From: a virus
Virus record (IMG/VR): IMGVR_UViG_3300031974_002320
Span: 1-37,904 of that record
Direction: 5' to 3' (one strand)
Length of the DNA: 37,904 nt
Numbering within the stretch: the first letter of the stretch is position 1; every line of letters begins with the position of its first letter. Shown one piece after another: positions 1 through 37,904 of the stretch. Under the pieces are notes generated by a model. The model was not told where the DNA came from, did not search any database, and worked only from the letters and a program-made list of their open reading frames with translations. Both the position numbers and the translations under genes were made by a program.

Positions 1-30
1 GCCTCTGTTGTTGTAGCCTCTGTTGTTGTA
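1..30 (-). repeat. 15-bp tandem repeat encoding TTTEA linker
   Basis: Two exact adjacent copies of gcctctgttgttgta at 1-15 and 16-30, with the array possibly continuing beyond the window. In frame on the minus strand it encodes TTTEA units of an extended linker. Confidence 0.85.
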
Positions 31-329
31 GTTGGCTCAGTAAGACTTAGATTAGATATAACACCACTAGCATCAACTTGAAAAACTGCAGGGTACGTTG
101 CGGTATTACTTACATTACTTACAACACCAAAATACCAACTACCATTTCCGTTGAATATATCGTTAGTATCTTGAGTGTTTAAAACAATATCACCATCTAC
201 AAGATCTGTAGTAGCCTGAGCGTCTTCATCATAGTACTTTGTAATACCGACGCCGCCTAGTTGTCCAGCCCATGCAGATGCTGCATCGTTGTAATTGTTA
301 GATAATTGTATACTTACGTAAGTTGCCAT
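1..329 (-). CDS. Virion/fibre-like protein with Thr-rich linker, 3' end outside window
   Basis: Partial gene: it starts at ATG 329 and reads leftward past base 1, so only about the first 109 residues are visible. The protein begins MATYVSIQLSNNYNDAASAW and forms a short beta-rich domain of about 95 residues. It then enters a TTTEATTTEA repeat encoded by an exact 15-bp tandem. The Thr-rich linker resembles those in the BACON-like genes at 33111 and 34551, suggesting the same class of surface-exposed virion protein. A good late-promoter element lies 33 nt upstream, so it begins a new transcription unit after the baseplate operon. No function is recognised; fibre or decoration protein is an inference from linker and position. 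Confidence 0.75.
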   Translation of the reverse strand, partial: MATYVSIQLSNNYNDAASAWAGQLGGVGITKYYDEDAQATTDLVDGDIVLNTQDTNDIFNGNGSWYFGVVSNVSNTATYPAVFQVDASGVISNLSLTEPTTTTEATTTE

Positions 330-361
330 TCAGTTTTAATCTTATTGTAGAGATTTCTCTC

Positions 362-372
362 TATTATATATC
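362..372 (-). promoter_or_regulatory. Putative late promoter (GATATATAATA)
   Basis: Minus-strand GATATATAATA, 33 nt upstream of the ATG at 329 and inside the 68-nt gap after the gene that ends at 398. It is identical to the elements at 15369, 25562 and 33947. It is read as a T4-late-like -10 element; there is no obvious -35. Confidence 0.6.
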
Positions 373-397
373 CGCCTTAACAGCCAGATACACTGTA

Positions 398-3300
398 TTA
401 TCTAAGTAACTGAGCAGCTCTAATCGAATTGAGGTTTTTACCTTTCGCTCCATACTTAGCAAACACTTCTAAATCAAATGAGAATTGTTCGCCGTACTTG
501 TCGAAAATATCTAAACCTATTTTCTTGGTATAAGTCAAGTTGTTAAATGCAAGTCTTGCAAAACCACCAACTCTACCCGTATCAACGGCCTCGTCATTTC
601 CGAAATAGTCAGTCATTCTGTACTGGAATACAATGTCTACTGAAACTGCGTTAGACTCGTTATCTTTTTTGGCTTTAATCTCCTTTGAAGATCTTTTAGT
701 TTCACCGCTTACTTTTAAGCTGTCTATATTAACAGGTGACATAAATAGGAACGCACCACAAGATCTACCACCTAGCATGTACTGGTCGCTAGCGTCGAAA
801 GACATTTTGATTGGTCTTTCATAAGACTCTTGTGTAAATAGGTCGTTACCAGAGTGATATGCAGTCTGTTGTTTAGCTGTAATCTGATTTGAAATTAAGT
901 CATATCCAAAGATGCTGAAAACAGTATTACCTGTTGCTTGAGTTGCGGTCTTAGGCATTGAGAAAATCATACTCTCTTTTAGAGTATTAAAATCAGCGTC
1001 TGTAAAATTACCAGCACCTGCACCAGAACCAGAACCCTGAGTAACTGCAACGTTATCCCAGATGTTTTCTAGTAGTGGGTGGTCTTTATGTACAAATAGA
1101 CCTGTATTGTAACCACTTAAAGTTACCTCTGATGTACTAGTAGTTTCTACTTTACTTGGGTCCCAATCTCCAGTATAATCCGTGAATCCACCTGACCAGA
1201 TAAATCCAGAGCCAGATGCCCATTTTGAACTACCTTCTTTTAGACTTAATTCATACTCGTAGTCTTCAATCTTAGCGTTAGCTACCGGAGTTAGAGGAGA
1301 TACCACGTAGTGTGGATTCTGGTTAGCAATGTCCATATATCTACTGTAGATAAATTGACCTCTTCTCTGCATTGATTGATAAGGAGCGTCGTAAGTATTA
1401 TCATAAGTACCTGAACCAGAGCCAGAACCTATGTTCTGGTATTGAATAGGTACTAGGTCATAATTACCCTCTTCTTGATAGTAACTATCTCTAGCCACTT
1501 TATTGTCAACCGCAGAGCTACCCTGATCGTTAAGTGCTAAACCAAACCCATTATCATGTTCAGATGTACCTGGGTTCACCGACTTGTAAACCGGCTTAGT
1601 TCTATCACCAATCAATCTAGATACTAATTCTAATTTAGTAGCTTTACTATTTTCTAATTGTAGTTTAAATGTCTTAGTTACAATATGTCCTTTTCTAACA
1701 GATAGATCTGCAACCTCATCTACATAGTAACCTGCAAATAATTGAGTTGTAGTGTCTTTAACAACATTAGTTACCGTACCATCTTCAGAGACAATCTTAA
1801 CAAGTAGTTCACCAACCTCTGCTTCAACAGTACCTTTAAGGCCTGCGATCTGAGCTTCTAACTCCGCTATCTTGTCATAGACTGAAATTGGTTTTTGTTC
1901 CGGAGATAAGAATCCAGATGCAATGTTAGTTGCAACGTGTGCATAATAGTTTTCATTTGCTGTAAACGCATCGCCAACGTGAGTGTAAACTCCCTGTGCA
2001 GTTAGCTCTTCAACAATCTCTACTTTTGCTAATTCAGCAGTGTTAACCTCAACTACTGCAGCAACATCAGTTGTATCAATTTCTTCTTCTGGGAATGAAA
2101 CTTGGATTGGCTCTGACCAGTCAGATAGAATCGGGTTTGAAGGGAATCCAGCCTCAGAGACAGATTTAACTCTAATCTCTACTAATTCACCCTGGTTAAT
2201 CGCAATATCTAATTGGTTAAAGTTAATCTCTTGACCATCTTCGATCTTAGTGTCTTGCCATGTAAATTTATTAGCAATATCTCCGTTAGAATCAATAGAC
2301 TTAGCTCTTTCTCTAACGACAGTTTTCTTTTCATTCCAGTTTGAGAAGATTGCCTGCTTTTCTCTACCTTCATCTGTAAATGTAAGTTGAGAAGCTTCAG
2401 CAGCTTTACCAGAAGTAGATAGGTATCTATATTGTACAATAAACTGTACGACATTTTGGTCTAGAGTATCTGCAACTTGCTTAGGTGCAGGTACAGCCCA
2501 GAAACCTCTAATTCTGTATTTAGGTGCAATCTTAGTTGCGTTAGAAGAAGCAGATAGAGATTGAATCTGAGTTACAATCGAGTTGTAAAGTTTAGACTCA
2601 GATACTCTTTCTTCAATTAACGCATTTAATTCGTTTTTATCTTTATCCTTCTGAACTTGTGAACTGTATTTCTTAGTTGCAATTTCAGATCTCTTCTTAG
2701 AAATTGTGTCGTCTAATTTTTTAACAGCTTCTAGTACTGCGGCTTTATCAGCAGATAATTTCTTAATCTTATCAGCAGTATCGTTCTCAGTTAAGTGTTT
2801 ATTGATTTGTACAACCTTAAAGTTATCCGCACTTAAAGTAGGAGCATCAGGAGTCACACCAACTGTCGCAGGTGGAATGTTGTCCTCTTTAATAGACATG
2901 ATAAATTTACCGAAATCAGCTACGTTCGCTTTATAGTAGTCAGATAACAGGATAATTGTACCGTCTTCTTGTAGAATCTCTAGATCGTTTGAGTAGAATC
3001 CAACACCAGGAGACCATTTCTCAGCTAAGAGTTTTGACTCTGGGTCTAATGCCTTTACGAACATTAAGACTCTTTCATCAAATCCAACTGGTACTTCAAT
3101 ATCCAGATTATTATCTTCTGCTTTATAGATTGACAGAACGCCTGCGCCGATCTTAATAGCCTCATAGCCTTCGAGCAATCTAAGCTCAACCTGACGCGTC
3201 GAAGCGTCTAGTTTGTCAATCACATATCTTGTGTTTTTAGAACCACCAGTGACCATCAGTTGGTCTCCTACGCGGAGTAATTCAGTCTCATCTAGATCTT

Positions 3301-4048
3301 TATCGTTATCCGAGTAGGTTAACTTATCTAAAGTATAAAGTTTGATAGCCTGTTTTACAGTTACACCCGCTTCGATAACTTCTCTTTGTGAGTTTGAAAT
3401 AGAAAGTACATCGAATGAGCCTGTGTATTGGGTAGTTCTATATGGCATATCTCTTAGCTCTTCGTCTAGAGTATATGCGATGTTGTTGTTGACAATATCT
3501 CTAATCGCTGTTAGATAATCAATGTTATCTTGGTCTCTATAGTTATCGTTAAAGAAATCTACAGCTACCTGATTAGTACCATCAAATAAAATTCTTTTTA
3601 CTAGGACTCTTTCTGTGTCATTTGGAATTTGACCACTTACATCAATTGTTGTAGCCAACATAGGATTTAAGAAATCCTCTGCAAAGTAGTTAGGCTTTGA
3701 GATAAAAGCAGTTGGTCTAGCCAATGATGAGATGTCGTTCGCCGGAGTCTTTAATGAAGTAGTAACTATATTTTGGAAAGTACCATCTGGTAATTTCACT
3801 TTAGTCGAACCTTTACCTAATCCAGATAGAGCCTTTAGATTATTATCTAGACGCTCTAGTTCTCTCTTCATGTAACCAAATCCAGGAATTGATACTATTT
3901 TAGTACCCTCGTCAGTTAGAATTTCTAACGAGATAGATTTTTCATTTGTGGTTACTGCTTCGTTAATACGTTCGAACGTCTTTAGCGAGTTAGTATTAAT
4001 CTCTAGCAGTTTCTTTAGAGAATTAGATATAGAGTTGTTCGTGTTCAT
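398..4048 (-). CDS. Large virion structural protein with coiled coil and FN3-like domain
   Basis: A 1216-residue protein, the last gene of the wedge operon, starting 1 nt after the stop of the upstream gene (TAATATG junction). Visible parts: an N-terminal helical segment (about 1-80), beta-rich regions (about 140-400), a charged helical region with coiled-coil character (about 425-500, rich in K/E/D), then a fibronectin-III-like segment (about 510-680, containing RIRGFWAVPAP and FIVQYRYLS, ending near DWSEPIQVSFP). The C-terminal half is rich in Tyr, Asn and Gly and has Gly-Ser runs such as GSGSGSGT and GSGSGAGAG. Size, position after gp6- and gp7-like genes and composition suggest a baseplate-periphery or tail-fibre-network protein. 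I do not recognise a specific T4 counterpart, so gp10-like would be a guess from position. Confidence 0.75.
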   Translation of the reverse strand: MNTNNSISNSLKKLLEINTNSLKTFERINEAVTTNEKSISLEILTDEGTKIVSIPGFGYMKRELERLDNNLKALSGLGKGSTKVKLPDGTFQNIVTTSLKTPANDISSLARPTAFISKPNYFAEDFLNPMLATTIDVSGQIPNDTERVLVKRILFDGTNQVAVDFFNDNYRDQDNIDYLTAIRDIVNNNIAYTLDEELRDMPYRTTQYTGSFDVLSISNSQREVIEAGVTVKQAIKLYTLDKLTYSDNDKDLDETELLRVGDQLMVTGGSKNTRYVIDKLDASTRQVELRLLEGYEAIKIGAGVLSIYKAEDNNLDIEVPVGFDERVLMFVKALDPESKLLAEKWSPGVGFYSNDLEILQEDGTIILLSDYYKANVADFGKFIMSIKEDNIPPATVGVTPDAPTLSADNFKVVQINKHLTENDTADKIKKLSADKAAVLEAVKKLDDTISKKRSEIATKKYSSQVQKDKDKNELNALIEERVSESKLYNSIVTQIQSLSASSNATKIAPKYRIRGFWAVPAPKQVADTLDQNVVQFIVQYRYLSTSGKAAEASQLTFTDEGREKQAIFSNWNEKKTVVRERAKSIDSNGDIANKFTWQDTKIEDGQEINFNQLDIAINQGELVEIRVKSVSEAGFPSNPILSDWSEPIQVSFPEEEIDTTDVAAVVEVNTAELAKVEIVEELTAQGVYTHVGDAFTANENYYAHVATNIASGFLSPEQKPISVYDKIAELEAQIAGLKGTVEAEVGELLVKIVSEDGTVTNVVKDTTTQLFAGYYVDEVADLSVRKGHIVTKTFKLQLENSKATKLELVSRLIGDRTKPVYKSVNPGTSEHDNGFGLALNDQGSSAVDNKVARDSYYQEEGNYDLVPIQYQNIGSGSGSGTYDNTYDAPYQSMQRRGQFIYSRYMDIANQNPHYVVSPLTPVANAKIEDYEYELSLKEGSSKWASGSGFIWSGGFTDYTGDWDPSKVETTSTSEVTLSGYNTGLFVHKDHPLLENIWDNVAVTQGSGSGAGAGNFTDADFNTLKESMIFSMPKTATQATGNTVFSIFGYDLISNQITAKQQTAYHSGNDLFTQESYERPIKMSFDASDQYMLGGRSCGAFLFMSPVNIDSLKVSGETKRSSKEIKAKKDNESNAVSVDIVFQYRMTDYFGNDEAVDTGRVGGFARLAFNNLTYTKKIGLDIFDKYGEQFSFDLEVFAKYGAKGKNLNSIRAAQLLR

Positions 4049-4049
4049 A

Positions 4050-5990
4050 TTATCTTAAAATATCTACTTCAAATACATAATTGACTGGATCTGTACAAAC
4101 GATCTCGAAGTAAGGTTTATCTGTGATTAATTGAGATGGTGCGATAGTAGTGATACTTGTAGTGAAACCACCAGACTTGTTGGTCCATACATTAATATCT
4201 TTACCATTTACATCAATTCTATCAATCGCAACTTTAAACACTTGACCCTTTTTCCAACCGTTGGTAGAATCATCAATGTATATATTGAGGTTACTGTTTA
4301 GCACCTCTTGGTTTAATAAGTTGTTTAAGCTTAATCTATTAGTGTATTGGTTTAATTTAGACCAAACACCATATTGGTTTGCCTGTGAATTATCAAAAGG
4401 ATTTGCTGCTGTTAACGCGCCTGTTGTAATCTGAGATGCAATGTCCCATTTGTAAACATCAGATACTACATAACCGTCAACCTCGTTGTTTACTTTAATT
4501 TTACCAGGGATAGATTTATCAACTGTAGTACCTCTACCTGCAAAGATTACATCTGTATTATACTGTAACTCTACTGGAATCGTACCATCAATCAGTTGAT
4601 TAATTTTTGTATGTGCATTGTTGATTAGGCTTAACAGTGCAGCTGAATCTTGTAACTGTAGAGAAGACGCAGTAAAGTCATCTTCTAACTCTTTAATTCT
4701 ACTCTCAAGTGCTGAAGCTTGTGCAGTACCTAAGATGATATTTTCTAAAGAGTCTAATCTTTCTACAATTTTATTATATCTATTATTAGCCTGTAGTAAT
4801 AGATCAGTTGCATTCTCTAACGCGGTAGTGGTGTCCATGAATAAGTCCATTGAGAAAGTAGTAAAGTCATTTACACTTGTCTCGACACCTACGTTATCTA
4901 ATGAAGAGTTAAATTTAAGATTTAACTTTAGCGAGAACGCATTACCATTTAAGCCAGTAACTTCATTTGGCTTAAACTTAATTTGCTCGTGGATTTTAGA
5001 TCCAGGGCCATAGGCATCTGTAATATCATCTAAGATTAAGATACCATATAGGTTTGTTGCTCTATTAGCTGGTACAGAAGAGCTATATAAATCGTAATAA
5101 ACTAAAACGGCGTTGAATCTGAACTGTTGTCCAGTCTTTGCATAATCCAATAATGATTGAACATCTGGATTATTTTGAATTGGCTCATAAGAAGCCGTGT
5201 CCCAGTCAATTTGAACTGAATTTGTCGCATTCGTTTGAATGTCATAGTATGGGCCTGAGTTTAAGGTCCATGCATCTACTACAGGTTCTAAATTGATATT
5301 AGGGTCTGGGTGATTTTGACCCTCTCTACCCTCAACATTCTGTGCATTTACATCAGTCGGGTAAGCCTTAGTTGCAGATGTGTTATAGTCTGTTGGCTTA
5401 AACAACACCAGAGGCGTATAGCCGATCGATGTTGGCACGTTAATATAGACTTCATGGTAAGTATTGCCTTGGTACGCTACGTCGTTCTCAGCGTCAATAC
5501 TGCCCAAATACTTTACTACTTTATCGTAGTTCGCGCCACCTAAGATTGCGTTATCATTCTCAGCGTAAGCACCTGTTGAACTCTCATTAGAATCAGTTGG
5601 TCTAAAATCAATTGCACCTAGAGCTGATAACCACTTAAAGAAAATCTTCTCAGCATCAGATGCCAAGATGATTGGGTCATAGTCATCATCCTTTAGAAGT
5701 ATCTCTTCTAAGTTCAGTGCATAGTTTTGGAATGTTTGTGCGAAATCCACATTCGGCATAGTCGCGTTGTACGCTTGACCAGAAGGTTGCTTTAAGTTTA
5801 ACTCAAAGTCAATTGCGTTTGCACCGTCAACAGACTGCGTGAAATCAGGTAGGTCTAGTAAAGCGAATTTACTAAACTCAAAGTTGATGTCAGCGCTGTT
5901 AAAGGCTCTGGTAATATCTCTCGCTGCTGAAGCGAAAGCGTACATCGTGCCACCTTGCGGCTGTGGTATTCTTACTAATGGAGTTGCCAT
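4050..5990 (-). CDS. Virion structural protein, baseplate/fibre region, with central coiled coil
   Basis: A 646-residue protein starting MATPLVRIPQPQGGTMYAFA. There are no enzymatic motifs. The first 370 residues look beta-rich and acidic. Residues about 385-460 form heptad-like helix (NRYNKIVERLDSLENIILG and RIKELEDDF), a likely trimerisation or connector coiled coil. The C-terminal 180 residues are again beta-rich. It ends ...EVDILR, with stop TAA followed directly by T and the ATG of the next gene. It lies between a fibre-like small protein and the 1216-residue protein, so a baseplate-attached fibre or wedge-periphery role is inferred. The leader upstream of the ATG is A-rich without a Shine-Dalgarno sequence. 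Confidence 0.75.
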   Translation of the reverse strand: MATPLVRIPQPQGGTMYAFASAARDITRAFNSADINFEFSKFALLDLPDFTQSVDGANAIDFELNLKQPSGQAYNATMPNVDFAQTFQNYALNLEEILLKDDDYDPIILASDAEKIFFKWLSALGAIDFRPTDSNESSTGAYAENDNAILGGANYDKVVKYLGSIDAENDVAYQGNTYHEVYINVPTSIGYTPLVLFKPTDYNTSATKAYPTDVNAQNVEGREGQNHPDPNINLEPVVDAWTLNSGPYYDIQTNATNSVQIDWDTASYEPIQNNPDVQSLLDYAKTGQQFRFNAVLVYYDLYSSSVPANRATNLYGILILDDITDAYGPGSKIHEQIKFKPNEVTGLNGNAFSLKLNLKFNSSLDNVGVETSVNDFTTFSMDLFMDTTTALENATDLLLQANNRYNKIVERLDSLENIILGTAQASALESRIKELEDDFTASSLQLQDSAALLSLINNAHTKINQLIDGTIPVELQYNTDVIFAGRGTTVDKSIPGKIKVNNEVDGYVVSDVYKWDIASQITTGALTAANPFDNSQANQYGVWSKLNQYTNRLSLNNLLNQEVLNSNLNIYIDDSTNGWKKGQVFKVAIDRIDVNGKDINVWTNKSGGFTTSITTIAPSQLITDKPYFEIVCTDPVNYVFEVDILR

Positions 5991-6015
5991 CTACAGTTTC
6001 GGTTTAATTTTTAAT

Positions 6016-6582
6016 TTAAGTGATTGATGCTAAATTAGATCCGATAACGTACCATTTAGTATCAAAACATCTTAATGTTACAGTCGAGTTAAGACCACTT
6101 AGTTCAATCGCTGTTGCGCCTAGTGATGCTACAGACGTGTTAGCCTGTACAGTTACAGCACTTGCTGCTACATTGATTAGAGTAACTTCTTGTCCATCAT
6201 CTCCTGCCGGAAGTGTAAATGTACCATCGATAAAGTATGTACCCTTATCTAGTGCACTTGGTGATAATTCAGTAGTTGCTGTTGCAGCAGAGCCTACAAC
6301 ACCTGATTTAACGATCTTGCCGCCAAAGTTAACAGATGAAGTAAATGTTGCAGCAGTACCAACTGAAGCACCGTTCGAGCTCACAGATAATAGAGTGACA
6401 CCATCAACTACGTTTAACTGCTGAGATGTTGCATTTGATAAACCACTTAATACACCAGTAGTAGGGTTTAAAAGAGCAACTACAGAAGCTAACTCGTCGT
6501 TCAAAAGTTCGAAGTTACTGTTAATAACTGGTCTTGAAGATGAAACCGAGTCTGTACCTAAAATTTCAGTAATGTTTGCCAT
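6016..6582 (-). CDS. Short fibre-like structural protein
   Basis: A 188-residue protein rich in Ala, Ser, Thr and Val. It opens with MANITEILGTDSVSSSRPVI followed by NSNFELLNDEL. This SSSRPVIN-N-F pattern is common at the N terminus of phage fibre and fibritin-like proteins that begin with a short helical bundle. The rest is low-complexity beta-type sequence (SVSSNGASVGTAATFTSSV) and a C-terminal small beta domain ending FDTKWYVIGSN, typical of trimeric shaft or tip domains. It starts 7 nt after the upstream 924-residue gene. T4 gp12, gp11 or gp9 could be positional counterparts, but the sequence does not decide between them. Confidence 0.65.
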   Translation of the reverse strand: MANITEILGTDSVSSSRPVINSNFELLNDELASVVALLNPTTGVLSGLSNATSQQLNVVDGVTLLSVSSNGASVGTAATFTSSVNFGGKIVKSGVVGSAATATTELSPSALDKGTYFIDGTFTLPAGDDGQEVTLINVAASAVTVQANTSVASLGATAIELSGLNSTVTLRCFDTKWYVIGSNLASIT

Positions 6583-6589
6583 TTTTCGT

Positions 6590-9364
6590 TTATTTTACTT
6601 TTAACATGTTGCGTTGTACAACGTTCTTATTTCCATACGTGTCTTCCGCTTCCAGTTGAATCGAGTAATCACCCGGTTCTTGGAAAATGTACGTAAGCCA
6701 CATATTATTATAGTATATATCATTGATATTTGGGTTACTTATATTAGTAATAGTCCATTTTGGCTTTCTTGCGCCAGGGAACTTAGAAATATCTGTAGAT
6801 ATAGTGACATGGGTAGATCTTTCAACTTCTGCCCAGTTTTTAAATACTTTTAAATTATCCCAACTTGGATTGTATGCAACCGAGTGAACCTCGCCACTGA
6901 CTGCAGAAACAGAGTTAGGATCTGCCTTGATAATCTCAACACTTTCAAAGTCATAGGTTCTAGAATACTCTTGTCCAGAACATAGAATAAAGTATAATTT
7001 ATCTAGGCTATCAATATCACTATCCGCATCTTCATCGTGGAAGATTGGGTTATAGTTAAATTTAGCAATGATAGGATCTTGGCTAGCTTCTAGCTCAGCG
7101 ACAATAGCTTCCCAATCAGATATATCGGATGCACTAGAAGGTGTTGGCGATGTAATCACATGTTGACCAATAGTTTCAACGTTAGTCGTTGGGTCTTTGT
7201 GTACAATCTTTAATGTATCACCCTGCTCAATCCAATCAATCTTAAATGATGCAGTTAGATCTGGACCGACCCTCATATTATCCCACCAGTTATGTACTGT
7301 ATCTTTCCATCTAAATGAACATTCATCCCATTGATAAGGTCCGGTAGTTTCCGAGTAACCTGTATCTGAGAATGGATCGATGAATCTTCTTACCATTGAG
7401 AATCTTACACCTTGGTCCTCTTCTCTATGCAGATAGTTAGCACGATCTAGGGTTTGATAGAAGGTTGCAATGTTATCAGCGATTTTATCTGGGTTATCTT
7501 GTGCAAAATTCCAGTAACCACCTGATTTATCCCAACCTAAAGTCTTTGAATCCCAAGTAGCAACTCGGTCTTTATCGTCAGACTCTAACCACTTGTAGAT
7601 ACCATATAGTTCTAACTCTTTTAGTTTTACATCAAACATATCTGACTTCTTATAGTAAGACATGTGGCCAAACAGATCGTAGAATCTTAGCTCAACTGTA
7701 TATCCACCAACATAGGGTAGATTAAGTGGTAATCTCTTATAGTCATCGATCGGGCCTCTATATTCTTTATGCCATCCATTAGGTCCATCAATAATCCACT
7801 CAACCTCGTAGACCCATCTCTTCCACCAGTTTTCCCAAGTCACTTTAAGTTGTGCATTCGCATCAACAGCGTCGTCCCAGACAAACTGAGCCTCGTCCCA
7901 TACATCATCCCAAGACTCCATTGAGTCTAAGATAACCGGACAGCCAATTGGAATTGTAGTCTTTTCAAAATTTGAGTTCCATGAATCCATCTCTCTATCA
8001 TGATATGTCTCATAGAAAGTTTCGTACACAGATTTTAATTCTGTTCTTTGAGCCTCTGTTAAGTCAGCCTCTTCGCCAATACCTAGGTTTAAGAAAGTTG
8101 TGTAGTTATTGGTTGAATCATCTTGATCTAGGCTTGGCTTCAATACCATTGATGTATCTTCAATAAACAGATCTCTATCGTTAGGGAATACATCAAACTT
8201 TACTCTGTGTCCTTCAGTGAAGAATGAGATTGGGTTTTGAATCTTCCAGATGTTCAAGTTCTTCTGAGCAAAATAGTCGCCTTCCCCTGTGATGTCTACG
8301 ATTTTAGCTTCGAGGGGTAAAAAATCACGTTGCAGTCTATTCTTAAGACCATATAATTTGATTAGGACTTCTTCTGGTGTGTAGTCAAACACTTCGTCTA
8401 CATTAGCGAAATCCCACTGGTCATAAGTACCATTCGGCTCATTTAATCTATAGACTAAAGAGAATCTACTAGTTTTCTTTTGAGTTGAAGAAGGCATCTT
8501 AAATTTCAGACGCTTTCTAGTCATCTCACCTCTAACCGATGAGTTAGGTACTGGGATAGCATGTAGTTTACCGAAAGTCTTTGAGTCTTTATCTACATTA
8601 ATCCAATACTCTTTAAGTGTAATCTTATCATAGCCAAAGAAGTCAATCGCATTTAGGATTGCCTTATATGTACCAATAAACGGTTTGATGTTATTTAACT
8701 CTAACAGTAACTCTCTTCTCTTTCTGTTTAGGAGTTGATAGTCAGGGTGCATCTCCGAGATGTCATGCGACTTGAATATCATAAAGTCTTCTTCCTCTAA
8801 AGAGGCACCTAAGTTACCTAGTAAGACTTTTAGTCTCTCGTCCTCTGCTTCTACCTCTGTGTAGAATTGAATCTGAGCGACAAGCTCGCCGGCTGCTTTA
8901 ACCTGTAAAGTTCTCTTATGAATACCTTCATACTCAGATGAAACTGCAATGTTTACCTGTACTGCAATGTTCTCATGCTGGTTAATTGCTTTTAACCAGT
9001 TAGCATCTTGTGAATCTATTGTAGAAAACGGGGCTAATTCGATAGACTGTGTAGTCAACTCTTTAACATAGGCTTTACCGCCGTCCATTCTCATACCATA
9101 CATGATTACATCTTTAGACTCATCAGCTTCAATTGGTTGCCAGCTAAAGTCTAATGTGGTAATCACGCCATCTGGTGAGATAGGCTTGTTGATAACAGTA
9201 TCACCTGATAGAGTACACTCCTCTAAGATAAACAGGTTCACTGTCTCATAGAGATGAGTAGATACCTCAGGCATATAAACTTTACCAGTCCAAACGCCAT
9301 CTTCGTCTTGGACCAGCTGTAGCTCTGTATCAACACCGTTAAAGAATCTTAAATTATTCCACAT
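6590..9364 (-). CDS. Large baseplate wedge protein, gp7-like by position
   Basis: A 924-residue protein downstream of the gp6 homologue and one small gene, comparable in size and order to T4 gp7 (about 1030 residues). It is unusually rich in Trp, Asp and Tyr. Visible features: an N-terminal beta domain (about 1-190), an acidic/basic helical segment around residues 195-260, Trp-rich repeats with Ig/PKD-like signatures near 530-600 (the YVGGYTVELRFYDLFGHMS stretch), and a second Ig/PKD-like C-terminal domain ending near residue 920 (EPGDYSIQLEAEDTYGNKN). These domains are known in phage baseplate and fibre-attachment proteins. The gp7 label rests on synteny, not on sequence similarity I can verify. 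Stop and next start are 7 nt apart. Confidence 0.65.
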   Translation of the reverse strand: MWNNLRFFNGVDTELQLVQDEDGVWTGKVYMPEVSTHLYETVNLFILEECTLSGDTVINKPISPDGVITTLDFSWQPIEADESKDVIMYGMRMDGGKAYVKELTTQSIELAPFSTIDSQDANWLKAINQHENIAVQVNIAVSSEYEGIHKRTLQVKAAGELVAQIQFYTEVEAEDERLKVLLGNLGASLEEEDFMIFKSHDISEMHPDYQLLNRKRRELLLELNNIKPFIGTYKAILNAIDFFGYDKITLKEYWINVDKDSKTFGKLHAIPVPNSSVRGEMTRKRLKFKMPSSTQKKTSRFSLVYRLNEPNGTYDQWDFANVDEVFDYTPEEVLIKLYGLKNRLQRDFLPLEAKIVDITGEGDYFAQKNLNIWKIQNPISFFTEGHRVKFDVFPNDRDLFIEDTSMVLKPSLDQDDSTNNYTTFLNLGIGEEADLTEAQRTELKSVYETFYETYHDREMDSWNSNFEKTTIPIGCPVILDSMESWDDVWDEAQFVWDDAVDANAQLKVTWENWWKRWVYEVEWIIDGPNGWHKEYRGPIDDYKRLPLNLPYVGGYTVELRFYDLFGHMSYYKKSDMFDVKLKELELYGIYKWLESDDKDRVATWDSKTLGWDKSGGYWNFAQDNPDKIADNIATFYQTLDRANYLHREEDQGVRFSMVRRFIDPFSDTGYSETTGPYQWDECSFRWKDTVHNWWDNMRVGPDLTASFKIDWIEQGDTLKIVHKDPTTNVETIGQHVITSPTPSSASDISDWEAIVAELEASQDPIIAKFNYNPIFHDEDADSDIDSLDKLYFILCSGQEYSRTYDFESVEIIKADPNSVSAVSGEVHSVAYNPSWDNLKVFKNWAEVERSTHVTISTDISKFPGARKPKWTITNISNPNINDIYYNNMWLTYIFQEPGDYSIQLEAEDTYGNKNVVQRNMLKVK

Positions 9365-9365
9365 A

Positions 9366-9635
9366 TTATCTTACTCTATCGTCGTCTTTTTCTATCGTAA
9401 AGTTCTTGTAATTCTTTAAGTATCTAACCTGATCTAAAAGATGTACAATATAATCATTTACAAACAATAAGAATTCTCTCATTGTCTGGTTTCTTTGAAT
9501 AAATGGTGAAAGCTGATTTTTCAATAGACCATTCTGCTTATAGTCATATTTGACATTTAAGTTCTGGTCTTTTCTGTGCTTGGCTACTTTATACAGCCTT
9601 TTACGCTTGTAAACTAATAGATCTTTAAATAACAT
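9366..9635 (-). CDS. Small basic hypothetical protein between gp6 and gp7-like genes
   Basis: An 89-residue, Lys/Arg/Tyr-rich protein (MLFKDLLVYKRKRLYKVAKH) with no recognisable domain. Its ATG overlaps the stop of the upstream gp6 gene by one base (TAATG), so translation is probably coupled. A TAA-T-ATG junction leads into the 924-residue gene. The tight coupling between two baseplate wedge genes argues for a small wedge subunit or assembly factor, which is inference only. It ends in Arg followed by TAA, as do several neighbours. Confidence 0.7.
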   Translation of the reverse strand: MLFKDLLVYKRKRLYKVAKHRKDQNLNVKYDYKQNGLLKNQLSPFIQRNQTMREFLLFVNDYIVHLLDQVRYLKNYKNFTIEKDDDRVR

Positions 9636-11464
9636 TATTTCAAGGCTTTTCTATTTCCAGCCTGTACTCTAGTGTATATTGTTCTAGGTACCGGCGTTTC
9701 ATCAAAATTCACACTAAGCGCAGCTTCAGCGTTAATCGCTGTTCCATCTACAATCTCATCACCATCACGATCTTGCCATCCGCCTCTAAAGACAGCGACT
9801 TCTTCGTGTTCCATGATAATGTCTCCCCATTCATCAAGGCCTGCGACTGTATAAGGAATTTGAGTAGTTTCATCTACTTGTACGGTCTTCACTTCCTCTA
9901 TGCGCTTAAAGAAAATATATTTTTGTTTGCCGTTACCAATTTCTTCTAGTACTACAGGTTCTTGTGGGACAACAGACACAGTCTTAGACTCATAGTAACC
10001 CAGACGTCTAGCTGTCTCTTCTGTTTCTGAGATGAATCTCACGTTTACTGCATCAATACCATCAATCTCTTCTAGGATATACACAATATCAGATTTAGGT
10101 AGTTTATCTCTTCTTGTTATATTCAGTAAGTAGTCGCTCACTCGGGCTCTTACTTCATTGTAAATTTCTTGTTTTGTGTAACCCTCAAAATATCTGATGT
10201 TAATATCCATACTGTACTTTCTAATCTGAGGTTTTACAAAAATAACTTCAGTTGTTACCATTTGCTGACCACTATCCTGAATCACTTGTGACATTTTATC
10301 ATACTCATTCTGGTCAAAGAACATTTCGTTCTGTGGAATCGAGAAGTAGTCTTGGTTCGCTAATAACTTTCTTTTTATATCTGGAATAGCAAAGATATAG
10401 ATAACATTATCATCATCTAGGTATTCATCTGAGGTCGTGTTGTAAGCATCCACATACGAGAACATACCGTATCTTGATAAGAAATACTCGTAATTGTCTG
10501 GAGTTGCTAAGACGTAAGATTTGGAAGCGAGAGGCGCCATTAGCTTAGTAAAGTCAGTTGACTCTGCGTCTCCACCCATTTTTGGTGAAGAGGTTACAGT
10601 TACTTCTAAATACTCATTTAGATCAAACCCGTCTCCGTTTGAGTCAGTACCTTCTGCATCCCACTTTAAAATAATATCCTGTCCATCGTCTAGGTTACCT
10701 GCAAAACCTTTATGTTTTACATATTCCACTACAATATCAGAACCAGCAGCTGGCATTGCACCAAAGTTACCAGTACCAAAGTAGATGTCTAAACCACCAG
10801 ATACACCAGTCTTAATAATGTAACCTTTCTCCTCGTTGAGTAGGTCATACATTGACTCATGTTTAGTCCACTTCTCACCGTTCACAGAAACTGAAACCAT
10901 CGAGTGATCTGTTAGTGTATTGGTTTGAGCATTGTAAGACTGCATTGGCTCACCAGTCCCAGTGAATGTTTGTTGTTCAAATTGACCTTGAACAATAGCG
11001 GTAGCAGTCTTATATTTGTTAGACTTCTCTAGTCTAAACTTCTCTTGTGAGGTTAGTAGAGTATAAGTTAATCCGTTGTTCTCACATTTTAATTCTGATC
11101 TAGCATCAATGTTTAAACCAGTACCTGCAATCTTTCCTAGATCCGAACCTACTTTCCATCTAAATTCTATCTCACCAGTTGCAGCAAAACCTCTAGTTGC
11201 ATCATGGCCAGTCAGTCTTGATAGACCATAGATCGACTCGGGTTGTTGAGCCGTATATATGTTTTGTTCTACTGTAGCATCTTCTACATAGAACATAATT
11301 AGTTCACCTAACTCTGCCATCACGTTTACGATTTGCGCAAACGGTGAAGCCTCAGTAAATAAAGTACCCGCTCTCTTATACGTTCTTGCAATATACGTAC
11401 GAGCATCAGCCTTTATTTGGTCTGCCTGAGTTCTTAGTGCACTTAAAAATTTTAATTCAGCCAT
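9635..11464 (-). CDS. Baseplate wedge protein, baseplate J / gp6 family
   Basis: A 609-residue protein. The start (SALRTQADQIKADARTYIAR then SPFAQIVNVMAELGELIMFY) matches the N-terminal helical region of T4-like gp6. The C-terminal part around residues 420-480 (KPQIRKYSMDINIRYFEGYT, then EIYNEVRARVSDYLL and DIVYILEEIDGIDAVNVRFI) is the characteristic baseplate J-like region: phage-conserved beta-strand, helix pair and 'I.GV..V' strand. gp6 forms the continuous ring that holds wedges together and drives sheath contraction. It follows the gp25 gene with a 7-nt gap, the usual gp25-gp6 partnership. Length is close to T4 gp6 (660 residues). Confidence 0.9.
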   Translation of the reverse strand: MAELKFLSALRTQADQIKADARTYIARTYKRAGTLFTEASPFAQIVNVMAELGELIMFYVEDATVEQNIYTAQQPESIYGLSRLTGHDATRGFAATGEIEFRWKVGSDLGKIAGTGLNIDARSELKCENNGLTYTLLTSQEKFRLEKSNKYKTATAIVQGQFEQQTFTGTGEPMQSYNAQTNTLTDHSMVSVSVNGEKWTKHESMYDLLNEEKGYIIKTGVSGGLDIYFGTGNFGAMPAAGSDIVVEYVKHKGFAGNLDDGQDIILKWDAEGTDSNGDGFDLNEYLEVTVTSSPKMGGDAESTDFTKLMAPLASKSYVLATPDNYEYFLSRYGMFSYVDAYNTTSDEYLDDDNVIYIFAIPDIKRKLLANQDYFSIPQNEMFFDQNEYDKMSQVIQDSGQQMVTTEVIFVKPQIRKYSMDINIRYFEGYTKQEIYNEVRARVSDYLLNITRRDKLPKSDIVYILEEIDGIDAVNVRFISETEETARRLGYYESKTVSVVPQEPVVLEEIGNGKQKYIFFKRIEEVKTVQVDETTQIPYTVAGLDEWGDIIMEHEEVAVFRGGWQDRDGDEIVDGTAINAEAALSVNFDETPVPRTIYTRVQAGNRKALK

Positions 11465-11471
11465 TAGTTAT

Positions 11472-11828
11472 TTATCTTAAATTTACTTTAATTTGATACT
11501 CGTTGTTGATGGTAATATCTACATAACAAATATCTCTAACTTCTCCTTTATAGAAAGACACATCAACTTTAGTCGAATACTTTTTAGAAAGTGGCACATA
11601 ATTCAATAATTGAGTCGTTATTTCGTTTCTAATTTGAAACTCATTTTGATTTAGAGAATAAACTAAATCTTCTAAACTACAGCCAAAATCAGGCGCACCT
11701 AACACACTTCTTTTTCTTGTGAATAACATAGTTTCAATCTGAGCTATTAACTGCTCGATCTCCCCGTTGTTTTGTATCACATTAGTCTGATAGTTAGGGT
11801 CACCAATATATTTAATGTAAAAATCCAT
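11472..11828 (-). CDS. Baseplate wedge protein gp25 (GPW/gp25 family)
   Basis: A 118-residue protein of the size expected for gp25. The family core is clear: an N-terminal helix (EIEQLIAQIETMLFTRK), then RKRSVLGAPDFGCSLEDLVY, the conserved 'R..ll..p.fG..l..l.f' sheath-initiator motif, and a C-terminal beta strand region (RDICYVDITINNEYQIKVNL). gp25 sits at the gp6/gp53 junction and nucleates sheath polymerisation. The start is preceded by ACATATATAA, AT-rich with no Shine-Dalgarno. Despite its older name, gp25 has no lysozyme activity expected from this fold. Confidence 0.9.
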   Translation of the reverse strand: MDFYIKYIGDPNYQTNVIQNNGEIEQLIAQIETMLFTRKRSVLGAPDFGCSLEDLVYSLNQNEFQIRNEITTQLLNYVPLSKKYSTKVDVSFYKGEVRDICYVDITINNEYQIKVNLR

Positions 11829-11848
11829 TTATATATGTATTCGGCTTA

Positions 11849-12691
11849 TTATGAATGCATCATCCAATCAACGCCTTCATCGCCCTTAATTTCCTCAATA
11901 ATCGACTCTAATTCGGTGTCGCCCATGTCTTTTATTGCGTCATAGTCAAATTCAACATTACCAGGTAATGCAAACTTGAAGATACCTAATTTGGCACCTA
12001 GTGCAGATTTGATCTTTGCAGAACAATATCTAAAGAATATCTCATCTTCATAAAGTGCACAATCCGGAAGGGTTTCGTACACATGAAGTATTACATCTTG
12101 TTTTGGAGTATCTCCTAATATCTTTAACTCTCCAGTTAATCTTGAGTACTGGAAAGAGATCGGGTTTTCTAAAATTTGTCTAGATAGATCTGCAAGAGAT
12201 TGGTTAAGTACATAGTATTCTAGCTCTGATGCAGACTCGGCTGCTCCAGCACCTTCGTACATACCTCTAAATAACATCTTCTCAATTGCGAAGTCACCAC
12301 CACCCTGGAATCTAACATCCATGCTAGTTCCTGTACTATTCCAACCTGAGCCTAAGTCATGTACTCCAAATACAGAGAATACTGCACCTGAACCATCAGC
12401 ACTTGCGCTAGGTAGATTTAAAGATCTATGACTTTTAAAATATGCTGAGCCAAAAACTGCTGCAGGGATATGATAATAGTTTTCTCTTACAGAGTCCTCA
12501 TAGTTTTTATAGAACCATTTCTTAGCTCTTTTAACTATGTTAATAATTTCTCTTTGTGGCAGGTTAACAGGAACCATACAAGCACCGGTTAGGTCATCAC
12601 CTAACTCTTGTAAGAATGCATTGAGACAATTCTGTCCGAAATCTCTTTCAGTGCCTAAATTAGTTTCATTACCACTTCTAATTTCACTCAT
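11849..12691 (-). CDS. Putative neck protein (gp13-like) or baseplate-associated protein
   Basis: A 280-residue protein. The C-terminal part (ALYEDEIFFRYCSAKIKSAL, then GAKLGIFKFALPGNVEFDYD, then IESIIEE-like helix and acidic tail) follows a pattern I associate with T4-like neck/virion proteins: a helical 'W..r+...alik...G..l.kf.g..LPG.v...g' segment before a terminal acidic helix. The N-terminal region has a helical stretch (REIINIVKRAKKWFYKNYED) and a central Gly/Ser-rich part. It lies one base after the amidoligase-like gene and 20 nt before gp25. The family assignment is tentative; baseplate protein is the alternative. Confidence 0.5.
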   Translation of the reverse strand: MSEIRSGNETNLGTERDFGQNCLNAFLQELGDDLTGACMVPVNLPQREIINIVKRAKKWFYKNYEDSVRENYYHIPAAVFGSAYFKSHRSLNLPSASADGSGAVFSVFGVHDLGSGWNSTGTSMDVRFQGGGDFAIEKMLFRGMYEGAGAAESASELEYYVLNQSLADLSRQILENPISFQYSRLTGELKILGDTPKQDVILHVYETLPDCALYEDEIFFRYCSAKIKSALGAKLGIFKFALPGNVEFDYDAIKDMGDTELESIIEEIKGDEGVDWMMHS

Positions 12692-12692
12692 T

Positions 12693-14003
12693 TTATGTAT
12701 TTATTTTTGTACTTACTATTACTTCTGTATCTTCAAATCTAGCATGTGGACCAACGCCACCTTCTCTGAAAATACCGCCAATCATTTTACCTTTAAAGAT
12801 ACCATCCCTTCCGAACACATAACAGTTAGTCACGGTACAGCTCCCATGCACATAAGAAGACTCTATCTTAGAATCTATTATTTCACAGCCCTTATATAGC
12901 TGCGATCTTAAAACTTGCGCACCATTTACTTTACCACCATATATGCCACTATTCTCAATGTTACCAGAGAGTTCACAGTTTACAAACTCAAAACCATCTA
13001 AAATATACGCAGTCTTAAACTTACCGTCTTTGACTTGTACAGTAGAGTAGTCCGAATCGTAGTTAATTAAGCCCTCTTCCATTGTTCCGTTTGACAAAAG
13101 ATCTAGTACTTTATTTTTAAATCTGTCCCATTGTACAGATATTACTCGCGGATCATCTTGCAGATCCACTAATATATTTATCTTCGGCCAGTATTTATTT
13201 ACTGCTTTATAGTCTTTTAGCATTTCCATTAGAGGCTCATTCTTTCTTAGAATCCTCTGTAACTCAATTTTATTAGCAGGTGAGAATCTTGGTTCAGCGC
13301 AAGATCTCCATATAGCCATAATAAAAGAGTCTGCTAAATGTAGAATATCATCGGTTCGCTTCTCGTAATCTTTACCGCCAATATATCTAAACTCTAAATA
13401 GTTTTTCTGTGCCTTCTCAAAGTTAATGCCATAATACTTTGTGTTAGCAAATGTAAAGTTATCCTTATTAATCATATCAGCGTTATAGTAGAACGCTTCA
13501 TGTTTAGGCATTACCCATTTGATAGATTTTGCATAAGTAGAATTCTCTCTATTAGGGAAATACTTATAGACTCTAGCCTCATCAAATTCTAAGATGAACT
13601 TTAATACGTTCATTTTAGAAATCATCTGAGGGTCTTCTAAATAATCTGGATTAAAAGACATATTAAGGTGAATAGATGCACGATCAGTTGTATAACCGTT
13701 CTCGCGAATCCAACCTAACATCTTCATAATTAAGATCCTAGCATTTCTATAAGGGAGAGCACCAGTAACTAATTCAATTAGCCCTTTACCACCAGACATA
13801 TCTGGTTCCATTTTAAATACCTCGGCAGATGGCTGAAAGTCAGAGTGAGCTTTATCTTCTAACCTAATTTTTCTATTAAGTAGTTTAGATAAAGACTCTC
13901 TCGTCTCTTCCAATTCTAGGTTTGAGTAGAATTCAAACTCGATACCTATTTGGCCGGCATTAAGTATTTGCCCTTTATGTGCGTCTTTTCCTAACTTTTG
14001 CAT
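12693..14003 (-). CDS. Amidoligase-like enzyme fused to C-terminal repeat domain
   Basis: A 436-residue protein when started at ATG 14003; a TTG one codon earlier is less likely. The N-terminal 300 residues carry signatures of the glutamine-synthetase-like COOH-NH2 ligase fold (Amidoligase_2 type): GIEFEF at 20-25, KMEPDMS with GLIELVTGALPYRNA at about 64-88, ASIHLNMSF at about 109-117, and NYLEFRYIGGKDYEKR farther on. Such enzymes are known or predicted to form amide/isopeptide bonds on peptides or cell-wall components. Residues about 330-430 are short repeating beta-strand units (EFVNCELSG, NSGIYGGKV, RSQLYKGCEII, SKIESSYVHG, CTVTNCYVFG), suggesting a beta-helix-like domain. It lies in the virion operon, upstream of a neck-like gene. 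Fold call is good; substrate is unknown. Confidence 0.75.
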   Translation of the reverse strand: MQKLGKDAHKGQILNAGQIGIEFEFYSNLELEETRESLSKLLNRKIRLEDKAHSDFQPSAEVFKMEPDMSGGKGLIELVTGALPYRNARILIMKMLGWIRENGYTTDRASIHLNMSFNPDYLEDPQMISKMNVLKFILEFDEARVYKYFPNRENSTYAKSIKWVMPKHEAFYYNADMINKDNFTFANTKYYGINFEKAQKNYLEFRYIGGKDYEKRTDDILHLADSFIMAIWRSCAEPRFSPANKIELQRILRKNEPLMEMLKDYKAVNKYWPKINILVDLQDDPRVISVQWDRFKNKVLDLLSNGTMEEGLINYDSDYSTVQVKDGKFKTAYILDGFEFVNCELSGNIENSGIYGGKVNGAQVLRSQLYKGCEIIDSKIESSYVHGSCTVTNCYVFGRDGIFKGKMIGGIFREGGVGPHARFEDTEVIVSTKINT

Positions 14004-14029
14004 CAATTGAGAGTATGATATTACGTTTC

Positions 14030-14039
14030 AATATATATC
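14030..14039 (-). promoter_or_regulatory. Possible late promoter, variant (GATATATATT)
   Basis: Minus-strand GATATATATTGA, about 27 nt upstream of the ATG at 14003, inside the 53-nt gap between the S1-like and amidoligase-like genes. It matches the GATATATA core, but the last positions deviate from the consensus. Confidence 0.4.
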
Positions 14040-14056
14040 AAACTCTGTGGCAATAG

Positions 14057-15343
14057 TTATTGGGGTAACTTTAAGAATACCTTCATGGCATCCTCGTCTA
14101 TTCTGGTGATTTGTACATCTATGTCATCACCTGTAGAATAGTTATCTAAAGCATCTTTAGGTAGTTCGCTGACATGAAGCAGGCCAGTTACACCATCTTC
14201 AATGTTTACAAATACCCCATACTCTTTTTTAGTTTTAACAACAGCCTTTACAACCGATGGTATTTGATACCTAGTATTGATATTAATCCACGGGCTAACT
14301 GTAGTATTTTCTTTTTGAGTTAGAGTAATCTTAGTATTGCTAATAATATCTTTTACAAAGAATGAAATTTCGTCGCCTGGCTTGATGTCTCTTGTTTTAA
14401 ATTTAGCCTGGGTTGCTTCGTCTAATTCATTTGTGTGAATCATACCAGTTAGACACTTGTCGAATTCTACGAAGACTCCGTATTTAGCAGTTCCTGTCAC
14501 TAGACCAGTCTTCTCAGCGCCGATATTATCTTTAAGTTCTTTTATTGCGTTTGGAATTAAAGCCTGTAAGTATTTTCTATGTGAGACTACAACAGTTCCT
14601 CTTTCTGGAGAGAAACTTACCGGTACCACATAAATCTCTTCGCCTACAATTGAGCTAAAGTCAGATAGTTTATTAATACCTGCAAGTGAACCTGGCATAA
14701 AGCAGTCGATACCTTGAACCTTTACAATATAACCTCCGTTCTCAATCATGTTCTTCACAGTACCGATCCAAGCGGTGTTACCCTCTTCGATACCCTGTCT
14801 AAGATCCATGAATGTTTTGTGTTTCACACCACCAGTAATCGAACCGTTTAACGTACCTTTAGTTTCAGTAATTAAAACCGCAGTCTCGTCGCCTGGCAGT
14901 AGTGCTCTGACTTCTTCAGACTCTTTTGATGTTTTTACATAAACCGACTCTCTATAGCCGATGTCTACAGTAATCCAATTCGGATCTATACCGTAAATAA
15001 AACCAGTATGAATTTCACCAACATTTAGTTGAGGTTTAATCTCAGGGCTATACTCACTTAAGATGTCGTACATCTCCTGAGCATAAGGTTCTCTTGAGTA
15101 GACCTTATCTCCGTTCTGAGTCTTAATGTGTGGATTAGGTTTTCTAGTATGTGAAGGACATGTGGACTCGTATGCGTCCCATAAGAACTCTCCATTTTCA
15201 TCATAGAATTCTGAAAAGTCATTGCCATCATCCTTGGCTACTTGTTCTGTAAATTGTTCTGTGGGTTTTTGAACGGTTTCAACCAGTTCAACTGTAGTGC
15301 CTTCGTGGGCTGCAGAAATTCTGCGTCTTTTTTTGTCTGACAT
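14057..15343 (-). CDS. Ribosomal protein S1-like protein with four S1 domains
   Basis: A 428-residue protein with a disordered, basic-then-acidic N terminus (about 1-100) and four consecutive S1 OB-fold RNA-binding domains at about 107-165, 188-256, 274-345 and 358-426. The second has GGYIVKVQGIDCFMPGS, close to the GG.IV.V.GIEAFLPGS signature of bacterial bS1. The third and fourth have KYGVFVEFD..LTGMIHTNEL and EYGVFVNIEDGVTGLLHVSEL, the classic S1 strand pattern. Bacterial bS1 usually has four to six domains. It has its own late-promoter element 26 nt upstream and sits among structural genes. A role in recruiting ribosomes or stabilising phage mRNA is inferred. A virion role is possible but less likely. 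Confidence 0.85.
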   Translation of the reverse strand: MSDKKRRRISAAHEGTTVELVETVQKPTEQFTEQVAKDDGNDFSEFYDENGEFLWDAYESTCPSHTRKPNPHIKTQNGDKVYSREPYAQEMYDILSEYSPEIKPQLNVGEIHTGFIYGIDPNWITVDIGYRESVYVKTSKESEEVRALLPGDETAVLITETKGTLNGSITGGVKHKTFMDLRQGIEEGNTAWIGTVKNMIENGGYIVKVQGIDCFMPGSLAGINKLSDFSSIVGEEIYVVPVSFSPERGTVVVSHRKYLQALIPNAIKELKDNIGAEKTGLVTGTAKYGVFVEFDKCLTGMIHTNELDEATQAKFKTRDIKPGDEISFFVKDIISNTKITLTQKENTTVSPWININTRYQIPSVVKAVVKTKKEYGVFVNIEDGVTGLLHVSELPKDALDNYSTGDDIDVQITRIDEDAMKVFLKLPQ

Positions 15344-15368
15344 TTATTTTTAGATTAACAGTGTAACA

Positions 15369-15379
15369 TATTATATATC
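15369..15379 (-). promoter_or_regulatory. Putative late promoter (GATATATAATA)
   Basis: Exact minus-strand GATATATAATA, 26 nt upstream of the ATG at 15343. Its first base is the last base of the TAG stop of the upstream gene, so the S1-like gene can be transcribed separately from the two zincin-like genes. Confidence 0.6.
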
Positions 15380-15753
15380 TACTTAAGTATTCGTTTTATC
15401 CAAGCATAATGTTTTCTAGTACTTAGGTAACTTAAGTTATCATCGTTGTCATAAGCCTCCCTTTCAAAAGAGATATTGTAATAAGCTTTTTGGAATGAGA
15501 AATAGATAGGTACCTTAATCATCCACTCGGTAATATACCATAGATAGAAGGGTAAGATTAACATCTCTTCTTGTTGTTTAATATGAATCGACTCATGGTT
15601 AATTATTCTAGCAGCCTTTCTTCTCCAAGGTGGAGATACATCATAAATCTCTCTTAGAATAATAAAAGGCCAAAGAGTAATTCCGCCAATTTTCATAAAT
15701 AGACCAATACGGTCTAAAAACTTATCACTGTACTTAATGATCGGTGTTTTCAT
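15379..15753 (-). CDS. Small HExxH zincin-like protein, possibly membrane-associated
   Basis: A 124-residue protein with an HESIH motif at residues 53-57 (INHESIHIKQQEEML) followed by a hydrophobic aromatic segment (ILPFYLWYITEWMI) and FEREAYDND at about 96-104. HExxH plus a downstream FEREA glutamate is the arrangement of gluzincin-type metallopeptidases and of small phage and bacterial domains of unknown substrate. Hydrophobic stretches at about 18-33 and 66-85 suggest membrane contact. It starts 12 nt after another HExxH protein; the two probably form a pair. Peptidase activity is not certain, since the domain is shorter than most functional zincins. A role in lysis or envelope processing is only an inference. 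Confidence 0.65.
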   Translation of the reverse strand: MKTPIIKYSDKFLDRIGLFMKIGGITLWPFIILREIYDVSPPWRRKAARIINHESIHIKQQEEMLILPFYLWYITEWMIKVPIYFSFQKAYYNISFEREAYDNDDNLSYLSTRKHYAWIKRILK

Positions 15754-15765
15754 AATTTATATATT

Positions 15766-16242
15766 CTATTCACAAATAGGTTCATTTGGTACAAACATCT
15801 CATCGGTCCATTTTTCAGCATGTATCTCCCAAGCTCTTTCTCCCCATGGTTGTTGCCATGTAGAGAGTTGACCCATCCAGAATACAATTCCCATGCCTTC
15901 TTTTAGCAGGCCATTATGCATTTGATAAACATGAACCAGTTCATGGAAGAACGTTCTTTGTAATCTCTCTACAGGATATTGACTATTTAATTGAACTAAA
16001 TATACACCTGGCATTACCTCGGTAGTCAAGCCAATTATTCTAAAATTAAGTGGTGACATTTTAACCTGAATGAACGGTTGTCGATATGGTGGATTTTTAT
16101 CCATTAAAGAATCCTTTAGAAATCTTTGTGAACTAGCGTTATTAACCACATCGGCTACTGTCGCTCTTTTAGTGTAAATGTACTTCTCATGTACTATCAT
16201 TTTGTCCTGAATAATATGGGCTATTAGTAGGACAAATGACAT
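15766..16242 (-). CDS. HExxH zincin-like protein with possible signal peptide
   Basis: A 158-residue protein from ATG 16242. HELVH lies at 100-104 (TFFHELVHVYQMHNGLL) and a second acidic/His motif, ERAWEIHAE, at about 135-143 could supply the third zinc ligand. The N terminus MSFVLLIAHII is hydrophobic. In-frame codons immediately upstream (reading ILRKLLIL) would complete a signal peptide with a basic n-region, so a non-ATG start at ATT/ATC near 16264-16269 is possible; TTG at 16243 is another option. With the adjacent HESIH protein it forms a two-gene unit directly downstream of the divergent control region. Envelope or periplasmic action is inferred from the hydrophobic N terminus. Confidence 0.6.
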   Translation of the reverse strand: MSFVLLIAHIIQDKMIVHEKYIYTKRATVADVVNNASSQRFLKDSLMDKNPPYRQPFIQVKMSPLNFRIIGLTTEVMPGVYLVQLNSQYPVERLQRTFFHELVHVYQMHNGLLKEGMGIVFWMGQLSTWQQPWGERAWEIHAEKWTDEMFVPNEPICE

Positions 16243-16281
16243 CAATATGAGTAACTTTCTAAGGATAATGGTAGACTTTGA

Positions 16282-16293
16282 TTATACTATATC
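16282..16293 (-). promoter_or_regulatory. Possible late promoter, variant (GATATAGTATAA)
   Basis: Minus-strand GATATAGTATAA about 40 nt upstream of ATG 16242. It keeps the GATATA core of the six better elements, but the remainder is shifted. Confidence 0.35.
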
Positions 16294-16300
16294 TATCCTA

Positions 16301-16322
16301 GCAAAATAATTGCAAAATAATT
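16301..16322. repeat. Perfect 11-bp tandem repeat in divergent promoter region
   Basis: GCAAAATAATT occurs twice head to tail (16301-16311 and 16312-16322) and is followed by a further GC. One helical turn per repeat and a position between divergent genes fit an operator for a repressor or activator; this is inference. Confidence 0.6.
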
Positions 16323-16387
16323 GCCTCTAGATTTTTTTATGTCAGATATTTTTCGTATATTAGTACTGTAATTAAACGGTTAAACAA

Positions 16388-16864
16388 ATGACAATTCAAG
16401 AACACAACTGCAAGATCACTGGAAAAACCACCTTCTCGATCAATCAAAACATCGGTGGTAAAATGCACAAATTCCATACTACTAACTACGGTCTAGACTG
16501 GAACACTACAACTTACAAATTCCGTACGGTTTCTAAATGTCGTGCTGGTTTCATGACTATTTCCGATCACGAGACTACTCTCGAGCGTGTGGTTACTAAC
16601 TGGAAGAAGAATGCTCTTCAAACGATCGAAGTTCAATTGCCTGATAGCGACTTCTATGTAACTGTCTTGGCTCTTAAGGGTAACAAATTCGTTATCGCTG
16701 AAAACACCGTCTTGGAAAACATCAAGATCGGAACTATTCACTCTTCTTACCCGAAGATGGCTGACCATGGCCACTGGAATTCTATTGGATCTAAGACTTG
16801 GGCTGACAAAGCTTACAAGCTCGAAGATACTTTCAAAAACATAACAATCGAAATCATCAAATAA
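16388..16864 (+). CDS. Hypothetical plus-strand protein (probable early gene)
   Basis: A 158-residue protein starting MTIQEHNCKITGKTTFSINQ. It is predicted mostly beta, with Cys8 in the N-terminal segment, several His, and no motif I recognise. Codon choice looks different from the minus-strand genes: Asn AAC and Ile ATC clearly dominate over AAT and ATT. It is the first of two plus-strand genes in a window otherwise entirely minus-strand, separated from its partner by one base (TAATATG). Opposite orientation to virion genes and distinct codon use suggest early or host-takeover expression, possibly with recent acquisition. Function is unknown. Confidence 0.7.
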   Translation: MTIQEHNCKITGKTTFSINQNIGGKMHKFHTTNYGLDWNTTTYKFRTVSKCRAGFMTISDHETTLERVVTNWKKNALQTIEVQLPDSDFYVTVLALKGNKFVIAENTVLENIKIGTIHSSYPKMADHGHWNSIGSKTWADKAYKLEDTFKNITIEIIK

Positions 16865-16865
16865 T

Positions 16866-17276
16866 ATGGATCAATTTAACTACAAAGAAATCAAATGTAA
16901 CGGTATTGGTGGTCTAGGCTACCAAGCCGTCTTAAAACACAAAGATCAAATTCAAGCCATCTGTCAAGAGGTTCGAGATCTACTCGGCGATAAACTCTGG
17001 GACAAGATGATTAAGCAAGCGTCTGAAGTAGACACTTATACAGAGTATTATGCCGGTAGCAGATACCAAGGTGTTGAAGACAACGCTTACCGACTTGCAA
17101 CTGGAATTGCAAAACATGTATCTACTTATCTCAAGGACGATCTTCTCATTGAGATGCACGTAGGAGCCGTTCTAAACAACTTAACAATTGACGAAAAGGT
17201 TTATATGGTTCTCGACGCTCTGCGCGACTGTGCGTCTGCAGACCATTGGTACACTTTCGAAAAGGACTGGGGTTAA
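16866..17276 (+). CDS. Hypothetical plus-strand protein, partner of preceding gene
   Basis: A 136-residue, mainly helical, mildly acidic protein (MDQFNYKEIKCNGIGGLGYQ; helices around QAICQEVRDLLGDKLWDKMI and EKVYMVLDALRDCASADHWY). No domain is recognised. It is coupled to the upstream plus-strand gene by TAATATG. Its stop codon shares TTAA with the stop of the convergent minus-strand gene, so the two ORFs overlap by 4 bp tail to tail and no terminator fits between them. Codon choice resembles its partner (AAC, ATC, CTC frequent). Confidence 0.7.
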   Translation: MDQFNYKEIKCNGIGGLGYQAVLKHKDQIQAICQEVRDLLGDKLWDKMIKQASEVDTYTEYYAGSRYQGVEDNAYRLATGIAKHVSTYLKDDLLIEMHVGAVLNNLTIDEKVYMVLDALRDCASADHWYTFEKDWG

Positions 17277-19078
17277 AATACCACTGGCACAAAGCCGACC
17301 ATCGGCACAGGTCCGACTGGTGTTGGAATACCACCAAGATAAAGCAGCTTAAATTCTAGCAGGTGCATAGCATACGCGCCTGCTACTGCTGTTGCCGTTG
17401 CCATTGAGGCTGGTTGCTGAGTTCCAGGTACCTTAAATGATTTACCTGTATTCCATGCTCTTCTTAGATTGTTTGCTAGGCGATTTGCACTACCATAATA
17501 AATTGGAATGTAAATACCTGTTAATGGTGGTGGAATCAGAGCAGGTGGAGCTGGGGTCACTGGCTGAAACGGTTTGACAATACAGGCATACCAGTATGCA
17601 ATTGTCACTCTCGCCATCATCATATACGGATCTCCACTATAGGTTTTACCACCTGGAGTTGAGCCGCTAGGTTCCCATGGATGTGGCACTTCTGCTAAGT
17701 CTTCTTCACATGCGTCAGCAGCCTTCTTCGCACATAGAGCTCTGTGGTACTCATACTTGAATAGAGTACCTTCTGGTTTTGGGTTAATTTGAAAGAACGC
17801 TTTCTGTGCATCTGCTTTTTTAGACGCAGCCTTTAGTTTATTCTCAGGCACCTTTCTCCACTTCTTCTCCCACTCATCTTTCTCATACTTATTCTTTACC
17901 CAATTTTTAGACTTAATAAACTTAGGTGCATTTGTCACCACGCCCTCAGCGTTCGCTGTAAATATACCAGACCTAACGCCAGGGTACCAGCTAAAAGTAG
18001 CCACTACATTAGATGTTAGAATCTTCGGTCTTGGGCTCGGGTAGTCTTCTGTGTTTTCAAAATCAAAAGCCACCTGAATCTTATATTCATTTAACGGACA
18101 TTCAAGCTCGTATGGTAGAGTGATAGCTCCAGTTGGGTTCTTTTGAATTCTCTGTTTTAGATGTGCGGTGTTAAAGAAGGTCCATGTGTTCTCCTCGTCC
18201 TCTGGGTGTACTTCATGGATTGCGTCAATACAAAGTTTACTGACATTATCCGCTAGGTCTTTCCAATTATAGCCAGCATCTTCAATATCGTTTCTTGCAG
18301 TCGTATTGATATTAGGATAGGGTAGTCCAGACCAGCTACCACCAAACCCACTACTGTTGCTGTAGTTCTCAGAGCCCAGACATGCTAGCCAAATATAGAA
18401 TTCCCATTTAGTATTCTTATTAGTAATCTTTTCAAATTGTTGTAGTAGTCTAGATGCAAAGATCTGCTCTAGTTCCTCTTGCGTCTCATTACCGCTTAAA
18501 CATGGGAAATGAAAGAATCTAAATCTATGTAGATCGTACTCGTCTTTAGCCTCTTCTACGAATTTATTAAACGCAGCATCATTCTCTTTTTCTAACTCTT
18601 CTAAATCAGGACCTTTAGTCTCCTCTTCGGTTGGACAGAAATCTGCATAGGCAGGATGTGACTCTTTACCCATCTCAATTAAATTGCCCTCTTCATCATA
18701 TTGGTCAAATAGAGGTAGGTCACCCTCTCTTAAGAGTCGTTCGAATGCAATACCATACCCCTCTTTTAAGATTAACTCAGCTGCGGGATTATTGATATGT
18801 ACCGCACCAACGTGGGTCATTGCCAAGTTCTTGACAGCGTCCAAGTAGTGTTGAGCCACCTGCTTACCAAAGTCATATCTACCTGAAAGTGGATTTGGAT
18901 CGAACGCGTTAATGTAGTCTGCTTGATTAGACTTTAGCGCAGCGTTAAGTGGATTACCTATCTCTGAAACCTGCTCTGGCTTTGGATATGAGATACCCAT
19001 CCCACCAGGTTTTGTAAACTGCTGACTCGTAAGTGTATTAGCTAACTCAGGAATAAATTTTGGCCAAAGTGCGGGCAT
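17273..19078 (-). CDS. Virion structural protein downstream of the spike, function unknown
   Basis: A 601-residue protein, the last gene of the hub operon, starting 2 nt after the gp5-like spike gene. The N terminus (MPALWPKFIPELANTLTSQQ) is followed by helical segments, an acidic Glu-rich tract (about 150-190), a Lys-rich helix (KNKYEKDEWEKKWRKVPENK, about 393-412), and a C-terminal Pro-rich segment (VTPAPPALIPPPLTG) with a hydrophobic Gly/Pro-rich end. The position suggests a spike-associated or tail-lumen protein. I do not recognise the family. The stop overlaps the convergent plus-strand stop by 4 bp. Confidence 0.65.
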   Translation of the reverse strand: MPALWPKFIPELANTLTSQQFTKPGGMGISYPKPEQVSEIGNPLNAALKSNQADYINAFDPNPLSGRYDFGKQVAQHYLDAVKNLAMTHVGAVHINNPAAELILKEGYGIAFERLLREGDLPLFDQYDEEGNLIEMGKESHPAYADFCPTEEETKGPDLEELEKENDAAFNKFVEEAKDEYDLHRFRFFHFPCLSGNETQEELEQIFASRLLQQFEKITNKNTKWEFYIWLACLGSENYSNSSGFGGSWSGLPYPNINTTARNDIEDAGYNWKDLADNVSKLCIDAIHEVHPEDEENTWTFFNTAHLKQRIQKNPTGAITLPYELECPLNEYKIQVAFDFENTEDYPSPRPKILTSNVVATFSWYPGVRSGIFTANAEGVVTNAPKFIKSKNWVKNKYEKDEWEKKWRKVPENKLKAASKKADAQKAFFQINPKPEGTLFKYEYHRALCAKKAADACEEDLAEVPHPWEPSGSTPGGKTYSGDPYMMMARVTIAYWYACIVKPFQPVTPAPPALIPPPLTGIYIPIYYGSANRLANNLRRAWNTGKSFKVPGTQQPASMATATAVAGAYAMHLLEFKLLYLGGIPTPVGPVPMVGFVPVVF

Positions 19079-19080
19079 GG

Positions 19081-19797
19081 TTACTTATTCTTTTGTTGAT
19101 AGTTAATATGAGTGCTAGATAATTTTGCAACTGTTGCCGGAGTGGGCGGCATCGGAGGACCTGATGGTCCTACACCAGTTGGGTGAATGTGAGCATTATA
19201 GTCATCAAGTAGAGCCTGTAACCAGTCTTGTAGAGATTGACCTCTCACTGCAGGTTCGGTCTCGTCTGCGCCAGACTCCCCTGTATTAGATACGAAAATG
19301 TCACCACAGTCTAAGAAAACTTTTGCATCGGTTGAAATCTTAATGAAGCCCTCTTCGTCAATTTGAAGCATAGGTCTCTCTTTCTTACCCTCACCTCTTG
19401 TAATTACAAGACCATCTTCTGGTGAGTGGTAAATTCTTACATTTCTTTCTGCATCATATACTAATGAAATAACATCATGCGGTTTGTCAGATGCTTCTAG
19501 AATATCTGCCTTTAAGTCATCATTTTGGTCTACTTGGAACCAGTATTCTGGGTGATAGATGTTACCGTTGTCAAATCTAACTGCAACAATATCTCCAACT
19601 CTAGGCACAGAGTGTGCACCTACCTGATCTCTGTTCATGGGAGTTGCCCATGGGATCTGGTCGTCTGGTAGTTTGTCAAATTTACCGAATACCTTTACGC
19701 GACAGCGACCTTGTAGAAGCGGATCCTCATTGATAACCACTTCACCAAGCCAGTGAGTCTCTCGTAAGTTGTCTCTAAATAATTCACCGTTATTCAT
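19081..19797 (-). CDS. Baseplate spike protein, gp5/gpV OB-fold type without lysozyme
   Basis: A 238-residue protein. Residues about 15-100 (HWLGEVVINEDPLLQGRCRV, then VFGKFDKLPDDQIPWATPM, then PRVGDIVAVRFDNGNIYHPE) are the N-terminal OB fold of gp5/VgrG/gpV spikes. A beta-rich stretch (about 115-180) follows, then HIHPTGVGPSGPPMPP, a Gly/Pro/His tail common in phage spike proteins. T4 gp5 has a lysozyme domain between the OB fold and the beta-helix, which is absent here, so peptidoglycan digestion must come from elsewhere. The gene overlaps the upstream gp54-like gene by 8 bp, supporting tight stoichiometric coupling in the hub. Confidence 0.85.
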   Translation of the reverse strand: MNNGELFRDNLRETHWLGEVVINEDPLLQGRCRVKVFGKFDKLPDDQIPWATPMNRDQVGAHSVPRVGDIVAVRFDNGNIYHPEYWFQVDQNDDLKADILEASDKPHDVISLVYDAERNVRIYHSPEDGLVITRGEGKKERPMLQIDEEGFIKISTDAKVFLDCGDIFVSNTGESGADETEPAVRGQSLQDWLQALLDDYNAHIHPTGVGPSGPPMPPTPATVAKLSSTHINYQQKNK

Positions 19798-21316
19798 GTA
19801 CGTTTTCGTTTAAGTTTCCATCTGGTGTTGAATCTACACCCGGTTCGTGAATCCTCTGATTTAACCCTCCGTCTGGTGTAGAGTCTACAGCAGGTTCATA
19901 TACTCTTTCTTGTATGTTTCCATCTGGCGTAGAATCCACTCCAGCTGGATGAATTCTATCACCGACATTACCGCCACCGCCACCAAAGCCGCCGGCTAGG
20001 GCACTTCCTGTAGGATTGCCACCGCCGCTACCGACTAGGTTACCGATCGCGTTAATAAGTCCGCCATTAATTGCATCTTGTACATTGCTCGCTAAATTAG
20101 CACCATGTACGTTATCTAATAGTAGTCTAGCTGTTAAGCTTTCACCAGCTCTATCTAGTAATCCACCGGCAACACCTTGTATGATATTACCATGTACATT
20201 ACCAATACCATTTGGCTGTAGCGAGAAGCTATCAATAGTATTATTGACACGTGCTTGTATACCAGCAGCAGTATCTTCTATTTCATCTACCACTTTACCT
20301 AAGTTCTCTTTTACCACATCACCTAAACGGACTCTAGCTCTCTCTTCTGGAGAACCATTTACGTTTTGGTTTGAAAGTGCATCACCTAGCGGCCCGAATT
20401 TCTCTTCTGGATATTTTCTATTTAAAGGTATCTGTGCTGGGTCGATCGCAGATGGTAATTGTTGTTTAGTTCTAGCTGGTAGACTCTCAGCGCTTCTATT
20501 CTCGTCAAACATATTAGGTCCTAGTCTAGAACCAATCTGTCTACATGTACCCCATTTGATTTTAATCGTAGGTCTTTTAGCCTCTGGGTTTCTAGACAGA
20601 TCTGCAAAATAGTCTGCAATAGAGTTAATATCAAACTCACAGTGTGTAAACCTTAAAGCAATATGTGGTCTTGAATCTTCCGAAGTACCCACTGAATCTG
20701 AGTTAAAAATAGGGTGTAATTCTCTAGAATCTCCACCAGATTGACCGCTTAGTCTAGAATCAGGATTATCTGTAATGCCTAAATTCCTAGCATTAGTATC
20801 TTTTTGAAACTCTCTGATCTCAGAGATATAAACATCCATTGAAAACTCTCTTAAGTTTCTAGGTACGATTTCCACATATCTTTCAAAATCAAAACAGGCT
20901 CTCTTGTATAAATCCATAAGTCCGATTGCTGTCAACTCAACATTCTCTTCAAGACACTCAATCTCAAGTACTGGTTTTTCAGCTCCTCTCCACGGCTCTT
21001 TCATATCACCGTAGTTAAGTGCAGTTTCAATACCTTTTAGTCCTTGCCAGAACCAAGGCATCTCCCTGTTAACTTTCATCAAAACATTTGTGAAGTTATC
21101 TAGGTTTTTTACTAGAGGTGCACCTACTTTTTCTCTAACAACATTTTCTAAATAGCTCTTTGCCTTACCATCAAATAGGGGAGAGTGTGACACACTTGAG
21201 TGGTCATACTGATGAAACAGAAACATAAAAGTTAGATACGTCGGATCCTCATGAATCTTCGAAGTTCTAGCTCCCTTTCTAAAGGCGTTTCTACTATTTT
21301 TACCTGCTGGTTCCAT
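19790..21316 (-). CDS. Baseplate hub/tail-tube junction protein (gp48/gp54-like) with C-terminal repeats
   Basis: A 508-residue protein. The first 270 residues (EDPTYLTFMFLFHQYDHSSV, MPWFWQGLKGIETALNYGDM, then a VEIVPRNLREFSMDVYISEI beta region and FTHCEFDIN) resemble tail-tube-initiator/baseplate-tube junction proteins, where a tube-like beta core is preceded by an N-terminal extension. The middle is helical, with a Gly-rich segment near 430-455. The C terminus holds three 17-residue repeats (see repeat entry). Position between the gp27-like hub and the spike supports a hub or tube-junction role. gp48 versus gp54 cannot be told apart from the sequence. Confidence 0.7.
   Translation of the reverse strand: MEPAGKNSRNAFRKGARTSKIHEDPTYLTFMFLFHQYDHSSVSHSPLFDGKAKSYLENVVREKVGAPLVKNLDNFTNVLMKVNREMPWFWQGLKGIETALNYGDMKEPWRGAEKPVLEIECLEENVELTAIGLMDLYKRACFDFERYVEIVPRNLREFSMDVYISEIREFQKDTNARNLGITDNPDSRLSGQSGGDSRELHPIFNSDSVGTSEDSRPHIALRFTHCEFDINSIADYFADLSRNPEAKRPTIKIKWGTCRQIGSRLGPNMFDENRSAESLPARTKQQLPSAIDPAQIPLNRKYPEEKFGPLGDALSNQNVNGSPEERARVRLGDVVKENLGKVVDEIEDTAAGIQARVNNTIDSFSLQPNGIGNVHGNIIQGVAGGLLDRAGESLTARLLLDNVHGANLASNVQDAINGGLINAIGNLVGSGGGNPTGSALAGGFGGGGGNVGDRIHPAGVDSTPDGNIQERVYEPAVDSTPDGGLNQRIHEPGVDSTPDGNLNENVHE
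19805..19957 (-). repeat. Three 51-bp repeats encoding 17-residue VDSTPDG units
   Basis: Residues 454-504 of the gp54-like protein are three 17-residue units of the form (R)-(I/V)-(H/Y)-x-x-x-VDSTPDG-x-(I/L)-x-(E/Q), followed by a partial copy NVHE at the C terminus. The core VDSTPDG is invariant in all three. The repeats run up to the start of the spike gene. Confidence 0.9.
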
Positions 21317-21328
21317 GTATTATCTATC

Positions 21329-22858
21329 TTAATTTTCTGGCCTTAGTGTACTAGATCTAACTGGCCACTCTCTTCTAATCAGGGTTATTTTAGTCTGCAT
21401 ACCTTTATCAGCTGTGTAGATATAGTCAATGTTCTCAACAATATAGTGTCCAGATAAGAATTTATCTAACATTTGGCTGTAGTCTTTTTCAGGTACATTA
21501 GTAGTCTCTTCAATGCCAACCGGCTTATCTTTTAATCCAGCCTCTTCTTTAAATCTATCCGCTGTTTTTTCAGCTTCAATCTTAATAGCATCATAATGAT
21601 ACATTAAGACCGGTATTTTACAAAACTTATAGACAGCAGGATTAAAGCCAGCACATTTCACTACCAACTTCATCTTTTCAACCTCTAATTCGTTTTGTTT
21701 ATTATGTAGTTTAGTATACAGTGCATTTGGGTGTGTATTACCTAAGCCATCATCACCTGCATTCTGTCTACCCATATATTTGTACTTGACTTGATCTTTA
21801 TACCTCTCGTCTTTAGGGTTACCCTTTAACGGCATCTCGCTATCTAATAACTCTTCAGTTTGTAGGGGCTCAATTGTAAACTCTTGAAATCTATCTCCAG
21901 TATCTGAGTTATTGTCGTAGTACTGTATATTTCTAGAGTTACCTGCTGCTAAACTAATTTGTTGTGAGTTGTTAATTACTTGATGCTCTTCAATAAAACA
22001 GTTTACAGAGTCAAAGTCCATGTGGTTAGTTAACAAGAAAGGTACCTCAAGATTATCTGGATCTGTGTCTCCTTCCGGCGTACCTTTTTGTGATGTTTCT
22101 GAAATCGAAGTAGTTGTTAAAGATTTCATCACATCTTCTAGAGACTCATTAGGCGCATTAAAGATTTTATTGACATCAATAAAGTTTAAGTAGTAGTACT
22201 GGTCAATATAGTATTTTACAAATGAATCATCAGAGATATACGCATCACCTACGATTGACTTAATAAAGTCTAGGTATGTTTCGTATGCTTGAATTCTAGA
22301 CTGTGAGTCATCGGTTGCATCTACATTTGTAGCAAGGCCTATCTGTAAATCTCTTGCCAATTTTTCTAGGTGGTTTAAAGAAGTATCTGCGTCTAATACT
22401 TGACACTCTTCGCCAAATAGCTTTGGAATCTTAGAAAGACCCTCTAGTGTAATCGGTCTTCCACCAGGTACTTTACCAGGCATTTCACCAGTATCAACCT
22501 CAATTATATCAAAGTCCATGTGAATCGACTTAAAGGTCTCTTGGTTTTTTGAATTTAATAATAATGTAAAGAAGTCTCCGTCTCTAGGTACAGAGTCTAC
22601 AGTGAAGTTACCCTCTCTATCGTTGAATGTAACAGTACATCTTGGAGTAGTACCACCTAGTTCTAGTTCGATATTTAAAATGTCATTCCTAGGAATAATA
22701 ATATCGTTACACAGAATAAATGGTTCCATCACACCGACCTCTTTAGACTGCTTGTCTACATTTTCAGAGCCGGACTCTTCGGTCAACGCATCGAACTTAA
22801 TTTCAGTAGGTAGAATAGCTGGCTCTACTACTGCTAAAATGTGATTATCTAAATTCAT
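21329..22858 (-). CDS. Baseplate hub protein, gp27/gpD-like
   Basis: A 509-residue protein with the architecture of gp27/late-control-D hub proteins: beta-rich start (ILNIELELGGTTPRCTVTFN, RDGDFFTLLLN, MDFDIIEV, RPITLEGL), a helical middle (LEKLARDLQIGLATN, SRIQAYETYLDFIKSIVGDA, then DQYYYLNFIDVNKI), and a final beta domain (KMKLVVKCAGFNPAVYKFCK, then IVENIDYIYTADKGMQTKIT). The 'D..LEKLA' helix and the 'F.D.N' segment are recurrent in the family. gp27 forms the trimeric hub torus to which the spike binds. It sits between the LysM-type protein and the gp54-like protein. Confidence 0.8.
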   Translation of the reverse strand: MNLDNHILAVVEPAILPTEIKFDALTEESGSENVDKQSKEVGVMEPFILCNDIIIPRNDILNIELELGGTTPRCTVTFNDREGNFTVDSVPRDGDFFTLLLNSKNQETFKSIHMDFDIIEVDTGEMPGKVPGGRPITLEGLSKIPKLFGEECQVLDADTSLNHLEKLARDLQIGLATNVDATDDSQSRIQAYETYLDFIKSIVGDAYISDDSFVKYYIDQYYYLNFIDVNKIFNAPNESLEDVMKSLTTTSISETSQKGTPEGDTDPDNLEVPFLLTNHMDFDSVNCFIEEHQVINNSQQISLAAGNSRNIQYYDNNSDTGDRFQEFTIEPLQTEELLDSEMPLKGNPKDERYKDQVKYKYMGRQNAGDDGLGNTHPNALYTKLHNKQNELEVEKMKLVVKCAGFNPAVYKFCKIPVLMYHYDAIKIEAEKTADRFKEEAGLKDKPVGIEETTNVPEKDYSQMLDKFLSGHYIVENIDYIYTADKGMQTKITLIRREWPVRSSTLRPEN

Positions 22859-22864
22859 TCTTTA

Positions 22865-23692
22865 TTACTTACACGGAGCACCGTCGTTAGACACACCATC
22901 GGCGTTGTTAGAGCCCTGTGGTGAAGTACCATCCGGTTTACCTCCACCATAATTAGTGGCTGTATTGCCACCTTTGCCAGAGCCTGTCCCACTAGATTTA
23001 GGTCCTTGCCCGTTATTTAATAGTTTATCTAATTGATTTTCCGTGAGGCCGCTACCGCCACCAAAGCCACTGCCACTACCTGATGTAATTCCAGTGCCAC
23101 CTCCTAATCCAGTAGGTGAACCTAAATCTGCTAGAATAGCTTCTACGACAGGGTCTTGTACGTTAGCAGGATTAACATCTGCATTCTGGGCTTGCGCTCC
23201 TAGAATAATGTTACCCTCTTTATCAAACTTGTAGTTCTTTTTACCAAGAGCAATTACGTTAGGTGGTAAGAGTACATCTTTGTTGTATCTCTTTTTTAAG
23301 GCATCCAGTCTTCTCTGATCTTTCTTAGGCAGTCTATCATTCTTAGTCTGCATAAATTGATTTTTAATAGGATTATCCTCTTCAACCACACCAACTGGTC
23401 TGGGTAGAGTAGAAGTGCTTAAACCCTTTGGCGGTATTTCTAATATATCACCAGGCTGTAAAGAGAATGGATCTGAGATACCATTCCACTTTAACAAGTA
23501 CTCTACAAACTCTTCGCCACCATAATACTCTAATGCGATTAGATCAGGTCTAGTCACCTCATCCTCTCTGACAACATGCTCTCTCAATACAATATCATCT
23601 TTCACATTAGCCACATCCCACATAAATGTAGATTGTGTTAAGTGTAGCTTAACAGTATCTTTGGTCTTTCTTAATAGTGTTTTAAAATTCAT
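22865..23692 (-). CDS. LysM-type baseplate protein (gp53-like) with Gly/Ser-rich tail
   Basis: A 275-residue protein. Residues about 25-95 (REDEVTRPDLIALEYYGGEE then LLKWNGISDPFSLQPGDILE) are a LysM-like module, as in T4-like gp53 and phage tail protein X: 'RPDLIA..YYG....LLKWNGI.DPF.L..GD.L.IP'. Residues 125-170 are basic. The C-terminal 100 residues are low complexity, with Gly/Ser/Asn runs (TSGSGSGFGGGSG) and end in a Cys-Lys pair. gp53 connects wedges to gp25 and gp6; LysM here is generally a protein-protein fold rather than a peptidoglycan binder. It starts 6 nt after the upstream gene. Confidence 0.8.
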   Translation of the reverse strand: MNFKTLLRKTKDTVKLHLTQSTFMWDVANVKDDIVLREHVVREDEVTRPDLIALEYYGGEEFVEYLLKWNGISDPFSLQPGDILEIPPKGLSTSTLPRPVGVVEEDNPIKNQFMQTKNDRLPKKDQRRLDALKKRYNKDVLLPPNVIALGKKNYKFDKEGNIILGAQAQNADVNPANVQDPVVEAILADLGSPTGLGGGTGITSGSGSGFGGGSGLTENQLDKLLNNGQGPKSSGTGSGKGGNTATNYGGGKPDGTSPQGSNNADGVSNDGAPCK

Positions 23693-23698
23693 AATCTA

Positions 23699-25543
23699 TT
23701 AACCATGTGCCATGTCAGAGCGGCTCTCGAATCTGCCACCTTGCATTCTGCTTCTATCTTTATTTCCGTATGCTGACATATCTACTACGTCGTCTAGGCC
23801 TTTACCTTCAACTTCAGGTTGTAGATACATTCTACCTCTACCAGCGTTAAACATAGACTCAATCTCTGATTTATCTCTAGGTCTACCTGGTTTTAGGCTA
23901 ACTGTCATTTTTAATCTTGTTGGGAAACCCTCATAACCTAGAGGACCTTCAAACTCAAACTTTGAAGACTCTAAACACAGGTTACCACAAACCATCATTG
24001 GGTTCATTGGGTTACCCACCGTTAAGTGCCATTGTCCTGTTGGGTCACCTGTTAAGAACGCTTTAATCACGTCACCACCAGATGGAGAACCCATTAACTT
24101 CATCAGCGAACCACCGATTAAGTTATCTAATACTTTTGAATCTCCTAGTGCGTTAAGGTCACCCTTTAAAACACCGCCAATCCCATTTCCTAGATCTTTC
24201 ATGATATTACCACCCATTGACTTTAACTGAGTACCGATAGATTTTAAGTAGCCAGAATAGTCACCAGACTTTAACATATTAAAATCACCGATCGGCTTAC
24301 CTGTAGTACCAGAACCAGTACCTCTAGTAGCACCTCCCCAGAAAGGAGCATTGTTATATGTCATAGCTAATAGGTTTGCTAAGGTGTCCATAAATGCTAC
24401 TCTTGGCGATGTACTCTCAAAGCCTCTTAAGTCATAGTAAAAATTAAGAGTAAATTCACTATCAAACTTTAAACCTTTATCATCTCTTGCTAATACCTGC
24501 TTAATAGCATTATATGGACCGTATACGTGGTTAGGATATGTAGAACTTAGTGGGTCAAAACCAGAACCTTTTTCTCTGACGTAATCTGATTGAGCAGCAC
24601 TATATCCGTTCGCACCTGCCTCCATTCCTTTTGCAATCGGGCTACCGTCAATCATTGCACCTAAAGCACCTCTTCTTTTCTCAGCACCTGCACCCGATAA
24701 AGTCTGTACTGAAGACTCAACTTCAGACCAACCAAAACCAGTTCCAAATCCTAAAATATCTTTTAGCTCATTACCCAATGCTGGAGATAACCAAGTAATA
24801 GCTCTCGCTAAATCAGGTTCAGATACATCTAACTTCTGACCTTTATCATCAAAAGATCTAGCGTTTAGAATATCATCTCCGATAGGGAATGAAAATCTTC
24901 TCAGTGTCACCATGTAATCATTTGAAATCTGACCGTAGTGCTCACATTGGATAAAATCTCTATAACCATAAGTAAATCCAACACCACCATGATTTTGTGA
25001 CCACTCTACAATACGGTTAGCAGTTGGGTTTAATATGTTGTCCTGGTCTGTATAAACTGTAGCAGCATTCCAGTCTGAGTATTTTGGATCGTCCTCGGTT
25101 ACACCACCAGCATGGTTTCTGTAAGATAATAGTGCCCATGCATTAGACTTAGATCTAACAGAGTTTACACCAGTAATTGTGTCTGGTGTACCGTCTTTAA
25201 TCTTATACGATCTAGCCTGTAAAGGATTATTACCAAATATAGAAGATGGACCAGTAGACTCAGTGCCAGTCGTAGCGCCTGTTCTAACTGGTCTAGCGCC
25301 AGGCGTAGTCTCCTTAGTAGTATTACCTTGAATAACTACATCTTTAGGCTCTTCTGGTGGAGCACCTAATGGTTTTTTCTCAGAGTTAACCTGCGCTTCA
25401 ACATTATCTGCAGGCGGAATGTACACCGTGCCATCAGCATTAAGTTCTACATCGCTTACAATTGCATCTCCAGTATCATAATCTTTATATGCATATTTAG
25501 GTGGAGCTGTCGGTGTAATTCCTACTAGGGTATAATTTGGCAT
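23699..25543 (-). CDS. Tail-tube/baseplate protein, gp48/gp54-like family
   Basis: A 614-residue protein, first gene of the hub operon, with a late-promoter element 19 nt upstream. The N-terminal 110 residues are Pro/Thr-rich and probably disordered. The middle contains WALLSYRNHAGGV, RIVEWSQNHGGVGFTYGYRD and SNDYMVTLRRFSFPI. The C-terminal region, LTVGNPMNPMMVCGNLCLES, then FEFEGPLGYEGFPTRLKMTV, then SLKPGRPRDKSEIESMFNAG, is a well conserved signature of baseplate and tail-tube junction proteins in large phages of Bacteroidetes and other jumbo myoviruses. Two such proteins (this and the 508-residue one) fit the gp48/gp54 pair, but which is which is not decided. Confidence 0.65.
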   Translation of the reverse strand: MPNYTLVGITPTAPPKYAYKDYDTGDAIVSDVELNADGTVYIPPADNVEAQVNSEKKPLGAPPEEPKDVVIQGNTTKETTPGARPVRTGATTGTESTGPSSIFGNNPLQARSYKIKDGTPDTITGVNSVRSKSNAWALLSYRNHAGGVTEDDPKYSDWNAATVYTDQDNILNPTANRIVEWSQNHGGVGFTYGYRDFIQCEHYGQISNDYMVTLRRFSFPIGDDILNARSFDDKGQKLDVSEPDLARAITWLSPALGNELKDILGFGTGFGWSEVESSVQTLSGAGAEKRRGALGAMIDGSPIAKGMEAGANGYSAAQSDYVREKGSGFDPLSSTYPNHVYGPYNAIKQVLARDDKGLKFDSEFTLNFYYDLRGFESTSPRVAFMDTLANLLAMTYNNAPFWGGATRGTGSGTTGKPIGDFNMLKSGDYSGYLKSIGTQLKSMGGNIMKDLGNGIGGVLKGDLNALGDSKVLDNLIGGSLMKLMGSPSGGDVIKAFLTGDPTGQWHLTVGNPMNPMMVCGNLCLESSKFEFEGPLGYEGFPTRLKMTVSLKPGRPRDKSEIESMFNAGRGRMYLQPEVEGKGLDDVVDMSAYGNKDRSRMQGGRFESRSDMAHG

Positions 25544-25561
25544 CTAAACACTATTTGTTTT

Positions 25562-25572
25562 TATTATATATC
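25562..25572 (-). promoter_or_regulatory. Putative late promoter (GATATATAATA)
   Basis: Exact minus-strand GATATATAATA, 19 nt upstream of ATG 25543 in the 53-nt gap after gene 25597. It would drive the six-gene hub operon. Confidence 0.6.
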
Positions 25573-25596
25573 TGACTATGTATCAGGATATTATAT

Positions 25597-26193
25597 TTAG
25601 ACCCACTCTCCGCGGTCTAATTCTGTATGATCGGGTCTATAAAGTACAGTATCTGCCCAATCACTAGCTTTAGGGTATCTATCTCCTAAAAACTTTTCTA
25701 GTGCTTTAATGTATTCACCTTTACTATGGAAGTTAAATTGACCTGTATATGTAGATCGATTTGTGAGCTCGTAGACTTGCTTTAGAGCCATTTCTATTTG
25801 AAAGTCTTGTATCTTATTAAACAGTTCTACCTGTTCGCCTCTGGTCTTTACACAAAAAACTGAATCGACCGTAATTAGATATTGCTGCCACTTCTCGCCA
25901 TCGAAGACTCTGTCTTCTAACTCTTTAACAGTTTTATACTCTTGTCTTTTTAAATTAATGCGAGTCTCTTTACCTTCAAAATCTCTGATGAACCTACCAC
26001 CAAATAGATAAGATTTTAAAAATACTATATTGTCATAGAATTTCTTAATACGAAGTTGATACCTAGGATTTACGTCGTCAAATTTAACGTCGTAAATTAA
26101 GGCTCGAACCGGAATAAGTACGTTAGGGTTTTGTGTAGTCGAGATTAAAGCTTGTACGTATTCACCTTTTGTAAATAACTTATGTTTAATCAT
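25597..26193 (-). CDS. Hypothetical protein, last of the small unknown genes
   Basis: A 198-residue protein with an internal similarity: the N-terminal KHKLFTKGEYVQALI and the later FNFHSKGEYIKALEKFL share a (F/T)xKGEYxxAL motif. The rest is mixed alpha/beta with many charged and aromatic residues. No family recognised. It overlaps the upstream gene by 8 bp (start within the end of 26186-26599), so translation is coupled. Directly upstream of the hub operon, it could be a baseplate assembly factor, which is inference only. Confidence 0.65.
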   Translation of the reverse strand: MIKHKLFTKGEYVQALISTTQNPNVLIPVRALIYDVKFDDVNPRYQLRIKKFYDNIVFLKSYLFGGRFIRDFEGKETRINLKRQEYKTVKELEDRVFDGEKWQQYLITVDSVFCVKTRGEQVELFNKIQDFQIEMALKQVYELTNRSTYTGQFNFHSKGEYIKALEKFLGDRYPKASDWADTVLYRPDHTELDRGEWV

Positions 26194-26599
26194 GGTCTAT
26201 AAATCTAACATTATCAAACTTACTGAGTACTCCTCTTTTAGGGTAATCACATCTGTTGATAATAATTAGATCCATATTGTAGGGAGCTTCATCAGGAGTT
26301 AAATCTGTGATAAAATCCTTAAAATTTAAAACTGCCTCCGAGTTTAGATTCTTAAACATGTAGAGTAGCTTAGCGCTCTTCTCACCTGCTTCTAAACGAT
26401 CGTCGACTAGTTTTTGAATTAGCTTTCTAATATAGAGTGAAACTATAATGTCAGACGGCTCCTCGCTAAAGGGGTCTGACTTAACCAACCTATTCACAAT
26501 ATCAAAATAGGATATAGTTAAATCATAGTCACCTGACTTTGCTAATCTCTCAAACTCAGTTCTAGTTTTACACCAAACACCTTCTATTTGTAGTGTCAT
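26186..26599 (-). CDS. Hypothetical protein
   Basis: A 137-residue acidic, mostly helical protein (MTLQIEGVWCKTRTEFERLA; PYNMDLIIINRCDYPKRGVL near the C terminus). No motif is recognised. It overlaps the upstream gene by 4 bp (ATGA) and the downstream gene by 8 bp, marking it as part of a tight small-gene operon. Confidence 0.65.
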   Translation of the reverse strand: MTLQIEGVWCKTRTEFERLAKSGDYDLTISYFDIVNRLVKSDPFSEEPSDIIVSLYIRKLIQKLVDDRLEAGEKSAKLLYMFKNLNSEAVLNFKDFITDLTPDEAPYNMDLIIINRCDYPKRGVLSKFDNVRFIDHD

Positions 26600-26919
26600 T
26601 TCTTCTCCAAAGATTTCAGTCTTTTTAATTCTTTTTCTAACTCTGAAATCTTATTTTTTAATTCAACATCATTGGGTGTATATTGTTTACCCCAACCTGT
26701 CATAATCTTTAAACAATCACGATCCAGGTCACTACCCGCACTTAGACCTAAGTCCAAAACCAGATCTTTTAGAAATTTTACCTGGGTTGCTCTACCAGCA
26801 ACACCTTCAAAGTCGTAAACAACTCTTGATGTGTATTCTTCACCCCCTCCATTAACATTATCGTCAATAAGGAATTTTAGCACACCATTGTCTGCTGGTT
26901 CTATTTGAATCGTAATCAT
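26596..26919 (-). CDS. Hypothetical protein with C-terminal coiled coil
   Basis: A 107-residue protein with a beta-rich N terminus (MITIQIEPADNGVLKFLIDD) and a Lys/Glu heptad helix at the C terminus (ELKNKISELEKELKRLKSLE), a probable dimerisation coiled coil. No family recognised. The stop overlaps the next start by 4 bp. Confidence 0.65.
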   Translation of the reverse strand: MITIQIEPADNGVLKFLIDDNVNGGGEEYTSRVVYDFEGVAGRATQVKFLKDLVLDLGLSAGSDLDRDCLKIMTGWGKQYTPNDVELKNKISELEKELKRLKSLEKK

Positions 26920-26928
26920 TTAATCAGT

Positions 26929-27390
26929 TTATTTTTGTCGAGCGTCTCTAGAAGCCTTTGCCTCTTTTTGTAGTGCTCTTCTCTTTTTCTTATCAGCTTG
27001 ATAAGTCTCTTTATCTTTAATCACAGAGAGTGACCATGCTTCTTCTAGCATATCAATCTCTTTTTGATTATAGCCTTGTTCTTTCCAATTATCCTTTAAA
27101 CCTGGAACCTTCTCACCCTCTTCATTGGTGTAGCCCTCTAAGATTCTTTCCAGCCTCTCAGCGTTAGCCTGCTCAATTCTATCAAGGTGCATCTGATGAA
27201 GCTTTCTACCATTCTCTATATTCTCTTGTCTAATTCTAGATCTGGTTTCACCTAAAAAAGGCAGCTTGCTGATATACCTTAATATACCGCGCTGCTTCAT
27301 CATATATCTTCTCTGCTTTCTAGAAGTTAATATCGGGGGCGGAGCCTGTTGGTTTGTTTGCTCTTGTGGATTTTGTGTTTGTTCTGCCAT
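26929..27390 (-). CDS. Hypothetical basic protein overlapping the preceding gene
   Basis: A 153-residue, strongly basic, largely helical protein. The first 20 residues are Gln/Pro/Asn-rich and probably disordered. A basic segment (SRKQRRYMMKQRGILRYISK) and a Lys/Arg-rich C-terminal helix (TYQADKKKRRALQKEAKASR) suggest nucleic-acid or scaffold binding. The ATG at 27390 makes a 71-bp overlap in a different frame with the upstream gene. Starting at the ATG at 27303 instead would remove the overlap but lose 29 residues. I keep the longer form because both termini look natural. Confidence 0.6.
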   Translation of the reverse strand: MAEQTQNPQEQTNQQAPPPILTSRKQRRYMMKQRGILRYISKLPFLGETRSRIRQENIENGRKLHQMHLDRIEQANAERLERILEGYTNEEGEKVPGLKDNWKEQGYNQKEIDMLEEAWSLSVIKDKETYQADKKKRRALQKEAKASRDARQK

Positions 27391-27904
27391 TATAGTAATT
27401 ATTAATGAATGCTTCTGCTTGTGGTTTTAATTGTTCTTGTAGGTTATCTATCTGGCTTAATACAAGAGCTAAAATATGCTCATTCAAATCAGCCTTAGTA
27501 ATATCCATTTGATCTTTGAACAATTCGTATACTTCTGTTGATGGTATGTTTAGATTAAGAGGCATTTCGATTGTGTTTTTAGCACTAACCTTTTTCAACA
27601 TCTCTAACATCACATCAGTTTCTCCAGTACTAGTAGTAACTGGTGTCTTCTTCTGTGTTACTGGTTCAGGGTCTCTCTGTGGCTCTGCCACACCAACACT
27701 ATTACCGTAGATCGGAGCCATACGTTCTGCGTCAGCCATATCTTTAGCCTCTGTCAAAACTTCGTTTATTACATTAGTAAATACTTTAGTTCCGTCTGTG
27801 AAATAAGTGAAGTCACCCTCTTTCTTATCAACAGTAACAATTTGTCCAGCGCGTTCGGTCTTAGACCATACTAGCACTTGTTCTTTAGTTTCCGTCGTAC
27901 TCAT
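27320..27904 (-). CDS. Hypothetical protein
   Basis: A 194-residue protein from ATG 27904; an upstream alternative would run into the neighbouring gene and is not preferred. The N-terminal half is a small beta domain (VLVWSKTERAGQIVTVDKKE, then DFTYFTDGTKVFTNVI). A Pro/Thr-rich linker follows (about 75-95) and then a helical C-terminal half with conserved-looking NTIEMPLNLNIPSTEVYELF. No family recognised. The C terminus overlaps the start of the next gene by 71 bp. Confidence 0.65.
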   Translation of the reverse strand: MSTTETKEQVLVWSKTERAGQIVTVDKKEGDFTYFTDGTKVFTNVINEVLTEAKDMADAERMAPIYGNSVGVAEPQRDPEPVTQKKTPVTTSTGETDVMLEMLKKVSAKNTIEMPLNLNIPSTEVYELFKDQMDITKADLNEHILALVLSQIDNLQEQLKPQAEAFINNYYNGRTNTKSTRANKPTGSAPDINF

Positions 27905-27914
27905 ATTTGTTTTT

Positions 27915-28142
27915 TTAAATATCTGTCCAATCAAAGTCAAGCTCGAGTTGACCAGTTGTTCTATAGTTATACTCACGATTTAGAAAAAGTTTAATAAAGT
28001 CATGTGACTCGGTTGGTCCGCAAATCGCGTCTCTCTTTTCAAAGAGGTTTTTCCAATAGGCAGTGAAGTCTTCTTCACCCCATTTTGCTAGTTGTTCTTT
28101 TAGATGTGTTACATCCGGTAAATTTAGTTTGTTAAATCCCAT
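27915..28142 (-). CDS. Small hypothetical protein
   Basis: A 75-residue protein from ATG 28142 (MGFNKLNLPDVTHLKEQLAK), 1 nt after the oxygenase stop. The longer frame upstream overlaps the oxygenase gene and is not a credible start. It is acidic and aromatic (EEDFTAYWKNLFEKRDAICG) with no recognised domain. It is placed between the oxygenase and further small genes in one operon. Confidence 0.65.
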   Translation of the reverse strand: MGFNKLNLPDVTHLKEQLAKWGEEDFTAYWKNLFEKRDAICGPTESHDFIKLFLNREYNYRTTGQLELDFDWTDI

Positions 28143-28143
28143 A

Positions 28144-28731
28144 TTATTTTTCTGTGTTAAAAAATAGTGTTTGAAATAATCTGCCATTCTCTTTAGTAGT
28201 GCCAAAATAGTCACATGAAGCGTGGAAGAAATCGCCTCGGTATAATACCAATCTATTATATACATTACCTACCCTACATGTTTCTTCCCATTTAGTATAA
28301 TCTTGGCTATCTGTATAGATCTCACCAAGTAGAGACTCATTTATCTCTCCATTAGGTAGTCTAGGTGGCGTCTCTAATCCAGTCTTCTTATGTCTGTATA
28401 AAGCAGTACCACCAGAGACTGGTGCGTCTGGGGTTAGGTAAATAACACCAGCCCATGTTGTTGTACTATCTGCATGAATCCATGTTCGATCTCTAGATGT
28501 AGTGTATTGATAAGCACCACAGTAGCTATCTGGATCGTCTGGCCAGTAAATCTCACCATGTACTCCACCTAAGTGGTGTGCAACCCAATCTTTCGTTGAT
28601 TGGTTTAGATGAGGTTTAGTTCTGTGTCCTGGATAGTTGCCGTCAACATTAAAGTCTTGGGCAAGCGCATGAGCCCTAACTTCATCTGGGTTATTGTAAA
28701 AATTATCTATGATTTGTAGAGTATATCCCAT
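28144..28731 (-). CDS. 2-oxoglutarate/Fe(II)-dependent oxygenase-like protein
   Basis: A 195-residue protein from ATG 28731 (a TTG just upstream is less likely). The double-stranded beta-helix signature is visible: HAD at 86-88 (RDRTWIHADSTTTWAGVIYL), the second His in LVLYRGDFFHASCDYFG (H170) and an Arg at 184 (ENGRLFQTLFFN) for 2-oxoglutarate binding. That matches the HxD...H...R Fe(II)/2OG pattern. Such enzymes are common in large phages and may hydroxylate proteins or modify DNA bases or sugars; the substrate is unknown. The start overlaps the helicase stop by one base (TGATG). Confidence 0.75.
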   Translation of the reverse strand: MGYTLQIIDNFYNNPDEVRAHALAQDFNVDGNYPGHRTKPHLNQSTKDWVAHHLGGVHGEIYWPDDPDSYCGAYQYTTSRDRTWIHADSTTTWAGVIYLTPDAPVSGGTALYRHKKTGLETPPRLPNGEINESLLGEIYTDSQDYTKWEETCRVGNVYNRLVLYRGDFFHASCDYFGTTKENGRLFQTLFFNTEK

Positions 28732-30464
28732 CAATAAATTGTTTTAATACGTTCTTCGAATGACGGTGGAAAGAATCCCTCTTTATTTATCAGGCTTCTA
28801 AAGCACGCGTCCAGTATATATGTGACTGCCCAATCATCTTTAGATCTGATACTACGACCAGCTCCTTGTTGAATGGCAATACCTGTTTTCCAATCATACC
28901 AACCAGGGAACGCCTGCATCTTGGCTTTCACAAGTGGATCGCCTAATGATGGGTATGGTACTTTAAAAAAGATCTGGAATCTAGACTTCTCGTCTTTTAA
29001 ATCCAGTCCCTCTAGCAGTGAGGGTCCAATCAACACCTTGCCGTCTACTTTATTGAACAGATCGATCGCACCACTACGCTCTTTCGCAGAGTCATAGGTG
29101 ACAAAACTAAATCTGTGTTTTGATTTAGCGTTGATGTAGTCCATGAAGTCATAGGAACCGGCGTGAATAATTCCACTTTGTCCTTTATGTTTCTCTAAGA
29201 TCTTGTCTAGTGTTTCAACTACCTTGGGGAGATTTTGTTCGCGTTCTCTAAAAGACAATTTGTGCCTGTTGACGAAAACGATGGGGGATTTTTTATAGTC
29301 GAAATTATTACTCATTCTAATAACTTTAGCATTCCCCATCTTAGTATGTTTTGCAAATGCTCTAATATCACCCAATGTTGCAGACATAAAGACTTTAAAA
29401 CCACTCTTCTTCTGTAAGAACTTCTCAATCATCATTGCCTCTTCCAAACATAAGAATTGAGTTTCAGTCTCTCCTCTTTTAATAACGATCGCATCAGTGC
29501 CGAGTTCTTTAATTATGTCATGATAGTCATCAAACTTGCACCAAATGTCTTTAAGTCTATCCATTCGCCCAAAAAAAGTCTGCCATTCTTTAGGGACATC
29601 TCCATTCTTATACTGGCGTTTACTGCGGGCTAAGGCCGCAGATCTGACCCTGCGATATACCACGGCAATACCTCTGAACTCGCTGATGTGCCTCATTAAC
29701 TCTAGGTGATCGTCTTCCCGCATTAAGCGGTCGACAATATCTGCTATTCTGTTCTCAGATACCCAGGCAGCATCAATTGCATGTTTCTGTACAAACTTGT
29801 TTACCTCTCTAAATATCTTAGGTGTACCCACATCTATTCTAGGTGAAAAGTGTGATTGTACAATACTGTCTACCTTATGTGCTTCATCAAAGAATACAAA
29901 GTCTCTAATAGGAAATGGTATCTCTCTGTCTTGTTCTTGCATCTTATCCTCTACATAATTCCTTTGTATTAGATAATATGAATAGTTGAAGAGAGCTACA
30001 GGTAGCTCCTTCGCGCGCCGCCTAGCCTGAAGATAGCCACAGGTGCCCCAGCATTTTAGTTTCTCGGCTTGTTCATACCCAATACCTTTCATCTTACAGT
30101 CAGCAAGAGAGAATGGTAGATCGTTTACATTACAGTTATAGTTGTCTACTCCTCTGATACTGGGCCAATCTAATTTGAATTGTTTAAAGTCTTCTTCATA
30201 CTGATCTTGCAGCATGAGATCGGATGTGACGAGATAGCCTCGTTTACCGAGTTCTTTTAAGACGTGCGCGGACCACATAGCAATTAGTGATTTACCGCTT
30301 CCAGTTGGGGCATCTAAGATAACCGTGCCTTCTGGGTCTTGCAGATAGTGATTGCAGATAGCCTCCACAACTTCTCGCTGCCCCTCTCTAAATAGGAATG
30401 CATCACCGAATATGTTCTGCTCGAGTGCGTCGTCTATAATTTGAGTTACTCCGCGTTCCAACAT
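28731..30464 (-). CDS. DinG/XPD-type superfamily 2 helicase with putative Fe-S cluster
   Basis: A 577-residue helicase. Walker A DAPTGSGKS is at 51-59, DEAH (FFDEAHK) at 193-196, and motif VI near 532 (QQGAGRSIRSKDDWAVTYIL). Four cysteines at 111, 123, 138 and 142, between motifs I and II, match the 4Fe-4S position of XPD and DinG. The family unwinds 5'-tailed DNA, D-loops and R-loops. The core motifs look intact, so activity is expected. It overlaps the upstream dCMP deaminase by 19 bp. A role in phage replication, recombination or R-loop removal fits the setting. Confidence 0.85.
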   Translation of the reverse strand: MLERGVTQIIDDALEQNIFGDAFLFREGQREVVEAICNHYLQDPEGTVILDAPTGSGKSLIAMWSAHVLKELGKRGYLVTSDLMLQDQYEEDFKQFKLDWPSIRGVDNYNCNVNDLPFSLADCKMKGIGYEQAEKLKCWGTCGYLQARRRAKELPVALFNYSYYLIQRNYVEDKMQEQDREIPFPIRDFVFFDEAHKVDSIVQSHFSPRIDVGTPKIFREVNKFVQKHAIDAAWVSENRIADIVDRLMREDDHLELMRHISEFRGIAVVYRRVRSAALARSKRQYKNGDVPKEWQTFFGRMDRLKDIWCKFDDYHDIIKELGTDAIVIKRGETETQFLCLEEAMMIEKFLQKKSGFKVFMSATLGDIRAFAKHTKMGNAKVIRMSNNFDYKKSPIVFVNRHKLSFREREQNLPKVVETLDKILEKHKGQSGIIHAGSYDFMDYINAKSKHRFSFVTYDSAKERSGAIDLFNKVDGKVLIGPSLLEGLDLKDEKSRFQIFFKVPYPSLGDPLVKAKMQAFPGWYDWKTGIAIQQGAGRSIRSKDDWAVTYILDACFRSLINKEGFFPPSFEERIKTIY

Positions 30465-30952
30465 ATTACCTCTTTAACTTCGATACCTGCTTGTTTTAAT
30501 AGGTCTACACCTGACATATCTCTGTAATCCTCTGAGTAGAATACTCTTTTAATACCTGATTGAATGATTAGTTTTGCACAGTCGAAGCAGGGACATGTAG
30601 TCGTATAAAGATCTGCGCCGTCTGAGCTGAGCGTGGACTTACTGATTTTTGCCAAGGCATTAGACTCAGCATGTAAGACCTCTCTTTTAGTAACCTCTTT
30701 AGAACAACACCCATCATCACAAGAGTAACCCTTTTCTTCTAGTACTTTCTTGTGGTTTTCGTTCTCAATGGTTTTAATCTGATCTTCCTCACAGCCATTA
30801 TCAAAGCCATGTGGTGTACCATTATAGCCAGTTGATATAATCTGTGTATCTTTCACGATAACACAGCCAACGCGTCTACGTTTGGCATACGAGAGCTTGG
30901 CTATTTGATAAGCCATCTGCATATAGATTAAGTCAACGGGTATTCTTGGCAT
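30446..30952 (-). CDS. dCMP deaminase
   Basis: A 168-residue zinc-dependent deaminase of the cytidine/deoxycytidylate family. Catalytic HAE is at 94-96 (VLHAESNALAKI) and PCxxC at 121-125 (TTTCPCFDCAKLII). Extra cysteines (C54, C78, C82, C83) in the inserted segment fit the second structural zinc site of T4-type dCMP deaminases. The enzyme converts dCMP to dUMP for dTMP synthesis. Its ATG lies 3 nt after the T run of a hairpin terminator, so its own promoter is unclear; read-through or a promoter in the hairpin loop is needed. The 3' end overlaps the helicase. Confidence 0.9.
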   Translation of the reverse strand: MPRIPVDLIYMQMAYQIAKLSYAKRRRVGCVIVKDTQIISTGYNGTPHGFDNGCEEDQIKTIENENHKKVLEEKGYSCDDGCCSKEVTKREVLHAESNALAKISKSTLSSDGADLYTTTCPCFDCAKLIIQSGIKRVFYSEDYRDMSGVDLLKQAGIEVKEVICWNAE

Positions 30953-30993
30953 ACTAAAAAAGTCTATGTTTACTTTAATTATACATAGACTTT
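30953..30993 (-). terminator. Rho-independent terminator ending the head-protein operon
   Basis: A perfect 11-bp stem: AAAGTCTATGT at 30959-30969 pairs with ACATAGACTTT at 30983-30993, loop 13 nt. On the minus strand the hairpin is followed by TTTTTT. It sits after gene 31074-31691 and the small ORF ending at 31012, and right in front of dCMP deaminase. The other strand carries a weaker T run (TTTCTT), so it may also act in reverse. Confidence 0.7.
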
Positions 30994-31011
30994 CTTAAAA
31001 GTTTCTAAAAC

Positions 31012-31074
31012 TTAATATACTGGTTTCCAGGGTTTAATCCAGTACTCCCAAAAGATTTGCTTTGCTTTTCTCAT
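31012..31074 (-). CDS. Possible 20-residue ORF coupled to the preceding gene
   Basis: An ATG overlaps the stop of gene 31074-31691 (TAATG) and reads MRKAKQIFWEYWIKPWKPVY then TAA. It is basic and very aromatic, ending before the terminator. The start-stop overlap is the same as in other coupled genes here. Too short to judge by composition; it may be a real micropeptide or chance. Confidence 0.35.
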   Translation of the reverse strand: MRKAKQIFWEYWIKPWKPVY

Positions 31075-31691
31075 TAGTATTCAAATGGAGGTGCAATATC
31101 TTCGTCTTGTTCCATACCATACCAGACGCCTCTGTTTTGCCAGTAGTACCATCCGTATTTGTCGTCAATAACTACCTCGAACTTACCTTTTGGTATGTCT
31201 ACGGTCTTCTTAGGAGCTCTTGCGATATACTTAAGTACTGGTACGCCATCGTCCCATGTCTTTTTAGTAGAGCGAGCCTCAACCGACTCACCGTCACCAA
31301 ATGCCATGTGGTATTCTGCACCTTCGATCTCTTGTGCTAATAACATAGTAGGAGTTGCGTCTGACTCATTGATAGCTGACTCAGCCATTTCTCTCTTATA
31401 TACTTGTTGTAACTCTTTGAATTCTGCTTTTAGTTTAGAACCAATGGTTTTCTTAATACCCCAATAGTCACCGAAGATTAGTGGAGCTACTGCGCCCATT
31501 CCAGCCTTTTGAACTTGGTTAGCGTATTTTCTAGCGTAGACAGATCTATCAAACCAGTCTAATGCAGCTTGAGCCATTTCCTTAGAGATCTTCTGACCCT
31601 CAATAGAGGTAGTGTTGCCTTTCACAACATCTTTGAATAATCTCTTTGCCGGAGCCTGTCTTGCCTCGTTAAGTGGTTTAATGTATTTCAT
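31074..31691 (-). CDS. Putative internal head protein with leader peptide
   Basis: A 205-residue protein opening MKYIKPLNE-ARQAPAK. The leader matches those of two other genes here (MRFIKPLNE at 37550 and MKHIKIFEDFLNE at 37902) and ends in L-x-E, the consensus cut by T4 prohead protease gp21. That resembles the capsid-targeting sequence of T4 internal proteins. The remainder is mixed, with a basic first half and a C-terminal region rich in Tyr and Trp (VVIDDKYGWYYWQNRGVWYG) and an acidic end. The protease gene is outside the window, so cleavage is a prediction. It begins 1 nt after the acidic gene. Confidence 0.6.
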   Translation of the reverse strand: MKYIKPLNEARQAPAKRLFKDVVKGNTTSIEGQKISKEMAQAALDWFDRSVYARKYANQVQKAGMGAVAPLIFGDYWGIKKTIGSKLKAEFKELQQVYKREMAESAINESDATPTMLLAQEIEGAEYHMAFGDGESVEARSTKKTWDDGVPVLKYIARAPKKTVDIPKGKFEVVIDDKYGWYYWQNRGVWYGMEQDEDIAPPFEY

Positions 31692-31692
31692 A

Positions 31693-32367
31693 TTACTCTG
31701 CGCCTGCGCCGTATGCTTCTTTTAATTCTTCAATCTTTTTGCCGTATGCTTCTTTTAATTCATTGCACATAGCCTCGTACATTTCTTGAGTTAATTCTGT
31801 TTCTTTAACTTCACCGTAACCCTCTTCCATTGCTTTCGCAGCAAGAGTAGCAACTAGTGCAGCGTTCTCTTTCATGTACATTTCTAAAGTGTGGTCTTGG
31901 TACTCATCGTTTTCATAAGCACATGCAGCCTCTTTTACTTTGTTATACCCTTCGGATAACATTTCTTCTACAGTCGCCGGAGCTTCAGCTTCTACTTCTT
32001 CTCCTTCTGCTTCTGGTTCTTCTGCAACTTCTTCTTCGCCAGCTTCTTCAGACTCTTCTTCATCATCGTCTTCATCTTCTTCTTCATCGTCGTCATCATC
32101 GTCTTCGTCGTCATCTTCGTCTTCATCATCAGAATCGTCTTCGTCGTCAATGTCTTCAACATCATCAGTATCGTCGTCAGAATCATCTTCTTCGTCTTCT
32201 ATTTCTTCAGCTGGTTCTTCAGCAGGAGCCTCAGTACCCTCTTCGCACTCTAGGCAGTTACCTTCTTCGTCGGTGCCACATGGACACTCATCGATTTCTT
32301 CTTCAGATATACCAGCAGCTTTTAACTCTGCAGCATATTCCTCGAATGATAGTATTTTTTTAGCCAT
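31693..32367 (-). CDS. Very acidic scaffold-like head protein
   Basis: A 224-residue protein dominated by Asp and Glu between residues about 43 and 137, with runs of Asp and of Glu. The N terminus MAKKILSFEEYAAELKAAGI resembles a prohead leader, and ISE near residue 20 could be a cut site. A four-Cys cluster (C28, C30, C38, C41; CPCGTDEEGNCLEC) could bind zinc. The C-terminal 90 residues are helical and end in a near-duplicated ELKEAYGKKIEELKEAYGAG. The composition fits a prohead core or scaffolding protein of the T4 gp22/gp68 kind. There is a late promoter 20 nt upstream, so expression is expected to be high and late. Confidence 0.6.
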   Translation of the reverse strand: MAKKILSFEEYAAELKAAGISEEEIDECPCGTDEEGNCLECEEGTEAPAEEPAEEIEDEEDDSDDDTDDVEDIDDEDDSDDEDEDDDEDDDDDDEEEDEDDDEEESEEAGEEEVAEEPEAEGEEVEAEAPATVEEMLSEGYNKVKEAACAYENDEYQDHTLEMYMKENAALVATLAAKAMEEGYGEVKETELTQEMYEAMCNELKEAYGKKIEELKEAYGAGAE

Positions 32368-32386
32368 CTTGTTTTAATTTATTTAG

Positions 32387-32396
32387 TTTATATATC
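32387..32396 (-). promoter_or_regulatory. Putative late promoter (GATATATAAA)
   Basis: Minus-strand GATATATAAA, 20 nt upstream of ATG 32367, just past the stop of the Hint gene at 32398. It is an eight-base core match to the other late-promoter elements. Confidence 0.55.
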
Positions 32397-32397
32397 T

Positions 32398-33099
32398 TTA
32401 TTCTGCTATTTCCGGATCTAATGGATCGTCTGTTTTTTCTGTTAATACGTCTTCAATGTTATGGGCAGCAACTCCATTAGCGAAATATCCATCTTCATTC
32501 TCAACATTAATAGTCCAAGTGCTGAAGATTGCCTGATTTTCAAGTTGCTCGAATTCAATCGAAGTTATTTCTAACCACTCCATTACCCCATTTGTATTTT
32601 TATACCAAAGTGAATCACCAACCGCTAGATGTTGTACCTGTCTATATGCAACCACACCATCTTTTTGAGATAATAACGGGTGTTCGTATGTAAGTTTAAG
32701 TAGTCCGTTATTTATATTTCTATATGCGTTAAATTGTCTTTCATTAATAGATAGAACTGTAGCCGTCGATGTATTAGTTCCAAACTGTTCAATTGGGATA
32801 GACCATGTTGTCCATGCATTTTCCTCTTGAGATAGACCTGAATAAGACGCTGATCTAACGCTATCCCCAACCTCTATGTTTTCAATAGCCTTAAATGTAC
32901 CATCTGCCATCTCAATCATTGTACCTGCTAAGTGACATCCGCTACCGCCACCGCCACTAGGAGGTGATGTTGGAGCTGTTGTAGTAGTTGCAGGTGTTAA
33001 TTCAGTTCCCTCGTTATACAATTGACCCACCGAGATCATTTTCCACTTACTAGCGTCTGCCGGGTGTGTTACTTTAATATATGCTGTTCTATATGCCAT
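32398..33099 (-). CDS. Hint-domain (hedgehog/intein-like) virion protein
   Basis: A 233-residue protein. The N-terminal 54 residues (MAYRTAYIKVTHPADASKWK then a Thr/Pro/Gly linker) precede a Hint domain at 55-214. Block A starts at Cys55: CHLAGTMIEMADGTFKAIE with GDSV. TxxH is at T137-H140 (LTYEHPLLS). The C-terminal HN is at 213-214 (FANGVAAHN). After HN comes Ile, not Cys/Ser/Thr, and 19 further residues, so intein-type splicing is unlikely. Gly54-Cys55 recalls hedgehog autoprocessing. Position between the Thr-rich BACON-like genes and the acidic gene suggests a virion protein. Catalytic residues look complete, so autocleavage is plausible but unproven. Confidence 0.8.
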   Translation of the reverse strand: MAYRTAYIKVTHPADASKWKMISVGQLYNEGTELTPATTTTAPTSPPSGGGGSGCHLAGTMIEMADGTFKAIENIEVGDSVRSASYSGLSQEENAWTTWSIPIEQFGTNTSTATVLSINERQFNAYRNINNGLLKLTYEHPLLSQKDGVVAYRQVQHLAVGDSLWYKNTNGVMEWLEITSIEFEQLENQAIFSTWTINVENEDGYFANGVAAHNIEDVLTEKTDDPLDPEIAE

Positions 33100-33110
33100 C
33101 TCTTAATTTT

Positions 33111-33923
33111 TTATCTTATTAGTGGATCTTCTGCACCAGGATCTGCTTCAAACTGTACATAACCTGAACCAGCACCAGTACCGCTTCCAGCAGTCCATTG
33201 ACCTGATACATTACTAATCCAACTTGGCATTGCTACCTGAGTACCTGTTCCTGTATCATCATCCCAGAAAGTAATGGTACCCTCTGCTGGCGACGTTGGA
33301 TTTGTTGGAGGTACGTATGCAACTAAATATGTTTTACTAGGTGAATCTGTCGGTATTACGTCCATACCAATCAATTGAACACCTCCCGCGTTACCGATAG
33401 ACACAGTGTAACTATCTAACGTAATTGAATTAGGTAGAGTAGTTGTTGTAGCCTGAGTAACTGGCAAAGTTGTTGTTGCTAATGTTGTAGCCTGGGTTGT
33501 TGTACCAGAACCTGAACCTGAGCCTGAATCAGTCGTTGTGGCTTGGGTCGTAGTTGCCAGGGTCGTTGCCTGTGTTGTAGTTGCCAGAGTCGTTGCCTGT
33601 GTTGTGGTTGCCGCCGTCGGAGTTGGAGCTCCTGTTGTAGTCACCTCAACATTACCAGTAGCGTATTGTATGATTGTAAAAGCATCCCACTTAGTATTAT
33701 CTGTATCGTCAGACCACAACCAGTGTTGTACTTTAAATTGAGCAGATCTTGTACTTGCATTAGGATTTGTCCAATCTTGTATTGTAAAGTTCCAAGAGTC
33801 TGTTGTACCATCTTGAGCTACAGTCACCCAACTTGCGCTGTCAACATTCACCCAAGTGTAGTTGTCACCGTTTGGGTTTGCGTCTCCTGTGAAATTTACT
33901 GTTCTAGTATAAGTTGCAGCCAT
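33111..33923 (-). CDS. BACON-like virion protein with Thr/Gln-rich and GSG linkers
   Basis: A 270-residue protein. Residues 1-90 form a BACON-like beta domain (WVNVDSASWVTVAQDGTTDS; STRSAQFKVQHWLW), clearly paralogous to the start of the 365-residue protein at 34551: both share NPNGDNYTW, FTI, WTNP and HW.W. Residues about 105-164 are a TTQATTLATT linker with a DSGSGSGSG insert. The last 105 residues are a second beta domain with GSGTGAGSG near the end. BACON domains are mostly from Bacteroidetes and are thought to bind carbohydrate or mucin, so a surface-decoration role is inferred. It has its own late promoter. The leader is A-rich without a Shine-Dalgarno sequence. Confidence 0.7.
   Translation of the reverse strand: MAATYTRTVNFTGDANPNGDNYTWVNVDSASWVTVAQDGTTDSWNFTIQDWTNPNASTRSAQFKVQHWLWSDDTDNTKWDAFTIIQYATGNVEVTTTGAPTPTAATTTQATTLATTTQATTLATTTQATTTDSGSGSGSGTTTQATTLATTTLPVTQATTTTLPNSITLDSYTVSIGNAGGVQLIGMDVIPTDSPSKTYLVAYVPPTNPTSPAEGTITFWDDDTGTGTQVAMPSWISNVSGQWTAGSGTGAGSGYVQFEADPGAEDPLIR
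33432..33611 (-). repeat. Degenerate tandem repeat encoding Thr-rich linker
   Basis: Repeats on the minus strand encode residues 105-164 of the BACON-like protein: TTQATTLA units, a DSGSGSGSG insert, then more Thr/Gln. DNA units such as gttgccagagtcgttgcctgt recur. Confidence 0.7.
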
Positions 33924-33946
33924 GTTTGCTTACTTTTTCTTTGTTT

Positions 33947-33957
33947 TATTATATATC
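33947..33957 (-). promoter_or_regulatory. Putative late promoter (GATATATAATA)
   Basis: Exact minus-strand GATATATAATA, 24 nt upstream of ATG 33923. It overlaps the end of the nucleotidyltransferase gene, whose last codons GAT-ATA and stop TAA are part of the element. Confidence 0.6.
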
Positions 33958-34533
33958 GAGCTGTGCAACATAGTCCTCTACGCTAATAGAGACTACACTG
34001 TTATTTGCTACTTTATCTGTAAGTATTGTAGATGGTCTGCCTAATCCATTTTCATCTAACCACTTAATTCTCCAAAGGTCTCTACCGACGATCTGTTCAA
34101 CGGTACCTCCCCATGTATTAATATCTGCTTTTACAACAGGTGCGCCATCGATAATTCTAGTATGTTGTTCCCAACAAACAATACGATACCAATCGGTAGT
34201 TGTATCAGCTACATCAATAATAGGTCCTGCGGAAATGTCTACCTGTATTCTATAATCAACCCTACCTATTCTCATTGCATTAGTCATTAGACTTTCTAAT
34301 AACTCATATTCCGTAATATCAAAATTATTAGAATTTTTAGGAGTAATAAGAACGTCAAGATCAATAGTCTTAGACTCATTATTAAGAATACCTCCTACTA
34401 AAAACCAGTTAAAAGAGTCATAGTTTGGTAGGGCCTTGATAGCTTCCCACCATAGCTTGATATTAACAGGAGTAGCTTTACGTCTACTCTCTGTAACTAC
34501 TATATTATTTCCTATTCTTAATTCGTAACTCAT
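33949..34533 (-). CDS. Small nucleotidyltransferase-fold protein
   Basis: A 194-residue protein with the Pol-beta-type nucleotidyltransferase pattern: h-G-G then nine residues then D-h-D-h (FLVGGILNNESKTIDLDVLI, about 44-63), and a third acidic residue in RIQVDIS about 45 residues later (DYRIQVDISAG). The three carboxylates are intact in the sequence I read. The C-terminal part (IDGAPVVKADINTWGGTVEQ) is not recognised. Such minimal nucleotidyltransferases transfer a nucleotide to protein, RNA or small molecules, or act as toxins with antitoxins. Here it lies between two BACON-like virion genes, and the stop is built into the next promoter. Substrate is unknown. Confidence 0.65.
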   Translation of the reverse strand: MSYELRIGNNIVVTESRRKATPVNIKLWWEAIKALPNYDSFNWFLVGGILNNESKTIDLDVLITPKNSNNFDITEYELLESLMTNAMRIGRVDYRIQVDISAGPIIDVADTTTDWYRIVCWEQHTRIIDGAPVVKADINTWGGTVEQIVGRDLWRIKWLDENGLGRPSTILTDKVANNSVVSISVEDYVAQLDI

Positions 34534-34550
34534 ATCAATCTTTTATCTTT

Positions 34551-35648
34551 TTAACCACCCAAGTAATCACCACCGGAATCACAACCAATCAGTGTTAGAG
34601 TATCAGACACTGTAACCGAATTACCTGCTAGGTTAGTTCCTGTAACAGTAACTGTGATTGAACCTGTGTCTCCTTCTCCAGAACAATCAGCAAAACCGAA
34701 ATACTCAACCATAACTGTATCAGTTCCCTGACCACTCGTGATTGCAAATTTACTACCGGTTTTAGTCCACGCATAACTAGGATTATTGATATTACTTATA
34801 TTAGCTGTATACGGTTCTTGTGTTGTAGTCTCATAGAACTCTTCGTATCCATCAACGAATACTGACGGTGTTGGTAGTTGGGTCGTTGCCTGGGTTGTTG
34901 CCTGGGTCGTTGCCTGAGTCGTTGTTGCACCAGAACCAGAACCAGAGCTAGTTGTTGTACCAGAACCTGAGCCTGAGCCTGAATCAGTCGTTGTGGCTTG
35001 GGTCGTAGTAGCCTGTGTTGTTGCTTGAGTCGTAGCCTGTGTTGTTGCTTGAGTCGTAGCCTGTGTCGTAGCCTGTGTTGTTGCTTGAGTCGTAGCCGTA
35101 ACCTCGTACTTAGCATAAAGAGTTTTATCACCTGTAATTGTAATCACATCACCAGGTTGGATATTTGCAGGTGCTTGAGAGCTTTCACCCTCTGCGAATC
35201 CTATGAATGTCATACCTGTTACGGACCATGTTGGACCAGATACCGTGTAGTTACCTGCTGAAACGCCACTAACTGTACTAGGGTGTGAGCCTACAATGTC
35301 AGATGAGTTAGCAACAGCTTGGTATGTTACTGTATAAGTTGCAGCCTCAGTCGTCGTTACCTCAATCGAGTTATCGTTATACTGTGTAATTGTAAAAGAA
35401 TCCCATAGGCTAGTCTGTGAATCACTTGTCCACTGCCAATGTTTAGCCTTAAAGTCTGCAGATCTACTAGCGCTGCTAGGATTTGTCCAAGTCTCTATTG
35501 TAAAGTCCCATTCGTCAGTACCAGATCTTTGTGAATAAGAAATCCAGCCCTGTGACGCTGCACCACTTACATCAATCCAAGTATAGTTATCACCGTTTGG
35601 ATTGTTAGGACCTGCGAAGGTTATTGTTTTAGTATAAGTTCCTGCCAT
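34551..35648 (-). CDS. BACON-like virion protein with Listeria-Bacteroides repeat and Thr/Gln linker
   Basis: A 365-residue protein. Residues 1-95 are a BACON-like domain paralogous to the one at 33111. Residues about 104-182 match the Listeria-Bacteroides (InlB B) repeat: YTVTYQAVANSSD, MTFIGFAEGESS, then PGDVITITGDKTLYAKYE. Residues about 185-258 are TTQATTQ repeats, interrupted by DSGSGSGSG and SSGSGSGA. The last 105 residues (SYAWTKTGSKFAITSGQGTD, GSITVTVTGTNLAGNSVTVS) are an Ig/PKD-like domain ending in CDSGGDYLGG. A long, flexible surface appendage or decoration protein is inferred. It is the first gene after a late promoter 18 nt upstream. Confidence 0.7.
   Translation of the reverse strand: MAGTYTKTITFAGPNNPNGDNYTWIDVSGAASQGWISYSQRSGTDEWDFTIETWTNPSSASRSADFKAKHWQWTSDSQTSLWDSFTITQYNDNSIEVTTTEAATYTVTYQAVANSSDIVGSHPSTVSGVSAGNYTVSGPTWSVTGMTFIGFAEGESSQAPANIQPGDVITITGDKTLYAKYEVTATTQATTQATTQATTQATTQATTQATTQATTTQATTTDSGSGSGSGTTTSSGSGSGATTTQATTQATTQATTQLPTPSVFVDGYEEFYETTTQEPYTANISNINNPSYAWTKTGSKFAITSGQGTDTVMVEYFGFADCSGEGDTGSITVTVTGTNLAGNSVTVSDTLTLIGCDSGGDYLGG
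34875..35096 (-). repeat. Tandem Thr/Gln repeat DNA
   Basis: 12-bp-based tandem units (minus-strand gcctgtgttgttgcttgagtcgta-type 24-bp blocks) encode residues 185-258 of the 365-residue protein, ATTQ units interrupted by GSG inserts. Confidence 0.75.
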
Positions 35649-35665
35649 GGGGTTCTATCGATTTT

Positions 35666-35676
35666 TACTATATATC
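35666..35676 (-). promoter_or_regulatory. Putative late promoter (GATATATAGTA)
   Basis: Minus-strand GATATATAGTA, 18 nt upstream of ATG 35648 and just past the stop of the 619-residue gene at 35691. One mismatch to the other elements. Confidence 0.55.
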
Positions 35677-35690
35677 TTACTAATATATTA

Positions 35691-37550
35691 TTACAGAGTT
35701 TTAATGTTGTTATCTTTTATCCACTTCTCTAGTTTCTCGTAAGCAGCGTTAAAAATTCTGCTTCTCTTAGTGTCCATACCGAAGTTGTTGAAGTATTCTT
35801 TCATCATATAGTAAGCTGGCTCTACCGGCTCACCGTTAGCTATTCTATCTTGAATATGTTTAGAAACTTCAAGCGCATACATTGCTCCCATCATAGAGAA
35901 CATATTGTAGCCAGTTAAGTCATTCCAGAATCTTCTAACCATTTCATAGCCTACTTTACCAAACTCCTTAATACCTTTTTTCTCATAGGCAGAAAGTTCT
36001 GCTCTTCTCTGATTATCAAATGAACCTAACCATAAAACCATGTAGTTGTGTTCAGCATCGTAAACTGGGTCCATGAATCCACCCTTAACAATTTCCTTTA
36101 GAGTAGTCTTTACCCATTTTGGATATTTAGGTTTACCATTCTCTTTAGTCCAGTTGTCATATTCATAGCTGCTCCAGTAACCTTCGTTAAGCTGATTACT
36201 TTCCATCAACCAAACTCTCTTACCTTTATGCTGTTCATCAGCAAGAGTTACCTCACTGTCCCATACTTGTGAAAACGCATGTGATGCAGTATGTGGGAAT
36301 TTAACATAGGCTGTTGAGCCTGCTGTCTTTTTTATATCAAAATACTCATCTTTAAATTTAATGAAGTCACCCTTTCTACCTGGGAATTTAGCTTCGTGTA
36401 GTGGTTTAATGTACTTAAATTGTTTTGCTTCTTTCATAGCATCAATTTCTTTTGATTTTTCAATTGCCCAATCAACACCTTCGTCGCCACCCCAGATTAA
36501 CCAGGCTACATAGCCATTATCTTTCCAAGGTTCGTCTTTATGTTCTGGCGCAATTTTAGAATTCTTTCTGTGTCTGTTAAATGCAGACATTCTCTTTACA
36601 GTATCTGCTGAGATCTTTTCACCTTTCGCTAGTTGATGAGCTCTTGCCCAACCAACTGGAGTTCCAGCAGGTACTTCGTCTCTACCGTACTTCTCTTTCC
36701 AATCAATTGCCTTCTGTGCATTTTTACCTGCAGCAGCTGGGTAATCGTTATATGAATCCTCTTCGTTTAGTACAGATTCCGGTAGAGGTATTGCATCTGC
36801 ATATCTTAGTTTTCTATATAGTTGGTTAGATAAAATGTAGTTACTAGCAAAATCTTCTAGTTCTTTTTCACTACCAAATCTACGGCCACCTACATCAATA
36901 TCATGACCTTTATAGTAAAGGTTGTAATGAGCACCTCTTGAATCCTCTTTAGTTTTAAGATAAACTATATCATCATTGCCAATATATTTGTCTGGCATTT
37001 TACCTTCAAGTACAGACTCTTTAATAATGTTATCCATTACTAGTAACTTATGTAATTCTTGACCTACTTCAGTTTCATCAGCGCCTTTCATTCTATCTAG
37101 GTGTTTCTTACCGTGGGATTTATAGTACTCGTCATGTAGATATTGAATCTTCTCTTCGTGTTCCATCTTGTTGATAGACTTTCTGTTTCTCCAAGCAAAC
37201 TTAGCGAAATCATCGTAGAAGAATGAGTTGATTAAATCGAAATCTTGAAAACCTGCAGCCTCGTCCATTTTATCTAGAAGATCTTCTCTACCTAATTGCT
37301 TATAGACCTCTTTTCTTACCTTCTCCATTTTCTCTGCATATTCAGGGTCATCGCCTCTATTAAAAACAATTTGCTGTGTTAGAGAGCCACTGATCTTTTT
37401 AACATCCTTCTTTCTGGTCTTAATTAACCATGCTGCAAGATCCTTGATGCCCAGGTCTTTAAATCTACCTTCAGCATCAGGTGCATCAGAGTGATGAAAC
37501 TCAGGAGCGCCTTTAGGCTTCTTCTCGTTAAGTGGTTTGATAAATCTCAT
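35691..37550 (-). CDS. Putative multi-module internal head protein with internal leader copy
   Basis: A 619-residue protein starting MRFIKPLNE-KKPKGA, a leader that ends in L-x-E. Three further L-(N/H)-E sites fall near apparent domain borders: 261-263 (ESVLNEEDSYNDYP), 384-386 (FKYIKPLHEAKFP) and 454-456 (NQLNEGYWSS). The third module start repeats the N-terminal leader almost exactly (FKYIKPLHE). Residues about 264-375 contain AGTPVGWARAHQLAKGE, MSAFNRHRKNS and GYVAWLIWGGDEGVDWA. This is a conserved phage domain I have seen near head genes but whose function I do not know. The last 150 residues are helical and aromatic. Processing by a T4-type prohead protease is predicted; the protease is outside the window. 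Confidence 0.6.
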   Translation of the reverse strand: MRFIKPLNEKKPKGAPEFHHSDAPDAEGRFKDLGIKDLAAWLIKTRKKDVKKISGSLTQQIVFNRGDDPEYAEKMEKVRKEVYKQLGREDLLDKMDEAAGFQDFDLINSFFYDDFAKFAWRNRKSINKMEHEEKIQYLHDEYYKSHGKKHLDRMKGADETEVGQELHKLLVMDNIIKESVLEGKMPDKYIGNDDIVYLKTKEDSRGAHYNLYYKGHDIDVGGRRFGSEKELEDFASNYILSNQLYRKLRYADAIPLPESVLNEEDSYNDYPAAAGKNAQKAIDWKEKYGRDEVPAGTPVGWARAHQLAKGEKISADTVKRMSAFNRHRKNSKIAPEHKDEPWKDNGYVAWLIWGGDEGVDWAIEKSKEIDAMKEAKQFKYIKPLHEAKFPGRKGDFIKFKDEYFDIKKTAGSTAYVKFPHTASHAFSQVWDSEVTLADEQHKGKRVWLMESNQLNEGYWSSYEYDNWTKENGKPKYPKWVKTTLKEIVKGGFMDPVYDAEHNYMVLWLGSFDNQRRAELSAYEKKGIKEFGKVGYEMVRRFWNDLTGYNMFSMMGAMYALEVSKHIQDRIANGEPVEPAYYMMKEYFNNFGMDTKRSRIFNAAYEKLEKWIKDNNIKTL

Positions 37551-37554
37551 ATTA

Positions 37555-37902
37555 TTATTTATCTCCCGTTTCTTTTTTAGTTTCTTTTGCTTTTTTCTCT
37601 ATCTCTTTAGCAGCCTTTGCCTGATCTTTCGCAGTTCTTAGTTGACCCTTCTTAATTTCAATCTGAGCCTTAACCGACTGTTTTTGGGTTTCGATCTGAG
37701 CTAGTTGTGCTTTCATCTTAGCCAGAGTAGAAGACATCTTATCTTTTACTTCCGGGGATTTAGATAACTCCTTTGCTTTAGCAGTTTCTTTTTCTGCCTT
37801 CTTAACCTGCTTCTTGATTTTCTTCTGAATCTTCTTTACGTTCTTTTTAACGTTAGGCTTCTTCTCGTTAAGAAAATCTTCAAATATCTTTATATGCTTC
37901 AT
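37555..37902 (-). CDS. Lys-rich internal head protein with leader peptide
   Basis: A 115-residue protein that starts MKHIKIFEDFLNE-KKPNVKK. The leader has the pattern of T4 internal protein capsid-targeting sequences (M-K-aromatic-acidic-F-L-x-E), with L-N-E at 11-13 as the likely prohead-protease cut. The rest is almost entirely helical, alternating Lys/Ala/Glu/Gln with KKIQKKIKKQVKKAEK-type repeats, and strongly basic. After cleavage it would be about 100 residues of DNA-binding helical protein, suited to being packaged with DNA in the head. It is the start of a transcription unit whose promoter lies outside the window. The leader similarity to the next gene supports the head-protein call. 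Confidence 0.65.
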   Translation of the reverse strand: MKHIKIFEDFLNEKKPNVKKNVKKIQKKIKKQVKKAEKETAKAKELSKSPEVKDKMSSTLAKMKAQLAQIETQKQSVKAQIEIKKGQLRTAKDQAKAAKEIEKKAKETKKETGDK

Positions 37903-37904
37903 AG

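Follow-up and report, generated by a model that had tools for sequence, protein, structure and literature searches.

Putative T4-type capsid-targeting leaders and a modular, probably processed cassette polyprotein in a virus akin to jumbo phages of Bacteroidota

Leader-bearing genes at the locus

The stretch of DNA analyzed here (the window) is a 37.9-kb fragment of an uncultured virus (37,904 nt, IMGVR_UViG_3300031974_002320) and not a whole genome. Relatives of its structural genes occur in Bacteroidota jumbo phages (for example phages of Tenacibaculum and Flavobacterium, and the Prevotella Lak phages), in the uncultured huge phage LR756500 and in Sphingomonas phage PAU. The closest relative, contig G013, is syntenic and matches most of the window genes one by one at 48-88% identity.

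Three proteins encoded on the minus strand, of 115, 619 and 205 aa with starts at 37902, 37550 and 31691, begin with short leaders ending in L-x-E (Table 1). These leaders had been listed by an initial sequence-only reading, together with an internal leader copy, FKYIKPLHE, at residues 378-386 of the 619-aa protein and LNE at its residues 261-263 and 454-456. The leaders were found exactly as quoted and the internal sites also held, with the leader of the 205-aa protein falling outside the positions 35691-37902 to which that reading had assigned its finding. The start codon of the 115-aa gene lies 2 bases from the contig end, and its homologues begin at the same Met and read FLNE, FIIE, FVSE or FVLE at the predicted cut, with one FTSE. 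Further [LIV]xE places in the 619-aa protein are at residues 176-178 and 180-182 (NIIKE/SVLE), 256-258 (LPE), 448-450, 484-486 and 527-529. Homologues of the 205-aa protein carry MKYIKSINELNE/ in relatives, and ESVVNE is present inside the homologue in G013, such that the 205-aa protein is probably a two-piece cargo protein, its cleavage being inferred. The adjoining very acidic protein of 224 aa retains only a degenerate leader; orthologues in other relatives have leaders FEQYVSE and FEQFLAE, but in the clade of the window the site has been lost and reads AAE or QVQ. By analogy, and in composition alone, this protein recalls the T4 core protein gp67.

Table 1. Positions of leader-bearing genes and their parts in the window, and of protease-scaffold fusions in related contigs (slash, predicted cut)
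Feature	Positions	Strand	Remarks
115-aa protein	37555..37902	-	Lys-rich, probably coiled-coil; full-length leader MKHIKIFEDFLNE/
Leader of 115-aa protein	37864..37902	-	predicted cut after Glu13
619-aa putative cassette polyprotein	35691..37550	-	
Short leader MRFIKPLNE/ of 619-aa protein	37524..37550	-	predicted cut after Glu9
Module A	37257..37523	-	residues 10-98
Module A2	37017..37256	-	residues 99-178; helical; present in some relatives, absent in others
Linker IIKE/SVLE/	37005..37016	-	predicted cuts after Glu178 and Glu182; low pLDDT
Module D	36777..37004	-	residues 183-258; beta-beta-alpha; positioned differently in L007 and L010
Linker LPE/SVLNE/	36762..36785	-	residues 256-263
Module B	36420..36761	-	residues 264-377
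Internal leader copy FKYIKPLHE/	36393..36419	-	residues 378-386
Variable slot	36192..36392	-	residues 387-453; segment unique to the window
Site LNE/	36183..36191	-	residues 454-456
Module C	35694..36182	-	residues 457-619; all-helical, pLDDT 95
205-aa protein	31074..31691	-	leader MKYIKPLNE/; internal INE at 107-109
224-aa very acidic protein	31693..32367	-	degenerate leader SFEEYAAE
Protease-scaffold fusion L053	G013:1813-3993		
Protease-scaffold fusion L054	G007:137092-138987		
Protease-scaffold fusion L057	G003:189221-191065		
Protease-scaffold fusion L059	G001:147160-149622		
Further protease-scaffold fusion	G004:43482-45410		

Leader consensus and its correspondence to the T4 signal

Leaders were surveyed in the window and six large related jumbo-phage contigs, where they are 9-13 aa long, end in L/I/V-x-E and follow the consensus MK[HY]IK[TL]FE[QS]F[LI]NE; one leader of the capsid-targeting-like set reads MKHIKLFEQFLNE. 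Counts of bare L-x-E were rejected as evidence, being not significant in the window. With the window taken alone, [LIV]xE close to the N-terminus was observed in 8 proteins, against a mean of 4.0 and a maximum of 7 in control windows, and since this enrichment is weak it is the leader context that carries the evidence, as the sequence-only reading had held when it pointed out that L-x-E triplets also occur by chance. The leader pattern [FYI]xx[FYWL][LIVFM]xE is found within the first 22 residues of 114 proteins versus 12.6 in control windows. For [LIV]xE with its Glu at residue 13, the enrichment is 4.3-fold across the contigs as a whole and 9.5-fold in G006. In the latter contig, 26 of 133 proteins of at least 75 aa bear the leader, hence the share of tagged genes in a contig goes up to about 20%. 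Alignment of 106 leader proteins revealed MKxxKxFExFLNE in common and no relationship downstream of it; because these proteins had been selected by pattern, the shared leader itself is partly built in, and the informative fact is the absence of similarity after the leader. Among [LIV]xE sites whose Glu falls at residues 9-14, 38% have aromatic residues at both P7 and P4, as against just 0.6-2% of sites located deeper in proteins.

The internal proteins IPII and IPIII of T4 have the N-terminus MKTYQEFIAE. Experimentally, targeting depends on residues 4 and 7 of this sequence and processing on residues 8 and 10, and Asp at position 10 prevents processing while leaving targeting intact (PMC9026906). 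Counted from the cut, these four residues are P7, P4, P3 and P1, which are the same positions fixed in the leaders described here, and the consensus matches T4 at all of them (aromatic P7, aromatic P4, L/I/V at P3, E at P1). The leader of the 115-aa protein has an aromatic residue at both targeting positions, as do most leaders in relatives; in the 619- and 205-aa proteins, the short leaders carry F or Y at P7 but Pro, not an aromatic residue, at P4. As a positive control, the leader regular expression was run on T4 and gave nine hits, including IPII, IPIII, gp24 and Alt. One feature of a T4-type capsid-targeting sequence, a short N-terminal leader ending in (L/I)-x-E, is present, and it is very probable that the leaders are such sequences, although targeting and cleavage are inferred.

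Leader-bearing proteins in relatives include members of cytidylyltransferase-like, nucleotidyltransferase, ATP-grasp ligase, GNAT, LicD, PAP2 and HD families, which could conceivably act as early effectors, a role that is inferred. At the cut position, Glu is replaced by Asp in some leaders (G004:124613-125095, G004:134490-135446, G007:101621-102211), and also in that of a stand-alone homologue of module C (L037/G004). Given that the same change in T4 stops processing and not targeting, such proteins may be packaged uncut.

In LR756500, whose genome is of 462 kb, the same tag is observed, with about 20 proteins (L161-L180) starting with MKYI[KL]EYEEF[LVI]xE or similar. When the leader pattern of the window lineage was run on PAU as a control, no hit was obtained versus 4.4 expected. 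About 20 PAU proteins (L141-L151; for example 112994-113305 and 113313-113735) instead share a recurrent leader of another kind, MKT[LI][ST][KQ]L[YF]E, in many cases with ..KLNE after it, and several of them are encoded near the PAU protease and capsid genes. The leader consensus is hence lineage-specific, and the PAU leaders probably represent the same signal in an independent form.

A gp21-type protease and its likely own substrates

A member of the gp21 family was sought in the 37.9-kb window and none was found. However, PF03420, which represents this family, scores above cut-off in 8 of 20 relatives, the syntenic G013 among them. Lack of a prohead protease in the genome, which the sequence-only reading had named as a refutation when it called for a protease search, cannot be applied to the window, since the fragment stops short of that gene. 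Equivalents of T4 His85 and Ser140 are conserved in the gp21-type proteases of the relatives; these residues have catalytic roles in the S77 family.

The protease ORFs of the relatives encode 600-820 aa, with the protease followed by a scaffold-like region in which [FY]xx[FYHS][LIV]xE recurs every 14 residues, in 4-11 copies versus about 0.2 expected. Thus, the leader consensus recurs in the likeliest own substrate of the protease. Such fusions place a protease and a built-in multi-cut substrate on one chain, and PAU has only a short protease (246 aa). In the gp23-type capsid proteins of the relatives, L[YN]E is present at the likely propeptide end (HKLYE/D, HSLNE/G); T4 gp23 is cut after FGSFLTE.

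Modular architecture of the 619-aa protein family

Homologues of the 619-aa protein, the shortest of 292 and the longest of 1330 aa, are mosaics of modules, in which module A is first and module C is last wherever present, and the middle content varies even between close relatives. The slot at residues 387-453 contains another module in L001, L002 and L009, is empty in L005 and holds several modules in L004, L006 and L008. One property expected of a polyprotein, that its modules be known as separate, independently targeted proteins, is met for modules A, B and C and a DUF5824 module, most of them with leaders. Genes that encode module A by itself, preceded by a leader, are found in L026, L027, L033, L037, L039 and G001, and such genes for module C in L039/L011 and L037. 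Module B stands alone with a leader in L012/L014 and, in some phages, without one (MSKEQTY...), and the DUF5824 module is a separate gene in L022, L023, L028, G003 and G007. In L006, L042 and G001, the polyprotein opens with a module related to the neighbouring 115-aa gene. The internal KYIKPLHE is still preceded by Met (MKYIKPLHE) in L001, L002, L006, L007, L009 and L042, and likely descends from the leader of a gene that used to be separate, as inferred from its sequence.

Additional multi-module proteins with ESV.NE-type linkers were observed at G004:66117-68648, G013:31947-34103, G004:74350-76560 and G001:112324-114039, two of which bear N-terminal leaders, and they have modules in common with the first polyprotein. 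They may represent a second, perhaps a third, cassette polyprotein per genome.

Module borders coincide with predicted protease sites

Breakpoints of ungapped homology lie within 6 residues of [LIV]xE at 56 of 90 starts and 49 of 90 ends, with about 16 expected, and this excess was reached in none of 3000 random placements. In the same test the control motifs LxD, LxK and FxE revealed no enrichment, and DxK exhibited a mild excess at breakpoint ends. As homologue pairs are not independent, these counts overstate the number of events; the control motifs carry the same non-independence. A test based on gapped BLAST (35/100 and 38/90 at W=5) was above the null but noisy, since such alignments cross module borders.

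Conservation among homologues follows the borders. At the border between the leader and module A, [LIV]xE is present in all 16 distinct homologues, with the leader itself varying between long and short forms, and [LIV][NT]E precedes module C in 14 of 15, whereas retention drops to 7/15 and 4/15 at two LxE places in the interior of module C. At the border sites, L/I/V at P3 and E at P1 are retained and P2 is variable. A second property of a polyprotein, cut sites at module borders that are conserved among homologues, is thereby met. The linker ES[VIT]x?[NT]E occurs 3.3 times per 1000 aa in the polyproteins versus 0.08 overall. None of 30 internal linkers has both aromatic targeting residues, in line with a chain that is targeted as a whole by its single leader and with internal sites that serve for cutting alone. 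In the predicted structure, confidence is low in the leader and at residues 172-194, 240-263 and 375-457, while modules A (about residues 30-98), B and C have confident folds and the LxE places at 484-486 and 527-529 are in or beside helices of module C. The low confidence at 387-453 may also stem from the absence of homologues.

The claim of the sequence-only reading that the proteins have prohead-type leaders is hence supported, on stronger evidence than it had, and that of a processed polyprotein is supported on every available test, with proof by virion proteomics lacking. This support rests on the gp21-type protease of the lineage, the match to the T4 targeting residues, the stand-alone leader-bearing modules, the breakpoints at the sites, conservation at borders and not in interiors, and the location of sites in linkers predicted to be unstructured. 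The claim of two fused internal head proteins is too simple, since the data point to at least five or six pieces and to a rapidly shuffling cassette polyprotein family.

Identity of the modules

Searches of the 619-aa protein against Pfam and NCBIfam found no domain, and PHROGs gave one family of unknown function; DUF5824 was found by these searches in the polyproteins of relatives. A sequence search against solved structures yielded no match, and fold searches of the PDB with the full 619-aa model and with module C alone gave no convincing match. The model of module D (36777-37004) aligned with the N-terminal domain of the anti-CRISPR protein AcrIF24 (Z 5.1-5.2, 63 residues, 18% identity), which is below the level that would mean more than a common arrangement and is a lead only. 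In Roseobacter phage CRP-406 and Synechococcus phage S-CBS3, module B makes up the N-terminal portion of ORFs with a major capsid protein annotation, and it is also present within a prohead-protease ORF (HGTV-1) and a portal/MuF ORF (HRTV-28), all unrelated phages. Because of its occurrence in such ORFs, module B fits a head-associated domain. No module has a known function requiring early delivery.

Proposed mechanism and alternative explanations

The observations are probably best explained by a capsid-targeted polyprotein that is cut by the prohead protease, with the linkers serving as points of module exchange; cleavage, packaging and injection are all inferred. In this model, the leaders would act as T4-type capsid-targeting sequences bringing proteins into the assembling head, where a gp21-type prohead protease would then remove them after (L/I/V)-x-E. 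A single N-terminal leader would carry the whole 619-aa chain into the prohead. By cutting the chain where modules meet, after residues 9, 178/182, 258/263, 386 and 456, the protease would release five or six small proteins at the least, and these would stay in the head and probably be injected with the DNA. Cutting of the 619-aa protein at its borders is likely, but in the absence of virion proteomics or a protease assay it remains an inference, and packaging and injection of the pieces are inferred with somewhat less confidence. What the sequences themselves show are the leaders, the modularity, the conserved borders and the protease of the syntenic relative. Counting against the model are the lack of a protease gene in the window, Pro at P4 of the two short leaders, Asp at the cut position of some leaders, the occurrence of module B without a leader in some phages, the lack of a known module function that calls for early delivery, and the different leader of PAU. 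Gene fusion would have built the polyprotein, leaving the internal KYIKPLHE behind from the leader of a former separate gene. With a predicted protease site and an unstructured linker at every border, modules could be gained, lost or swapped between phages without harm to their neighbours.

Among alternatives, the one that survives best, though it is unlikely, is that leaders are removed and the long protein stays whole as a multi-domain packaged effector, in the manner of the polyvalent proteins, with flexible linkers that are Glu-rich by chance. DarB of P1 and the vRNAP of N4 are indeed packaged as very large proteins (PMC9024508, PMC5512222), and the linkers are disordered in the predicted structure. 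However, the border sites hold P3 and P1 while P2 varies, other Glu-containing motifs are not enriched at borders, and internal leader copies as well as modules encoded by separate genes exist.

According to a second and very unlikely alternative, the linkers are recombination sites and short DNA repeats (e.g. GAATCAGTTAATGAA) drive the exchange without any cleavage. In its favour, several linkers joining unrelated modules are identical in DNA, and the same 20 bases, CTTAACGAGAAGAAGCCTAA, span the leader/mature junctions of the 115- and 619-aa genes (37864-37902 and 37524-37550, minus strand), which might be a recombination footprint. Against it, linker DNA differs in codons and length (ESVNE, ESVLNE, ESVVTE, the leader-like KYIKPLNE) with P3 and P1 constant, and true start leaders follow the same P3/P1 rule. 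Moreover, repeat-driven exchange is compatible with cleavage and not an alternative to it. That the leaders are another N-terminal signal, for a phage compartment or translation control, with a coincidental L-x-E, is likewise very improbable. A virion role is indeed unproven for many leader proteins, which are enzymes or unknowns, but the leader consensus matches all four T4 determinants and is present in the scaffold-like region fused to the protease, and L[YN]E is found at the probable propeptide end of gp23-type capsid proteins.

If the reading as a capsid-targeted, processed polyprotein is true, the leader consensus lists probable head cargo from sequence alone, with over 100 candidates here, and the 619-aa protein offers a testable case in which a tailed phage produces its internal proteins in the form of a cassette polyprotein, with module borders set by the maturation protease. 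Which proteins jumbo phages inject at the start of infection would then become testable for this group. A bolder reading, towards which the balance tips only slightly, is that a jumbo clade related to Bacteroidota phages has made the T4-type targeting and processing signal into a general cargo system. With the tag on up to a fifth of genes and with cassette polyproteins, any linker-flanked module would be packaged and released, and a fast-evolving repertoire of injected effectors would be readable from sequence.

Relation to known systems

Targeted and processed head proteins are already known from T4, giant phages and P1 (PMC9026906, PMC5694885, PMC9024508). In the literature searched, with subscription papers and preprints outside the search, no description was found of the leader of these phages or of a phage cassette polyprotein with borders set by a maturation protease. 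The closest system is that of T4, where IPI-IPIII, Alt and gp24, processed by gp21 (PF03420), have the same leader shape, the targeting and processing residues of the leader consensus and an L/I-x-E cut, and the relatives likewise have a gp21-family protease with conserved catalytic residues and a gp23-type capsid protein. The differences are that the same search finds 4 T4 proteins as compared to up to about 20% of contig genes here, and that here several cargos are fused into one putatively processed chain with exchangeable modules. The T4 prohead core proteins gp22, gp67 and gp68 are also single proteins cut into several pieces by the prohead protease, but they are scaffold degraded to peptides, whereas the predicted pieces here are folded, separately evolving modules.

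Inner-body and ejection proteins of phiKZ, 201phi2-1 and SPN3US likewise belong to giant phages with many protease-processed head proteins. However, neither the phiKZ cut motif S/A-x-E (PMC9026906) nor the SPN3US propeptides, often of more than 100 aa (PMC5694885), fit the leaders described here, and no shuffled polyprotein is described for these phages in the literature searched. Polyvalent proteins (Iyer et al. 2017, PMC5512222), including the Dar proteins of P1, are similarly large, multi-domain and shuffled, and are packaged and injected. They have recognizable effector or metallopeptidase domains and often remain whole, while no known effector domain is present in the 619-aa protein; the mark of a polyvalent protein, effector, peptidase or nucleic-acid-enzyme domains in one chain, was not met in searches of Pfam, NCBIfam and PHROGs. 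Unlike in polyvalent proteins, the borders here would be set by prohead-protease sites.

Other genes of the window

Three further genes on the minus strand were observed. A 233-aa protein (32398-33099), located in the structural gene block, has a Hint/intein-like domain (Gly-rich GGGGSG-CHLAGT... to ...VAAHNIED) and might be involved in self-processing or cross-linking. The proteins encoded at 33111-33923 and 34551-35648 have alike N-terminal domains (YTxTxxFxGxxNPNGDNYTW) and long Thr/Gln/Ala-rich TTTQATTTQAT linkers, and are likely surface or decoration proteins.
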